From: Paenibacillaceae bacterium
GTDB taxonomy: Bacteria > Bacillota > Clostridia > Lachnospirales > Lachnospiraceae
Direction: 5' to 3'
NCBI GenBank assembly: GCA_015057705.1
Contig: SVDU01000014.1
Coordinates: 1-64,000, forward strand
Length of the DNA stretch: 64,000 nucleotides
Below, one piece after another: positions 1 through 64,000 of the stretch. The notes beneath the pieces are model-generated. The model was given only the letters and a program-made list of their open reading frames with translations. It was not told the origin of the DNA and ran no database searches. Position 1 is the stretch's first letter, and each line of letters starts with the position of its first letter. Made by a program: the position numbers and the translations under genes.

Positions 1-26
1 ATAGATGTATTTTATTACAACAAGAA

Positions 27-66
27 GAATGTTGGAAGTGTGCTTTTCAAGCACACCCCAACATTC
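27..66. terminator. strong hairpin, probably the terminator of an upstream gene
   Basis: GAATGTTGG aag TGTGCTT ttc AAGCACA cc CCAACATTC inverted repeat, followed within ~15 nt by a T-rich stretch. Confidence 0.55.
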
Positions 67-394
67 AGTATAGAACCTTTTTTATTGTCGTAATCTGTTA
101 ATTGTTTTGTTTATTTGATTGTTTTTAATTTTGCCATTTTAACGGGTATTGTACTGGCGCCATAATTGAAGTATATGTGTAACTTTGGTTGAATAATATA
201 TAATTTACGTTATACTATAAATAAACGTTATTATACGCACTGCTATTATTAAAAAATCAAGTTGAGGTTTGATAATGAACAAAAAAGATACCTTTATTCA
301 ATCTCCAATTGGAGTTATTTTACCATGCATCTTTGAAATGTTTATATTTCAATGCTTTCGTTTTTCAGATTGGAGACGAGAGTTAAGCTCAGAG

Positions 395-594
395 TACAGT
401 GGCAGAAAAGTATGAAAAATTGCGTCCAGGATATATACCAGAGTTATATAAAGATATTTCAGTTATATTCCAATTAATCAGTCCAGTAATGTTGTAGAAG
501 TTGGAATTGGAGGAGGTCAGGCGACATTACCAATTTTAAAAACGGGCTGTAACCTGACAGCTGTGGAGTATGGTACAAACCTGGCATCCGTATA
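395..594 (+). pseudogene. SAM-dependent methyltransferase remnant (frameshifted, truncated)
   Basis: AEKYEKLRPGYIPELYKDI in one frame and NVVEVGIGGGQATLPILKTGCNLTAVEYGTNLAS (motif I-like) in another, then a stop. Confidence 0.6.
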
Positions 595-655
595 AGGATA
601 AGGGGAGAGAGGAAATGCATAATGCTTTAGCATATACAAACAAAGAGGGGAATAG

Positions 656-1138
656 ATGAATATGGAAATAAATAGATCAGCAAAAGAAACGGTAGATTCT
701 TTGAAAAAAATATTTGATAAACACAAAAATGACCGTATTTGTATCATGGCTACTACTTGTTGCGGAAAGTCTACATTACATGAGCTGATTCCAGAGACTG
801 TGGATATGGATGATGAATTGTGGCCTCAATTAACCGAAGAAGAGGAAGCACATTTATGCCAGAAACCATGGACGAAAGAAATTGGTGACTTTGCTGGCAG
901 GCTGGTCAGAGAGAGGGTAACGGTGAAACCCGGACACCCATTATTCACTTTGATACTGTTGGATTGCGAAGTGCTGGTATATCTTGATATAAGTGATGAA
1001 CTGCTTGCAGAACATTGTAAAAAAAGGCAAGCTGATTTTCAGGATGCGAAGAATGTTAAGGATGCGATTGAAAATACGTGGAATAAACAGCGGGAAAAGA
1101 ATGATAGAGTATGCTACTATTTGAAAATCACAGAATGA
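656..1138 (+). CDS. P-loop NTPase-like hypothetical protein
   Basis: Intact ORF; Walker A-like MATTCCGKSTL; RBS agagggg upstream. Confidence 0.6.
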   Translation: MNMEINRSAKETVDSLKKIFDKHKNDRICIMATTCCGKSTLHELIPETVDMDDELWPQLTEEEEAHLCQKPWTKEIGDFAGRLVRERVTVKPGHPLFTLILLDCEVLVYLDISDELLAEHCKKRQADFQDAKNVKDAIENTWNKQREKNDRVCYYLKITE

Positions 1139-1190
1139 TATGAAATTAAGCGTTTCGGCTAAATCGGAAAGTGATTTAGGTGGAGGGGTT

Positions 1191-1952
1191 ATGGAATGCG
1201 AAATTATAAATTATTATAAAGCATACGATGAAGATGGCAGGCTGTTTCGAAACAATAGCCATAAGATAGAATGGCTGACAAGTATGCATTATTTAAAGAA
1301 GTTTATTAAAGAAGGTGCTTTTCTATTAGATGGTTGTGCAGGGACTGGAAACTATGCGTTTCCTTTGGCTGAATCGGGTTATGAGGTTATTGCAGGAGAT
1401 ATCGTTCCTGGTAATATTGATATTATTCGGGAGAAGCAAAAGAATAATCCTGTATTAAAAGATATTTATGTTGGAAATATGCTGGATCTTTCAAGGTTTT
1501 GTGATGATAGTTTCGATGCAGTACTATGTATGGGAGCGTTTTATCATGTTGATGATGAGATAAGATCGGGTATCATGAAAGAATGTCTGCGTGTGTTAAA
1601 ACCAGGTGGATTGTTAATTATTTCATACATCAATACGATGGCTGGAGTTATTGCTGGGTTGGATGATAAGTTAAATAACGTGGATCAGGCGGATAAATGG
1701 TTTGAAAACAGGACTACAGATGGGGTGTTCCTGTATATGACGCCTTATGAAATAGAGGAAATGGCATTGAGTTTTCATACGGAAATTGCTTGCCATCTTG
1801 CCGTTGATGGAATAAATTATTTACTTTCTGATAAAATCAATGTTGCTGATGAGGAAAATTTTAATAAGTGGTATCAATTTCATTTGAAAACCTGTGAAGA
1901 CAAAAGTTTGTTAGGATATAGCTTACATAGCATGATAATATTGAGAAAGTAA
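1191..1952 (+). CDS. class I SAM-dependent methyltransferase
   Basis: LDGCAGTGNYAFPLAESGYEVIAGDIVPGNI, FDAVLCMGAFYHV, ECLRVLKPGGLLIISY; start set after ggagggg RBS. Confidence 0.88.
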   Translation: MECEIINYYKAYDEDGRLFRNNSHKIEWLTSMHYLKKFIKEGAFLLDGCAGTGNYAFPLAESGYEVIAGDIVPGNIDIIREKQKNNPVLKDIYVGNMLDLSRFCDDSFDAVLCMGAFYHVDDEIRSGIMKECLRVLKPGGLLIISYINTMAGVIAGLDDKLNNVDQADKWFENRTTDGVFLYMTPYEIEEMALSFHTEIACHLAVDGINYLLSDKINVADEENFNKWYQFHLKTCEDKSLLGYSLHSMIILRK

Positions 1953-1975
1953 GTTATTTGAAAAGGAGCGGGATT

Positions 1976-2374
1976 ATGACAAGTATTTATTATCAGGCAA
2001 ATAGAAACTACACTCTTACCCAGTCGGAGCAGGAGAAGATTGATCAGATTTTAAAAGAATGCGAAGAAAATTATCCCTTCCCGGGAAGAGGCGAGACACT
2101 GTGCCAGTGCTCCTATGATCTGGCTGAACCCACATGCATCTTTTCTGGTGCTGCCAAACTTCCATATCCGTGTGATGATGGTAATGATATGAATGATGAA
2201 ATAGTGGAAATGCAGACAGAAGCATTATTCTTTCTCATAGAGTGGCTGACTTCCCTTCGAAGAGTGATACCGGATGCAATATGGGAGGCTTCATTAGAAG
2301 ATGTAGAGTTTATATGGGAAGAAGAGAGTGGATACCGGTTAATGACAAATGAAGAATATGAGGATTACTGTTGA
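1976..2374 (+). CDS. hypothetical protein
   Basis: ORF with RBS aaaggagcggg; no family recognised. Confidence 0.6.
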   Translation: MTSIYYQANRNYTLTQSEQEKIDQILKECEENYPFPGRGETLCQCSYDLAEPTCIFSGAAKLPYPCDDGNDMNDEIVEMQTEALFFLIEWLTSLRRVIPDAIWEASLEDVEFIWEEESGYRLMTNEEYEDYC

Positions 2375-2392
2375 GAGATATCAGGAGGCAGC

Positions 2393-2824
2393 GTGAAGAT
2401 TTCGATGGTGAGTATAAGACATGTACAGGAAGAAGATAGAGATTTCTGGCTAAAGCTTGATAAGCATTTGCCGAAGACTGAATTTGAAAAAAAGATCAGG
2501 GATAAAAGGGGGTATGTTCTGTTAGAAGATAATATCCCGTATGGTTTGTTGAGATACAATCTTTTTTGGGATAATACTCCATTTTGTACATTGCTTTATG
2601 TTGACTCTGATAGTCGGGGTAGGGGCTATGGAAAGAAACTGATGGAGTTTTGGGAAAATGATATGAAGTCAATTGGATATGGTATGCTGATGACGTCTAC
2701 CCAGGTAGATGAAGATGCCCAGCACTTCTATAGAAAATTAGGGTATCAGGATAGCGGTGGATTAATTATTAATATCCCAGGATATGAGCAGCCCATGGAA
2801 ATGTTTTTGATTAAAAAAATATAG
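2393..2824 (+). CDS. GNAT family N-acetyltransferase
   Basis: LLYVDSDSRGRGYGKKLMEFWENDMKSIGYGMLMTSTQVDEDAQHFYRKLGYQDSGG (acetyl-CoA loop and C-terminal GNAT pattern). Confidence 0.85.
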   Translation: MKISMVSIRHVQEEDRDFWLKLDKHLPKTEFEKKIRDKRGYVLLEDNIPYGLLRYNLFWDNTPFCTLLYVDSDSRGRGYGKKLMEFWENDMKSIGYGMLMTSTQVDEDAQHFYRKLGYQDSGGLIINIPGYEQPMEMFLIKKI

Positions 2825-2863
2825 TCTGGGCTGCATCATGTTTTTTAATCCAATTATCCAACA

Positions 2864-3004
2864 AGTCTTGCCAGCTGATGCATGTTATTGTGAAGAATTT
2901 TCATGTTTCCAAATGCAAAAACCAGGCCGATAATAACCCAAAGTGCTATCTCAAGTGAGGAGTAATTTAAGATCCTCTGCGCAAGAATCAGGATGTAGCA
3001 AAAG
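2864..3004 (-). pseudogene. C-terminal remnant of a membrane protein
   Basis: Minus-strand reading YILILAQRILNYSSLEIALWVIIGLVFAFGNMKILHNNMHQLARLVG*, no start in frame. Confidence 0.35.
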
Positions 3005-3258
3005 AGCTATTATGAGAGAAAGTCAAAGACAAATAAAAAGTCCTTAGAACTATTAGATTATTTGTCAAATCAATATGCGTCTCTTGTGATGACTGCAATG
3101 AAATGGTGTCTGAAAAATGATGGATATGAGGAACTGACCAGACATACTCAGCTTTTTATGAATCTGGCAAAAGTATTTAACTATACCAGAGAGTAAATAA
3201 TCAGGCCGCCAGATCCAACTATTTCAAGGAAGAAACAGATGGATCCGGCAGCCTGTTA

Positions 3259-5898
3259 TTATCTGCGTTTCAATAATTTTACGATTTCCATAATCGGTAT
3301 GATTGAAACTGCGATCAGTACAGCCACGGCATATTCCATAAGAGAAATATGCTCAAAAGAGAATGCTTTCCTTAAAAAAGGAACGTAAATAACGGCGGTC
3401 GTTAAAATAAATGACATCAGCAGGGAGCCATTTAAAAAGCTGTTCTTTGTTTTCAAATGAAAGACGGAACGAGTTCTGGAACGCATATTAAACGAATGAA
3501 ACATCTCAAGGAGAGACAATGTAAGGAAAGCCATTGTCATGCCATCTGCGCTTTGGGCAATTTCCCAAACACCACTTTCCACATAATGACCCACGAAGTA
3601 TGCGACCAAGGTCAGGATTGCAATGACAAAACCCTGTAAAGCAATTTCAACTCCAACGCCATCAGAAAAAATACTGTCTTTTGGGTCTCTTGGAGCTCGT
3701 TTCATGATATCTGCTTCTTCTGCCTCCATACCCAGACCAATGGCAGGGAAACAGTCAGTGATCAGGTTGATCCAAAGCAAATGAACTGGTTTTAATATGG
3801 TGAAGCCAATGAGACTGGAGACAAATACTGCAATTACTTCTGCCAAGTTAGAGGAAAGCAGGAACTGGATTGCTTTTCGTATATTGTCATAGATCCTGCG
3901 GCCTTCGGCAACTGCCGCAACAATGGTGGCAAAATTGTCGTCTGCCAGAACCATATCTGCAACATCTTTTGTAACGTCAGTTCCTGTGATGCCCATTCCC
4001 ACACCGATATCGGCTTCTTTAATGGCCGGGGCATCGTTGACGCCGTCTCCCGTCATGGCAGTTACTTTAGAGAGTTTCTTCCATGTCTTTACAATACGGA
4101 CTTTGTGCTCTGGCTGTACCCGGGCATAGACGGAAAAGCTGGTAATCTTTTTCTCCAGTTCCTCATCGGATAATTTTTCCAGTTCCCCGCCGGTGATAGC
4201 CATGCTCTCGTTTTCAAGAATACCCAGCTCCTTTGCTATGGCTACGGCAGTATCTTTGTGATCGCCTGTAATCATGATCGGACGGATACTGGCATTCTGG
4301 CATTCCTTAATCGCCGCCTTTACTTCAGGACGGACTGGATCAATCATGCCGGAGAGTCCAAGATAGATTAGTTCATTTTCCAGCGTTTCAGGTGTGAAGT
4401 CCTGGGGAGACTGATCCCAGTTGCGCATGGAAGCGCATAAAACCCGGAGTGCCCGGTCTGCCATGGCTTTGTTAGCCTTAATGATATCATGTCGGATATC
4501 ATCTGTCATGGCTACGATGTTCCCGTTTATAAATGCATGGCTGCAGCGTTTTAATACTTCGTCCGGTGCGCCCTTGGTGAACTGGATGATTGAGCCGTCC
4601 TTCTTTTTGTGAACGGTTGACATCATTTTTCTTACGGAATCAAAGGGTGCCTCTCCGATTCTTTCATAATCTTTGGCAAGTACCGGCTTTGATAAGTTGT
4701 TTTTATATGCGTCATTTACCAAAGCGCATTCCGTGGGTTCTCCTACCGCCTGAAGGTTGTCCGGGTCAAGGACTGCATCGGAACACAGTGCCATTGCCGT
4801 CATAAGAAGGGGTTCATCGGAAGTGGCGTGCTCTACCACCGTCATTTTGTTTTGAGTTAAGGTTCCGGTCTTGTCAGAGCAGATGATCTGGGTGCAGCCT
4901 AAGGTTTCGACTGCTGTCAGCTTTCTGACAATTGCATGTTTCCGGGACATTTTAGTTACGCCGATGGACAGGAGAATGGTTACTACAGCTGCCAGACCCT
5001 CCGGTATTGCGGCAACTGCAAGTGAAACAGCAATCATAAAGGTATCAATCAGTTCTTCCAGATGAATGCCATTGCCGGAAACGCCAATTCGAATGATGTT
5101 TACAGCAAACATTAAGGCGCAGATTCCAAGAACCATGATGGACAACACCTTGGATAGCTGATTTAGCTTGATCTGAAGTGGCGTTTCTTCATCTTTTGCA
5201 GTATTTAGGGCATCGGCGATATGACCGATCTCTGTTTCCATTCCTGTGTAGCAGACGATTGCCTTACCACGGCCATATACAATTGTAGAACCGGTATAAA
5301 TCATATTTTTTCTGTCTGCCAGGGCAACTTCACCTTTTCCGGTCTCCAACACATCGCTATGCTTGGAAACTGACACTGATTCGCCTGTCAGTGCGGCTTC
5401 TTCGGCCTTTAGACTTGCGCTTTCCAATAATCTGGAATCGGCAGGGACGGAATCTCCAGCCTCCAAAGCGATGATGTCGCCAGGCACAAGCTGCTCGGAG
5501 CGGATGACTTCAAGCTTGCCGTTTCGAAAGACTTTTGATGTTGCAGCCGTCATCTCCTGAAGAGATGCAATGGCAGATTCGGCTTTGGATTCCTGGTAGA
5601 CACCAAGAATTGCATTTATCACCACCACGATCAGGATAATCACAGTATCGATCATGCTTTCTCCTTCATAGATGGATGTAGCTCCCGAAACTACTGCCGC
5701 AGCAATCAGTACAATGGTCATAAAGTTGGCCAGTTCTTTTAAAAATTTTTTAAAAAGACTTGTTTTTTTACCCTCTTTTAATTTGTTTAAGCCGTACTTC
5801 TCCTGGCGTTCCCCAACCTGGGCTTCTGAAAGTCCATGAGGAGATGAATCAAGCTGTTTTATAACTTCATTGGATTCCAATAAGTATTCTTTTTGCAT
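3259..5898 (-). CDS. cation-translocating P-type ATPase (Ca2+-ATPase type)
   Basis: SDKTGTLTQNKMTVVE phosphorylation motif, AAIPEGLAAVVTILLSIGV, MTGDGVNDAPAIKEADIGVGMG. Confidence 0.95.
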   Translation of the reverse strand: MQKEYLLESNEVIKQLDSSPHGLSEAQVGERQEKYGLNKLKEGKKTSLFKKFLKELANFMTIVLIAAAVVSGATSIYEGESMIDTVIILIVVVINAILGVYQESKAESAIASLQEMTAATSKVFRNGKLEVIRSEQLVPGDIIALEAGDSVPADSRLLESASLKAEEAALTGESVSVSKHSDVLETGKGEVALADRKNMIYTGSTIVYGRGKAIVCYTGMETEIGHIADALNTAKDEETPLQIKLNQLSKVLSIMVLGICALMFAVNIIRIGVSGNGIHLEELIDTFMIAVSLAVAAIPEGLAAVVTILLSIGVTKMSRKHAIVRKLTAVETLGCTQIICSDKTGTLTQNKMTVVEHATSDEPLLMTAMALCSDAVLDPDNLQAVGEPTECALVNDAYKNNLSKPVLAKDYERIGEAPFDSVRKMMSTVHKKKDGSIIQFTKGAPDEVLKRCSHAFINGNIVAMTDDIRHDIIKANKAMADRALRVLCASMRNWDQSPQDFTPETLENELIYLGLSGMIDPVRPEVKAAIKECQNASIRPIMITGDHKDTAVAIAKELGILENESMAITGGELEKLSDEELEKKITSFSVYARVQPEHKVRIVKTWKKLSKVTAMTGDGVNDAPAIKEADIGVGMGITGTDVTKDVADMVLADDNFATIVAAVAEGRRIYDNIRKAIQFLLSSNLAEVIAVFVSSLIGFTILKPVHLLWINLITDCFPAIGLGMEAEEADIMKRAPRDPKDSIFSDGVGVEIALQGFVIAILTLVAYFVGHYVESGVWEIAQSADGMTMAFLTLSLLEMFHSFNMRSRTRSVFHLKTKNSFLNGSLLMSFILTTAVIYVPFLRKAFSFEHISLMEYAVAVLIAVSIIPIMEIVKLLKRR

Positions 5899-5963
5899 TG
5901 TTTTTCTCCTATTATTTTGTATGTCTTGTTAATCAATGATAGTTAGTGTATCCCTTTTTTTCT

Positions 5964-7748
5964 TTAATTATCAGAGTTAATCAGTCTCCATAGGGTTGTT
6001 CTGCTGATTCCCAGACTTTTGGCGGCTTTTGTGTGGTTCCCATTCTGGGTATCCAGTACAATGAGCGCTACTTCCCGGTTGATTTTATTCAGGGGCTGGG
6101 ATAAATTCAGCATATTCATATAACCATTTGCGGAGGCGGAGGTGAGAGTGACTTCCTTGTGTAATACTTCTTTTACTTCTTCGATTCCAATATATGGTCC
6201 CTGGGACAGAACAAAAAGATTATTCATAACCCGGCTGAACTGCATGTAGTTATAAGGCCAGTGATAGCGCTGTAATTCTTCCATGGCATCTGGTGAAAAA
6301 CCCAGAACCTGTTTATCATTTTCCATATTCAGCTGATTTAAATAGAGATTTGCAACCGGCTCGATCCGGGATACATCTGCTCTGAGTGTGGGAAGCGTAA
6401 AAACAAATAATTTCAGCCGGTTAATAAATTCCATGGAGCCGGAATCTGTAATGCCGTAGGAGTTGCATATAAAGGAGATAAGAAGTCGGTTTCGTTTGCA
6501 GGCATCGGTATCGATAATATTGATCCAAAGCTGTCTCTGCCGTTCTTCGCTTAATAAATTCATGTTCTTTATAAAGATGGTGCTCCCGCTGCTGCAGAGA
6601 GGGGAATTGTGGTGGCTGGTTAAATATTCCCATACCTTTTCATTTAATAAGCTGCAGTCTATTTCAATAAATGGCTGTTCCTTAACGGAGCTGCGCAGAT
6701 AGATGGCCTTGGCAATCTGTTCCTTTCCGGTGCCTTCCTCTCCGGTAATGATGACCGGATATAAATCCTTGTTGACCTGATCAATGGTATTGTAAAATTG
6801 GGCGAAAAAATTAGTGACGCTGTATATGCTTTCATAAAACTCTTTTTCAATCTCTCTCTGGTTGCTGTATTGAATACCGCTTTTTGCACCGTTTGATGGG
6901 GCTTTGTTTACGGTAATGTAAAAGGCAATATAACCGGTTCCTGCAGAAAGCAGACGCTGAGCCTGTACAGAGTAAATCAGGTTGTTTTTCCTGAAAATTA
7001 AATTGCGCTTTTCATCCAGAGGTATATTGTTAATTTCCAAGTGCAGAGAATCAATAATTGTTGTATCAGTTTCTGATATTGTTGAAAAAATCAGCTTCCC
7101 GTCATTGTCGAAAACAACGGTACGCATATCTCTCAGCTTGACAAGGCTTCTGAAAAAATTGTTTTCACTTCTTAACTGAGTATAGTATCTGCAATATTCA
7201 AGTGCAGTATGAAGAGCATCCCGTATGCTTTCAACTCCTGAGGTAAGAAGAAATGCATCCATGCCAAGGTTTCTCGCCGTTGTATAAGTTATCATATCAC
7301 AGAGAATGGCTTCATAACCGAGATCGGCGATTTGTTTTAGGATTGGTAAAGCCTCTTCTGTAGAGTTGATGGAAAAAACATCAATGGGGTAGGGAAGAAC
7401 CTCTTTTAGAAACTTACTCTGTTCTGTTATGCTGGAGAAACCTGCAATGGCAACTTTTTTCGTGTCTGCATTGGACAGCTTTAATGTACGAAGTATATCG
7501 TATGCCGATGTATGGATTTCAATAACAGGCAGAGAGATGGATTGCCGCAATAGTTTTGCCGTACCGCCGCGGGAAATCACCACATCATAATTCTCATAAA
7601 AATTACTCTGGGCTATTTCCACGCCTTTTTTAAGATCACCTACCAGGATATTTAAATCAATGCTTGGATATTCCTCTGCAAGCTTTGACATAATTGATTT
7701 CATACCTTCATAAGGTGCAATTGCCAAAATTCGTATCTTATCAGACAT
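5964..7748 (-). CDS. PrpR-type regulator (PrpR_N sensor, degenerate AAA domain, Fis-type HTH)
   Basis: N-terminal YDVVISRGGTAKLLRQSISLPVIEIHTSAYDIL; Walker A GEEGTGKE; C-terminal GNHTKAAKSLGISRTTLWRLI. Confidence 0.85.
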   Translation of the reverse strand: MSDKIRILAIAPYEGMKSIMSKLAEEYPSIDLNILVGDLKKGVEIAQSNFYENYDVVISRGGTAKLLRQSISLPVIEIHTSAYDILRTLKLSNADTKKVAIAGFSSITEQSKFLKEVLPYPIDVFSINSTEEALPILKQIADLGYEAILCDMITYTTARNLGMDAFLLTSGVESIRDALHTALEYCRYYTQLRSENNFFRSLVKLRDMRTVVFDNDGKLIFSTISETDTTIIDSLHLEINNIPLDEKRNLIFRKNNLIYSVQAQRLLSAGTGYIAFYITVNKAPSNGAKSGIQYSNQREIEKEFYESIYSVTNFFAQFYNTIDQVNKDLYPVIITGEEGTGKEQIAKAIYLRSSVKEQPFIEIDCSLLNEKVWEYLTSHHNSPLCSSGSTIFIKNMNLLSEERQRQLWINIIDTDACKRNRLLISFICNSYGITDSGSMEFINRLKLFVFTLPTLRADVSRIEPVANLYLNQLNMENDKQVLGFSPDAMEELQRYHWPYNYMQFSRVMNNLFVLSQGPYIGIEEVKEVLHKEVTLTSASANGYMNMLNLSQPLNKINREVALIVLDTQNGNHTKAAKSLGISRTTLWRLINSDN

Positions 7749-8015
7749 GGGTATCCTCCTAATTATAAAAATGTTCTTATTTGAAACATTAATCCTGGGC
7801 TCATTATAACATAACTTGTTCAGGTTTTATATATTTATAAAAAAGTGCATAGATTTATAAGGAATATTGGGATTTTTTCTTTTACATGTTTCATATATAA
7901 ACCAAAACAGCCCCTGTGTTTATTTTCACAAAATAGTTTGTATGGTATGATGTGATCATATGAAGGTGTCTGGCAAGGAACCTGATAAAATTAAAATACT
8001 GGTAAAGGTAAAAAT

Positions 8016-9269
8016 ATGATTAAATTATTGATAATTTCAGATGACTTTACAGGTGCGCTGGATACTGGCGTTCAGCTTTCTGCGGAGGGAGCGGCTACCT
8101 ATGTAACTCTGGACTCTGAATTTAATATGTCCGATTTTACTGAGGATATTGATGTTCTGGTTATAAATACGGAGACTCGGCACTTGGACCAGGAACAGGC
8201 GTATAAAATTGTATTTTCAATAACCAGGCGTGCGCGAAAAGCCGGAATTCCTTATGTATATAAGAAAACAGACTCTGTGCTTCGGGGAAATATTGGAGCG
8301 GAGATTGCTGCAGTACTTAATGCCAGCGGTTATAAACAAATTCATTTTATCCCTGCGTATCCTGAGATGGGGCGGGTAACAAAAAACGGAGTTCATTACG
8401 CAGATGGTGTACCAATAGCAGAAAGCATCTTTGGGAAAGATCCATTTGATCCGGTTCTTTATTCTGATATTCCAAGTATCATATCTTCACAAACCCTGAT
8501 TCCGACTTATGTGATTAACCAATTGGAAGACAACCAATGGGAGGATAAGGAAGGGATTCTGATACACGATTCTGACACATCTGAAGATATGAAAAAGATT
8601 GCTGAGACGCTTATAACAGGGAAGAGTTCCTGCCTGTTGGCAGGATGTGCAGGGTTTGCGTCTCTCCTTCCTGAAATACTTGAAATACAGGGCAGGAAGC
8701 CTGTAATTCCTGCTCTGTCGCCTCATATGTTCATCGCCTGTGCCAGTATTCATCCAGTATCACTTGCCCAGTGCGCTGATGCCAGACAAAAGGGTGCGCC
8801 CCAGTACTGTCTGTCTCCGGAAGAAAAGCTTGACCGTTTCTGGCTGGAAAAAGAATCTGCCAATGTACTGGCACAAGAGATTCTGCATTCCTGCCAAGAG
8901 AATCCGGTGGTTATTTTAAATGCCAATGGTCCCGGTGAACCGGAAGCAACTTACAAATATGCAGGAGAAAATAAAATTTCACTGGAACGGATTCGGATAG
9001 ATATTGTCTCTGTTATGGGACATATGATTGAAGCTCTGCTGGACAGAGGAATGAAAGCCACTATTTTTCTTATGGGGGGTGATCTCCTCTGCCAGTTTGC
9101 AAAGCAGACAGGAATGAAAGTGATTTTTCCCATCTGTGAATTAGAGAGAGGGGTTGTGCTTTCAGAAGCGCGTTATAAGGGAAAAAAGATAAATCTGATA
9201 TCAAAATCGGGTGGTTTTGGTCAAGAAACTCTTTTTACTGATTTGTCTAAGATATTAGAAAATATTTGA
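8016..9269 (+). CDS. four-carbon acid sugar kinase family protein (DUF1537)
   Basis: LLIISDDFTGALDTGVQLSAEG N-terminus and KTDSVLRGNIGAEIAAVL; C-terminal KSGGFGQETLF. Confidence 0.9.
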   Translation: MIKLLIISDDFTGALDTGVQLSAEGAATYVTLDSEFNMSDFTEDIDVLVINTETRHLDQEQAYKIVFSITRRARKAGIPYVYKKTDSVLRGNIGAEIAAVLNASGYKQIHFIPAYPEMGRVTKNGVHYADGVPIAESIFGKDPFDPVLYSDIPSIISSQTLIPTYVINQLEDNQWEDKEGILIHDSDTSEDMKKIAETLITGKSSCLLAGCAGFASLLPEILEIQGRKPVIPALSPHMFIACASIHPVSLAQCADARQKGAPQYCLSPEEKLDRFWLEKESANVLAQEILHSCQENPVVILNANGPGEPEATYKYAGENKISLERIRIDIVSVMGHMIEALLDRGMKATIFLMGGDLLCQFAKQTGMKVIFPICELERGVVLSEARYKGKKINLISKSGGFGQETLFTDLSKILENI

Positions 9270-9280
9270 CCAGGACTCAA

Positions 9281-9333
9281 AGAGCCCGTGGTTTTACAGA
9301 AACTTAAATTCCTGTAAAATCACGGGCTTTTTT
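9281..9333. terminator. bidirectional-type rho-independent terminator
   Basis: GCCCGTGgTTTTACAG ... CTGTAAAAtCACGGGC TTTTTT between convergent genes. Confidence 0.85.
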
Positions 9334-9348
9334 AACATGCAATGAAGA

Positions 9349-10218
9349 TTAGAGGAGATCCATAAATTTCTGCAGACCATCTCTGGTATCGTCACTGTTT
9401 AATCTGGAATATGAGGCAGCCTTTTGAAAGAACTGGAAAGATTTTACATCCTCAGACAGGAAATTATGGAATAACATATCAAATAGGACCAGTATCAGAA
9501 TTTCCCTTGTTATGGTGTTGCTGCTAAAAAGCAGGTCTGTCTTTGGAATCACCAGGGTGATGTTGGAATAGGGAGAGCAGAGAGACTTCTCATAGTTGGT
9601 AATAAGCAGGATGCTGCTGCCATTTCTATTTAAATCGGCCAGTATGGAAGCCAGCTGTTTGTGATTTCCGGAGAGCGATATGGTGATAAATAGATCGGTC
9701 TCCTGAGAAAGACTCTGATATAGCTTCAGTGTATCATAGTTGGTAAGTGCCTGAACGGTGAGACCCAGTGTCATAAATTTGTGGGCAATCATTTCCGCTA
9801 TATTCTGATTAAAATTTAATCCGATAATAAAGATTCGCCGTGACTTTAACATCAATTCTCTGGTGTGGTTGATGTCTGCCGGATTGGTTAAATGAAACAG
9901 GCTGTCCAGAAGCATCTTATAGTCATTAAGCAGGGCGGAGTAGTCGGAATGGTTTACAGAGGAAGAACTTTTGTCAATTTCCTTCTGCATCGTATATTTT
10001 AATTCATTCAGGCCGGAGTATCCTACTTTTTGAGCGAAACGGATGATGCTGGCATCGGATGTTCCGATCTCCTTTGCCAGTTCCTGAGCGCTGAGTTCAA
10101 TGAATTTCAAGGTGGATTTTTTAATGTATTGTACAATTTTCCAGTCTGTTTTGGTGAACTGGTTGGACATGCCATCTATGCGGGCCATTAAGGTAAAAAG
10201 TTCATAGTTTTCTGTCAT
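9349..10218 (-). CDS. MurR/RpiR family transcriptional regulator (HTH_6 + SIS)
   Basis: LAKEIGTSDASIIRFAQKVGYSGLNELKYTMQKE HTH and a C-terminal SIS-like sugar isomerase domain. Confidence 0.9.
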   Translation of the reverse strand: MTENYELFTLMARIDGMSNQFTKTDWKIVQYIKKSTLKFIELSAQELAKEIGTSDASIIRFAQKVGYSGLNELKYTMQKEIDKSSSSVNHSDYSALLNDYKMLLDSLFHLTNPADINHTRELMLKSRRIFIIGLNFNQNIAEMIAHKFMTLGLTVQALTNYDTLKLYQSLSQETDLFITISLSGNHKQLASILADLNRNGSSILLITNYEKSLCSPYSNITLVIPKTDLLFSSNTITREILILVLFDMLFHNFLSEDVKSFQFFQKAASYSRLNSDDTRDGLQKFMDLL

Positions 10219-10417
10219 TTGAAATACAGCCTTCCTTTCAATCTTCCCGGAAAAGGGAAGCCGTTTTGTTATTTCTGTAGCAGTTATGTAGTGAATTTCA
10301 GATTAAGTATATCATAATTCTGATTTATAATTCAATATTCCTTGATTAAAAAAGTTATAATTACAAAAAAGTAGCAAAATACATAATTAAAACTGTGAAA
10401 ATAATATAAATACATTA

Positions 10418-10446
10418 TTGACATGAAAAATGTAGTATGCTACAAT
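10418..10446 (+). promoter_or_regulatory. sigma-A promoter of the dga-type PTS operon with overlapping dyad
   Basis: TTGACA-N17-TACAAT; dyad TGTAG-tatg-CTACA (10431-10444) overlaps the -10 box. Confidence 0.7.
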
Positions 10447-10493
10447 TCGAATTACAAAAGGAAATACAAAACTGATAAATGAGGAGGTACGAG

Positions 10494-10910
10494 ATGGAGA
10501 AACCGCAGATTTTGCTCTTAACTCACGGAGGCTGGGGAAAGGCGCTGACGGAAAGTCTGAAAATGATTATGGGAAGCGTTGATTTTGTTCATGAAATCCC
10601 GCTTTTGCCAGAGGTTACGTTTGCAGAGTATTACGCCAAGGTGGATGAATATGCAGCCGGGATGCCGGAGAAGTCTTTGATTTTTACGGATGTATTTGGC
10701 GGGACAACCACCAATGCAGGTGCTAAAATCGGACGGGAGCGGAATATAAAGGTGGTTTCGGGACTGAATGCGCCGCTCATGATTGAAGCCTGTACACAGA
10801 TCCAGTACACCGGAGATTGTAACTTTGATGTAGTTTTGCAGCAGGGGCAGTCATCAATCATTGATGTGATCAGTGAGGTCACTAAGTCAATGGGAAAAAA
10901 GGAGAGTTAA
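10494..10910 (+). CDS. PTS mannose-family EIIA component
   Basis: LLTHGGWGKALTESLKMIMG; RBS gaggaggt before ATG 10494; followed by EIIB/C/D. Confidence 0.88.
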   Translation: MEKPQILLLTHGGWGKALTESLKMIMGSVDFVHEIPLLPEVTFAEYYAKVDEYAAGMPEKSLIFTDVFGGTTTNAGAKIGRERNIKVVSGLNAPLMIEACTQIQYTGDCNFDVVLQQGQSSIIDVISEVTKSMGKKES

Positions 10911-10911
10911 A

Positions 10912-11403
10912 ATGGCAGAGATTGTATTATGCAGAATTGACAGCAGACTGATTCATGGACAGGTTATGACCAAATGGGTGAATCAGTCACAGGCCAATCG
11001 GATTGTTGTAGTAAGCGACAGTCTGGCTGCGGATGAATTTATGCTTGAGATCTACTTAATGTCTGCACCGGCGGGGGTTAAGGTAGAATGTTTAAGCAGA
11101 GCAGATGCAGTAAAGAAGTGGAATGAAGACCAGTTTGGCAGCGGCCGGGTACTTTTACTGCTTCCGGATTTAGCAAGCATGAAGGAAGTATATGAAGGAG
11201 GAATTAAGGTCACTGATATTCAGGTAGGAGGGCTGGGGGGAGCTCCTAACCGGAAAGTGGTATTTCAGAATATCACTTTAGATGATGCAGATGTGGAAAA
11301 GTTGATTTCGTTACAGGAGGCAGGAGTAAAGATTATCTTCCAGACAATTCCGGAAGATGTACCGCAGGATTTTCACACCATTTTAAAAAAATACAATAAC
11401 TAA
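10912..11403 (+). CDS. PTS mannose/fructose/sorbose family EIIB component
   Basis: LCRIDSRLIHGQVMTKWV active-site His region. Confidence 0.93.
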   Translation: MAEIVLCRIDSRLIHGQVMTKWVNQSQANRIVVVSDSLAADEFMLEIYLMSAPAGVKVECLSRADAVKKWNEDQFGSGRVLLLLPDLASMKEVYEGGIKVTDIQVGGLGGAPNRKVVFQNITLDDADVEKLISLQEAGVKIIFQTIPEDVPQDFHTILKKYNN

Positions 11404-11415
11404 GGAGAGTATGAT

Positions 11416-12165
11416 ATGAGTGTGTTGATGTTAGCTGTATGTATGGGGTTTTATTATTGGTTCTGCCGTTTAAGATTTGGGTATACCTTTTCTTCCATGC
11501 TTCTTCAGCCAGTTGTCATTGGTGTTTTTGTAGGGCTTCTGACGGGAAACATGCCTTTGGCCATGAAGATTGGTGCAGGACTTCAGCTGGTTTATTTAGG
11601 GGTTACATCCACTCCCGGCGGCAATGTGCCAAGTGATCCTGCTCTTGCAGGATGTATTGCAATTCCTCTTGGAGTAATGTCCAATATGTCTCCTGAGGTT
11701 GCCATTGCTCTGGCGATTCCATTTGGAGTTATTGGAGTATTTGTGGATCAGTTAAGAAGAAGTACCAATGCAGTCTGGGTTCATATGGCAGACCGGTATG
11801 CGGAAAAAGCAGATACAAAAGGGATTTTAAGGGCAGCGTTTCTTTACCCCGCTATCGCAGGACTGGTAATTCGTTTTCCAATCGTTTTTGCAATTGACTT
11901 TTTTGGTGTAACAGCTGTAGAGAAGCTGATCGCAGTTCTTCCTCAGTGGCTGATGCATTCCTTTGAAATCATGGGAGGAATTCTTCCTGCTCTTGGTTTT
12001 GCTATAACCTTATCTGTAATTGGAAAGAAGTCACTGATACCGTTTTTTATAACAGGATTTTTCGCAGTTATGTACTTAAAACTTGATACCATGGCTGTAG
12101 CAATTTTTGCAACCTGCGTTGCATTGTTGTTAGGTTTATTCCAGTTAAAGGAGGAGGCGATTTAA
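11416..12165 (+). CDS. PTS mannose-family EIIC component
   Basis: Polytopic membrane protein, LQLVYLGVTSTPGGNVPSDPALAGCIAIPLG. Confidence 0.92.
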   Translation: MSVLMLAVCMGFYYWFCRLRFGYTFSSMLLQPVVIGVFVGLLTGNMPLAMKIGAGLQLVYLGVTSTPGGNVPSDPALAGCIAIPLGVMSNMSPEVAIALAIPFGVIGVFVDQLRRSTNAVWVHMADRYAEKADTKGILRAAFLYPAIAGLVIRFPIVFAIDFFGVTAVEKLIAVLPQWLMHSFEIMGGILPALGFAITLSVIGKKSLIPFFITGFFAVMYLKLDTMAVAIFATCVALLLGLFQLKEEAI

Positions 12166-12166
12166 A

Positions 12167-12994
12167 ATGGGAGAGCAGACACAGGTAAAAAAACTGAATA
12201 AAAAAGATATTACCAAATCCATGTGGATCTATTATGCCGGCGCAGAACTTTCCAATTCCTATGAGCGTCTGCAGAGTCTTGTATTCTGTGCGTCCATGAC
12301 GCCGGTTTTAAAGAAGCTGTATGATACCGACGAGGAACTGAGTGCAGCCTTAAAACGTCACCTGGTTTTCTTTAACACGGAAGGAATCTTCGGAGCCATC
12401 ATTCAGGGAATTGCCATTTCCATGGAAGAACAAAAGGCCAATGGAGAGAATGTAACAGATGAGGCAATTACTGGTATTAAAACCGGATTAATGGGACCGC
12501 TTGCAGGAATGGGAGATGCAATTGTATGGGCAGCAATTATGCCGATTATCATTTCTATCTTTTTACCTTTCGCAAGCAGCGGTTCTGCACTGGGAGGCAT
12601 TATGCCGCTGATCCTTTACCCGGCAATTACCATTGCAATTGCTTACTGGCTGATTCATAATGGCTACACTTTAGGCAAAAAGTCTGTGGTATCACTGCTT
12701 CATGGCGGAAAGATGAAATCCATTATTTTTACAGCTAATGTCATCGGTCTTACCATGATGGGGGCATTATCCGCAAGCTACGTCACCATATCCACACCTT
12801 TGAAGTTTGGTTTTTCCAGCGGAACGCAGATTGTGGTACAGGACATACTGAATACGGTAGCACCAGGTCTTCTTCCTCTGGCAGCCGTGTTTATCATCTA
12901 TTTTTATCTTAGAAAGAAAGGACCGTATTACAACAGAATCCTGCTTACAGTCGTGGCAGTATCTGTCATCACTTCTCTGCTTGGAATTCTGTAA
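12167..12994 (+). CDS. PTS mannose-family EIID component
   Basis: NSYERLQSLVFCASMTPVLKKLY, FFNTEGIFGAIIQGIAISMEEQKANG, GPLAGMGDAIVWA. Confidence 0.93.
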   Translation: MGEQTQVKKLNKKDITKSMWIYYAGAELSNSYERLQSLVFCASMTPVLKKLYDTDEELSAALKRHLVFFNTEGIFGAIIQGIAISMEEQKANGENVTDEAITGIKTGLMGPLAGMGDAIVWAAIMPIIISIFLPFASSGSALGGIMPLILYPAITIAIAYWLIHNGYTLGKKSVVSLLHGGKMKSIIFTANVIGLTMMGALSASYVTISTPLKFGFSSGTQIVVQDILNTVAPGLLPLAAVFIIYFYLRKKGPYYNRILLTVVAVSVITSLLGIL

Positions 12995-13012
12995 TGGTCT
13001 TAAGGAGTAATC

Positions 13013-14143
13013 ATGGAAAACATATACAGTAAAAGCGGTCTTCAGGCCGTGATTAATGCTTCCGGAAGAATGACAAAGCTGGGTGTTTCCACCATATCGA
13101 AAGGTGTGGGGGAAACACTGGTGGAGGCAGCCGGCAACTATGTGGTAATTGACGATCTCTATGTCTATGCAGGCAGGAGAATCGGGGATCTTATCGGAAC
13201 TGCTGATGCCTGTGTTACATCCAGCGCCTCTGCTGGGATTGCACTGGCAGTTGCCTCTTTAATCTGCGGAGGAAACTTACAGAAAGTAAAGCACCTTTAT
13301 GACCTTCTGCCTTCTGTTACGAAAAGGGAAGTTATAATTTTAAAAGGGCATAACGTGGATTTTGGGGCACCGGTTGCAGAGATGGTACAGATTGCCGGAG
13401 GGAAAATCGTTGAAGCAGGTTATGCCAACGGAGCTTCTGTAGAAGATATTCAACAGGCAGTAACAAAGGATACGCTGGCAATTCTTTTTGTCAAATCCCA
13501 TCACTGTGTTCAAAAGGAAATGCCAGAAGCCAGATCTGTGATTGAGCTGGCAGAACGTCTTGGGATTCCATGTATCGTGGATGCGGCAGCAGAAGAAGAT
13601 TTAAACATCTATGCAGCCATGGGTGCGGACTTTGTATGCTACAGCGGTGCAAAAGCCATTGAAGGTCCAACCAGCGGTTTTGTTGCGTGTAAGACAAAAG
13701 AACTGGCAGACAACATGAGACTCCAGTACAAAGGTATCGGCAGAGCCATGAAGGTGGGGAAAGAGTGCACCATGGGGCTAGTAACGGCAGTGGAAGAATA
13801 CATTGCCGGGGGAAAGACAAGCCCTGTCTCCAAAGAAGAGCTGGAACGGTTTGCAGCATGTGTAGGGGAGATACCAGGCTGCAAAACATCAATTATTAAG
13901 GATGAGGCAGGAAGAGATATATTCCGCTGTAAAATTGATTTTAATCCCCAGCAATACGGGATGAATGCCAAAGACGTGGTAAGAGAGCTGCAACGGGGAG
14001 ATGTAGCCATCTTTACCAGAGATTATCAGGCAAATATCGGTTCCATCGCAATTGATCCCAGGCCTTTAAACAGTGAGAAAGAGCTGGAAATCATTGAACA
14101 GAGGCTTAAAGAGATTCACAAATCAGCAAATGGAGGGAAATAA
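13013..14143 (+). CDS. dgaE: DgaE family pyridoxal phosphate-dependent ammonia lyase (D-glucosaminate-6-phosphate dehydratase-type)
   Basis: SelA-like fold: VINASGRMTKLGVST, DFVCYSGAKAIEGPTSGFVACK; directly follows a mannose-type PTS and precedes dgaF. Confidence 0.82.
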   Translation: MENIYSKSGLQAVINASGRMTKLGVSTISKGVGETLVEAAGNYVVIDDLYVYAGRRIGDLIGTADACVTSSASAGIALAVASLICGGNLQKVKHLYDLLPSVTKREVIILKGHNVDFGAPVAEMVQIAGGKIVEAGYANGASVEDIQQAVTKDTLAILFVKSHHCVQKEMPEARSVIELAERLGIPCIVDAAAEEDLNIYAAMGADFVCYSGAKAIEGPTSGFVACKTKELADNMRLQYKGIGRAMKVGKECTMGLVTAVEEYIAGGKTSPVSKEELERFAACVGEIPGCKTSIIKDEAGRDIFRCKIDFNPQQYGMNAKDVVRELQRGDVAIFTRDYQANIGSIAIDPRPLNSEKELEIIEQRLKEIHKSANGGK

Positions 14144-14146
14144 AAG

Positions 14147-14881
14147 ATGGAAGGATTAAATTTTTACAAAGGAAGAGTCTGCTTAAACTGCCTGACCAAT
14201 TCCGTTGATAATGCTAAGGCAATTTATGAGGCTGCCGAGGGTCATGTTGCAGTCGGGATTTTGTCGGCAAATTATCCGGATGTGGAACATGCAGTGGAAG
14301 ATATGAAACGATATCAGGAAGCAGTAGACAATAATATTTCTGTTGGTCTGGGTGCGGGAAATCCCGGACAGTGGAAAGCGGTTGCGGATATATCCGGGCA
14401 GATTAAGCCGAAACATATTAACCAGACCTTTACGGCAGGTGGATATACCAGAGCCAAAACGAGTGAGGGACCATTTTTAAATTCCATGGTTGCTCCCTGT
14501 GGTAAAGTGGGTTATGTTAAAATCTCAACTGGTCCGCTTTGTAAGGATATGGAACCGGCAATTGTTCCGGTTAAAACTGCAATTGCAATGGCAAAGGAGC
14601 AGGGAGCCGATTCTTTAAAGTATTTTCCCATGGGCGGATTGAAGGTGAAAGAGGAGTTTGAGGCCGTTGCCACAGCCTGCGCAGAGAGCGGATTCGGACT
14701 GGAGCCAACCGGAGGGATTGATCTTGATAATTTTTCCCAGATCTTAAAGATCGCGGTTGATGCAGGAGTGAAACACATTATTCCTCACGTATATTCTTCG
14801 ATTATTGATAAAGAAACGGGAGCAACAAGAATTTCCGATGTTGTGAAACTTTATGAAATGATTCGGGAGATTTTAGATTAA
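14147..14881 (+). CDS. dgaF: DgaF family 2-dehydro-3-deoxy-phosphogluconate aldolase
   Basis: GLGAGNPGQWKAVADISGQIKPKHINQTFTAGGYTRA and KYFPMGGLKVKEEFEAVATACAESGFGLEPTGGIDL; synteny. Confidence 0.85.
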   Translation: MEGLNFYKGRVCLNCLTNSVDNAKAIYEAAEGHVAVGILSANYPDVEHAVEDMKRYQEAVDNNISVGLGAGNPGQWKAVADISGQIKPKHINQTFTAGGYTRAKTSEGPFLNSMVAPCGKVGYVKISTGPLCKDMEPAIVPVKTAIAMAKEQGADSLKYFPMGGLKVKEEFEAVATACAESGFGLEPTGGIDLDNFSQILKIAVDAGVKHIIPHVYSSIIDKETGATRISDVVKLYEMIREILD

Positions 14882-14883
14882 AT

Positions 14884-14928
14884 AAAAGCTGTTTTCCTGT
14901 CTGTGGGGCGGGAAAACAGCTTTTTTTA
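14884..14928 (+). terminator. rho-independent terminator after dgaF
   Basis: AAAGCTGTTTTCC tgtctgtggggc GGGAAAACAGCTTTTTTT. Confidence 0.88.
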
Positions 14929-14931
14929 ATC

Positions 14932-15672
14932 TCAATCATTTCTGTATTCACTGGGACTGATCCCATAAACATGCTTAAAGGTTTTACTGAAATGAAACGG
15001 GTCAAGGTAACCGGTCAGCTGGCTTACATCGGCAATGGACAGATCCGGATTGCGAAGAAGCTGCCTTGCTATATTAAGTCTGTAGTTTCTTAAATATTTG
15101 GAAGGTGTAATCTCTGTGTATTTGAAAAATATTTTGCTTAAATAAGGCACAGAAAAACCAAATTCAGAAGCCAGTGTGGTGAAATCGATCTGAGTCTGAT
15201 AATTCTTGTGAATGTATTCTTTTATCAGTTCCACGATTTCTTTTGCCCTGTTGGAGGAATGAAGGAGCGTAACGGAGTCAAATCGGTCCTGGGTAGCCAG
15301 AAGCTTGGTTTCCAGGGCAGCCAGTGTCTTTTCCAGTTCATCATAATTGACTGGTTTCAGTAAATAATTGCTCACTTCGTACCGGAGTGCTTCCTTTGCG
15401 TATTCAAAATCTGTATATCCGCTGATGATCACACATAAGATAAACGGGAATTTTTCATGTATATTTCGGACTAACTCAAGTCCATCCATCTCTGGCATCC
15501 GTATATCTGTGAAAATCACATTGGGCAGATGTTCATTTGCCATATCAAGTCCTTCCAGACCATTGGTTGCAATGGCTGTCACCTCGAAGGCGGGATTTAA
15601 CTGTTCAATTCTTCTGGCTATATTTCTGGCAATTAAGACTTCGTCTTCAACGATTAAAACAGAATATTTCAA
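14932..15672 (-). CDS. response regulator, AraC-type DNA-binding (YesN-like)
   Basis: REC domain VLIVEDEVLIARNIARRI / FTDIRMPEMDGLELV and C-terminal AraC HTH. Confidence 0.93.
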   Translation of the reverse strand: MKYSVLIVEDEVLIARNIARRIEQLNPAFEVTAIATNGLEGLDMANEHLPNVIFTDIRMPEMDGLELVRNIHEKFPFILCVIISGYTDFEYAKEALRYEVSNYLLKPVNYDELEKTLAALETKLLATQDRFDSVTLLHSSNRAKEIVELIKEYIHKNYQTQIDFTTLASEFGFSVPYLSKIFFKYTEITPSKYLRNYRLNIARQLLRNPDLSIADVSQLTGYLDPFHFSKTFKHVYGISPSEYRND

Positions 15673-17513
15673 GAGATCATTCCTCCTATGACAACGATGG
15701 CTCCATGGGGTACATTGTTGCTCAGTCTAAATATATGATTGCCGTGATAAAGAATTTTAAAACGGATGTAAATATTCATCAGTCCCATTCCGTCTATTTC
15801 CAGATTGGGCAGAACGCCGTTTTTCTCAATCAGGTTAATCTGGTTTTTTAGTATTTCCAAGTCCTCACTGGAAAAGCCAGGGCCATTGTCCCGGATCTGC
15901 AGCTCCCAATAGGTGTTGGTCATAATACCAAGAATTTTCACATTCCATGGTGGACTTGATTTGGTTGAATACTTGATGGCATTTTCTACGATCATCTGGA
16001 GGCAGAGTTTTGGAAGCCGGACCTGATGCATTTTTTCCGGTATGTCAAATTCAAATTGAAGAGAGTCACAGTACCTCACTTTCATGCATTCCAGATAATC
16101 ACGGGTGTGGTCAAGCTCATCTTTTAAAAGAACCAACTGTTCGCTGTCGGAGGAGATATAACGCAGGATTCTGGAAATGGTCTGACACATGAGAATGATC
16201 TCGCTGTTCATGTTCTCATCCGCCATTGCCTGTATGGTTGCCAGAGAATTGTAAAGAAAATGAGGGTTCATCTGTGCCTGCAGCGCCATCATTCTGGATT
16301 GCATGTCACTGTTTTGAAGCTGAAGTTCCCGCTCCATTGATTTTCTCGCCTGTCTCTGCATTTTTAACAAAGCCTGATATAAAGTGTTCACTTCTGTGAT
16401 GCCAATTTCCATATCCTCAAATTCAGTTGTGTCTTTTTCTTCCCCTGTCAGCTGAAATGCCCGTACCTGGTGGTATATTTTATAAAGCGGAGTTGCAATT
16501 CTCCGTGAAATCAAATAGGACACCATAACGGTTATGAGCATGACGGTAAACAGAAGAATAAAAGCTGTGTTTAAGTATTGATGGACCGGCTGCATCAGCA
16601 TGCGGTTATCAATAACAAGAGCTGTTGTAAAACCGGTATAGTCAGATGAAGAAAAAATGATATATTTATTTTCAGATTTTAAATATATGGGATTTACCCC
16701 TGAGGTTTTGGCAGGTCTGCTTCGCTGCGCCTGAATCAAATCATAATAGCTGTCTGGTGCGCCTAAGCTTCCTGTCGCATAGATGGTTTTCCCTTCCGGA
16801 CTGAAAATGTATATATCTTCCTGATATGGGCTGTGAAACGTATTTAATGTATTTGCTATACTTTTAAAGGATTTTTTGACCTCTACAATACCCTGTGGAA
16901 CATTGAGCAGGCTGTAATACAAGCGGCAGAGTGATACATAATAATTATCACCCGAATACGAATAAAAGCGCACAAGAGTGTCGTCTTTATCGCAGTAAAT
17001 AAATTTCTTTCCCTTAGCCTGAACCACCTTACTGAACCAGTATTTTTCACTCACCCGTTCTTTTGATGCATGATTATCAAGACCTACTCCAAATTTACCG
17101 TAATCAAGGGAATAGAGGTAAGTCTGATCGGCGGGAGAATTGGGACCGATCATGGCGATAATCAGGTCAAACAGGATTTTGGTATTATTAATATTTTCAT
17201 AAATTTCATCTGAACTTAAGGTGTTGTCCTGGTAATTAATGTATATGCCAAATTTTTCTTTTATCAGGTTGGAATAGATGATATTCTGGGATACAGTATC
17301 AAGGTCGTGGATGACGGAATCAAAGCTGCCCATAATCATGGTGGCGTTATTCTGAAGGGAAGAAAAGGCATTTACCTTTATCTTGCCGGTTTCACTGAAG
17401 ACTGTATGAACCGTGAATGCCAGGATTACTGCAATGAATAAAGCGGTATAGGGAAGAAAAAGTGTTGACATTATGCTGCGTTTTTTAACAATATTTGTTT
17501 TATTTGCTGCCAT
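15669..17513 (-). CDS. sensor histidine kinase (YesM-like, HisKA_7TM/His_kinase family)
   Basis: LQAQMNPHFLYNSLATIQAMADEN, CLQMIVENAIKYSTK, RDNGPGF; N-terminal TM and HAMP region. Confidence 0.93.
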   Translation of the reverse strand: MAANKTNIVKKRSIMSTLFLPYTALFIAVILAFTVHTVFSETGKIKVNAFSSLQNNATMIMGSFDSVIHDLDTVSQNIIYSNLIKEKFGIYINYQDNTLSSDEIYENINNTKILFDLIIAMIGPNSPADQTYLYSLDYGKFGVGLDNHASKERVSEKYWFSKVVQAKGKKFIYCDKDDTLVRFYSYSGDNYYVSLCRLYYSLLNVPQGIVEVKKSFKSIANTLNTFHSPYQEDIYIFSPEGKTIYATGSLGAPDSYYDLIQAQRSRPAKTSGVNPIYLKSENKYIIFSSSDYTGFTTALVIDNRMLMQPVHQYLNTAFILLFTVMLITVMVSYLISRRIATPLYKIYHQVRAFQLTGEEKDTTEFEDMEIGITEVNTLYQALLKMQRQARKSMERELQLQNSDMQSRMMALQAQMNPHFLYNSLATIQAMADENMNSEIILMCQTISRILRYISSDSEQLVLLKDELDHTRDYLECMKVRYCDSLQFEFDIPEKMHQVRLPKLCLQMIVENAIKYSTKSSPPWNVKILGIMTNTYWELQIRDNGPGFSSEDLEILKNQINLIEKNGVLPNLEIDGMGLMNIYIRFKILYHGNHIFRLSNNVPHGAIVVIGGMIS

Positions 17514-17661
17514 TTAAGCCCAGCCTTTCTGTGGTTTATTCTGCTGGTTAAAAATATACATGAAAACAGATCGAAATGTTCATTCAAAAATATCTATATT
17601 ACACTATATAATACAGATAACATGATAAAAGTCAACATTTAATTTTGGGGAGGTATTTTTT

Positions 17662-19020
17662 ATGAAGTTAAAAAAATTAGCTGCATTAAGTCTGGCTCTG
17701 GTCGCTGCCCTTTCATTTTCCGGCTGTTCAAAAGAGGACAATGCTACACAGAAAAGTGCAGCTGCAGGAGAAACCACATCTGCGGAAGCGAAGACATCTG
17801 CTGCGTCGGAAAAAGGTGGAGTTACTCTTTCTTTTATGGCCAGCCAGGACTGGATTCAGGATGCAGAAATTGAACTGTCCAAGAAATTTACGCAGGATAC
17901 GGGAATCAAGGTTGATTATCAGATTATTCCAGCCGATCAGTATATGAATCTTCTGATGACAAAGTTAAACACCGGGGAATGTACGGATATTTTTGGAGCA
18001 CAGAGCGGTAAATTTGATATTAAGGCACAAATCAATGTGGAAAAAAATGCGGTGGATTTAACGAAAACGTCATGGGGAAGTCAGGTTGAACCATTGGTGG
18101 CTGATCAGTTGTCTGTGGACGGTAAGCTGTATGGGCAGCCAATTCAGGACGTATCTTCTGTATGGGCAATTGGTTATAACAAACAGATTTTCAAAAAGCT
18201 GAATCTTGAGATACCCAAAGATTATGCGAGTTTTCAAAAAGTGTGTGATACGATTAAGGCGGCAGGAATAACTCCTATCTATGAGTGTGTGTCAGATGGC
18301 TGGCATCATACATTATGGCTGCCTGAGGCTGGAGTTGAGGCTGAAACAGCAGAACCTGGCATCGTTGATAAATGGAACAGCAACCAGGTGCCCTTCAAAG
18401 GAAATGCAACCCTGATGACAATTTTAAACCAGATGGATGATATGGTTGCCAAGGGCTACTGGGGAGAAGACTATATGTCCAATACCTATGCTGATTCAGC
18501 AAAAAATATCGCTTCTGGTAAATATGCAATGACAGTCGCCAATCAGGGGTTCGGAGTCGAAGTCAATAAGGTTAATTCTGAGATTGCAGTGGAAGACATT
18601 GGCTATTTCGTAATTCCGCTGGCTGACAATCAGACATTAAACGTTAACCCGGCAGGTCCTGCAAGATTCATATTCAGCGGTTCCAAGCATGCAGCTGAAG
18701 CACAGCAGTACTTAGAATTCCTGGCAAAGGAAGAAAATCTTAAGTACCTCACTGAAAATGTAGGTAAGTTTAACAAACTGCCATTTAACAACGCTCCCAG
18801 TATGTATACGGATACGATTCAGGATTTTTATAACAGATATGATAAGAAGGGTACTGTAATTCAGACAGCTGTAAAATATGTAAATCCGCAGTGGAGTGAG
18901 ATGGGAGCAAACTTGTCCGCCATGATCGTGGGAGAAATGACTCCGGAAGAAGTGCTGGCATCGATTGATGAAGTGAGAACCCAGCAGGCAAAGGCAGCAG
19001 GCGATCCCGCCTGGAAATGA
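17662..19020 (+). CDS. ABC sugar transporter substrate-binding lipoprotein
   Basis: Lipobox LSFSGCSKED; family 1 SBP pattern. Confidence 0.93.
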   Translation: MKLKKLAALSLALVAALSFSGCSKEDNATQKSAAAGETTSAEAKTSAASEKGGVTLSFMASQDWIQDAEIELSKKFTQDTGIKVDYQIIPADQYMNLLMTKLNTGECTDIFGAQSGKFDIKAQINVEKNAVDLTKTSWGSQVEPLVADQLSVDGKLYGQPIQDVSSVWAIGYNKQIFKKLNLEIPKDYASFQKVCDTIKAAGITPIYECVSDGWHHTLWLPEAGVEAETAEPGIVDKWNSNQVPFKGNATLMTILNQMDDMVAKGYWGEDYMSNTYADSAKNIASGKYAMTVANQGFGVEVNKVNSEIAVEDIGYFVIPLADNQTLNVNPAGPARFIFSGSKHAAEAQQYLEFLAKEENLKYLTENVGKFNKLPFNNAPSMYTDTIQDFYNRYDKKGTVIQTAVKYVNPQWSEMGANLSAMIVGEMTPEEVLASIDEVRTQQAKAAGDPAWK

Positions 19021-19055
19021 CAGCATGGAAGATCAGTTGAAAGAGAGTGAATACG

Positions 19056-19934
19056 ATGAATAGAAAAAAGATATATCCTACGTGGTTTGCAGCTGGAGCA
19101 TTGCTCCTGTATTCGGTATTATTTGTCCTTCCCGGAGTGATTGGAATTGGTTATTCTTTTACAGACTGGTCATCTTATTCAGACCAGCTGAAGTTTGTGG
19201 GGCTGGAAAATTTTAAGACTGTATTTTCCGCTGATGGAAATTATCTAAAGATTATGAAAAACACTCTGGTATTCACTCTTGGAACAACTGTAATAAAAAA
19301 TATACTGGGACTTGCGCTTGCAGTTCTGCTTACAAAGTCCATTCGCTTTTTGAATTTTCACCGGGGAGTCATGTTTATGCCCTCTGTTTTGTCCACCTTG
19401 ATACTGGGTATGGTTTTCACTTCGATATTAAATCCGTCTACCGGGTTGTTAAACACATTTTTTCGGGGAATCGGACTTGATAATCTTGCAAAACCGTGGC
19501 TTACAAGTCCTGCGTACGCATTCAAGTCGGTAATGGCAGTGGATATCTGGCGAGGGACCGGATATATCATGACAATTTTAATCGCTGGAATCCTGTCCAT
19601 ATCTTCGGATTATTATGAGGCCTGCAGTATAGACGGAGCTACCGGCTGGCAGAAGTTTCGGTTTATCACGCTGCCGCTTCTCCTTCCGACCCTGGCTACA
19701 ACCACCGTTTTAAATGTGATATATGGCCTTAAGGTGTTTGACATGATATATGCATTAACCAACGGAGGCCCGGGTAAGGCCACAACAGAGGTTCTCTACA
19801 CAGCAGTATTTAAAAAATTCGGCACAGGTCAGTATGCCATAGGTACGGCTCTTTCCTCCGTTATGTTTTTATCCATGGTGTTGATCGGATTCTTCATGAT
19901 CCGTCTGATGACGAAAGACGAGGTGCAGGAATAA
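19056..19934 (+). CDS. sugar ABC transporter permease (MalF type)
   Basis: EACSIDGATGWQKFRFITLPLLLPTLATTTVLNVIYGLKVFD (EAA loop). Confidence 0.93.
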   Translation: MNRKKIYPTWFAAGALLLYSVLFVLPGVIGIGYSFTDWSSYSDQLKFVGLENFKTVFSADGNYLKIMKNTLVFTLGTTVIKNILGLALAVLLTKSIRFLNFHRGVMFMPSVLSTLILGMVFTSILNPSTGLLNTFFRGIGLDNLAKPWLTSPAYAFKSVMAVDIWRGTGYIMTILIAGILSISSDYYEACSIDGATGWQKFRFITLPLLLPTLATTTVLNVIYGLKVFDMIYALTNGGPGKATTEVLYTAVFKKFGTGQYAIGTALSSVMFLSMVLIGFFMIRLMTKDEVQE

Positions 19935-20761
19935 TGAAAGCAAAAAAGAAAGCCGCCGCTGCAGCAGTAAATGCAGCGGCGTGGATCATAACAGCAATTT
20001 GTCTTGTTCCCCTGCTGCTGATATTGTTAAATTCGTTTAAAGACAGTCTGGGAGCATCGGAGATGAATCTGAAGTTTCCGACATTTCCGGTGCAGTGGAA
20101 TAATTTTTTGGTAGTAATTGAAAAGGGAAAGCTTCTTACCTCTTTTATGAACAGCTGCATCTATTCCGTAGCCAGTGTGTTCCTGTGTACCGTGCTTGCA
20201 TCAATGGCTTCTTATGTGTTCTCAAGAAACCGTTCCAAATTAAACCGTTTTCTCTATCTTTATATGGTGCTGGGGATTACCATGCCGGTTAATTATGTGG
20301 CATTGACAAAAGTTATGATGTTTCTTACACTAAATAATACAAGACTTGGAATTGTGCTTTTGTATACGGCCATGCAGCTGCCATTTTCAGTATTTCTCAT
20401 CCATGGATTTGTGGCAAAGCTGCCGGCAGATCTTGATGAAGCCGCCGTGATTGATGGCTGCTCACCGGTAAGATTGTTTGTATCGGTTATTCTTCCATTG
20501 TTAAAGCCTGCTGTCGCCACGGTGATTGTGCTGACCTTTTTAAATACCTGGAATGAATTTGTATCACCGCTGTATTTTTTAAGCAGTTCTTCTAAATGGC
20601 CGATGACATTGTCCGTATATAATTTTTTCGGTATGTATTTTAAAGACTGGAATCTGGTTTGTGCAGATATTTTGCTGACCAGCCTTCCGGTAATCCTGGT
20701 ATATTTACTGGGGCAGAAATATATTGTATCCGGTATGACTGCCGGAGCAGTGAAAGGATAA
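19934..20761 (+). CDS. carbohydrate ABC transporter permease (MalG type)
   Basis: LDEAAVIDGCSPVRLFVSVILPLLKPAVATVIVLTFLNTWNEF. Confidence 0.94.
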   Translation: MKAKKKAAAAAVNAAAWIITAICLVPLLLILLNSFKDSLGASEMNLKFPTFPVQWNNFLVVIEKGKLLTSFMNSCIYSVASVFLCTVLASMASYVFSRNRSKLNRFLYLYMVLGITMPVNYVALTKVMMFLTLNNTRLGIVLLYTAMQLPFSVFLIHGFVAKLPADLDEAAVIDGCSPVRLFVSVILPLLKPAVATVIVLTFLNTWNEFVSPLYFLSSSSKWPMTLSVYNFFGMYFKDWNLVCADILLTSLPVILVYLLGQKYIVSGMTAGAVKG

Positions 20762-20765
20762 GGTT

Positions 20766-23219
20766 ATGTCAGAGAATAATAGCGGGGCGGTTGTGATCGA
20801 AGCAGGGGGAGTGACCCTGACTTATCGGAATATTGCATCAGACATTATCCATTGCAGTTGCAGCAAAGATGGGAGAAAACAGGTAACCTCCCCTCTTGGT
20901 ATCCAGCTGCCGGAGCAGGGGGAACTGGATTACGAGAGTACGGAATCATTTTGTCTGCTGGGAAATGGGCGGATGAATGTGAAGATTGACATAAGAACTG
21001 GGGCGGTGTGCTGGACTCTTACCGATACAGGGAAACTGCTTTTTGAGGAACCTGGAAGGGAACTGGAGGAGATTCCTGTCTTTCGTTATATGGTAAACGG
21101 GGAAAGTCTTCATGTTTCACGGGTAAAAACTGTGGATGGTGAAAGAAACTTTGTAAATAATCTGGTTTCTCAAAAGGTGCGGACTGCTTACCGGGGAAAA
21201 TTGTATTTTAAATGGCAGGAAAAGGAACGGATTCACGGTCTGGGTCAGGCAGAGGAAGGAATCTATAATTATAGAGGAACGACCCAGTATCTGTACCAGC
21301 ATAATATGAGGACTCCCATTCCCGTTCTCATATCAGACCAGGGCTACGGAATCTTATTTGACTGCGGGTCTCTGATGACGTTCAATGATGATTGTCGGGG
21401 ATCTTACGTCTGCTTTGATACCATTGATCAGCTTTCCTACTATATTATTCAGGGCAATAATCTGGATGAAATAATTTCAGGAGTCAGAAGACTGACCGGT
21501 CAGGCGCCCATGCTGCCCAAGTGGTCTTTCGGGTACATTCAGTCAAAAGAAGCCTATCATACCCAGGAAGAACTCATTGCTGTAGTAAATGAATATAGAA
21601 AAAGAAAAATTCCAATAGATGGAATTGTACAGGATTGGAATACCTGGGAGGCTGGTAAATGGGGGAATAAGATTCTGGATAAAACCCGTTATCCGGATTT
21701 TCAGGCCGCCATAGAGGAGCTTCACAAAAAACACGTTCATGTTATGGTTTCCGTATGGCCCAACATGAGTTCTGATGGAGAAAATTACGAGGAATTTAAA
21801 AATAAGAATCTCCTTTTAAGTGATTTTTCCACGTATGATGCGTTTAATCCTGAAGGCAGAAATATGTATTGGAAGCAGCTTGAACAGGAACTTTTTTCGG
21901 CAGGTGTGGATGCGTGGTGGTGTGATTCCACAGAGCCGTTTAGCGGACCTGACTGGGGAGGCAGCTATAAAAAGGAGCCATGGGAGCGTTATCTGATTGT
22001 TGGAGAAGAACATAAGAAATATTTAGACCCAGGAGAAGCAAATCTGTACGGTGCAGTTCATGCCAGAGGAATCTATGAGAATCAGAGAAACAGCTGTAAG
22101 GATAAACGGGTATTAAATCTTACCCGTTCCGGCTATGCAGGTTCACAGGCTTATGGGACTGTACTCTGGTCAGGGGATATCTGCGCAACGTGGGAAACAT
22201 TTCGAAAGCAGATCCGGGAAGGGCTTAATTTTTGCATGAGCGGACACCCTTACTGGACTTTAGACGCAGGCGGATTCTTTGTGGTAAAGGATAATTGGAA
22301 AAAGCGTGGCTGCGGTTGCCATAATGATCCGGAACCAAAATGGTTCTGGCAGGGCGGGTATGAACTGGGAATAGAAGACGGTGCGTACCGGGAGCTTTAC
22401 GTCAGATGGATGCAGTTTAGCGCATTTCTTCCTATGTTCCGTTCTCATGGAACCGATACTCCAAGAGAGATCTGGAATTTCGGGGAGCCTGGAACTATGT
22501 TTTATGATGCACTGGAGAAATGTATCCGTCTGAGATATCAGCTTTTGCCATACACCTATTCGCTGGCAGGAAAGGTGGCGCTTAATGATTACACCATGTT
22601 TCGCAGCCTTCTGTTTGACTTTCCGGAAGATGAGACTGCCTGTGAACTGGGCTCCCAGTTTATGTATGGGGACTCTCTTCTGGTTTGCCCTGTGACAGAA
22701 CCCATGTATTATGAGCCGGAAAACAGCAGCTTAGAGACAAAGAAGCAGTGGAACTGTTATCTCCCCTCTGGAGTAAGCTGGTATGATTTTCAATCCGGTG
22801 AAAAATACGACGGCGGACAGTGGGTTACAGTGGAAGCCATTCTTGACAGGATACCGCTATTTGTACGGGAAGGTGGCATTATCCCCATGGAGCAGGGACT
22901 TGAGTATACGTTAGAAGCGGTGAATACCCCATTTGAATTCCATATATATGAAGGAAAAGATGGAGTTTTTGAACTATATGAAGATGCAGGAGATGGGTAT
23001 GAATATGAAAGCGGAACGTATAACCTGATTCCAGTTTCATGGAATGATGCAAAGAAAGAGTTATGTGTGGGTGAAAGCAGCTTTGTATTTGATCAATCCA
23101 TATCCGGGCGGATCTGTGTGGTTCATACTTCTTCAGGAAAAACGAAAACATTCTCTTATAATGGTAAGGAGATAAAAATAAAGCTGGATGATGTGGGTCC
23201 TGAGGGTAAAATTTTCTGA
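20766..23219 (+). CDS. glycoside hydrolase family 31 (alpha-glucosidase-like)
   Basis: GIVQDWNTWEAGKWG, VDAWWCDSTEPFSGPDWGG catalytic region, FRSHGTDTPREIW. Confidence 0.93.
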   Translation: MSENNSGAVVIEAGGVTLTYRNIASDIIHCSCSKDGRKQVTSPLGIQLPEQGELDYESTESFCLLGNGRMNVKIDIRTGAVCWTLTDTGKLLFEEPGRELEEIPVFRYMVNGESLHVSRVKTVDGERNFVNNLVSQKVRTAYRGKLYFKWQEKERIHGLGQAEEGIYNYRGTTQYLYQHNMRTPIPVLISDQGYGILFDCGSLMTFNDDCRGSYVCFDTIDQLSYYIIQGNNLDEIISGVRRLTGQAPMLPKWSFGYIQSKEAYHTQEELIAVVNEYRKRKIPIDGIVQDWNTWEAGKWGNKILDKTRYPDFQAAIEELHKKHVHVMVSVWPNMSSDGENYEEFKNKNLLLSDFSTYDAFNPEGRNMYWKQLEQELFSAGVDAWWCDSTEPFSGPDWGGSYKKEPWERYLIVGEEHKKYLDPGEANLYGAVHARGIYENQRNSCKDKRVLNLTRSGYAGSQAYGTVLWSGDICATWETFRKQIREGLNFCMSGHPYWTLDAGGFFVVKDNWKKRGCGCHNDPEPKWFWQGGYELGIEDGAYRELYVRWMQFSAFLPMFRSHGTDTPREIWNFGEPGTMFYDALEKCIRLRYQLLPYTYSLAGKVALNDYTMFRSLLFDFPEDETACELGSQFMYGDSLLVCPVTEPMYYEPENSSLETKKQWNCYLPSGVSWYDFQSGEKYDGGQWVTVEAILDRIPLFVREGGIIPMEQGLEYTLEAVNTPFEFHIYEGKDGVFELYEDAGDGYEYESGTYNLIPVSWNDAKKELCVGESSFVFDQSISGRICVVHTSSGKTKTFSYNGKEIKIKLDDVGPEGKIF

Positions 23220-23234
23220 AACAATATACGAAGA

Positions 23235-23288
23235 ACTGGAGAAATGTACTCTGTTCACTTGTACATCTCTCCGGATTTTGTAGTAATA
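23235..23288 (+). terminator. rho-independent terminator-like hairpin after GH31
   Basis: CTGGAGAAATGTAC tctgttcactt GTACATCTCTCCGG. Confidence 0.65.
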
Positions 23289-23734
23289 GTTTTTTTGAGG
23301 TTTTTGCTTTTCCATAATAATTGGAATAGGTTTGTTTTATCATCATGTTCTCGCCTATAAAATTACATTCAGTTCGTCATGGGTATAGAGCCTGATCGCA
23401 TCACCGCAGAGGATATCCGATTTGCCAAGAGGTTCTCCGTGGATTACGCTTCCCCTTATATTAACCCCCAAATATTTCTTGGCTATGCATCTTTTAATTC
23501 TGTAGCAATTAATAAAGCTCTTTTAACAGAATATACCTTTGATCCTGACAGATATTTTAACTAGACGCACATTCCTATGGTCTTTTTTGTAGTACATTTT
23601 TTTATTCCTAAATACTTCGTTTTTAGCCTAACTACTTCTTTTTAGACTACCGGGTGGGCTGCGGACTTACGCCCAGAACGTAAAAAAGGAGCCGGATTAA
23701 AATGAATCCCCTTTAATAAATAAGCGAAAAAGAT

Positions 23735-23777
23735 AGCAGCTTCCAAATCTAATTATGATTGGTTGCTGCTACCTTTA
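23735..23777 (-). terminator. terminator for the minus-strand secreted protein gene
   Basis: On minus strand GGTAGCAGC...GCTGCTATC followed by TTTTTCG. Confidence 0.65.
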
Positions 23778-23832
23778 AAACTTTTATATTCGAGATATAG
23801 TATTTCTAATATAATATATTTATAAACTATGT

Positions 23833-24264
23833 TTAGAATATTTCATTCATTCTTTTTGTATAAACCTTAGAATAGAGTAACTTTTTATGTTGTGAATCGG
23901 CGTACACTTTCTCTTCAAACTTAACAGTGCTTAATCCAGTAGCCTTCTCTGGTTTACAATCAACATACTCCGTTAGTACAACATACGCATTCCCTCGATC
24001 AGGGGTTGTAAATGCTATCGCTGAGAGTCCAATTACAATTTCTGCAGCTTTACTTATCGCGAAAATTTGAGGTATAGCAAGAGCAGTTAAATTGACAATT
24101 ATATTTCCTCCCATTACCTGATATTTTGTTTGATATTCATAAGTACTAAGTTTATACCAAGTTGCGGCTTCTGCCTTTTTGGTTTGTGTTAAGCCCATTG
24201 ATGTCGATAAAATAGCAATAACTAAAAATAATGAAGTAAATTTTTTAAGCTTAATTATATTCAT
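23833..24264 (-). CDS. small secreted hypothetical protein (Sec signal peptide)
   Basis: MNIIKLKKFTSLFLVIAILSTSMGLTQTKKAEAATW: K-rich n-region, hydrophobic core, AEA-A cleavage-type site; RBS aaaggggg. Confidence 0.65.
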   Translation of the reverse strand: MNIIKLKKFTSLFLVIAILSTSMGLTQTKKAEAATWYKLSTYEYQTKYQVMGGNIIVNLTALAIPQIFAISKAAEIVIGLSAIAFTTPDRGNAYVVLTEYVDCKPEKATGLSTVKFEEKVYADSQHKKLLYSKVYTKRMNEIF

Positions 24265-25095
24265 TTTATTTCCCCCTTTGTATACTATATCTCTTTAATA
24301 TTGTACTATTGAATTGAATGATAAGTCAAGTGAAATATTGATTATTAACGTAAATAATACATAAATCTAATAAATATTCATATTATATGCATGGGAATAG
24401 TATAGATAATGGAATAAAACAACACTAAATGATTAAATACAATTTTATGCTTACAAAATATGATGAATCTGACTTGATTACCTAATAATCAGCTTCAACA
24501 GTACACAAAATATCACGGACAGTAACTCCAGATTTTCAGTATCCTACTTCTTGTTCTGTCTATAGAAAAAGTAAAATGCCATAAACATAGCTTTATCTTC
24601 TTCCGTGATTAACACCTCTAAAGATAAAATCAGCCGAGGGCCTACCTTAATTTACTGGTATGCTACCGTTTCTCTTCCCGCAACATGGCATTATGTGGAT
24701 AATAATTTCCCTTTGACACTTAAACGCTAGAGCAATATGATCATAGATCGTCAGCATGATTTAGGAATATAGCCTCTTCTTGAAATAGAAATCAAATCAC
24801 CGAAATTCGGTTGTTTACAATAGGATTACATCTTGCTGATGCATAAAATCATTTTTTCATCTTATACGCCAGCTGTAGGTCATCATTAAACTAGAGTATC
24901 AGATCTCTTGAAACTTGATCTTCTAGAACTCATGAAAAACCGGGAGTTACGAATCTCTTTTTTTGTGGTACTATATGGGGAGAGGTATGTTTTTTTACGA
25001 ATGAAAATGAAGCGGCGGAAATTATTCTCTTATATTTCCATAGAGGATTTTATATAATCGAATCATAGAAATGCGGCTGACAGGGGGAATCAGAC

Positions 25096-26721
25096 ATGGT
25101 TAAGATATTTCTTGCAGAGGATGAAAAAATTGTCCGTGAAGGAATTAAGAACGGAATTGCCTGGGAAAAATATGGGTTTGAATTTGCCGGGGAAGCTCCG
25201 GATGGAGAGTTGGCTTATCCCATGATATTAAAATCGAAGCCGGATATACTGCTTACGGATATCCGGATGCCTTTTATGGATGGACTGGAACTGGCGGAGA
25301 TGGCAAAACGGGCTTTACCGGATATACATATTATGTTTTTCAGCGGATACGATGATTTTGAGTACGCCAAACGGGCGATTAAGATCGGGGCTTCGGATTA
25401 TCTCTTAAAGCCGGTAAGCAGCAGCCAGCTTTTGGAAGCGTTGGAACGAATGAGTGAGACAATCATGCAGGAAAAAAGTGAGAAGGGATACAAGCAGGAA
25501 TTTTTAAAGCAGCAGGAAGAACGTAAGCAGATGGACCGGGACCGGTTATTTGATATTATCGTGTCAGGAAAGCTGGGACTTTCTGAGCTGCTTCGAAAAG
25601 GTCAGGAGCACAATCTCTCTTTATCTGCCCCTATGTACAATCTCATTTTGTTTCAGGCAAAGGGGGCAGAGAGCCAGGATCAGTACTCGGATGAGAATGT
25701 ACTGTTTGATAAGAGACTGAAGGAAGAACTGGAAGGAAGAGCTGATATTATCGGATTTAACCGGCTTTCAGAAGGGTACGGCTTTCTGATTATGGGAGAA
25801 GAATCCGATATGGAACGGAAGGTGACATATTATTCGGAATTTCTTATACGGCTGGCGGAATCATTTCCTGAGATGGAGTATTTTGGAGGGATCGGGACTT
25901 CGGTGTGCAGACTCAGTGAGATCCGAACTTCCTTTAAAGCAGCAAGCAGGGCTTATGCATGCCGATATATGCTGGACCGCAACCAGATTCTAACGGCGGA
26001 GGCGGCAGTTCGGATTCATAATGATACGGGAAGTATCAGTCTGGAGGGAATTGATATCACCAAGTTAAGCCGTGACATTATTCCCAACTTCCTAAAGAAC
26101 GGATCAGTCCCTGAGGTGAAGTATTTCGTTGAGGAATATATGGAAGCCTGCGGCAATAATATTAATTCACTGATTTTCAGACAGTACATCCTGATGGATG
26201 TGTATCTGGCAGTTATTGGGTTTGTGTCTCAGCTTGGTTTTGAGCCGGAACAGGTTTTAAAGGAGTTTGGAGATGCAAAGACCATGCAGCCCTGTGTGAA
26301 CTCCATGGAATCTGCGGTTAAGTATACCAGGGAGATCCTTTCAAAGGCCATTGGATTCCGAACCACCTGTTCCCAGAAAAAGTACCGGCTGGTTCTTGAA
26401 AAGGCAGTGGATTATATAGCAGCCCACTATCAGGATGAAGATATTTCTTTAAATGCTGTGGCATCGGCGGTGAATATCAGCCCCAATCATTTCAGTACCA
26501 TTTTCAGCCAGGAGATGGAAATTACATTTGTGGAGTACTTAACAAAGGTGCGCATGGATGCTGCAAGGGAATTACTGTTGAAAACGGATTTGAGGACTTC
26601 AGAAATCGGATATCAGGTGGGATATAAGGATCCCCATTATTTCAGTTACCTGTTTAAGAAGATTCACGGAATCACACCGAAGGCGTTTCGGTCAGGGGGA
26701 GAGAATGAAGTACAAAAGTGA
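25096..26721 (+). CDS. response regulator, AraC-type DNA-binding (YesN-like)
   Basis: IFLAEDEKIVREGIKNGI / LLTDIRMPFMDGLELAEMAKR; C-terminal AraC HTH GYKDPHYFSYLFKKIHGITPKAFR. Confidence 0.95.
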   Translation: MVKIFLAEDEKIVREGIKNGIAWEKYGFEFAGEAPDGELAYPMILKSKPDILLTDIRMPFMDGLELAEMAKRALPDIHIMFFSGYDDFEYAKRAIKIGASDYLLKPVSSSQLLEALERMSETIMQEKSEKGYKQEFLKQQEERKQMDRDRLFDIIVSGKLGLSELLRKGQEHNLSLSAPMYNLILFQAKGAESQDQYSDENVLFDKRLKEELEGRADIIGFNRLSEGYGFLIMGEESDMERKVTYYSEFLIRLAESFPEMEYFGGIGTSVCRLSEIRTSFKAASRAYACRYMLDRNQILTAEAAVRIHNDTGSISLEGIDITKLSRDIIPNFLKNGSVPEVKYFVEEYMEACGNNINSLIFRQYILMDVYLAVIGFVSQLGFEPEQVLKEFGDAKTMQPCVNSMESAVKYTREILSKAIGFRTTCSQKKYRLVLEKAVDYIAAHYQDEDISLNAVASAVNISPNHFSTIFSQEMEITFVEYLTKVRMDAARELLLKTDLRTSEIGYQVGYKDPHYFSYLFKKIHGITPKAFRSGGENEVQK

Positions 26722-28147
26722 TTCAATTAAGGCGAAAATAAAAAACATGCAGGCAATCGTTTTTATCCCGGTCATCATTATGATTGGGATATTGCTATAT
26801 ACCATGGAATGGCAGAATCAACAGTATCGTCAGAGTATACGTAACCTTACAATGGCAACAGAGTTTAATTTTGATTTTAAATCCAACATTGATTATAAGA
26901 TGTACCGGATTGTGATCGGAGCGGATACCTTTGAATCCTTAAACCCGTATGAGGATCTGGAAAATTCTAAAAAGATGTTTCTGGAGCTGAAAGACACCAC
27001 TCCCCAGGAGACCAGCAAAAAGGGGCTGGATGGGATCGTAGTTTTAATTGGGATGCTGGAAAAACGAATTGAAGATATTCAGACCAGCAACATTATCGGG
27101 GATTATGACCGGAATATGGCACGTCTTGACCAGGATATCTATGCCATTACTGATTTAATCCAGGAGTCCATGTCAGATTACATCTATAATGAAACAAAGA
27201 CCCTGGAGTCTGTACGCCAGAAGCTTGACACCCAGACAAGGCAGGTCATTGCTCTTTGCATTGTAATTGCTTCTTATCTCATTGTATTTTTACTTGCTTC
27301 CTTTTCCTCCTTTGGAAAAAGAATTACAAAACCCATTGAGGAACTGTGTGAATATACCATGAAGCTGGCAGACGGGAACTTAGAAGTCAGTGCACCAAAA
27401 AGCAATATCAGGGAGATAAAGGTTTTAGGGGAACAGTATGACCAGATGGTAATCCGGATCGGAGAACTGATCCGTCATATCAAGGAAGAACAGGAGTTAA
27501 AGAGAAAAACAGAACTGAAGCTGCTTCAGGCTCAGATCAATCCTCATTTTCTATATAATACATTAGATACCATTGTCTGGCTGGCTGAGGGAAAGCAGCA
27601 TCAGGAGGTAGTGGAGATGATTACTGCACTTTCTTCTTTTTTAAGAATTGGTTTGAATAACGGGCGGGATTTTATTACGATTAAAGAGGAAGCAGAGCAT
27701 ATAAAAAGTTATCTTTTAATCCAGCATTTCCGCTATGAGGACATTATGGATTATGAGATTGATTTTGAAGAACGGATCCGGGATTATTCCATATTAAAAC
27801 TCACCCTGCAGCCCATTGTGGAAAATGCACTTTACCATGGAATAAAGAATTGCAGAAAAAAAGGATTCTTACGAATCAGCGGCTGGCAGGAGGATGAAGA
27901 TATTCTTTTAAAGGTAGAGGATAACGGAATTGGAATGAAACCGGACGAGGTAAGAAAGATGGAGCATCAGATTGCCGGCGGCAGCAAAGCGGATTTTCAT
28001 GTTGGGGAAGGATTTGGAATTGCCAATGTGGCAGAGCGGATCCGGCTGAATTTTGGTGAGGCGTATGGACTTACCATTGAAAGCGAGTACGGAGTCGGAA
28101 CGGCTGTAACGGTGAGGATTCCGGCAGTAAGATGGGGAAATGTATAA
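26705..28147 (+). CDS. sensor histidine kinase (YesM-like)
   Basis: LQAQINPHFLYNTLDTIVWLAEG, LQPIVENALYHGIK, VEDNGIGM. Confidence 0.95.
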   Translation: MKYKSDSIKAKIKNMQAIVFIPVIIMIGILLYTMEWQNQQYRQSIRNLTMATEFNFDFKSNIDYKMYRIVIGADTFESLNPYEDLENSKKMFLELKDTTPQETSKKGLDGIVVLIGMLEKRIEDIQTSNIIGDYDRNMARLDQDIYAITDLIQESMSDYIYNETKTLESVRQKLDTQTRQVIALCIVIASYLIVFLLASFSSFGKRITKPIEELCEYTMKLADGNLEVSAPKSNIREIKVLGEQYDQMVIRIGELIRHIKEEQELKRKTELKLLQAQINPHFLYNTLDTIVWLAEGKQHQEVVEMITALSSFLRIGLNNGRDFITIKEEAEHIKSYLLIQHFRYEDIMDYEIDFEERIRDYSILKLTLQPIVENALYHGIKNCRKKGFLRISGWQEDEDILLKVEDNGIGMKPDEVRKMEHQIAGGSKADFHVGEGFGIANVAERIRLNFGEAYGLTIESEYGVGTAVTVRIPAVRWGNV

Positions 28148-28188
28148 AAAAATCAACTTTTATCCGAAAAAAATCAACTTAATTTCCG
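28147..28188. promoter_or_regulatory. tandem direct repeat, candidate AraC-type response-regulator binding site
   Basis: AAAAAATCAACTTTTATCCG and AAAAAAATCAACTTAATTTCCG; TCAACTT cores 21 bp apart, upstream of ytfQ. Confidence 0.6.
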
Positions 28189-28315
28189 GAATACATGGAA
28201 ATAGCGTAAGAAACTTAACCCTTTGCAAAAGATATTGTATTGAGAAATCAGGGGGATGGGTCTATGATACAGGTAGTTACTTAATAGTGAGTTATTCTTA
28301 TTGGAGGGAACGGAT

Positions 28316-29398
28316 ATGAAGAAAAGAGTTTTAAGCTTTTTGACAGCTGCGGTTATGACAACCGCCATGATTTTATCCGGTTGCAGCGGATCTCAGACAG
28401 CAGCAACGACAGCAGCACCTGCTGCTACTGAAAAAAAAGCAGAGACAACGGAAGCAGCAAAAACGGAAGCAGCCACAACCACAGCAGCACCTGCAGAGAA
28501 AAAGGAAATCGTAGTAGGATTTTCTCAGGTTGGTGCAGAGTCTGACTGGAGAACGGCCAATACCGAATCCATGAAGTCAACGTTTACAGAAGCAAATGGT
28601 TACAAGCTGATTTTTGATGATGCACAGCAGAAACAGGAAAATCAGTTAAAGGCAGTTCGTAACTTTATTCAGCAGGATGTTGATTATATCGTTATCGCAC
28701 CAGTTACAGAAACTGGCTGGGATACCGTATTACAGGAAGCTAAGGACGCAGGCATTCCGGTTATCATCGTTGACCGTATGATTAATGTATCTGATGATTC
28801 CTTATATACTGCATGGGTTGGTTCCAACTTCCTTCAGGAAGGTTATGATGCAGTAGCATGGCTTGATGAGTATTTAAAGAAGAATAACAAAGCAGACAGT
28901 GATATCAATATCGTTACTCTTCAGGGTACCATCGGTTCTTCCGCACAGATCGGACGTACCAACGGCGTGGAAGAGAAGATGAAAGATCATCCGAAGTGGA
29001 AGATGTTAGAGCGTCAGACTGGTGAATTTACACAGGCAAAGGGTCAGGAAGTTATGGAATCCTTCTTAAAGACCTATAAAGATATTAATGTTGTAATTGC
29101 TGAGAACGACAACATGGCATTTGGTGCGATTGATGCAATCAAGGCAGCAGGAAAGACTTGCGGACCGAAGGGCGATATCATCATCATTTCCTTTGATGCA
29201 GTTTCTGCAGCATTTGACTCCATGATCGCAGGAGATATGAACGTTTCCGTAGAGTGTAATCCTCTTCACGGTCCTCGTGTAGCTGAGATCATTCAGAAGC
29301 TGGAGAAGGGCGAAAAAGTTGATAAGATTGCATATGTAAAGGAAGGCGTATTCCCGGCAGATACAGCAGCAGCTGAAAAACCAAAGAGACAGTATTAA
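28316..29398 (+). CDS. ytfQ: galactofuranose-type ABC transporter substrate-binding lipoprotein
   Basis: Lipobox ILSGCSG; VGFSQVGAESDWRTANTESMKSTF, RTNGVEEKMKDHPKWKMLERQTGEFTQAKGQEVMESFLK. Confidence 0.9.
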   Translation: MKKRVLSFLTAAVMTTAMILSGCSGSQTAATTAAPAATEKKAETTEAAKTEAATTTAAPAEKKEIVVGFSQVGAESDWRTANTESMKSTFTEANGYKLIFDDAQQKQENQLKAVRNFIQQDVDYIVIAPVTETGWDTVLQEAKDAGIPVIIVDRMINVSDDSLYTAWVGSNFLQEGYDAVAWLDEYLKKNNKADSDINIVTLQGTIGSSAQIGRTNGVEEKMKDHPKWKMLERQTGEFTQAKGQEVMESFLKTYKDINVVIAENDNMAFGAIDAIKAAGKTCGPKGDIIIISFDAVSAAFDSMIAGDMNVSVECNPLHGPRVAEIIQKLEKGEKVDKIAYVKEGVFPADTAAAEKPKRQY

Positions 29399-29444
29399 TT
29401 GGTTGGGACTAAGGCGCTGAAAGCAGAATGATAGCCAGAGAAAC

Positions 29445-29494
29445 AGGTGCAGGGAATGGAGGACGGGGTCAGTCCTCCTCCAGGCACCTTTTTT
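29445..29494 (+). terminator. intra-operon terminator/attenuator between ytfQ and ytfR
   Basis: AGGTGC agggaat GGAGGAC ggggtca GTCCTCC tccag GCACCT TTTTT. Confidence 0.7.
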
Positions 29495-29548
29495 AATCTC
29501 CTGACATGCAGTGAAAAGCAGAAAAAGTGGAGAAAAAGGAGGGATCTT

Positions 29549-31069
29549 ATGCCCAATGAGATAGTACTTAGCATGAAAAACATATCGAAGACATTTCCCG
29601 GTGTACGTGCCTTAGACCATGTGGATTTTACCTTAAGAAGCGGGGAGATCCATGCTCTTATGGGAGAAAACGGAGCAGGTAAATCAACGCTCATAAAGGT
29701 TTTGACCGGGGTAGAAGAATTTGAATCAGGTGAGATAAAAATTGAAGGCGAAAGCCAGACAATCATTAACCATTCTCCCCAGGAAGCCCAGGAGCATGGG
29801 ATCAGTACTGTATATCAGGAAGTAAATCTCTGCCCCAATTTATCGGTGGCTGAGAACCTGTTTATCGGAAGGGAACCAAAGCGGGCAGGTCTCATTGACT
29901 GGAAGACTATGAACCGGAAAGCGACGGAACTTCTTTCCAAACTCGATATGAACATTGATGTAACAAAGGCGCTTGAGAATTACTCCATTGCGCTGCAGCA
30001 GATGATTGCTATAGCGAGAGCCGTGGATATGTCAGCGAAAGTTCTGATTCTTGATGAACCCACCTCCTCCTTAGATGACAATGAGGTAGAAAAGCTGTTC
30101 CGGTTAATGAAGCGTCTGAAAGAAGACGGAGTGGGAATCATCTTTGTTACTCATTTCCTGGAGCAGGTTTATGAGGTCTGCGATAAGATAACCGTACTTA
30201 GAAACGGCGGTCTGGTAGGTGAATATGAAGTAGAAAAGCTTCCCAGAGTACAGCTGGTAGCCAAGATGATGGGTAAGGATTTCGATGATCTGGAAGCCAT
30301 TAAAAAAGAAGGAAAAACTGCCGGAAAATCCAGTGAGGCAGTTATTGATGCCAAAGGAATTGGCAGGCAGGGAACCATAAAACCATTTGATTTGCAGATT
30401 CATAAGGGAGAGGTGATCGGTCTGACCGGACTCCTGGGTTCCGGCCGTTCAGAGCTTGCAAGAAGTCTTTATGGGGCTGATAAACCGGATAGCGGGGAGC
30501 TGAAGGTCAATGGAAAGACTGTAGTTCTTCATACCCCCCTTGATGCTATGATGGCTGGTATGGCATATCTGCCGGAGAATCGGAAAGAGGAAGGAATTGT
30601 TGCCGATTTATCGGTAAGGGAGAATTTAATTCTGGCTCTTCAGGCTAAGAGAGGCATGTTCCATCCAATCGGAAGCAAAGAACAGGAGGAACTGGCTAAC
30701 AAGTATGTGAAGCTGCTTCAGATTAAGACCGCAAGCCTGGATACTCCCATAAGAAGTTTAAGCGGAGGAAACCAGCAGAAGGTAATTTTGGGAAGATGGC
30801 TTCTCACAGATCCTGATTTTCTGATTCTTGATGAACCCACCAGAGGAATTGATGTTGGTACTAAGACTGAAATTCAGAAACTGGTGGTCCAGCTGGCAAA
30901 AGAGGGCGTTACTGTTATGTTTATCTCCTCTGAAATTGAGGAGATGATCCGTACCTGCAGCCGGATGGCAGTTTTAAGAGACCGGGAGAAGGTTTCTGAA
31001 CTTATGGAGGATGAACTTGATCAGAACCATATCATGAAGGCAATTGCAGGAGGTGGAACAGATGAATAA
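29549..31069 (+). CDS. ytfR: sugar ABC transporter ATP-binding protein (tandem ATPase)
   Basis: GENGAGKSTLIKVLTGVE, LDEPTSSLDDNEV, second domain SGGNQQKVILGRWLLTDPDFLILDEPTRGIDVG. Confidence 0.93.
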   Translation: MPNEIVLSMKNISKTFPGVRALDHVDFTLRSGEIHALMGENGAGKSTLIKVLTGVEEFESGEIKIEGESQTIINHSPQEAQEHGISTVYQEVNLCPNLSVAENLFIGREPKRAGLIDWKTMNRKATELLSKLDMNIDVTKALENYSIALQQMIAIARAVDMSAKVLILDEPTSSLDDNEVEKLFRLMKRLKEDGVGIIFVTHFLEQVYEVCDKITVLRNGGLVGEYEVEKLPRVQLVAKMMGKDFDDLEAIKKEGKTAGKSSEAVIDAKGIGRQGTIKPFDLQIHKGEVIGLTGLLGSGRSELARSLYGADKPDSGELKVNGKTVVLHTPLDAMMAGMAYLPENRKEEGIVADLSVRENLILALQAKRGMFHPIGSKEQEELANKYVKLLQIKTASLDTPIRSLSGGNQQKVILGRWLLTDPDFLILDEPTRGIDVGTKTEIQKLVVQLAKEGVTVMFISSEIEEMIRTCSRMAVLRDREKVSELMEDELDQNHIMKAIAGGGTDE

Positions 31070-32117
31070 GGGAAAGGCATTTATAAAAAGACTGACAGGA
31101 TACCGCTTGTTTCTGCCCCTCTTCTGTCTGGTGCTTGTTCTGTTTTCCAACTTGATTAAGACTCCCAGCTTCTTTGAGGTGACGATTAAAAACGGCGTTC
31201 TCTATGGATATATTATTGACGTAATTAACCGTGCCAGCGATCTGGTTATTCTGTCTGTTGGAATGACATTGGTAGTTGCTGCATCAGGTGGTACAGATAT
31301 CTCAGTGGGGGCTGTTATGTCTGTGGCAGGAGCGGTGTGCTGCTTCATTCTTTCAGGGGGACAGCAGTCTGTAAATGAGTTTGTGAATCCTTATATTCTG
31401 GGCGTACTGGCTGCCATTCTTGCAGGAATTTTATGCGGCAGCTTTAATGGTTTCCTTGTTGCAAAGCTTAAGATCCAGCCCATGGTGGCGACGTTAATTT
31501 TATTTACCGCCGGCCGAGGAATTGCACAGCTGATTACAAAAGGCCAGATCACCTATATCCGTGTGGAATCCTATAAGATGCTGGGATCCAGCATTCCAGG
31601 CATCCCCATTCCCACTCCCGTGTTTGTGGCTCTGATCGTGGTGCTGCTCACCTACGTTCTGTTAAAAAAGACGACATTAGGACTTTATATTCAGACTGTG
31701 GGGATTAATGCGAAGGCTTCCAAGCTGATGGGAATTAAGTCTGCAATGATTATTTTTCTTTCTTATGTTTTCTGCGGTCTCTGCGCCGGTATATCCGGAC
31801 TTGTGGCCTCTTCCAGAATCTATTCTGCCGATGCCAACAACATTGGACTGAATCTGGAGTTAGATGCCATTCTTGCAGTGGCACTTGGAGGAAACAGTCT
31901 TGCAGGAGGAAAATTTTCTCTGTTAGGAAGTGTTATTGGCGCTTACACCATTCAGGCACTGAGCACCACCCTTTATGCCATGGGTGTTTCTCCAGACCAG
32001 ATCCCGGTATATAAAGCGATTGTAGTTGTTGTAATTGTGGCGTTACAGTCAACCGAGTTAAAGCGTATGGTGAGTAAACTGCAGATGAACGTTAAGTCAG
32101 GAAAGAAGGTGGCATAA
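31062..32117 (+). CDS. ytfT: sugar ABC transporter permease
   Basis: GMTLVVAASGGTDISVGAVMSVAGAV; operon position. Confidence 0.9.
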   Translation: MNKGKAFIKRLTGYRLFLPLFCLVLVLFSNLIKTPSFFEVTIKNGVLYGYIIDVINRASDLVILSVGMTLVVAASGGTDISVGAVMSVAGAVCCFILSGGQQSVNEFVNPYILGVLAAILAGILCGSFNGFLVAKLKIQPMVATLILFTAGRGIAQLITKGQITYIRVESYKMLGSSIPGIPIPTPVFVALIVVLLTYVLLKKTTLGLYIQTVGINAKASKLMGIKSAMIIFLSYVFCGLCAGISGLVASSRIYSADANNIGLNLELDAILAVALGGNSLAGGKFSLLGSVIGAYTIQALSTTLYAMGVSPDQIPVYKAIVVVVIVALQSTELKRMVSKLQMNVKSGKKVA

Positions 32118-33134
32118 ATGAAGAAGAGAGAAAAAATTGATGGAAAGGTATTTTTACTGATTATCACCATCCTTCTCTTTTTGGTGATGTATGCAGCCGG
32201 TCTGATCATATTCCAAAGCAAAGGGTTTGCAAAGCCTCAGGTATTTTTAAACCTGTTTATTTCCAATGCCGGTCTGATCGTAATTGCAGCGGGTATGACA
32301 ATGGTTATGATAACCGGTGGAATTGATATTTCGGTTGGTTCCATTGTAGCCCTGACCTGCATGATGCTTGCATGGATGATGGAAATTAAGGGAATGGGAG
32401 CTGTTCCTGCCCTTGTTATCGTTCTGATTATGGGAATTGTATTCGGCCTGGTACAGGGATTCTTAATCGCATACCTAAAGATCCAGCCCTTTATTGTCAC
32501 CCTGGCCGGAATGTTCTTTGCAAGAGGTCTGACTGCGATTATCAGTCAGGAAATGATCAGTATTAAAAATGAGCTATTTTTAAAATGGGCAAAGAGCAAA
32601 ATTAACTTAACCTTTTTAGGCGGTACCGTAAACAAAAAAGGTGTGGTGAATTATTCATTTATTTATCCCAGTGTAATCATTGCACTGATCGTTCTGATTG
32701 GTATATTTGTTCTTTTAAAGTTTACCAAGTTTGGAAGAACCATTTATGCGGTAGGCGGAAATGAACAGTCAGCACTGATGATGGGATTAAATGTCAGGCG
32801 AACCAAGCTGCTTGTTTATGTGATCAATGGTTTCTTATGTTCGTTGGGCGGTTTCTTATTCGCATTAAATACCTGCGCCGGCTTTGTTGAACAGGCAAAG
32901 GGCTTCGAAATGGAAGCCATCGCCTCAGCAGTAATTGGAGGAACCCTGCTTACCGGAGGGGTAGGCAACGTGTTTGGAAGTTTATTTGGAGTTTTAATTA
33001 AGGGTACTATTGAAACCTTTATTACATTCCAGGGTACGCTTTCTTCCTGGTGGACCAAGATAACAATTGCAGCGCTGCTGGCATTCTTTATTATTCTTCA
33101 GAGTCTGTTTGCAAAGGCAAAGGAAAAACATTAA
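32118..33134 (+). CDS. yjfF: sugar ABC transporter permease
   Basis: GMTMVMITGGIDISVGSIVALTCM, YAVGGNEQSALMMGLNVRRTK. Confidence 0.9.
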   Translation: MKKREKIDGKVFLLIITILLFLVMYAAGLIIFQSKGFAKPQVFLNLFISNAGLIVIAAGMTMVMITGGIDISVGSIVALTCMMLAWMMEIKGMGAVPALVIVLIMGIVFGLVQGFLIAYLKIQPFIVTLAGMFFARGLTAIISQEMISIKNELFLKWAKSKINLTFLGGTVNKKGVVNYSFIYPSVIIALIVLIGIFVLLKFTKFGRTIYAVGGNEQSALMMGLNVRRTKLLVYVINGFLCSLGGFLFALNTCAGFVEQAKGFEMEAIASAVIGGTLLTGGVGNVFGSLFGVLIKGTIETFITFQGTLSSWWTKITIAALLAFFIILQSLFAKAKEKH

Positions 33135-33146
33135 ACGGATTGATTG

Positions 33147-33187
33147 GAAGCCGGAGGGAGTTTATGATTCCCACGGCTTCTTTTTAT
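33147..33187 (+). terminator. rho-independent terminator after yjfF
   Basis: GAAGCCG gaGGGA gtttatga TTCCCA CGGCTTC TTTTT. Confidence 0.75.
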
Positions 33188-33315
33188 CTGCATTGTACTT
33201 GCGTTTGGTTCTTTGATTGATTATAATCGAGGAAGACTGTTTTTTTATAAACAGAAAATCAATCTGGCAAAAACGGAGGTAATACAGAAAAAGTACGCTT
33301 TTACTGGAAAAAAGT

Positions 33316-34704
33316 ATGAAAAAATTTATTGGAAACAAAGCGTTTTATAAAATGGTACTGGCCATTGCGATTCCCATTATGATCCAGAACGGAATTACTA
33401 ATTTTGTCAGTCTTCTCGATAACATCATGGTGGGAATGGTTGGTACCGGGGAGATGTCCGGAGTTGCGATTGTAAACCAGCTGATATTTGTTTTTAATGT
33501 CAGTGTGTTTGGTATCGTCTCTGGTGCGGGAATCTTTGGAGCCCAGTTTTATGGCTGTGGAAAGCATGAAGGAGTAAGGCACACCTTCCGGTTTAAATTT
33601 TTGTGCTGTCTGTTCCTGGCAGCCGTGGCGGCAGTCATATTTTATTTTTACGGAGAGAACTTAATTTACATGTACCTTCATGGGGAAGAAAGCGGCGGAG
33701 ATCTTACAATTGCTCTTACCAATGGCCGCAAATACATGCTTGTTATGATGGTGGGGCTCTTGCCCTTTGCCATAGAGCAGGCATACACCAGTACTCTTCG
33801 TGAATGTGGGGAAACCGTAATTCCCATGAAGGCAGGAATCGTTGCAGTGCTGGTTAATCTGGTTCTTAACTATATTCTTATTTTTGGTAAATTCGGAGCA
33901 CCTGTTCTTGGCGTGGTGGGCGCAGGGATTGCCACTGTTGCGGCAAGGTATATTGAGACCATAATCGTAATAGTCTGGACCCATAAGCATAAGAAACGCT
34001 TTCCATTTATTGAGGATGCATATAAGAGCATGCATATACCAGCAGGTCTGGTCGGCAAAATCTTTGTGAAGGGTACGCCTTTGATTGTAAACGAAGCTTT
34101 GTGGGCAAGCGGAGTGGCAATGTTAATGCAATGCTACTCTGTCAGGGGTCTGACTGCTGTGGCGGGATTAAATATTTCCAACACCATTGGCAATGTGTTT
34201 AATGTGGTTTATCTGGCTCTTGGAGTGTCTGTTTCCATTATTGTAGGTCAGCTTCTGGGTGCCGGAAAGATGGAGGAAGCCAGAGATACAGATACCAAAC
34301 TGATCGTATTTTCCGTTGCATCCTGTGCTGTAATGGGTACAATCCTGGCAATTGTAGCACCTCTGTTCCCGATGATTTACAATACAACCGATGAAGTGAA
34401 GCACTTGGCAGTTCAGTTTATCCGGATTCTGGCCTTTATTATGCCAATGAATGCATTTATGAATGTATCTTATTTTACACTGCGTTCCGGGGGAAAGACA
34501 GTTGTAACTTTTTTCTTTGACAGTGTGTTTATGTGGGTGGCAAGTATTCCGGCAGCATATCTATTGAGCCGATATACCCAGATCCCCATTGTTCCGCTTT
34601 ATTTTATGTGCCAGATGGTAGATATTATTAAATGTATCATCGGTTTTGTTCTGGTAAAGAAAGGGGTATGGATTCAGAATATCGTTCTGGACCATGAGGC
34701 ATAA
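33316..34704 (+). CDS. MATE family efflux transporter
   Basis: MVLAIAIPIMIQNGITNFVSLLDNIMVGMVGTGEMSGVAI. Confidence 0.94.
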   Translation: MKKFIGNKAFYKMVLAIAIPIMIQNGITNFVSLLDNIMVGMVGTGEMSGVAIVNQLIFVFNVSVFGIVSGAGIFGAQFYGCGKHEGVRHTFRFKFLCCLFLAAVAAVIFYFYGENLIYMYLHGEESGGDLTIALTNGRKYMLVMMVGLLPFAIEQAYTSTLRECGETVIPMKAGIVAVLVNLVLNYILIFGKFGAPVLGVVGAGIATVAARYIETIIVIVWTHKHKKRFPFIEDAYKSMHIPAGLVGKIFVKGTPLIVNEALWASGVAMLMQCYSVRGLTAVAGLNISNTIGNVFNVVYLALGVSVSIIVGQLLGAGKMEEARDTDTKLIVFSVASCAVMGTILAIVAPLFPMIYNTTDEVKHLAVQFIRILAFIMPMNAFMNVSYFTLRSGGKTVVTFFFDSVFMWVASIPAAYLLSRYTQIPIVPLYFMCQMVDIIKCIIGFVLVKKGVWIQNIVLDHEA

Positions 34705-34717
34705 GAAAGGAGAAGGT

Positions 34718-35713
34718 ATGATGTTTGAGTCTGTTTCCGTTGATACAACTATTGAAGAACTTTGCACAAAAAAAGAGCTCTCCCAGTTTTCTGATTATTT
34801 TTTCACTCATATGACAGAGGATGTATGGAAGCGTAAAATTGGTGATTATGGAAATGAACGGTGTGGGATACTGCCTGCGATAAAGCGGATTTATGAGGTA
34901 ATGGAAGCAAACACCCAGATAATTTATGATGTTTATCCAAAAGAGGAATGGAAAAAAGAACCGGATAAGGAACAGGTGAAACTGATTCATATGCCCGGAG
35001 ACCCGGATAAGCCCTTTGTACTTGTGTGTCCGGGAGGGGGGTATGCAAGGGAATGGGTACTGGTTGAAGGTTATCCCATCGCCGAGCAGTTAAACCGAAT
35101 GGGGTATTCTGCATTTATCTTAATTTACCGGACAGGTCAGAAGAACCTTCTTCCCAAACCTATGGAGGATACAGCAGCGGCTCTTAAATTTCTTGATGCC
35201 AATCGGGGGATGTTCCAAATCAGAATGGAAGGTTATGCAATGGCGGGATTTTCCGCGGGAGGCCATCTGGCATCTGTATGGGGAACGAAAGAGAAGGGAT
35301 ATGCGGCCTATGGTATTCATAAGCCGGGCGCTCTGTTTCTTGGTTATCCCAGCATCTCAACGGTTCAGTTTTTAAAGGATATGGAGTGGGCTTCTGATTC
35401 CGAGCGGGCAGCAGCCGTTAAGTATTTAGAACGGATCGGAGGGGAGAATTTTACAAAAGAAGGGCTGGCGGAGTACAGTGTGGAATACCTTATGGATCAG
35501 AATTATCCTCCCTGCTATCTGGTTCACAGCAAGGATGATCCGGTCGTTAATATTGAAGCCAGCTGCTTAATGGAAGAACAGCTAAAGTGCTTGAATGTCC
35601 CTCACAGAGTGCGGTTTATGGAGCATGGCGGTCACAGCTTCGGTCTTGGAAACGGGACGGAACTTCATGGCTGGCTGGCAGACGCCGTCAGTTTCTGGAA
35701 AGAGGTACGTTAA
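34718..35713 (+). CDS. alpha/beta hydrolase (acetyl-xylan esterase-like)
   Basis: LVCPGGGYAREWVLVEGYPIAEQLNRMGYSAFIL, MAGFSAGGHLASVWG, HSKDDPVVNIEAS, EHGGHSFGLG. Confidence 0.9.
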   Translation: MMFESVSVDTTIEELCTKKELSQFSDYFFTHMTEDVWKRKIGDYGNERCGILPAIKRIYEVMEANTQIIYDVYPKEEWKKEPDKEQVKLIHMPGDPDKPFVLVCPGGGYAREWVLVEGYPIAEQLNRMGYSAFILIYRTGQKNLLPKPMEDTAAALKFLDANRGMFQIRMEGYAMAGFSAGGHLASVWGTKEKGYAAYGIHKPGALFLGYPSISTVQFLKDMEWASDSERAAAVKYLERIGGENFTKEGLAEYSVEYLMDQNYPPCYLVHSKDDPVVNIEASCLMEEQLKCLNVPHRVRFMEHGGHSFGLGNGTELHGWLADAVSFWKEVR

Positions 35714-36552
35714 AGACTCTTCTCATAGTCCTGCTTTTTTTGATCAGTATACTGCTTGCGGTTTTTAGAAGGTGACATGCCGATTATGGACTTAAATACA
35801 CGGTTAAAATGGGTTACATTAGAAAAGCCCACCTCTTTGCTGATATCTGTGATTGTCCGGTTTGTCTCCATAAAAAGCCTTTGAGCATGGATAATGCGAA
35901 TGTTATTGATATACTGGATAATGGTGCTGTTGGTATAGCGCTTAAACTCCCGGCATAAGTAATAAGGGCTTAAATAAAAGCGGGAGGCCAGATCCTCCAG
36001 GGTGATGTTTTCCGAAGAATGGCTGTGAAGGTAGTGAAGAATTTCCGTAATGCGGCTCCGGTTTTCCGGGGCTGCTTTTTCATCCGCTCTTCTGGCGATT
36101 TTAATTAAAAGGAGATTGAGCAGCATCTTCATGGCATCAGAATGAAACCCTTCCCCTTCCCCCTGTTCTTTTAAAATATCGTTTAACAGAAGATGAACGG
36201 ACTGGCTGGCTTTTGTATCAAACCGGTATACTCCCGCTGACTGGCTGAGGGTGTGGAGAACTTCCGGTACAATGACAGTTTCTGGGGAAAAATAGACCAG
36301 AACCCGTTTAAAGGGCACGTCGTTATCTCCATAGGAATGGTGCATGGAGTAGGGAGGAAAAATAATAAATTCTCCTGAGTTTAAGGAATAAATATTATCG
36401 TTCACCATATGATATCGTTTTCCGTATTCCAGATAGTATAATTCAAAATATTCGTGATAATGGGATTTGGCCATGTTATCGTTCACGCCCTGAATCCGCT
36501 CACTGGCGATCATCTGGCCTCCTGCCATAATAAAACTTGCTGTATCAATCAA
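35710..36552 (-). CDS. AraC family transcriptional regulator (cupin + HTH)
   Basis: N-terminal cupin-like HYHEYFELYYLEYGKRYHMVN; C-terminal TDISKEVGFSNVTHFNRVFKSIIGMSPSKNRKQY. Confidence 0.93.
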   Translation of the reverse strand: MIDTASFIMAGGQMIASERIQGVNDNMAKSHYHEYFELYYLEYGKRYHMVNDNIYSLNSGEFIIFPPYSMHHSYGDNDVPFKRVLVYFSPETVIVPEVLHTLSQSAGVYRFDTKASQSVHLLLNDILKEQGEGEGFHSDAMKMLLNLLLIKIARRADEKAAPENRSRITEILHYLHSHSSENITLEDLASRFYLSPYYLCREFKRYTNSTIIQYINNIRIIHAQRLFMETNRTITDISKEVGFSNVTHFNRVFKSIIGMSPSKNRKQYTDQKKQDYEKSL

Positions 36553-36647
36553 GATCGTACCTCCATGGGTATAACTGGCTTCATTATAACGTTTTAATGA
36601 CCGGATATCAATATAGGATTAATGAGAAATGATATCAGTAAATGTTC

Positions 36648-36676
36648 TTGCTTTTTCTTAGATCTTGTGATATCAT
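36648..36676 (+). promoter_or_regulatory. promoter of candidate ncRNA copy 1
   Basis: TTGCTT-N17-TATCAT; predicted +1 at the A of the 5' hairpin, 7 nt downstream. Confidence 0.65.
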
Positions 36677-36682
36677 GAACTC

Positions 36683-36820
36683 AGTTAGCAATAACTAACT
36701 ACATGTGAATATTCTATACATCAGACTAACCCTCTGAGATTATCCTTCATTGACCCGTGAGGGATCATGACTCCTACAAAAAACCCGCCCCTGTAACCGC
36801 ATGACAGGGACGGGCTTTTT
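36683..36820 (+). ncRNA. candidate structured small RNA, copy 1 (family not recognised)
   Basis: Highly similar to 40461-40597; AGTTAG-N6-CTAACT hairpin, GACCCGTGAGGGATCATGACTCCTAC core, terminator hairpin with loop ACCGCATG; no ORF. Confidence 0.75.
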
Positions 36821-36827
36821 GGTTTTA

Positions 36828-39329
36828 TTACATTCCGATCATATCAAACTGTTGAAATGAAATCACAAGTCTGCTATCTTTTTTAGGATTCGGATATTTA
36901 ATCTGAATGGATTTTAATGTCTGGCTGTAGTACCAGCCGCAGTCTGCTGCCTCGAATTTTTTTCGATACAGGAAATGGGGCAATTCTTCGCCGTCTAGTG
37001 TAATCCAGAATGGTGCTTTGTCTATGCGAATTACATCTAAATAAATGCTTTCAACCGTAGTCTGATAGCTGCCCTCCTGCTTAAATTCCAAAACGGTCTG
37101 TTCACCAGAAGTCATTATAATTTCGGTCTTTAAATATTCTCCATTCTGATAATTTAATGTAGTGCCATCATCCTCGTAGAGTGTAAATGAATTGTCTTTA
37201 CCAGCAGCAAGCAGCAGGTGGATTCCCGTAACAATCTCGGTGGTTAAGTTATTCATCTGGTTTTCTGCCATAGGAATGATTGCGCCTTCCCGTACAAAGA
37301 GGGGAATGCTAGCCATTGTTACCGGGAACTCAAGAGTTTGTCCTCCCTCGAATCTTTCTCTGGTATAGAAATCATAGAACGTTTCCCCCTCGGGCAGATA
37401 GACGCTTCTTGTAAGAGCACCTTTTTCCACAATATTTGCTACCAGCAGCGAATCTCCGATCATAAAATCAATGCCCTCTTCATAACAGTCAGGATCATTC
37501 TGGAATGCGCTGCACATGGGTTCCATAATAGGCAATCCGGTTTCGTGGGCACGTTCCATAAGAGAGTACAGATAAGGGATCAGTCTGTAGCGGAACTTGA
37601 TGGCATCCCGGATATATCCGGTGTGATTTCCGTACATCCAGGGTTCTGTAACCGTATTATCTGTATTTACGGAGTGTACGGAAAATCTCGGCTGGAAAAT
37701 ACCGTTTTGAATCCAGCGAACCATCAGCTCTGCTTCCGGAGATGTACCGTAAAATCCGCCGATGTCACAGCCCTGATTTGCCACGCCGCTTAAACTCATG
37801 CCCAGTATGGTTGCAATGTTATATTTCAGTGAATCCCAGCAGGTTAAATTATCTCCAGCCCAGGTCTGAGCGTAGCGCTGAATTCCGCTGTGTCCGGACC
37901 GGCATACAATAAAAGGTCTGGTGTTGTCAAAGGTCTCATGAATGGCCTCATCAGTGATCTGGCACATGATATTGGACATTACGGATTTTAACTGGCCGAT
38001 TGTACCGCCTTTTCCTTCAAAATCACAGCGGCAGTCTTTGTCTACCATGCTGTCATATTCACAGTTATCGTTCCACACCGAGCAGGTTCCCATTTCCAGG
38101 ACATTTTCCTTTAACATTTCTTTCCATACGCTGCGGGTTACGGGCTTGGTGAAATCGGCGAAAACTCCCTTACCGCCCCACCAGGTACCAATGCCGGGCT
38201 CGTCGCTCTGGCTGTCTTTTACAAAGATATCTTTTGCTTTCATCTGTTCCAGATTGGGGTGGGAAAGAAGAATTCCAGGTTTTACATTTGGAGATACGGT
38301 AATTCCTCTTTTTTTCATCTGTGCAAAGAAGTCTCTTGGATTTTTAAAACGTTTTTCATTCCAGGTAAATACACAGCGTTTCACGCCCTGCTCCGTGTCC
38401 TGAGAGGTGTAACCGGAGGAAAGCTGGAAACCATCTACCGGGATATCCTCTTCTTTGGTTGTGTCAATAAACTCTGTGATTGCGTCATCACAGTCAGCCT
38501 CAAGCTCCGGATAATACATGGACGAGCCAAGATATCCAAGTGCATACCGGGGAAGCATGGCGGATTTACCGGTAAGATCGGTATACCCGGAAACAACCTC
38601 ACGAACAGAAGGACCGGCAATCAGGAATAAATCGATATCACCGCCGTCGGTACGATAACGGCTGTGAGGTTTCCAGTAATTGCTCTTTTCTCTTCCCATA
38701 TCAAAATCGCATTCATAAGTATTATGATAGAAATAACCCACTGCTTTTTTGGATTCGCGGTTTAATTTAATGTAAAACGGAATGTGCTTATACAGGGAAT
38801 CTGTTTCCTTTGGGTTATAACCCATGGCATCCTTGGGGCTCATGGATAGGAATTTCTGCGCTTTATTCCACTGCCCGCTCTTTTCCCCAAATCCATAGAA
38901 ACAGTCCTGGGGTGAAATTTCGCTGGTGTGAATCCGGCGATGATTGCTGTCCTCTAAATATCCAAGGTCTACAATATCAGAATGAAGGCAGGTGCCTTCT
39001 TTATCATAAACGCAGATACGGAATGGATCTTTTTCAATAATAACCTTTAACTGGGATCCGGTCAGAATGGCCTGTTCTCCGGTCTGACTGAGACTTGCAG
39101 TGGCTGGAACTACCCGCTTTCTCTGTCCTTTTAAAAGCCCGTCCATGCGGTCCTCCCATGCGGTCATAACCAGACTGTAGGATTCTTCCGCAAAATCACC
39201 GTCAAATCCAGCGCGGATTCTTAAAATGGTTTCTGTTAAAAACTGTACCCGGATCTCGATGGAATTGGTAATAATTTTAAAATACCCATCCATCTCCTTT
39301 ACTTCATTCACGTTTGTACATAGCTTCAT
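36828..39329 (-). CDS. glycoside hydrolase family 31 (alpha-glucosidase/alpha-xylosidase-like)
   Basis: YGFGEKSGQWNKAQKFLSMSPKDAMGYNP, GTCSVWNDNCEYD, WAGDNLTCWDSLKYNIATILGMSLSGVANQGCDIGGFYG. Confidence 0.92.
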   Translation of the reverse strand: MKLCTNVNEVKEMDGYFKIITNSIEIRVQFLTETILRIRAGFDGDFAEESYSLVMTAWEDRMDGLLKGQRKRVVPATASLSQTGEQAILTGSQLKVIIEKDPFRICVYDKEGTCLHSDIVDLGYLEDSNHRRIHTSEISPQDCFYGFGEKSGQWNKAQKFLSMSPKDAMGYNPKETDSLYKHIPFYIKLNRESKKAVGYFYHNTYECDFDMGREKSNYWKPHSRYRTDGGDIDLFLIAGPSVREVVSGYTDLTGKSAMLPRYALGYLGSSMYYPELEADCDDAITEFIDTTKEEDIPVDGFQLSSGYTSQDTEQGVKRCVFTWNEKRFKNPRDFFAQMKKRGITVSPNVKPGILLSHPNLEQMKAKDIFVKDSQSDEPGIGTWWGGKGVFADFTKPVTRSVWKEMLKENVLEMGTCSVWNDNCEYDSMVDKDCRCDFEGKGGTIGQLKSVMSNIMCQITDEAIHETFDNTRPFIVCRSGHSGIQRYAQTWAGDNLTCWDSLKYNIATILGMSLSGVANQGCDIGGFYGTSPEAELMVRWIQNGIFQPRFSVHSVNTDNTVTEPWMYGNHTGYIRDAIKFRYRLIPYLYSLMERAHETGLPIMEPMCSAFQNDPDCYEEGIDFMIGDSLLVANIVEKGALTRSVYLPEGETFYDFYTRERFEGGQTLEFPVTMASIPLFVREGAIIPMAENQMNNLTTEIVTGIHLLLAAGKDNSFTLYEDDGTTLNYQNGEYLKTEIIMTSGEQTVLEFKQEGSYQTTVESIYLDVIRIDKAPFWITLDGEELPHFLYRKKFEAADCGWYYSQTLKSIQIKYPNPKKDSRLVISFQQFDMIGM

Positions 39330-39597
39330 AAGGCATATACTCCTTTACTGTAATTCTAAAACAGGTTTGTGATATAATCATAAAGAAAACGGCAATCAAT
39401 TACTAGACTAAAATTGCAGACTGTCAGTCAAAACTATACATATCTTGCACTCTTTCAGAGGGAAATATGCCGGAAGCAGACGTAAACCTGGGGATAAATG
39501 AGCAAAATAGGTGTAGGATATATCAAAAAAGTGCAATTTTTGTCTAGTACTGAAAGACGAAGACGAATATAATGAAGGAAAAAAGGAGGATTCAACC

Positions 39598-40398
39598 ATG
39601 GCCAGTATGAATTGTCATTATTATAGTTATTCTTTAGGACATACCGTGGATGTTAATGTATTCGTACCAACACCAGAGGGGAATGAACAGATTACCAGTG
39701 AATCGGCAAAGAAAGCATTTCCTTATGAGAAAGGTCTGCCAGTTTTATATCTGCTTCATGGAGCGTTTGGAGATTACAGCTCCTGGATGCGTTTTTCCAA
39801 CATCGAGCGTTATGCTCAGAAGCATTGCTGTGTGGTAGTTATGGCGTCAGCGGAAAATAGCTTCTATCAGGATATGTACCATGGAAACCGTTACTTCACC
39901 TTCTTTTCAGAAGAGCTTCCTGGATTTATTAAAAGTATTTTTCCGGTTTCCAAAAGACGGGAGGATACCTTTGTAGCAGGACTGTCCATGGGAGGCTATG
40001 GAGCATGGTTTCTGGGACTGTCAAAACCGGAACAGTATGCAAAGGCTGCCAGTATGTCCGGTGCGCTTAATATTGTGAAAACCTTTGAGGAAATTAAAAA
40101 TGGATCAATTGATGGTCCGTTCCCCTGGAAAAATATTTTTGAAAATCCCGATGAGATTGCCGGAAGCAGTGCAGATCTGATGGTACTGTATGACCGCTGC
40201 GTAAAAGACGGAATTGTACCGGAGCTTTATCAGGCATGCGGAACGGAAGATTTCCTTTATGAAATGAATAAAGAAGTAAAGAAAATAATGGAAGAAAAGG
40301 GTGCTCATGTAATTTATGAGGAAGGACCGGGCAATCATAACTGGGATTTCTGGGATCAGTATATCAAGAATGTCCTGCAATGGATGCTTCCGGTTTAG
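39598..40398 (+). CDS. alpha/beta hydrolase, esterase D/tributyrin esterase family
   Basis: LPVLYLLHGAFGDYSSWMRFSNIERYAQ, VAGLSMGGYGAWFLGL nucleophile elbow, GPGNHNWDFWD. Confidence 0.92.
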   Translation: MASMNCHYYSYSLGHTVDVNVFVPTPEGNEQITSESAKKAFPYEKGLPVLYLLHGAFGDYSSWMRFSNIERYAQKHCCVVVMASAENSFYQDMYHGNRYFTFFSEELPGFIKSIFPVSKRREDTFVAGLSMGGYGAWFLGLSKPEQYAKAASMSGALNIVKTFEEIKNGSIDGPFPWKNIFENPDEIAGSSADLMVLYDRCVKDGIVPELYQACGTEDFLYEMNKEVKKIMEEKGAHVIYEEGPGNHNWDFWDQYIKNVLQWMLPV

Positions 40399-40425
40399 TT
40401 GAGAATTCTTACCTAAAAAGAGGGC

Positions 40426-40454
40426 TTGTTTTTTAAGAAACCTTATGATATTAT
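40426..40454 (+). promoter_or_regulatory. promoter of candidate ncRNA copy 2
   Basis: TTGTTT-N17-TATTAT; predicted +1 at same relative position as copy 1. Confidence 0.65.
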
Positions 40455-40460
40455 AATGAC

Positions 40461-40597
40461 AGTTAGTTAAACCTAACTGCGTGTGAATATTCTAACATCA
40501 GACTAACCCTCTGATTGCATCCTTCATTTGACCCGTGAGGGATCATGACTCCTACGAAAAAGCCGTACCTGTTACCGCATGACAGTACGGCTTTTTT
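40461..40597 (+). ncRNA. candidate structured small RNA, copy 2 (family not recognised)
   Basis: Same architecture as 36683-36820 with compensatory changes in the terminator stem. Confidence 0.78.
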
Positions 40598-40684
40598 GGT
40601 TATCTGGGTGCGGAATTGACGCCATTATCTGATAGTGCTATTATTGGGTTAATTCGTGGTATTTAAATAAAAAGGAGCGTGTAA

Positions 40685-41320
40685 ATGGTGAAGGATCAGG
40701 CAAATAAAGTATTCTGGCAGAGGGTATCGGGAGTATACGGGTTATTTATGAGGAAGGACCGAAAGATGTACGAGGAGATAAGCAAGGAGATTGGTGCGGA
40801 TTTAAATAAAAGCATGACAGTCCTGGAGCTGGCATGCGGTACGGGTCAGCTTTCTTTCCTCATTTCCGAATCAGTGGGATTTTTAGAAGCGACAGATTTT
40901 TCAGAAAACATGATACATACAGCTCAGAGGAAGCAGGCACGAGAAAACCTTCGCTTTTCTGTTCAGGATGCAACAGATTTACAATTTGAGGCGGAGGTGT
41001 TTGATGGGGTGGTAATAGCCAATGCATTGCATATTATGCCGGAGCCTGAAAAAGCACTGTCTGAAATTTACAGAGTTTTAAAACCGGGAGGTTATTTATT
41101 TGCTCCCACTTTTGTGGCAGCAAAAGGGGAAAAAGATTATCTGAGTACCAGGATACTAAAATGGCTGGGATTTCATACCTTTCACAGCTGGGACGATAAA
41201 TCATTAACTGCTTTTGTTGCAGAGAACGGATTTGAGCCTTTAGCTGCCAGGATGATTGATGCCGGATTTCTGCCTTTATGCTGCTTAAAGGCGAGGAAGC
41301 ATCCCGGAATATTAAATTAA
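40685..41320 (+). CDS. class I SAM-dependent methyltransferase
   Basis: VLELACGTGQLSFLISESVGFLEATDFSENMI, EIYRVLKPGGYLFAPTF. Confidence 0.92.
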   Translation: MVKDQANKVFWQRVSGVYGLFMRKDRKMYEEISKEIGADLNKSMTVLELACGTGQLSFLISESVGFLEATDFSENMIHTAQRKQARENLRFSVQDATDLQFEAEVFDGVVIANALHIMPEPEKALSEIYRVLKPGGYLFAPTFVAAKGEKDYLSTRILKWLGFHTFHSWDDKSLTAFVAENGFEPLAARMIDAGFLPLCCLKARKHPGILN

Positions 41321-41331
41321 AGGAGGAATGA

Positions 41332-42258
41332 ATGGAGATAAAACAACTGGAATACTTTGTAGCGACTGCGGACCATGGCAGCTTAAACAAGGCGGCTGAG
41401 CAGCTTTATACTTCTCAGCCCAATGTCAGCAAGGTGATAGCAAATTTAGAGAAGGATTTAGGCGTAATTCTGTTTGAACGTAACAGCAGGGGGATGCGTA
41501 TGACGGAGCAGGGAAAGATGCTCTACGGCCATGCTCTTACCATTTTAAAGAATTCTAATATGATCCGGTCTCTTGTCCAGAAAAAAACAGGCAATTATTT
41601 TTCTGTATCAGGGTATCAGAGCAGTGTTCTTGCAAAGCTGATTGCGGATATCTATGAGGCTAATAAGGAGCGGAACGTTACGTTCGGGTTCCGGGAAGGG
41701 ACTGTGGAGGAGATTACGGACGATGTGTCTGAGCATATATCTGAGATTGGAATCGTTTATCTGGCACATACCCAGCTGCAGTGCTTTAAGCATATTATCT
41801 GGCATAAGAAGCTGGAATTTTTCCCTCTGGCAGAGCTGCCCATCTGTGTCTATGTGGGGAGCCATCACCCGTGGTTTGACAGGAAATCCGTGGAGTTGAA
41901 AGAACTTTCCCAGTTAAAATTTATTGAGGGGACCAAGGATTTTTTTGCAATGGAGCATCATATTGAACGGATCAGTGTTGGTGCGGTTCAGATGGAGAAC
42001 TTAAATAATGCGGTCTGCACCAACAGTGACTATCTGATCACCAGTATGTTAAAGCATACGGATGTCTGCTGTCTTGGCATCGATTTTGTGTCTCGAGAAT
42101 ATGAAGGGCAGGGAATAAGGGCATTGAAGGTGAGGGATTGTGAGAAATTTTTGACTCTGGGATATGTCAAACAAAAGAAAAAGGATTTGTCTTTTGAAGC
42201 AAGGTTTTACATAGAAGAATTAAAAAAGATGCTGGCCACCTATAACGTGTTGTTATAA
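41332..42258 (+). CDS. LysR family transcriptional regulator
   Basis: MEIKQLEYFVATADHGSLNKAAEQLYTSQPNVSKVIANLEKDLGVILFERNSRGM. Confidence 0.95.
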   Translation: MEIKQLEYFVATADHGSLNKAAEQLYTSQPNVSKVIANLEKDLGVILFERNSRGMRMTEQGKMLYGHALTILKNSNMIRSLVQKKTGNYFSVSGYQSSVLAKLIADIYEANKERNVTFGFREGTVEEITDDVSEHISEIGIVYLAHTQLQCFKHIIWHKKLEFFPLAELPICVYVGSHHPWFDRKSVELKELSQLKFIEGTKDFFAMEHHIERISVGAVQMENLNNAVCTNSDYLITSMLKHTDVCCLGIDFVSREYEGQGIRALKVRDCEKFLTLGYVKQKKKDLSFEARFYIEELKKMLATYNVLL

Positions 42259-42267
42259 CCGGCTCTT

Positions 42268-42328
42268 CCTGATTTGTATTAGTAAGTCATGACTAACTAT
42301 GATATAGTTAACACCATAGCAAATCAGG
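42268..42328. promoter_or_regulatory. nested palindromes and promoter upstream of the Nik/Opp-type SBP; candidate LysR operator
   Basis: CCTGATTTG...CAAATCAGG outer arms; TTAGT-N8-ACTAA (42279-42296); AACTAT-gat-ATAGTT (42295-42309); TATGAT -10. Confidence 0.6.
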
Positions 42329-42338
42329 AGGAGCAATT

Positions 42339-43976
42339 ATGAAAAAAAGATTATTATATACCTGCCTTGCAGGAGTCATTTCTGCAGCACTTTTATCAGG
42401 GTGCCAGAAGCAGGCAGGCCAGGAGGCGGCAGCGACCGTCAAAGACCAGGCGAACACAGAAGCAGCAACTAAGGTATCAGAAGGGTCGTCAAAGGATGAG
42501 CTGGTATTTGTAAACTTCCGGGATATCAGAGATTTAAATCCACATTTGTATGCCGGAGAGATGTATGCCCAGGAGATGCTTTATGAGACGCTGGTCAATA
42601 TAACCCCTGAGGGTTATGCCCCCTGCCTGGCGGAAAGCTGGAACATAAGCGAAGACGGAAAGACCTATACATTCAAAATCAGGAAGGGTGTTACCTTCTC
42701 TGATGGTGAAGTGTGTGATGCCAATGCCATTAAGGCAAATTTTGATGCAATCATTGAAAACAAGGAACGTCATACATGGCTGGAAATGATGAATCTGCTG
42801 GTGGGAGTGTCCGCTCCTGATGCAGAAACCTTTGTCATTGAACTTTCCCAGCCTTATTATCCCATGCTGACAGAGCTTGGAGTTACAAGACCATTTGCAA
42901 TGATCTCTCCCAAGGCCATGAAAAATGGAAGCACAAAGGATGACGTGGAATCTTATATCGGGACAGGTCCTTATGTACTGAAGGAATCTGTTACAGACGA
43001 ATACGCTGTGTTTGAGGTCAATGAAAATTATTGGGGTGAGAAGCCGAAGGTGAAAAAGATCACCGTTAAGGTTATCCCGGATAACCAGACCCGTGTTCTG
43101 GCACTGGAAAAAGGCGAGGTTGATTTAATCTACGGAAAGAATATGATCGATGCTGATGCAGTGAACAAATATAAGGAAAGTGATAAGTTCTCTGTTTCTT
43201 TGTCTGATGCCACCTCTACCAGACAGATTGTAATTAATACCACCAATGATATTTTAAAGGATAAGACTGTGCGTCAGGCGATTCAGCATGCCACTAACCG
43301 CCAGGCAATCTCAGACGGTATCTTTTACGGGCTGGAAAAACCCGCTGATACGCTGTATTCCAATACAGTTCCTTACTGCAACGTTGGATTAACTCCCTAC
43401 GAGTTCAGCGAGGACAAAGCATCTAAGATGCTGGAAGAGAGCGGATGGGTTATGGGAAGTCAGAATGTGAGGGAAAAAGACGGAACGCCTCTTAAACTGA
43501 CTCTTTTATACAACAGCGACAGTGTTACGGAAAAGACCATTGCAGAATACCTTCAGTCTGAATATGGGAAGCTGGGAATCGGTCTGGAGATCAAAGGTGA
43601 AGAAGAACAGTCTTACCGTGACAACATGAAAGCAGGAAACTTTGACATGGTGTTTAACATCTGCTGGGGACTTCCTTATGATCCACAGTCTTCTCTGGCT
43701 GGAATGAGGCAGCGGGTATACGGGGACTACGCAGCTCAGCAGGGTCTTGCAGACAAGGCGGAGATTGATAAGGCAATTACGGAAATCATGGTATCTACAG
43801 ATAAAGAAAAGCGTCAGGAGCTGTACCGCTTTGTGCTGACCAGGCTTCATGAGGATGCAGTATATATTCCTCTTACTTATGAGTGTAATAAGGCAATCTA
43901 CAGGTCAGATTTAAAAGGTGTTGGATTTACCCAGACCCAGTATGAAGTGCCCTTTGCCCAGATGTATTTTGAATAA
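42339..43976 (+). CDS. nickel/peptide-type ABC transporter substrate-binding lipoprotein
   Basis: Lipobox LLSGCQK; NLNPHLYAGEMYAQEMLYETLVNITPEGYAPCLAESWNISEDGKTYTFKIRKGVTFSDG. Confidence 0.93.
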   Translation: MKKRLLYTCLAGVISAALLSGCQKQAGQEAAATVKDQANTEAATKVSEGSSKDELVFVNFRDIRDLNPHLYAGEMYAQEMLYETLVNITPEGYAPCLAESWNISEDGKTYTFKIRKGVTFSDGEVCDANAIKANFDAIIENKERHTWLEMMNLLVGVSAPDAETFVIELSQPYYPMLTELGVTRPFAMISPKAMKNGSTKDDVESYIGTGPYVLKESVTDEYAVFEVNENYWGEKPKVKKITVKVIPDNQTRVLALEKGEVDLIYGKNMIDADAVNKYKESDKFSVSLSDATSTRQIVINTTNDILKDKTVRQAIQHATNRQAISDGIFYGLEKPADTLYSNTVPYCNVGLTPYEFSEDKASKMLEESGWVMGSQNVREKDGTPLKLTLLYNSDSVTEKTIAEYLQSEYGKLGIGLEIKGEEEQSYRDNMKAGNFDMVFNICWGLPYDPQSSLAGMRQRVYGDYAAQQGLADKAEIDKAITEIMVSTDKEKRQELYRFVLTRLHEDAVYIPLTYECNKAIYRSDLKGVGFTQTQYEVPFAQMYFE

Positions 43977-43993
43977 TTTCCGGGAGGGATTTA

Positions 43994-44050
43994 AAACATG
44001 GGAAATACCGGCTGCCTGTATGTCAGGCTGCCGGTTTCCCATGTTTTTTC
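43994..44050 (+). terminator. intra-operon terminator/attenuator between SBP and permease
   Basis: AACATGGGAAA ta CCGGC ... GCCGG TTTCCCATGTT TTTT. Confidence 0.8.
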
Positions 44051-44082
44051 ATACCTTTCCCATCTAAAATGGAGGCGTTATT

Positions 44083-45024
44083 ATGAAGTCCTATATTGTG
44101 AAACGAATTCTGTCAGCGATTCCCCTGCTGCTCATGATTTCATTTTTGTGCTTTGTGTTTATCAATATGATTCCTTCTGACCCGGCAGAGGTAGCATTAA
44201 GGGTCCGTCAGACACCGGTTATTACAGAAGATGCCATCTTGCAGGTCAGGGAGGAACTGGGGTTAAATGATCCCTATCTGGTCCGGTATCTGCGCTGGGT
44301 GGGGAACTGTCTGAAGCTGGATTTCGGTGTAAGCTATACCAATCCTTCCAGAACGGTTCTGGGAGAGATTTCCAGATGCTTTCCGGCAACCTTTGTACTT
44401 GCCATGTCTTCTCTGGTGATTGTAATCGTTTTAAGTCTACCCATAGGTTTCTTTTGTGCCGTCTATAAGGACAGCCTGTTTGACCGGATCGTGAGGGGGA
44501 TTGTATTTATGACAACTGCCATGCCGGCTTACTGGGTTGGGCTTCTTTTGATCTGGCTCATCAGTATTAAGTGGGATCTCCTTCCTACCAGCGGAAGCGG
44601 TACCATAAAGCACTTGATTCTGCCTTCCCTTACAGTAGCACTCACCTATATTTCCACTTACATAAGGCTGATCCGCAACAATATGCTGGAAAATATGAAA
44701 GAAGATTACGTTTTGTATGCCAATGTAAGGGGGTTAAAGCAGAGCACCATTCTGGTAAGGCATATTCTAAAGAACTCCCTTCATACCTGTATTGTGGCAA
44801 TTGGAATGAGCGTACCTCAGCTGATGGCTGGAACCATCGTAGTGGAAAATGTTTTCGCATGGCCCGGGCTGGGGAAACTATGCATTGCTTCAATATTCAA
44901 CCGGGACTATCCGGTAATTCAGACCTATGTGCTTTTAATCGGAACACTGTTAGTGGTATTTAACCTTCTGTTTGATATCATTCAGAGCATTGCTGATCCA
45001 AGACTTCGAAGGGAGGTATCCTAG
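44083..45024 (+). CDS. nickel/peptide ABC transporter permease (NikB/DppB type)
   Basis: MKSYIVKRILSAIPLLLMISFLCFVFINMIPSDPAEVALR; VENVFAWPGLGKLCIASIFNRDYPVIQ. Confidence 0.94.
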   Translation: MKSYIVKRILSAIPLLLMISFLCFVFINMIPSDPAEVALRVRQTPVITEDAILQVREELGLNDPYLVRYLRWVGNCLKLDFGVSYTNPSRTVLGEISRCFPATFVLAMSSLVIVIVLSLPIGFFCAVYKDSLFDRIVRGIVFMTTAMPAYWVGLLLIWLISIKWDLLPTSGSGTIKHLILPSLTVALTYISTYIRLIRNNMLENMKEDYVLYANVRGLKQSTILVRHILKNSLHTCIVAIGMSVPQLMAGTIVVENVFAWPGLGKLCIASIFNRDYPVIQTYVLLIGTLLVVFNLLFDIIQSIADPRLRREVS

Positions 45025-45025
45025 G

Positions 45026-45850
45026 ATGTGGAACCGTTTTCTTAAAAACAAAATGGCTGTGATCATGATGGGATTTCTTGCTGTCATAGCGTTAGCCGGT
45101 GTATTTGCTCCGATTCTGGCTCCCAATGATCCTTATACAAACGATATTTTAAATAAGTTTGCAGGATTCAGTCTCAAGTATCCGTTAGGAACCGATCAGC
45201 TGGGGCGGTGCATTCTCTCCAGAATGATATATGGTATCCGGCCCACCTTATTTTTATCTCTTCTGACCATGACAGGGACTATCGGGCTTGGTTGTATCCT
45301 GGGACTTTCAGCCGGATATTTCAGAGGTCCGGTGGAGGAAATTATCATGAGGGCGGTGGATGTGATGATGTCATTTCCCAGTCAGATCATGGTATTTGCC
45401 GTAGTGGCTCTTTTGGGAGTGGATGTGCGCAATGTAATACTTGCCAATGTGCTGATTAAATGGGCATGGTATGCCAGAATGATCCGTACCAACGTTATGA
45501 AATACAGAGATAAAAATTTCGTTCTGTTTTCCAGATGTGTCGGAAGCGGGGAACCGTTTATTCTTTTTCGCCACCTGCTTCCCAGCATTGCATCGGAAAT
45601 GGCGGTACTGGCGACTCTGGATATCGGCTGGGCTATTTTAAATATCTCCACTCTTTCCTTTTTGGGGCTGGGTGTTCAGGCGCCTACACCGGAATGGGGA
45701 GCAATGCTTAACGAAGCGAAAAATGTTATGACGACCAATCCCGTCCAGATGATCGCACCTGGTCTTGCTATTGTAATCGTAGTGGCTGCTTTTAACTTAC
45801 TGGGAGATGCCCTGCGGGATGCCCTGGATCCGAAGGAGGTGGAACTATAA
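45026..45850 (+). CDS. nickel/peptide ABC transporter permease (NikC/DppC type)
   Basis: YPLGTDQLGRCILSRMIYGIRPTLFLSLL, NISTLSFLGLGVQAPTPEWGAMLNEAKN. Confidence 0.94.
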   Translation: MWNRFLKNKMAVIMMGFLAVIALAGVFAPILAPNDPYTNDILNKFAGFSLKYPLGTDQLGRCILSRMIYGIRPTLFLSLLTMTGTIGLGCILGLSAGYFRGPVEEIIMRAVDVMMSFPSQIMVFAVVALLGVDVRNVILANVLIKWAWYARMIRTNVMKYRDKNFVLFSRCVGSGEPFILFRHLLPSIASEMAVLATLDIGWAILNISTLSFLGLGVQAPTPEWGAMLNEAKNVMTTNPVQMIAPGLAIVIVVAAFNLLGDALRDALDPKEVEL

Positions 45851-46680
45851 TGGAGCCAGTTTTAGAGGTAAAAAACCTGGCGGTGGAGCACCGCAGGAAG
45901 AACCGGATACAGCCCATTATTGAGGGCATTGATTTTAAAGTGTTTCCGGGACAGTGCCTGGGAATTCTAGGAGAAAGCGGCAGCGGAAAGAGTATGAGCT
46001 TAAAAGCGGTCATGGGGCTTTTGGGTGCTGACTTTTCCGTAACAGGAGAAGCTCATTTTCAGGGTGAGAATTTAATTGGAAAAACAAAGGAACAGCTTCG
46101 GCGGATCAGAGGAAAAAGTGTTGCCATGATTCTGCAAAATCCCATGACCTGCTTTGATCCCTTATACCGGATTGAAGACCAGCTGTCAGAAACCTACAGA
46201 CAACATACCCAGCTGACTAAGAAGGAAATATATGAAAAATCACTGTCAGTTCTTACTGCCATGCAGATAAAAAATCCGGAAGAGGTTATTAAAAAATATC
46301 CTCATCAGCTGAGCGGAGGTATGCTTCAGCGGATTATGATTGGTCTTGCCATGTCCATAGAGCCGGATCTTTTGATCGCGGATGAGCCGACTACCGCCAT
46401 TGATGCCATTACTCAGTTTGAAATCATGAAGGAATTTATCCGGATTAAAAAAGAGTCCGATACAGCCATGATTTTCATCAGCCACGATCTTGGTGTGCTC
46501 TCTGCAGTCTCTGATGAGGTTCTTGTACTGAACAGGGGGAAAATGGCAGATCAGGGGACGTTCCGCCAGATATATGAACAGCCCAAGGATCCTTACACCC
46601 GCCTTCTGGTAGAAAAAAAGAAAGCGGTGATGGATCAGTATCACAGATCTCTTGGGAGAAAAGGAGTGATAAGCCAATGA
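45850..46680 (+). CDS. ABC transporter ATP-binding protein (NikD/DppD type)
   Basis: GILGESGSGKSMSLKAVMGLLG, LSGGMLQRIMIGLAMSIEPDLLIADEPTTAID. Confidence 0.94.
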   Translation: MEPVLEVKNLAVEHRRKNRIQPIIEGIDFKVFPGQCLGILGESGSGKSMSLKAVMGLLGADFSVTGEAHFQGENLIGKTKEQLRRIRGKSVAMILQNPMTCFDPLYRIEDQLSETYRQHTQLTKKEIYEKSLSVLTAMQIKNPEEVIKKYPHQLSGGMLQRIMIGLAMSIEPDLLIADEPTTAIDAITQFEIMKEFIRIKKESDTAMIFISHDLGVLSAVSDEVLVLNRGKMADQGTFRQIYEQPKDPYTRLLVEKKKAVMDQYHRSLGRKGVISQ

Positions 46681-47462
46681 TAAAAGCAGAGCATATTGAC
46701 GTCAGCTTTAAAAAGGAGAACCAGACAACCCTGTTTGGAAGGGAACGTCAGCAGGTACTGTTCGACGTATCCTTTGAGGTGAAGAAAGGGCAGTGCCTGG
46801 GTATTCTGGGTGAGAGCGGAAGCGGAAAAAGCACTCTGGGAAGAGTTTTATGCGGGCTTTTAAAGCCTGATAAAGGAAATGTCCTCTTTGAGGGAGCCAA
46901 AAAAGCGGTGATCAGCGTAGTATTTCAGGATTACACCACCTCGGCAAATCCCAGGTTCACAGTAAAAAGCCTGATTGGTGAAGGGCTGATGGCAAGAGAA
47001 AAACGAGAAAGAAAAGCGGTAGACCGCAGGGTAGAGACCAGTCAGCTTTTAAAACTGGTGGGACTCGATGAAAGCTATTTACAGAGACTTCCTCATGAAC
47101 TCAGCGGAGGCCAGCTCCAGCGCGTCTGCATTGCCAGAGCACTGGCTGTAAATCCGGAGGTTATTTTGTTTGACGAAGCAATTAGCTCCTTAGATGCCCA
47201 TACTCAGGTTCAGATCATGGATCTGTTAAAGGAGATACAGAAGGAAAAGGGGCTGACCTATATTTTTATCACCCACGACTTAACCTCTGTCACCTATTTA
47301 TGCAGTCATGTACTGTTCCTTTACAAGGGAAGAGCGGTGGAAATAAGAGAGACAGAAACAATCAGTGAGGTTAGTCATTCTTACGCAAAGAAACTGTTAA
47401 ATGCAATTCTTGACGTGGAGGAAACCAATGAGCCGAAGGTCCCTGACCAGGCTGTTTCATAG
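46677..47462 (+). CDS. ABC transporter ATP-binding protein (NikE/DppF type)
   Basis: GILGESGSGKSTLGRVLCGLLKPDKG, LSGGQLQRVCIARALAVNPEVILFDEAISSLD. Confidence 0.94.
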   Translation: MIKAEHIDVSFKKENQTTLFGRERQQVLFDVSFEVKKGQCLGILGESGSGKSTLGRVLCGLLKPDKGNVLFEGAKKAVISVVFQDYTTSANPRFTVKSLIGEGLMAREKRERKAVDRRVETSQLLKLVGLDESYLQRLPHELSGGQLQRVCIARALAVNPEVILFDEAISSLDAHTQVQIMDLLKEIQKEKGLTYIFITHDLTSVTYLCSHVLFLYKGRAVEIRETETISEVSHSYAKKLLNAILDVEETNEPKVPDQAVS

Positions 47463-47480
47463 GAAGAAAGGAGAAATAAA

Positions 47481-48458
47481 ATGATACAGATCGGAACCAT
47501 GAAACTGGAGAGCAAAAAGCGGGTCCAGGGAATGCTTCACGTAGAAAATCATGATTTGGAGCTGCCTGTCTGTGCCATATGCGGCGGTAAAGAGGGACCG
47601 TTGGTGCTTATTACAGCCGGGATACATGGAGCGGAATACATTGGAATACAGACAGCAAGAGAACTTTCAAAGGAACTTCATCCGGAAGAAATCAGCGGAA
47701 CCATTGTGTTCCTTCTTGTAGCCAATCCTCAGGCAGCATTTACCTATACCCGTCTTTTTGTACCCGAAGACGGAAAAAATTTAAATCGGGCATTTCCAGG
47801 AAAAAAGGATGGGAGTCTTTCCGAAAAGATTGCGTATACCATCGAGCATGAGCTACACAGCCAGGCAGACTATTACATAGACCTTCACGCAGGAGATACC
47901 CACGAGCAGGTAATGCCTTTTGTATATTATCCCGGCGTAGCAAAAGAGGAGGTCATGGAAAAATCCAGTAGAATGGCTGAGGCCACAGGAATGGAAATCC
48001 GTGTAAAATCCTCTGCAACCAGTGGATCCTATAGTTATGCAGCAATCGAAGGAGTTCCCTCAATTCTTATAGAGCGGGGAGGGGGCGGAAGTTTTACAAG
48101 AGAGCAGCTTGACTCCTATAAACAGAATGTGGTAAATGTTCTTTCCTGCCTGGGTGTTATAAACGTCGGCCAGGAGACCCAAAAAGAAAATTCCCAGATG
48201 GAAATTATAAATGCCGTTTACACGGATTCTCTGGCAGAAGGCTTCTGGCATCCTGCAAAACTTCCGGGAGAACGGTTTTTAAAGGGAGATTTACTGGGAA
48301 CAGTGGAAGATGTGTGGGGAACACCTCTTCAGCAGTGTCATGCTGATTTTGATGGAATCGTTTTATATGAGACGACAGCCATGGGAGTGAGGGAAGGAGA
48401 TTCCCTGATTGCCTATGGGAATGCCGCCAGTTGTCATAATACTCCCAATGAGCTATAA
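47481..48458 (+). CDS. succinylglutamate desuccinylase/aspartoacylase family zinc hydrolase
   Basis: LVLITAGIHGAEYIGIQTARELSKEL (HxxE), NPQAAFTYTRLFVPEDGKNLNRAFPG, YYIDLHAGDTHEQVMPFVYYPG. Confidence 0.92.
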   Translation: MIQIGTMKLESKKRVQGMLHVENHDLELPVCAICGGKEGPLVLITAGIHGAEYIGIQTARELSKELHPEEISGTIVFLLVANPQAAFTYTRLFVPEDGKNLNRAFPGKKDGSLSEKIAYTIEHELHSQADYYIDLHAGDTHEQVMPFVYYPGVAKEEVMEKSSRMAEATGMEIRVKSSATSGSYSYAAIEGVPSILIERGGGGSFTREQLDSYKQNVVNVLSCLGVINVGQETQKENSQMEIINAVYTDSLAEGFWHPAKLPGERFLKGDLLGTVEDVWGTPLQQCHADFDGIVLYETTAMGVREGDSLIAYGNAASCHNTPNEL

Positions 48459-48489
48459 TAAAGAGAGAAATGCCATTTGGAGGAATAGA

Positions 48490-50697
48490 ATGAAATCTTT
48501 AATTATAGCAGAAAAGCCGTCCGTTGCCCGGGATATTGCCCGGGTGCTTCATTGTACAAAGAATCAGGGAGGTGTTCTGGAAGGAAATGCCTATGTGATT
48601 ACCTGGGGGTTAGGTCATTTAGTCACTCTGGCAGACCCGGAGGATTACGATCCCAAATATAAGGAATGGAAGATGGAAGATCTCCCCATGATGCCGGATC
48701 AGTTTAAGCTTGAGGTAATCAGGCAGACCGGTAAGCAGTACAGCGTGGTAAAAAAGCAGCTTCACAGAAATGATGTGGGGGAAATTATCATCGCAACAGA
48801 TGCAGGCCGGGAAGGAGAACTGGTAGCGCGGCTGATTCTTGAAAAAGCTGGAAATAAAAAGCCGATTAAGCGGCTTTGGATCTCTTCTGTCACAGATAAA
48901 GCCATCAAAGAAGGCTTTGCCCGATTAAAGGACGGTCATGAATACGACAATCTCTACGATGCAGCCATGTGCCGTGCAGAAGCGGACTGGCTGGTGGGAA
49001 TCAATGCAACCAGAGCTCTGACCTGCAAATACAATGCCCAGTTAAGCTGCGGGCGTGTCCAGACACCAACCTTAGCCATGATAGCAAGGAGAGAGGAAGA
49101 AATCAAAAGCTTTGTGCCGAAGCCCTATTACGGCATTACGGCAAAGGCTTCCCAGCCGGCGCTGACATTTATCTGGCGGGATGAAAAGTCGAAAAGTTAC
49201 CGTTCTTTTGACCGGGAACGGTTAGAAGGGCTGTTAAAGCAGATGAATTCCTGTAAAGATGGTGTAATCACTGAGGTGAAAAGCACTCCGAAAAAGAGTT
49301 TCGCTCCCCAGCTGTATGACTTAACTGAGCTTCAGCGGGAAGCAAACCGGAAGTTTAACTATTCTGCAAAAGAGACCCTTAATATCATGCAGAGACTGTA
49401 TGAGAATCATAAAGTACTGACTTATCCCAGAACGGATTCCCGGTATTTAAGCTCCGACATTGTCCCCTCTATAAAAGAAAGGCTGGAGGCCTGCGGCGTG
49501 GGACCTTACAGAAAGATTGCAGGGAAATTATACAATGTGAAGATTGAAGCGAAACCCTATTTTGTAGATGATAAAAAGGTATCCGATCATCATGCCATCA
49601 TTCCCACCGAGCAGTTTGTCCAGCTGGATCATATGACGATAGATGAGAGAAGAGTTTATGATCTGGTAGTGAGAAGGTTTCTTGCAGTTTTATATCCCCC
49701 ATTTGAGTACGAGCAGACAGAGCTTGAAGTGCTGATAGGAGGGGAGACTCTCGTTGCAAGGGGAAAAACGGTAAAGGCACCGGGCTGGAAAGAAGTTTAT
49801 GAAACACCCGACGAAGATGAGGATGAAGAACAGGAATTAAAAGAACAGAATCTTCCTTCTGTGAAAAAAGGTGATCCGGTCAAAGGCATCACGTTGCTGA
49901 TGACAGAAGGAAAGACAAAGCCTCCGGCTCCGTTTAATGAGGCAACTCTGCTTTCAGCCATGGAGAACCCTGTTTCCTACCTGGAGACAAAAGACCGGGA
50001 TATGGCGAAAACTCTGGGAGAAACAGGTGGCCTTGGGACTGTGGCAACCAGAGCTGATATCATAGAAAAGCTCTTTTCCAGCTTCCTTCTTGAGAAAAGA
50101 GGAAAGGATATATTCCTTACATCAAAGGCAAAGCAGCTTCTCACTCTGGTACCGGAGGATTTAAAAAAGCCGGAGCTCACCGCTGACTGGGAGATGAAGC
50201 TGTCTGCCATTGCATCGGGAAAACTGAAGCGCGGTTCCTTTATGAAGGATATCAGACTATATTCAGAAGAATTAATTCAGATGATCAAGACTGGAGAAGG
50301 AAGCTTCCGTCATGATAATCTAACGAATACCAAATGTCCTGTCTGCGGAAAACGGATGCTTTCTGTCAAAGGAAAAAACAGTGAGATGTTAGTCTGTCAG
50401 GACCGGGAATGCGGTCACCGGGAAGTGGTTTCAAGAACCAGCAATGCCAGATGCCCGGTCTGCCATAAAAAGCTGGAACTGAAAGGAAAAGGAGACGGAC
50501 AGATTTTTGTCTGCAGATGCGGTTATAAAGAAAAGCTGACTGCTTTTAAAGAACGCCGGTCCAAAGAAGGGGCCGGAGTCTCCAAGAAAGATGTGGCGAA
50601 ATATTTAAATAAGCAGAAAAATGAGGCCGCTGAGCCCATCAATTCTCCTTTTGCAGATGTGTTTGCAAAGCTGAATTTAGGAGGAGAAAAAGACTGA
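48490..50697 (+). CDS. topB: DNA topoisomerase III (type IA)
   Basis: SLIIAEKPSVARDIARVL, IATDAGREGELVARLI, LTYPRTDSRYLSSDIV, C-terminal CPVCGK zinc ribbons. Confidence 0.95.
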   Translation: MKSLIIAEKPSVARDIARVLHCTKNQGGVLEGNAYVITWGLGHLVTLADPEDYDPKYKEWKMEDLPMMPDQFKLEVIRQTGKQYSVVKKQLHRNDVGEIIIATDAGREGELVARLILEKAGNKKPIKRLWISSVTDKAIKEGFARLKDGHEYDNLYDAAMCRAEADWLVGINATRALTCKYNAQLSCGRVQTPTLAMIARREEEIKSFVPKPYYGITAKASQPALTFIWRDEKSKSYRSFDRERLEGLLKQMNSCKDGVITEVKSTPKKSFAPQLYDLTELQREANRKFNYSAKETLNIMQRLYENHKVLTYPRTDSRYLSSDIVPSIKERLEACGVGPYRKIAGKLYNVKIEAKPYFVDDKKVSDHHAIIPTEQFVQLDHMTIDERRVYDLVVRRFLAVLYPPFEYEQTELEVLIGGETLVARGKTVKAPGWKEVYETPDEDEDEEQELKEQNLPSVKKGDPVKGITLLMTEGKTKPPAPFNEATLLSAMENPVSYLETKDRDMAKTLGETGGLGTVATRADIIEKLFSSFLLEKRGKDIFLTSKAKQLLTLVPEDLKKPELTADWEMKLSAIASGKLKRGSFMKDIRLYSEELIQMIKTGEGSFRHDNLTNTKCPVCGKRMLSVKGKNSEMLVCQDRECGHREVVSRTSNARCPVCHKKLELKGKGDGQIFVCRCGYKEKLTAFKERRSKEGAGVSKKDVAKYLNKQKNEAAEPINSPFADVFAKLNLGGEKD

Positions 50698-50704
50698 CAG
50701 TGTA

Positions 50705-50750
50705 CCTGGATGCCGGAAGGAAACTTTAATTTCTTTCCGGTATTTCTAAT
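50705..50750 (+). terminator. rho-independent terminator after topB
   Basis: GCCGGAAGGAAA ctttaa TTTCTTTCCGG T-rich. Confidence 0.7.
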
Positions 50751-50784
50751 TATGCAAAGTTTTCGATATACTTTGGTAAAAGTT

Positions 50785-50835
50785 TAGTAAAAATTTACTA
50801 TTCATATTGACGGTGGCATGGACTGTTATTATAAT
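50785..50835 (+). promoter_or_regulatory. LacI-gene promoter with perfect 16-bp palindromic operator candidate
   Basis: TAGTAAAAATTTACTA (50785-50800); TTGACG-N17-TATAAT (50807-50835). Confidence 0.7.
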
Positions 50836-50861
50836 GAATTTGAAAGGTGAGGATATAGATT

Positions 50862-51836
50862 ATGGCTACGATTAAAGAGATTTCAAAGCTTGCGGGTGTT
50901 TCAGCCGCTGCAGTGTCCCGGGTGTTGAACCAGGATGATACCATTGCGGTGAGTCCGGAGGTAAAAAAGAGGATATTTAAAATTGCCCACGAATTAAAAT
51001 ATGTCCCACCCAGAATGCGTCACGCGCAGAAAAAGAAGGAAATTGTCATAGGAGTGGCTGACTGGCATATTATTCGTACGGACAGAACCAATATCAGGCT
51101 ATCCTCCCTGGACTTAATTGTAAAGTCCATGTCTGGAAAGCAGGAAGTGAAATTCTGCCGTCTCGATAAGAATCAGCCGGGTCAATATGACGGGATTATG
51201 GCTTTCGGTGTTTTTTCCCAGGAGGAGATGGAGTTTTTAAGAATGCAGAGTTATAACATTGTATTTATTAACTCGGATCCCAAGAATTATGAGTATGACA
51301 GCATTGTTATGGATTTTACAAAGGGAATCTGTGAGATGCTTAATTATCTTATGGTACGGAAAAAGTACCGTTCTGTCGGCTTTATAGGCGGTCTTTATGA
51401 AGAAGGACAAGTAAAGATCGGTTACCGGAGACTGGAAGGAATCCGGAATTCCTTTATGGAGAGCGGATATTATGCGGAAGAGAATTTCTACATAGGCGAC
51501 ATCAGCCGGGAAAGCGGCTATGAGCTGGCAAAGAAGGCCATTTTATCCGGTCATCTTCCCGAAGCGGTTCTTTTAGGAAGTGAAGAAGTTGCAGAAGGAG
51601 CATTGGAAGCATTTCAGGATGCAGGACTTCGTGTGCCAAAGGATATTGCGGTGGTGATCTACAAGGATATTGAGACCATTGAGTCCAAATGGCCCACCTA
51701 TACCAAAGTCCGTATGTTTCCTGATATTGTATGGCAGACTGCCATCAAGCTTTTGCTGGAACAGATTACAGAAGGCCGGAAAGACAACATGACAATTTAT
51801 CTTCCCACCAAGCTGGAGGTGGGTGACAGCGCGTAA
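50862..51836 (+). CDS. LacI family transcriptional regulator
   Basis: MATIKEISKLAGVSAAAVSRVLNQDDTIAVSPEVKKRIFKIAHEL. Confidence 0.95.
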   Translation: MATIKEISKLAGVSAAAVSRVLNQDDTIAVSPEVKKRIFKIAHELKYVPPRMRHAQKKKEIVIGVADWHIIRTDRTNIRLSSLDLIVKSMSGKQEVKFCRLDKNQPGQYDGIMAFGVFSQEEMEFLRMQSYNIVFINSDPKNYEYDSIVMDFTKGICEMLNYLMVRKKYRSVGFIGGLYEEGQVKIGYRRLEGIRNSFMESGYYAEENFYIGDISRESGYELAKKAILSGHLPEAVLLGSEEVAEGALEAFQDAGLRVPKDIAVVIYKDIETIESKWPTYTKVRMFPDIVWQTAIKLLLEQITEGRKDNMTIYLPTKLEVGDSA

Positions 51837-51888
51837 TGCCTCATGATCCCAAGAAAAAACCGATGAATCACACGAAAAGGAGAGCAGT

Positions 51889-53004
51889 ATGAAAAAATCA
51901 GTTTCTGTATTAATGGCAGCAGCACTCTGCGCATCAATGATTGGCGGATGTTCTGGTGCAGGTAAGACCGGAGCACCGGCAGAGACAACTGCAGCAGGGA
52001 CAGAAAGCACTTCTTCTGCAGCAGGAGCAACAACCGCAGCGGAGACAAAGGCAGAGAATAAAAAGATTGATAAGCTGAATGTTTATTTTGTACCTTCCAG
52101 AGAGCCACAGGAAATTGTCACCGCTACAGAGCCTTTAAAAGGTCTGTTAAAGACAGAACTGGGCAAAGAGGGCTATGATATCGGAGAAGTGGTAATTACG
52201 GTTGGAACCAGCTATGAAGCAGTAGGCGAAGCTCTTTCTGCTGGTACTGCAGACATCGGTTTTATTCCAGGAGGAACTTATGCTCTTTATGATGATGGAG
52301 CAGAAGTAATTCTTACTGCAACCAGAGATGGCCTGAGCAAAAATTCCGATAGTGCAAAGGATTGGAATGACGGCAAGGCAACGGAGGCAACCACAAAGCA
52401 GGCAACTTCTTACCGGTCCCTGATTATTGCAGGACCTTCTGAAAAGGGAAAAGCGCTGGCAGCAAAGATTAATGGCGGCGAGGCACTGACCTTTGAAGAT
52501 TTAGACGGTGTAAACTGGAGTGTAATGTCCTCTTCCTCATCAGCAGGATACATTTACCCATCTTTATGGCTTCAGAAGAACTTTGAGAAAAATATTTTAA
52601 ATCTTTCCCATGCAGTTCAGTCTGATTCTTACGGCAGCGCATTTGCCAGACTGGCTTCCGGTCAGGTAGACGTTTTATGTACATATGCAGATGCACGCAG
52701 GGATTATGAGGAAAAATGGAAATCAGAGTATGGCAGAACCGGTTCAATCTGGGAAGAGACCAATGTCATTGGTGTAACCCCTCCAATCTTCAATGATACA
52801 GTCAGTGTAAGCAAGACCTCCAAGATCATGGATGACAGTTTCAAAAAAGCAGTCCAGACTGCTATGATCAATATCGGAAATACGGATGATGGCAAGAAAG
52901 TCATTGCTATTTACAGCCACAAGGGTTATCAGGAGGCTAAGAGCTCCGATTATGATGATGAACGTGCGGCACAGAAGATGATCAAGGAATTAAATGCCAA
53001 ATAA
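51889..53004 (+). CDS. PhnD-like phosphate/phosphite/phosphonate ABC transporter substrate-binding lipoprotein
   Basis: Lipobox MIGGCSG; VYFVPSREPQEIVTATEPLKGLLKTEL, VGTSYEAVGEALSAGTADIGFIPGGTYAL. Confidence 0.9.
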   Translation: MKKSVSVLMAAALCASMIGGCSGAGKTGAPAETTAAGTESTSSAAGATTAAETKAENKKIDKLNVYFVPSREPQEIVTATEPLKGLLKTELGKEGYDIGEVVITVGTSYEAVGEALSAGTADIGFIPGGTYALYDDGAEVILTATRDGLSKNSDSAKDWNDGKATEATTKQATSYRSLIIAGPSEKGKALAAKINGGEALTFEDLDGVNWSVMSSSSSAGYIYPSLWLQKNFEKNILNLSHAVQSDSYGSAFARLASGQVDVLCTYADARRDYEEKWKSEYGRTGSIWEETNVIGVTPPIFNDTVSVSKTSKIMDDSFKKAVQTAMINIGNTDDGKKVIAIYSHKGYQEAKSSDYDDERAAQKMIKELNAK

Positions 53005-53016
53005 ATAATATAAAAC

Positions 53017-53068
53017 AGGCTGCGGAGGCGACGTGATCGGAAGAAAAAGCGCGCCTCCGTTTTTTTCT
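53017..53068 (+). terminator. intra-operon terminator/attenuator between phnD-like and phnC-like genes
   Basis: GCGGAGGCG...GCGCCTCCG TTTTTTT. Confidence 0.8.
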
Positions 53069-53085
53069 GGGAAATGAGGGTATGT

Positions 53086-53844
53086 ATGATTGAATTTAAT
53101 CAGGTGGGCAAAACCTATTCCAACGGCTTTCAGGCTTTAAAAGACGTTAATTTAAAGATTGAGCAGGGAGAATTTGTAGCCATAATCGGTTTATCCGGAG
53201 CTGGTAAATCAACACTTTTAAGAACCATTAACCGAATGCATGACATAACAGAAGGGACTCTTACTGTAGACGGAGTCAATGTTATGGAATTAAGGGGGAA
53301 GGCGCTGCGCCGTTTTCGCCGCAGGATCGGTATGATCTTCCAGTCCTTTAATCTGGTGACCAGAACCCGGGTAATTAACAACGTTCTCATGTCAAAGGTA
53401 CCGGATCTTCCGTTTTTTCAGGCTCTCTTTGGAATCTTTCCAAAAAAGGATAAGCTGGAAGCGTTAGAGGCACTTGATAAAGTGGGAATCTTAGACAAGG
53501 CATTTGTCCGGGCGGACCAGCTCTCCGGAGGACAGCAGCAGCGGGTTGCCCTTGCAAGAACTCTGGCTCAGAACCCTCAGATTATTCTGGCTGATGAGCC
53601 GGTTGCTTCTCTGGATCCGGTTACGGCAAAGCAGGTTATGGGTGACTTTCTAAGGATCAACAAGGAGATGAATATCACCATTCTCTTAAACATTCATCAT
53701 GTAGACCTGGCACTGCAATATGCAGGCCGTGTGGTTGGAATCCGGGCAGGCAGGATTGTTTATGATGGCCCGGCTTCCGAAGTAACTCAGGAAATTCTTG
53801 ATGAAATCTATGAAGGTAAAACAGAAGAGGAGGCAGTGGGATGA
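53086..53844 (+). CDS. phnC: phosphonate-type ABC transporter ATP-binding protein
   Basis: IIGLSGAGKSTLLRTINRMHDITEG, LSGGQQQRVALARTLAQNPQIILADEPVASLDP. Confidence 0.92.
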   Translation: MIEFNQVGKTYSNGFQALKDVNLKIEQGEFVAIIGLSGAGKSTLLRTINRMHDITEGTLTVDGVNVMELRGKALRRFRRRIGMIFQSFNLVTRTRVINNVLMSKVPDLPFFQALFGIFPKKDKLEALEALDKVGILDKAFVRADQLSGGQQQRVALARTLAQNPQIILADEPVASLDPVTAKQVMGDFLRINKEMNITILLNIHHVDLALQYAGRVVGIRAGRIVYDGPASEVTQEILDEIYEGKTEEEAVG

Positions 53845-54662
53845 GCATTTATGACAAGATATTTCCGCCGAAAAAAATGGTTCTTTCAAACGGAAAAACA
53901 GTCTTAAAGCCAGCATCCAGACTCCCTCTTGCTGCACTGATTCTGGTACTTTTCACTGCACTGTCCGTTAAGATTACAGGATTTGATTTAGGAGTTTTAC
54001 GGGAACGGGGAAGCCAGTTTTTCGTCATTCTTGGAATGATGGCTCCACCTGAATGGGGCTACAGCTCCCAGGTCTGGAAACCGTTATTTGATACCTTAAA
54101 GATGTCACTTCTTGGGACAGTGATCGGTGCTGTCACTGTGATCCCATTTGCAATGGCAGCTTCTACTAACATTGTTAAAAATAATGCAGCAGTCGGTATT
54201 ATGAGGCTGTTTTTAAGTATTGTGAGAACCCTCCCGACTCTGGTAACAGCGCTGATTGCCACCTACGTTTTTGGTCTGGGTACTCTGGCAGGTACCACCG
54301 CCATTGCCGTGTTTACATTTGCTTATATGGGAAAAATTCTTTACGAAGAAATTGAGACAGCTGATATGGGTGCATTTGAAGCAATGGAAGCTATTGGAGC
54401 TACCAAGGTCCGTGCATTTGTCCGTGCTATTATTCCCCAGGTACTTCCATCCTATATATCAAACGGGTTATTCTGCTTTGAGGGAAATGTCCGTTATGCC
54501 GCCATTCTGGGTTATGTGGGTGCAGGCGGTCTGGGATTGATTTTAAATGAGAAGCTGGGCTGGAGAGAATATCCCAGTGTTGGTATGATACTTATCATGC
54601 TGTTTGTTACTGTATTTTTCATAGAAACGGTGAGCCGTTATTGCCGCCGGAAACTGGTATAG
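53841..54662 (+). CDS. phnE: phosphonate-type ABC transporter permease
   Basis: PhnE pattern MGAFEAMEAIGATKVRAFVRAIIPQVLPSYISNGLFCFEGNVRYAAILGYVGAGGLG. Confidence 0.92.
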   Translation: MSIYDKIFPPKKMVLSNGKTVLKPASRLPLAALILVLFTALSVKITGFDLGVLRERGSQFFVILGMMAPPEWGYSSQVWKPLFDTLKMSLLGTVIGAVTVIPFAMAASTNIVKNNAAVGIMRLFLSIVRTLPTLVTALIATYVFGLGTLAGTTAIAVFTFAYMGKILYEEIETADMGAFEAMEAIGATKVRAFVRAIIPQVLPSYISNGLFCFEGNVRYAAILGYVGAGGLGLILNEKLGWREYPSVGMILIMLFVTVFFIETVSRYCRRKLV

Positions 54663-54675
54663 GAGGTGGCAAGCT

Positions 54676-55485
54676 ATGAATAAACAGATTGAAAAGGTCT
54701 ATGAAGAACGTCCCAGGAATACCGTGTATCAGGTTACGGTCTCTGCCATTGTCCTTGCTTTGCTTGTCTGGTCCGGATCGGCAGTAGATGTATCCAAAAC
54801 CGGTCTTTCCGGAGTACAGATTGCCGGAAATATTTTAAGTGGTATCTTTCATCCGGACGGGAAGCTTTTGTTTAATTTTACCCTTCAGGGAGTGCCTTAT
54901 CTGCTTTTGGAGACTGTCTGCATTGCATTTTTAGGTACGATTGTGGGAGCGTTTCTGGCAATTCCCCTGTCTTTTTTATCCGCATCTAATTTAATGCCGG
55001 CTCCCATTGCTTATGTGACGCGTCTGGTGATTATGGCAGTGCGGACCATTCCTGCTTTTGTATATGGACTGATGTTTATCCGCGTCAGCGGGCCGGGAGC
55101 ATTTACAGGTCTTCTTACCATGTCGGTCTGTTCCATCGGAATGGTTTCCAAGATGTACATAGAGGCCATAGAGGATCTGGATACCAGAATTCTGGAATCT
55201 TTAGATGCATGCGGCTGCAACACGTTTCAGAAGATCCGGTATGGAATTTTGCCTCAGCTGATTCCAAATTTTGCATCAACGGTGATATACCGGTTTGATA
55301 TTAACTTAAGAGATGCCACAGTTCTTGGTCTGGTTGGAGCAGGAGGTATTGGAGCTCCATTAATCTTTGCCATGAATGCCTACCGGTGGAATGAGGCAGG
55401 TGCTATTCTGGTGGGGCTCATCCTTCTGGTTCTGATCGTGGAATATATTTCCACCAGAATCCGGGTGAAGCTGGCAAGGGGGTAA
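54676..55485 (+). CDS. phnE: phosphonate-type ABC transporter permease (second PhnE)
   Basis: LDACGCNTFQKIRYGILPQLIPNFASTVIYRFDINLRDATVLGLVGAGGIGAPL. Confidence 0.92.
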   Translation: MNKQIEKVYEERPRNTVYQVTVSAIVLALLVWSGSAVDVSKTGLSGVQIAGNILSGIFHPDGKLLFNFTLQGVPYLLLETVCIAFLGTIVGAFLAIPLSFLSASNLMPAPIAYVTRLVIMAVRTIPAFVYGLMFIRVSGPGAFTGLLTMSVCSIGMVSKMYIEAIEDLDTRILESLDACGCNTFQKIRYGILPQLIPNFASTVIYRFDINLRDATVLGLVGAGGIGAPLIFAMNAYRWNEAGAILVGLILLVLIVEYISTRIRVKLARG

Positions 55486-55489
55486 ATGT

Positions 55490-57019
55490 TTGAAAAGAAA
55501 TGCAAAAATTTATTATACTTCAGATGTTCATGGCTATCTGTTTCCTACCAGTTATGGGGATAAGACGGAACGTCCCATGGGACTATTAAACTGTATTTCC
55601 AACTTTCAAAAGGATGGAAATACGCTGATTTTTGATGGGGGAGACACCATATCCGGCTCCCCCATGGCTGCCTTTATCACAGAACAGGCCGGAGAACTGT
55701 TAGTAACTGAACCCTTGGCGCAGGTGTACAATGCGGCTTTCTATGACGCAGTTGTTCCTGGAAATCACGATTTTAACTTTGGTTATGACCGGCTTGCGGG
55801 TTATATGAAAAAACTGAATGCAGTATGCCTTTGTGCCAATGCAGATGATTTAAAAGGGGATACAGGAATTACCTCCAGTTATATCTTTCCATTGGAAAAC
55901 GGGCTTCGCCTGGGAGTTACCGGTATTGTGACAGATTATGTAAATGTGTGGGAAAACCCCAAACACCTGGAGCAAATCCAGATTACGGATGCATTTGCTG
56001 CAGCGAAGAAAGAACTGGAATATCTGAAAAAGGAATCAGACATTACGGTCTGCATCTATCATGGCGGTTATGAATGTGACTTAGAGACCGGAACAGTGCT
56101 GACCTCCGGCAATGAAAATATCGGATACCGGATTTTAAAAGAGCTTGATTACGATATCCTGTTAACGGCTCACCAGCATATGACAGTTAAGGGGAGAGAC
56201 TGTTTTGGAACCCACACACTGCAGCTGACTGCCAATGCTGTTCAGTATGCCTGTATTGAAATAGAATATGAAGATGGAACCTGCACAGTATCTTCATCCA
56301 TATTGCCGGCAGGATCCTGTCACAACAGGGAGCCTTATGAATCAATGCTTCCGTTGGAGGGGCAGGTACAAAACTGGCTGGACCTTGAAATCGGAAGCTT
56401 AAAGGAAGCCATACCAGAGAAAGAGAAGCTTGATATGGCCCTTAGCGGAAGTCAGGTGGCAGACTTTTTTAATCAGATACAGATGGAGTATACCAAAGCT
56501 GATATTTCCTGCATCGGACTTGGCAATAATCCAATTGCACTTCCAGCACATGTTACCATGCGGGATCTTGTAAGAGTTTATCCTTTCTCCAACACACTGG
56601 TGGTACTGGAGGTTAACCAGGAAGTTTTAAAGCAGGCACTGGAACGTTGTGGAGAATACTTCACTTTGAATCATGGAACGGTTGAGATATCAGAAGTATT
56701 TCTAAAGCCTAAGGTGGAGCATTATAATTATGATTATTTTGCCGGGATTACATATGAGATTGATCTGGAGAGACCGGTAGGGGACAGAGTGGTAAGCATT
56801 CTTTTTGATGGCAAACCAATTGAGGACCGGAAGCTGAAGCTGTGTATGAGTGATTACCGTGCAAGCGGAACAGGAGGCTATGAGGTTTACAAACAGTGTC
56901 CCGTATTAGAACGATTTGGCACAGATGTTCCCCAACTTGCGCTGGAATATTTAAAGAACCACCCCCATACGGAGATAAGGAGATGTGGCGGTATGAACTT
57001 ATATAACCACAAGTTATAA
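55490..57019 (+). CDS. 5'-nucleotidase/2',3'-cyclic phosphodiesterase family metallophosphoesterase
   Basis: YYTSDVHGYLFPT, FDGGDTISGSPM, VPGNHDFNFG, TAHQHMTV; C-terminal 5'-nucleotidase domain; no signal peptide. Confidence 0.92.
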   Translation: MKRNAKIYYTSDVHGYLFPTSYGDKTERPMGLLNCISNFQKDGNTLIFDGGDTISGSPMAAFITEQAGELLVTEPLAQVYNAAFYDAVVPGNHDFNFGYDRLAGYMKKLNAVCLCANADDLKGDTGITSSYIFPLENGLRLGVTGIVTDYVNVWENPKHLEQIQITDAFAAAKKELEYLKKESDITVCIYHGGYECDLETGTVLTSGNENIGYRILKELDYDILLTAHQHMTVKGRDCFGTHTLQLTANAVQYACIEIEYEDGTCTVSSSILPAGSCHNREPYESMLPLEGQVQNWLDLEIGSLKEAIPEKEKLDMALSGSQVADFFNQIQMEYTKADISCIGLGNNPIALPAHVTMRDLVRVYPFSNTLVVLEVNQEVLKQALERCGEYFTLNHGTVEISEVFLKPKVEHYNYDYFAGITYEIDLERPVGDRVVSILFDGKPIEDRKLKLCMSDYRASGTGGYEVYKQCPVLERFGTDVPQLALEYLKNHPHTEIRRCGGMNLYNHKL

Positions 57020-57099
57020 ATAATATAGATATTATGTATGTTCTTGTTGAGAAAAAGTATTGAATTTCTCACTGTAAAGTGGTAAACTCCAATTCAGCA

Positions 57100-57394
57100 A
57101 ATGTGATATCGAAAAAGCAATGACTGGGATACAGTCTGATTCCCCACATTCCTTTACAGAGAGCAGCCCGTCAGATGGAAAGGGCGCAAAGGAAGGAACA
57201 GGCCATCACCCAGGAGTTCCGAACTGAAAGACCTTCCGACAGGAGGATTGATTAAGTAAGGACGGGTCTTTCCGTTAGCAAAGAGCCGCTGCCCGACAGG
57301 CGGCGGATTTAAGCGGCTGCAATTTGCAGCAAACAGAGTGGTAACGCGGATTGGTTCATTCGTCTCTGCATCTTTTGATGCAGGGACTTTTTTC
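57100..57394 (+). promoter_or_regulatory. T-box riboswitch leader upstream of cstA
   Basis: Stem I-like AGAGAGCAGCCC...GGGC region, T-box core AGAGTGGTAACGCGG (57335-57349), then terminator GTCTCTGCA tcttttga TGCAGGGAC TTTTTT. Confidence 0.85.
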
Positions 57395-57448
57395 GTTATC
57401 TGGGACAAATGTATGTGGCTTTTGTCTGAGTATGAAAGGAGAGATTCT

Positions 57449-59155
57449 ATGAATGGTTTAACTATGATGGTTCTTGCAATTGTATTTCTTGGGGGAGCGT
57501 ATTTAATTTACGGAAGATATCTTGCAAAGACCTGGGGAATTGACCCGGAGGCAAAAACTCCGGCATTTGAACTGGAGGATGGGGTGGATTATGTTCCTGC
57601 GGATACCAATGTTGTATTTGGTCATCAGTTTGCTTCCATAGCCGGAGCCGGGCCAATTAACGGGCCGATTCAGGCAGCCATGTTTGGCTGGCTTCCGGTT
57701 TTACTCTGGATCCTGCTTGGAGGAGTATTTTTTGGTGCAGTACAGGATTTTTCGGCCATGTATGCTTCTGTAAAAAACAAGGGACGTTCCATTGGATATA
57801 TCATTGAGCTTTACATAGGGAAAATGGGAAAACGGCTGTTTCTTTTATTTACCTGGCTGTTTTCCATTTTGGTAGTGGCAGCGTTTGCAGATATTGTGGC
57901 GGGCACATTTAACGGTTTTTCAGCTGAGGGAGCGCCGGTGACTGCCAATGGGGCAGTGGCAACCACGTCAATGCTGTTTATTGTGTTTGCTGTGGTTCTT
58001 GGGTTTTTCTTAAAATACAGCAAATTCGGCAAAATGGTTAATACGCTGACAGCAATTGGTCTTCTGGTATTATCTGTAGGGCTGGGGTTGCTTTTTCCGA
58101 TTTACATCCCTCAGAATATCTGGCTTATTTTTGTGTTTATTTATGTAATAGTTGCTTGCGTAACTCCGGTATGGGCATTGCTTCAGCCCCGGGATTATTT
58201 AAACAGCTATCTTTTAATAGCCATGATCGTGGGATCGGTAATTGGAATCATTGTGTATAATCCTACCATGAACCTTCCATCCTTTACCGGATTTAAACTG
58301 GTAAGTGCAGGGGGAAGTATTTCCTACCTGTTCCCAACCCTTTTTGTTACCATTGCCTGCGGAGCAGTTTCTGGTTTTCATTCCCTTGTGGCTTCCGGTA
58401 CAGCTTCAAAGCAGATCAAGAACGAAAAAAATATGCTTCCGGTTTCCTTTGGGGCAATGCTGCTTGAGAGTCTCCTTGCAATTGCAGCGCTGATTGCGGC
58501 GGGATTTGTTGCCACAAAGGAAGGACTTCCTGCCGGAACACCGCCCCAGCTTTTTGCAAAAGCAATCGCTGTTTTTTTAACAACAATCGGACTTCCGGAA
58601 ACGTTGTGTTACACACTTATTACCCTGTCTATTTCTGCATTTGCCATGACAAGTCTTGATTCTGTAGCCAGGGTTGGGAGGATTGCCTTTCAGGAATTTT
58701 TTGCCGATGATACGCCCCAAGAGGAAAGAAGCTCCTTAAAGAAGCTTCTGACCAATAAGTACTTTGCAACAATTATTACCCTGATCCTATGTTATGCATT
58801 ATCAAGAGCTGGTTACAGCAGTATCTGGCCGTTATTTGGTTCCGCAAACCAGCTGCTTTCCGCATTAGCGTTAATTGCCTGTGCAGTGTTTTTAAAGAAA
58901 ACCAGCCGGAAGGGCTTTATGCTGTGGGGACCTATGGTTATTATGCTAGGAGTTACTTTTACCGCTTTGGGATTAAAAATTAAGGACTTAGTCTCGTCTC
59001 TGTCAGGTAAATTTGTTTTCGGCAATGCGCTTCAGCTTGTTTTCGCAGTATTACTGCTGATATTGGGAGTGGTTGTTGCCATAGAAGGTTTGAAAAAATT
59101 AGTGGGTAAAGAGACTGAAAATGACGCAAGTACTGGAGAAAATGTATTAGCTTAA
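57449..59155 (+). CDS. cstA: carbon starvation protein CstA family transporter
   Basis: DYVPADTNVVFGHQFASIAGAGPINGPIQAAMFGWLPVLLWILLGGVFFGAVQDF, ACGAVSGFHSLVASGTASKQ. Confidence 0.95.
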   Translation: MNGLTMMVLAIVFLGGAYLIYGRYLAKTWGIDPEAKTPAFELEDGVDYVPADTNVVFGHQFASIAGAGPINGPIQAAMFGWLPVLLWILLGGVFFGAVQDFSAMYASVKNKGRSIGYIIELYIGKMGKRLFLLFTWLFSILVVAAFADIVAGTFNGFSAEGAPVTANGAVATTSMLFIVFAVVLGFFLKYSKFGKMVNTLTAIGLLVLSVGLGLLFPIYIPQNIWLIFVFIYVIVACVTPVWALLQPRDYLNSYLLIAMIVGSVIGIIVYNPTMNLPSFTGFKLVSAGGSISYLFPTLFVTIACGAVSGFHSLVASGTASKQIKNEKNMLPVSFGAMLLESLLAIAALIAAGFVATKEGLPAGTPPQLFAKAIAVFLTTIGLPETLCYTLITLSISAFAMTSLDSVARVGRIAFQEFFADDTPQEERSSLKKLLTNKYFATIITLILCYALSRAGYSSIWPLFGSANQLLSALALIACAVFLKKTSRKGFMLWGPMVIMLGVTFTALGLKIKDLVSSLSGKFVFGNALQLVFAVLLLILGVVVAIEGLKKLVGKETENDASTGENVLA

Positions 59156-59254
59156 AATTGCTTCATAAAAATACCAATTCAACTTTAATAATTTACTTGA
59201 CAAAACTATAATCATGTATTAGTCTAGCAATGTAATTTATAAAATTAACTTTAA

Positions 59255-59309
59255 GGCAAAGAAGCCATAATCAGTGCAGAGACGCACACGATTATGGCTT
59301 AATTTTTTT
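59255..59309 (+). promoter_or_regulatory. ANTAR-type dual-hexaloop antitermination leader with overlapping terminator
   Basis: GGC[AAAGAA]GCC and GTGC[AGAGAC]GCAC, both hexaloops with A1 and G4; terminator AAGCCATAATC/GATTATGGCTT + T-tract shares the 3' arm of hairpin 1 and is capped by hairpin 2. Confidence 0.72.
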
Positions 59310-59337
59310 GCTCAAAATTAATGGAAGAGGTGTTTTT

Positions 59338-60573
59338 ATGGATCATGGAGATATTTCCTGGATGCTGATCAGCTCCGCTCTTGTACTTCTTATGACCCCT
59401 GGACTTGCATTTTTTTATGGGGGTATGGTAAAACGGAAAAGTGTTTTAAACATGATTATGTCTTCTGCTATTATGATGGGAATCGGATCCATTATGTGGG
59501 TCCTGGTTGGTTTTTCCCTGTCCTTTAGCGGAGATATTGGAGGCGTCATTGGAAATCTTAACTGGTTCGGACTTCATTTCGATACCTTAACCGATACGAC
59601 TCTTCCTTACCCCAATACACTTATATTTGCTATTTTTCAAATGATGTTTGCAGTTATCGCTCCGGCACTGATCACAGGTGCTGTTGCAGAACGCATGAAG
59701 TTTTCCTCTCTGGTTATTTTTATGGTACTTTGGTCTCTTTTCATTTATTATCCCCTGGCCCACATGGTTTGGGGAGGCGGACTGCTCTTTCAAATGGGCT
59801 CTGTGGACTTTGCCGGAGGCGACGTGGTACATATTAGTTCCGGTGTGAGCGCACTGGTTCTGTCTGTAATACTTGGAAAACGTAAAAATCTTGGAAAAGC
59901 ACCTTATCACCCACACAATGTTCCCTTTGTTTTTCTGGGAGCCGCCCTTTTGTGGTTTGGGTGGTTTGGATTCAACGCAGGAAGCGCTCTGGGAGCCAAC
60001 GAACTGGCGGCTCATGCTTTTATGACAACAAATACAGCGGCAGCTTCTGCCATGCTTTCATGGGTACTGATTGAGGTAACAAAAAATGGGAAGCCTACTC
60101 TGGTGGGAACGTCAACAGGGTTAGTAATTGGCCTTGTGGCAATTACACCGGGAGCAGGGTTCGTTCCAATCTGGGCTTCAGTCATAATCGGAGCTCTCGT
60201 AAGCCCCATCTGTTATTTCTTCATCACCAGGGTGAAACCAAGATTTCAGTACGATGACGCTCTTGATGTATTTGGCTGTCATGGAATCGGCGGGATCTGG
60301 GGAGGAATTGCTACCGGCATTTTTGCAAATAAAGGCATAAATCCAGCTTTGCCATACAATGGGCTAGTTTACGGTGAGATTCAGTTATTCCTTCGCCAGA
60401 TTGGTGCAATTGCAATTACGATCCTGATTGCAGTGGCAGGTACCCTGATTGCCGCAGGAATTGCGTCTGCCATAACCAAAGGAATGAAAGTTTCAGGAAG
60501 AGCCGAAATGACAGGACTTGATACCTCAGAGCATGGGGAGACTGCTTATCCTGCATTTAATGGTATGGATTAA
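59338..60573 (+). CDS. amtB: ammonium transporter
   Basis: ALVLLMTPGLAFFYGGMVKRKSVLNMIMSS, DFAGGDVVHISSGVSALVLSVILGKRK, DVFGCHGIGGIWGGIATGIF. Confidence 0.96.
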   Translation: MDHGDISWMLISSALVLLMTPGLAFFYGGMVKRKSVLNMIMSSAIMMGIGSIMWVLVGFSLSFSGDIGGVIGNLNWFGLHFDTLTDTTLPYPNTLIFAIFQMMFAVIAPALITGAVAERMKFSSLVIFMVLWSLFIYYPLAHMVWGGGLLFQMGSVDFAGGDVVHISSGVSALVLSVILGKRKNLGKAPYHPHNVPFVFLGAALLWFGWFGFNAGSALGANELAAHAFMTTNTAAASAMLSWVLIEVTKNGKPTLVGTSTGLVIGLVAITPGAGFVPIWASVIIGALVSPICYFFITRVKPRFQYDDALDVFGCHGIGGIWGGIATGIFANKGINPALPYNGLVYGEIQLFLRQIGAIAITILIAVAGTLIAAGIASAITKGMKVSGRAEMTGLDTSEHGETAYPAFNGMD

Positions 60574-60590
60574 GGAAGGGGGATTATAAC

Positions 60591-60932
60591 ATGAAGAAAA
60601 TTGAAGCATTTATCCGTCCGGAAAAACTGGAAGATATAAAGGAAATTATGGACGAACTGAAATTAAACGGGCTCAGCATTATGCAGGTGATGGGCTGCGG
60701 AAACCAGAAGGGATGGACGGAGTTTGTCCGTGGAGCAGAGGTGGATTATAATTTCCTTACTAAAATAAAGATAGAATTATTTGTAACCGATGACCAGTCA
60801 GAGGCTGTGATATCCGCAATTATCAGACGAGCTTATACAGGAGAGTATGGTGACGGTAAAATTTTTATATCTGATATACAGGATGCCATCAGAATCCGCA
60901 CAGGAGAGCGGGGAATTGACGCAATTAAATAG
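60591..60932 (+). CDS. glnK: P-II family nitrogen regulatory protein
   Basis: MKKIEAFIRPEKLEDIKEIMDELKLNGLSIMQVMGCGNQKGWTEFVRGAEV, GEYGDGKIFISDIQDAIRIRTGERGIDAI. Confidence 0.94.
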   Translation: MKKIEAFIRPEKLEDIKEIMDELKLNGLSIMQVMGCGNQKGWTEFVRGAEVDYNFLTKIKIELFVTDDQSEAVISAIIRRAYTGEYGDGKIFISDIQDAIRIRTGERGIDAIK

Positions 60933-60941
60933 TTGATTTTA

Positions 60942-60985
60942 TAAGGCAGTAAAGCTGGATTTTTTCAGTTTTACTGCCTTATTTT
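60942..60985 (+). terminator. rho-independent terminator after glnK
   Basis: AAGGCAGTAAA...TTTTACTGCCTT ATTTTGTT. Confidence 0.75.
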
Positions 60986-61121
60986 GTTAGAATCATTTTT
61001 TTATGGGAATGAATATGATAGATCGGGGTATATGCCCATTGAATTAAAACCAGATAATCGTTATAATTATCATATTTCCATAACGATTAAAAGAAATTAT
61101 AAAAGAACCAGCGGAGGAGTT

Positions 61122-61526
61122 ATGAGCATCAGGGTTGTAGTTGTAGATAATTCAGAGGAACTATTGGTGAAACTAACGGGTATTTTAAAAGATGTGAATG
61201 AAATTGAATTGTGCGGAAGCTTTCCGGAAGCCATTACAGCAATGCAGTATATAAAGGAAAATCCGGTAGATCTTGTTTTTTCGGATATTGTCATGCCGGA
61301 TATCAGTGGTATTACACTGGCCTCCAAGCTTTACGAACTCCCGGACCCGCCAGAAGTTGTGCTTCTGTCCGGAATCCCGGGATTTTCACTGGAAGCATTT
61401 AAAATTCGTGTATTTGCGTTTATTGTAAAGCCATACACAAGGGCGCAGATCAGTAAGGTGATACGTTTATATAAAGAAAAAAGGTCAGGGGCAGAGGCCG
61501 GCAGTACAGCTGAAATAGCCAGATAG
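61122..61526 (+). CDS. stand-alone receiver (REC) domain protein
   Basis: VVVDNSEELLVKLTGIL, VDLVFSDIVMPDISG, FIVKPY; no output domain. Confidence 0.85.
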   Translation: MSIRVVVVDNSEELLVKLTGILKDVNEIELCGSFPEAITAMQYIKENPVDLVFSDIVMPDISGITLASKLYELPDPPEVVLLSGIPGFSLEAFKIRVFAFIVKPYTRAQISKVIRLYKEKRSGAEAGSTAEIAR

Positions 61527-61638
61527 ACATAAGGGTTCGTGTCTTCCCCGTTTTTGCTTTTTAATGGACGAACCCTATATCCTATGCTATAATAGGAAGA
61601 TAGTGAAAAAAGAACCTTTTTTCCATAAGGAGTTTAAT

Positions 61639-63699
61639 ATGAAAGAGAAGTTTAAAATAAAGGGACAGCTGGGGATCTACTTGCAATGGCCTCTTTACTT
61701 AACCGGGCTGTTAATTGTTGCCAATGCAGTGATCGGTGCAGTGAGCGCAAAAGCAGGGATCATTATGGCTCTGTTTACTCTGATGTATGCAGGTATTGCC
61801 TTCTGGCTTTCTTTTTATAGAAAGAGACGTCTGTTAAGCGGTCTTGTGGAATTCTCTGCAGAGTACTCCTGGATGCAGAAGAAGCTCCTCAATGACCTTG
61901 AGATTCCTTACGCAATAGCAGATGAAAGCGGGAGAATTCTATGGGGGAATGACGAATTTTCCGTGGTTCTGGGAGAAGAGAAGCACATCAGGGCATCGAA
62001 AAAGAATTTAACCGGTATATTTCCTGAGATTACAAAAGATGTGTTAAAGCTGGCAGATGGTGCTGTAACACTTCATGGAGTATGCAATGACAGGAAGTAT
62101 CAGATTCAGCTCAAAGCAGTGCATATGAACGATGCATCGGAACTGATGAGCGAGACTGAAGGAATGAATGATGCAGAACAGACGCTGCTGGCAGTTTATT
62201 TATTTGATGAAACAGAGATTCTAACATATAAACAGATGGTAGATGACCAGAAGATGGTCGCAGGTCTTATTTATCTGGATAACTACGATGAGGCATTGGA
62301 AAGCGTAGAAGAAGTACGTCGCTCACTTTTAACTGCACTCATTGACCGGAAGATCACTAAGTACATCACCACTATGAATGGAATTGTAAAAAAGCTGGAG
62401 AAAGATAAGTACTTCATTGCCATCAAGCAGTGTTACATCGCAGAACTGAAAGAAAACCGTTTTTCCATTCTGGAAGAGGTTAAGACTGTCAATATCGGCA
62501 ATGAAATGTCGGTTACATTAAGTATTGGTCTTGGAATGAACGGTGACAGTTACTATAAGAATTTAGATTTTGCAAGAATTGCTATTGATATGGCACTTGG
62601 GCGCGGCGGCGACCAGGCAGTGATCAAGGATGGAGAACGAATCCAGTACTTTGGAGGAAAAGCTCCCCAGGTGGAGAAGACAACCCGTGTAAAGGCCCGT
62701 GTAAAGGCACATGCACTGCGGGAACTGATGGAAACCAAGGATCGGATCTTAATTATGGGACACCGCCTGACTGATATCGATTCCTTTGGCGCTGCCGTTG
62801 GAATCTACCGGATTGCTACTGCCATGGATAAAAAGGCTAATATTGTTATTAATGAAGTCACCACATCCGTCCGTCCCATGAAGGACCGGTTTGTGGGAAA
62901 TCCGGATTATCCGGAGGATTTATTTTTAAAAGGTGATGCAGCAGCCAGTCTGGTTGATGCCAATACCCTGCTTGTTGTAGTAGATGTGAACCGGCCAAGC
63001 ATTACCGATGAACCCCAGCTCCTTCGTATGGTGAAAACCATTGTGGTTCTGGATCATCACAGACAGAGCAGTGAGATCATTGATAATGCGGTTTTATCCT
63101 ATGTAGAGCCGTATGCATCCTCAGCCTGTGAGATGGTAGCTGAGGTGCTTCAGTACATTGCAGATGGAATTAAGATCAAATCTGCGGAAGCAGATGCTCT
63201 ATATGCAGGAATTGTGATCGATACCCATAATTTCACTAATCAGACAGGTGTAAGAACCTTTGAAGCGGCTGCCTTTTTAAGAAGGAACGGTGCAGATGTT
63301 GTCCGTGTCAGGAAGCTGTTCCGGGATGATCTTGATGATTATAAGGCAAAAGCGGAAGCAGTGAGAGAGGCTGAGATCTTTGAAGGAAACTTTGCTATCA
63401 GTACATGCCCTTCTGAGGGAATAGACAGCCCAACCGTAGTAGGTGCACAGGCAGCCAATGAACTGTTAGATATATCGGGAATTAAGGCCTCTGTGGTTAT
63501 GACAGAGTATAACAATACGGTATATTTAAGCGCCCGTTCCATTGACGAAGTCAATGTACAGGTGATGATGGAGAAGCTTGGCGGCGGCGGACACAGAACC
63601 ATTGCAGGTGCCCAGCTTGCCGGTGTAAGCATAGAAGAAGCAAGAAACCAGGTAAAAGCGGTTATTAAAGAGATGTTAGAGAAGGGAGACATATCATAA
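61639..63699 (+). CDS. gdpP: DHH family cyclic-di-AMP phosphodiesterase
   Basis: N-terminal TMs, PAS, degenerate GGDEF, DHH/DHHA1: [45 protein letters not shown]; precedes rplI. Confidence 0.95.
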
Positions 63700-64000
63700 T
63701 GGATATTGTATTATTAGAAGATGTAAAAGCACTGGGAAAAAAGGGACAGATCGTAAAGGTTAATGACGGATATGCAAGAAATTTCATTCTCCCGAAAAAA
63801 CTGGGAATGGAAGCAAATACAAAAAATTTAAATGACTTAAAGCTTCAGAAAGCCAATGAAGCGAAGATCGCAGCAGATCAGCTGGAAGCAGCAAAAGAGC
63901 TGGGTAAGAAGATTGAAGAAGCTTCCATTACCCTGACAATCCGCGCAGGGGAAGGCGGAAGAGCATTTGGTTCCGTATCCAGTAAGGAGATTGCCCAGGC
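63699..64000 (+). CDS. rplI: 50S ribosomal protein L9, truncated by window end
   Basis: [51 protein letters not shown] overlaps the gdpP stop. Confidence 0.93.

Follow-up and report, generated by a model that had tools for sequence, protein, structure and literature searches.

Two paralogous genes in the window (the whole 64,000-nucleotide stretch of DNA that was analysed) are supported by sequence comparison as stand-alone small RNA genes of a previously uncatalogued family. The RNA that they specify is reasonably likely to be an iron-repressed, iron-sparing small RNA, with a DtxR-type operator and a seed that pairs with translation start sites.

The two genes and their features are listed in Table 1. 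Each RNA is ~138 nt long and the two are 82–83% identical (E = 3.7e-41 and 5.1e-40); the alignment confirmed the positions and shared blocks given for both copies in a preliminary description of this DNA. The promoter hexamers with their 17-bp spacer and the intrinsic terminator that closes each RNA were likewise recovered in both, and copy 1 does point, as had been described, at a GH31 gene, with which it is convergent (minus strand, 36828–39329). Beyond these two paralogues, no further copy was found by BLAST in the same 4.53-Mb genome. Of 55 copies, 33 had their best Fur-like window between −59 and −61.

Table 1. Positions of the two small RNA genes and their predicted elements in the window
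Feature	Position	Strand	Details or basis
Copy 1 upstream element TGAGAAATGATATCA	36623–36637	+	at −60, partly Fur-box-like; Fur-like window scan
Copy 1 promoter	36648–36676	+	−35 TTGCTT 36648–36653, 17-bp spacer, −10 TATCAT 36671–36676
Copy 1 putative DtxR-type operator AGTTAGCAATAACTAACT	36683–36700	.	over predicted +1; exact match in genome scan
Copy 1 small RNA, ~138 nt	36683–36821	+	alignment, folding
Copy 1 region A, 5' seed ACAUGUGAAUAUUCUAUACAUC	36701–36722	+	(nearly) invariant, 37 aligned copies
Copy 1 central hairpin UCCUUCA-loop(UUGACCCG)-UGAGGGA	36743–36764	+	both-side changes with pairing kept, 5/5 counted pairs
Copy 1 region C, unpaired AUCAUGACUCCUAC, anti-Shine-Dalgarno	36764–36777	+	unpaired probability, RBS pairing
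Copy 1 intrinsic terminator, loop holds CCGCAUGA	36777–36821	+	sequence, folding
Copy 2 upstream element TGAGAATTCTTACCT	40400–40414	+	at −61; Fur-like window scan
Copy 2 promoter	40426–40454	+	−35 TTGTTT 40426–40431, 17-bp spacer, −10 TATTAT 40449–40454
Copy 2 putative DtxR-type operator AGTTAGTTAAACCTAACT	40461–40478	.	over predicted +1
Copy 2 small RNA, ~138 nt	40461–40599	+	alignment, folding
Copy 2 region A seed GCGUGUGAAUAUUCUA	40479–40494	+	sequence, alignment
Copy 2 central hairpin, loop UUUGACCCG	40520–40542	+	folding, covariation
Copy 2 region C AUCAUGACUCCUAC	40542–40555	+	unpaired probability, RBS pairing
Copy 2 intrinsic terminator	40555–40599	+	sequence, folding

Lachnospiraceae genomes (Lacrimispora, Hungatella, Brotaphodocola and others) yielded 57 distinct copies with a promoter, in every case of the form TTGNNN-17-TANNNT. 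Because the copies occupy many unrelated intergenic neighbourhoods (more than ten), the RNAs are regarded as autonomous. A promoter of its own, a terminator and varied neighbourhoods are what a stand-alone gene should have, and the copies do not sit consistently 5' of, and co-directional with, genes of any single family, which would be the mark of a cis-leader or riboswitch. A methyltransferase gene on the plus strand does begin 90 nt downstream of copy 2, as would suit a cis-acting leader or attenuator of adjoining genes, but copy 1 is convergent with its neighbour, each RNA ends in an intrinsic terminator, and the RNA stays constant while its neighbours change between genomes. We therefore consider such a leader very improbable. 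Least probable of all is an mRNA for a very small protein: short ATG-started frames are present in some copies (MTPTKNPPL, for example), but they are unconserved, they enter the terminator stem, and many copies lack the ATG. The earlier statement that neither RNA contains a convincing ORF agrees with the lack of any frame conserved across copies.

In an Rfam 15 scan, neither copy reached the gathering threshold of any family, and relaxing the cutoff to E ≤ 10 brought up no credible match; those to snoJ33 and Thr_leader fell below threshold and were rejected as chance. Twelve divergent homologous loci were likewise negative. The original proposal of sibling trans-acting RNAs thus stands as far as siblings of an undescribed family are concerned (57 copies, more than ten neighbourhoods, a covarying hairpin, no Rfam family), and action in trans would be the presumed mode. 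BLAST matches of 22–37 nt in other genomes were operator sites and not copies of the RNA where inspected (loci L008 and L011).

The AGTTAG-N6-CTAACT palindrome at the predicted +1 had initially been taken for a 5' hairpin of the RNA. The palindrome is real, but the way it is conserved and the places where it recurs in the genome fit a DNA operator and not an RNA hairpin. Across 37 aligned copies, five of the six arm pairs are constant, while the spacer varies freely; since the arms are near-invariant, the spacer is free and the palindrome recurs 5' of iron genes, it is better read as DNA. A second perfect TTAGN6CTAA lies over the promoter in 23 of 57 copies. With one mismatch or fewer, AGTTAGN6CTAACT occurs at 22 places in this genome versus 10 for the reversed control, six of the matches being exact. 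Exact matches precede one siderophore-type ABC operon and the feoAB/Fur cluster, and the palindrome is also found 5' of two further siderophore-type ABC operons and of genes for SOD, AhpC, an ABC exporter, a ZIP transporter and a DtxR protein. In relatives, it precedes DUF3793-flavodoxin operons, in one case directly beside the RNA (a literature search for DUF3793 with flavodoxin returned nothing relevant). An inverted repeat recurring 5' of metal-homeostasis genes is characteristic of DtxR-type operators, and the one at the RNA promoter is, by sequence, common to the feoAB, siderophore ABC and flavodoxin operons. On the best reading, the palindrome marks a putative DtxR-type iron-repressor operator over the start site, an identity that points to the function of the RNA.

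Manganese, too, is sensed by members of the DtxR family, and two of the genes with operator sites, SOD and AhpC, would suit either metal. This genome codes for three proteins of the DtxR/MntR family. That two of them score best against MntR structures, and that SOD, AhpC and desulfoferrodoxin (a candidate target discussed below) are oxidative-defence genes, would suit an RNA of the same anatomy controlled by a manganese-responsive, MntR-like or dual repressor, with targets for oxidative stress and Mn/Fe exchange and not for iron sparing. We judge this variant unlikely, though it is the strongest of the alternatives: the genes most clearly linked to the operator belong to iron metabolism (feoAB, siderophore-type ABC operons and, in relatives, flavodoxin operons), and the third regulator, which has an operator-like site upstream of its own gene, best matches SloR and IdeR.

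Both RNAs were predicted to fold better than their shuffled versions (z = −4.95 for copy 1 and −5.46 for copy 2; 0 of 200 shuffles each). In the central hairpin, 28 cells of the alignment were changed on both sides versus 9.4 in shuffled controls (0/500), and all five counted pairs change on both sides with pairing preserved. Three segments are predicted to be exposed, namely the anti-Shine-Dalgarno ACUCCUA, a UGACCC loop and the seed CRUGUGAAUAUUCU in region A. The unpaired probability was 0.40 overall and rose to 0.64 in the seed, 0.74 in the UGACCC loop and 0.88 in ACUCCU; in copy 1, the values were 0.96 for ACUCCU and 0.71 for AUGUGAAUAUUC. The region A seed is invariant or nearly so among the aligned copies, which come from divergent species, and the A-to-G change in copy 2 would still allow G-U pairing to the U in AUG.

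The seed is complementary to start sites of the "AGGAGTATTCACATG" type. In 16 genomes with the RNA, RRRRNTATTCACATG matched 24 times versus once for the reversed control. By hand tally, such matches had a density of ~0.44 per Mb across 28 RNA-carrying genomes, a ~2.9-fold enrichment (compared under Poisson) over the ~0.15 per Mb of 388 family genomes with no copy detected under strict filters, where divergent copies are possible. The seed complement overlaps in part with generic start-site sequence. The desulfoferrodoxin start site was seed-complementary in all five Lacrimispora genomes tested, and the pairing persists across these five species although flanking leader bases change. An aconitase-family hydratase, a rubredoxin-type NADH oxidoreductase and a NifU-like protein have such start sites in one genome each. 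The candidate targets also include many proteins unrelated to iron (GNAT, tyrosine phosphatase, fucose-isomerase-like, DUF6198, lactonase-like).

Target prediction was carried out with regions A, B and C and hairpin 1 against half of this genome. Region A alone was modestly stronger than its own shuffles at the start sites (1/40 for the top 5, 8/40 for the top 20). Region C behaved as a general anti-Shine-Dalgarno segment whose pairing with ribosome-binding sites beat all or nearly all of 40 shuffles, and pairings of the hairpin 1 loop, the UGACCC loop and the terminator loop were no better than shuffles. Fumarase alpha paired well in this genome, but the pairing was absent in all relatives and the target was rejected; counting Fe-S proteins by a simple motif proved too insensitive to be used.

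A seed with changing targets would not usually stay as near-perfectly invariant over divergent species as region A does, and this, with the many start-site matches in non-iron genes, could indicate an iron-regulated RNA that binds a protein (a chaperone, or a regulator for which it serves as a sponge), the 5' segment being the protein site. Such a role seems doubtful, and somewhat more so than manganese control, given that region A complements are enriched at start sites of RNA-carrying genomes, that the desulfoferrodoxin pairing is kept while flanking leader bases change, and that region C is a plain anti-Shine-Dalgarno segment.

Under the preferred reading of an iron-sparing small RNA, a DtxR-family repressor would occupy AGTTAGN6CTAACT at the start site and block transcription in cells well supplied with metal, most likely iron. 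Iron shortage would release the repressor and let the RNA be transcribed. Through its unpaired CRUGUGAAUAUUCU seed, UGACCC loop and ACUCCUA, the RNA would then pair with mRNAs across the Shine-Dalgarno and AUG, among them mRNAs of iron proteins such as desulfoferrodoxin, and block their translation in an iron-sparing response. The gene architecture, conserved hairpin, operator with its regulon, widespread independent placement and start-site enrichment of seed complements are read from the genomes themselves; from these we infer which kind of protein is the repressor, that iron is the signal, that the genes are transcribed and that translation of the targets is repressed. The small RNA probably helps gut and soil Clostridia to save iron under scarcity.

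Iron-sparing small RNAs are already known in Proteobacteria, Bacillus, Staphylococcus and mycobacteria. Clostridia, which are dominant in the gut, have an energy metabolism built on iron-sulfur enzymes, and a literature search for a clostridial DtxR or iron small RNA found nothing relevant. The present family could quite possibly be the first iron-sparing small RNA family of Clostridia, controlled by a DtxR-type repressor and not by Fur, with a fixed seed that reads AUG, spacer and Shine-Dalgarno as one unit and targets recruited by evolving a TATTCACATG start site. With a conserved candidate under putative DtxR-type control, and a seed that can be read, post-transcriptional control of iron use in Lachnospiraceae becomes open to direct testing.

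Cia-dependent csRNAs and other Gram-positive small RNAs with C-rich loops aim unpaired CUCC/CCC motifs at ribosome-binding sites; these RNAs resemble the new one in this use of the motif, but they have other regulators and no sequence relation was found. Fur-repressed FsrA of Bacillus subtilis, an iron-sparing RNA whose C-rich motif binds Shine-Dalgarno sequences (PMC9410917), has in common with the new RNA a Firmicute host, a single promoter with an iron operator, a C-rich motif directed at the Shine-Dalgarno sequence and iron-protein targets (the operator and targets being putative in the new RNA). There is, however, no Rfam sequence match to it, and the new RNA has a putative DtxR-type start-site operator instead of a Fur one, a different structure and an AUG-facing seed. 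Staphylococcal IsrR, also Fur-repressed, has promoter iron operators, stem-loops, single-stranded C-rich regions, a terminator and Fe-S protein targets (PMC9410917). The new RNA shares its plan of a promoter with iron operator (putative in the new RNA), stem-loops with C-rich single strands and a terminator, but IsrR is 174 nt long, carries Fur boxes and not a DtxR palindrome, and is not homologous. The predicted iron sensor of mycobacterial MrsI is IdeR, a DtxR-family repressor (PMC9410917); DtxR-family control is also proposed for the new RNA, but MrsI is actinobacterial, with no detectable Rfam relationship. RyhB and the paralogue pair PrrF1/PrrF2 of Proteobacteria follow iron-sparing logic (PMC9410917), which the new RNA would have in common with them, as it has paired paralogues in common with PrrF, but they are controlled by Fur and are unlike it in sequence and structure. 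The new RNA is best read as a functional analogue of FsrA, IsrR and MrsI that forms a separate family; the same regulatory logic would then have been arrived at with another family of repressors and an RNA that seems to be unrelated.

The two small RNA genes of the window share long sequence blocks, as a preliminary description had noted, and align over about 160-178 bp with 82-83% identity; a BLAST search of the 4.53-Mb genome revealed no third copy. The -35/-10 pair with its 17-bp spacer and the intrinsic terminator were confirmed for both copies. Both fold far better than shuffled sequences (z = -4.95 and -5.46), neither contains a conserved ORF, and Rfam 15 returned no match at the gathering threshold for either copy, and nothing beyond chance matches at E values up to 10. 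An additional conserved element, partly Fur-box-like, is found upstream of the -35 box, and occupies positions -59 to -61 in other copies of the RNA.

Locations of the small RNA genes and of the conserved upstream element in the window
Feature	Position	Strand	Remark
Copy 1 small RNA	36683-36821	+	
Copy 2 small RNA	40461-40599	+	
TGAKAAWTnnTTTCR, partly Fur-box-like	36623-36637 and 40400-40414		upstream of -35 box

Searching at the DNA level and with an initial covariance model recovered relatives within the same family; same-genus genomes with a match carry two copies each (three in one), and single copies are found elsewhere. Scanning GTDB genomes with the pattern GTTAGN6CTAACN2-4RTGTGAAYATYC yielded 48 stretches, nearly all labeled Lachnospiraceae or Clostridiales (Lacrimispora, Hungatella, [Clostridium] aerotolerans, Brotaphodocola, and uncultured relatives). 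Together with the window, these contain 57 distinct promoter-bearing copies, every one with a TTGNNN-17-TANNNT promoter. Conservation of the palindrome AGTTAGN6CTAACT at the predicted +1 and of region A, the nearly invariant segment that follows it, is partly built in among these matches, because the pattern required the former and a portion of the latter; it is independently backed by copies found by BLAST and by the model, neither of which required those parts. In Hungatella effluvii (L097:7151-7301), the RNA body is seemingly split by about 100 nt in which a CTTAGTGAG/TCTTTCACGA motif recurs; the RNA can still be recognized by its 5' end and its 3' half.

Genes adjoining the RNA, identified mostly by sequence reading, vary across genomes (trmL-like, aldo/keto reductase, cyclopropane-synthase-like, GH31/esterase, DUF3793-flavodoxin, GerA-like, and others). 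In Clostridium sp. HBUAS56010 (L105:977-1323), both paralogues lie in direct tandem; the 207 nt that separate them hold no GH31 or esterase gene, and the arrangement recalls PrrF1/PrrF2. The copies are therefore not tied to the carbohydrate genes of the window. With their own promoters and terminators and varied neighborhoods, both are very likely autonomous small RNAs, as initially proposed.

Structure conservation was measured on 37 distinct aligned copies. In the central hairpin, both bases of each of the five counted pairs have changed without loss of pairing; both-side-changed cells numbered 28, versus 9.4 in shuffles (0 of 500 reached this value), and slid controls were each far lower. 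Judged by this covariation, the element is a genuine hairpin of the RNA, with UGACCC as its loop. The palindrome shows another pattern: no variation is seen at five of the six pairs, while the six-base spacer varies freely. The "5' hairpin" described earlier lies at the predicted +1, and its conservation is that expected of a DNA site bound by protein, although it may also form a hairpin within the RNA. The mean unpaired probability is 0.88 for ACUCCU, 0.74 for the UGACCC loop, and 0.64 for the 5' segment CRUGUGAAUAUUC, versus 0.40 overall.

With one mismatch allowed, the palindrome occurs at 22 sites in this genome (six exact), versus 10 for the reversed control. One exact site lies 42 bp upstream of a siderophore-type periplasmic-binding protein gene, and another within the feoB/Fur cluster (FeoB copies were located in this genome). 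Other sites precede two further siderophore-type ABC operons, as well as genes for superoxide dismutase, AhpC, an ABC exporter, a ZIP transporter, and a DtxR-family protein. Replacement of ferredoxin by flavodoxin is a textbook sign of iron limitation, and DUF3793-flavodoxin operons of other genomes have the same palindrome upstream; one genome has an operon of this kind, carrying a palindrome of its own, directly 3' of the RNA. Of the 57 copies, 23 have another perfect TTAGN6CTAA overlapping the promoter; this second site is decayed in Lacrimispora. By the company it keeps, the palindrome is probably an operator of an iron regulon. The genome encodes three DtxR/MntR-family proteins as candidate repressors, and manganese, not iron, is a possible signal; for either metal, the RNA is likely controlled by a DtxR-type metal repressor.

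Several other operator-like sites were observed. A third site in the window, AGTAAGTCATGACTAACT (42281-42298, one mismatch), is about 40 bp upstream of an operon for a dipeptide/nickel-type substrate-binding protein and ABC transporter (42339-47462), which may therefore also be metal-regulated. At L048, a DtxR-family gene (6212-6661) is possibly autoregulated: a short His-containing ORF precedes it, and a one-mismatch site (5956-5973), about 240 bp upstream of the gene, stands where this ORF begins. Two exact sites (L042:3993-4010 and L044:3943-3960) lie beside a glyoxalase-like gene and beside small ORFs of unknown function, with no obvious iron gene next to them. DUF3793 proteins adjoin flavodoxin behind the same operator, or adjoin the RNA (L008, L011, L007, L088, L093), which suggests a role in iron limitation; a literature search for such a role found nothing.

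Pairing with the start sites in half of this genome was compared with that of 40 shuffles. Few or none of the shuffles pair as well as the segment AUCAUGACUCCUACGAAA, as expected of any anti-Shine-Dalgarno segment, and region A exceeds them only in the strongest tail. The complement of region A, AGAATATTCACATG, comprises a Shine-Dalgarno side, a spacer, and AUG. Among the pairings of region A in this genome, that with the iron protein desulfoferrodoxin takes second place. Four further same-genus genomes have desulfoferrodoxin orthologues in which the pairing is retained, with 10 continuous pairs across TATTCACATG, while other leader bases differ. Opposite the U of AUG, the seed (region A) carries either A or G, depending on the copy, and both should be able to pair. 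A fumarase pairing in this genome was dropped as unconserved.

Across ten genomes with the RNA, RRRRNTATTCAYATG gave 46 matches versus 23 for reversed controls, and across sixteen further ones RRRRNTATTCACATG gave 24 versus 1. A match was present in 139 of the 397 genomes sampled from the family. By our own tally, there were 52 matches in the 28 genomes with the RNA (roughly 0.44 per Mb), and about 173 in the 388 in which no copy was detected (roughly 0.15 per Mb); Poisson estimates for this difference, which are rough and ignore kinship, were about 5e-11 for all genomes and 4e-5 for the sixteen alone. Four of about a dozen gene families at readable start-site matches are iron-related (desulfoferrodoxin, aconitase-family hydratase, rubredoxin-type NADH oxidoreductase, and NifU-like protein), the rest not being iron proteins; for the last three of the four, 14 continuous seed pairs are possible. 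Iron sparing via start-site pairing is the best-supported candidate mechanism.

Functionally, the RNA family resembles FsrA, IsrR, and MrsI, which have neither sequence nor synteny in common (PMC9410917). FsrA binds Shine-Dalgarno sequences through a C-rich motif, IsrR has single-stranded C-rich regions, and IdeR control is predicted for MrsI (PMC9410917). The present RNA combines a putative DtxR-type operator with a Firmicute host, whereas IsrR has Fur boxes (PMC9410917). It fits the pattern of these RNAs: the same logic, with an apparently separate origin.
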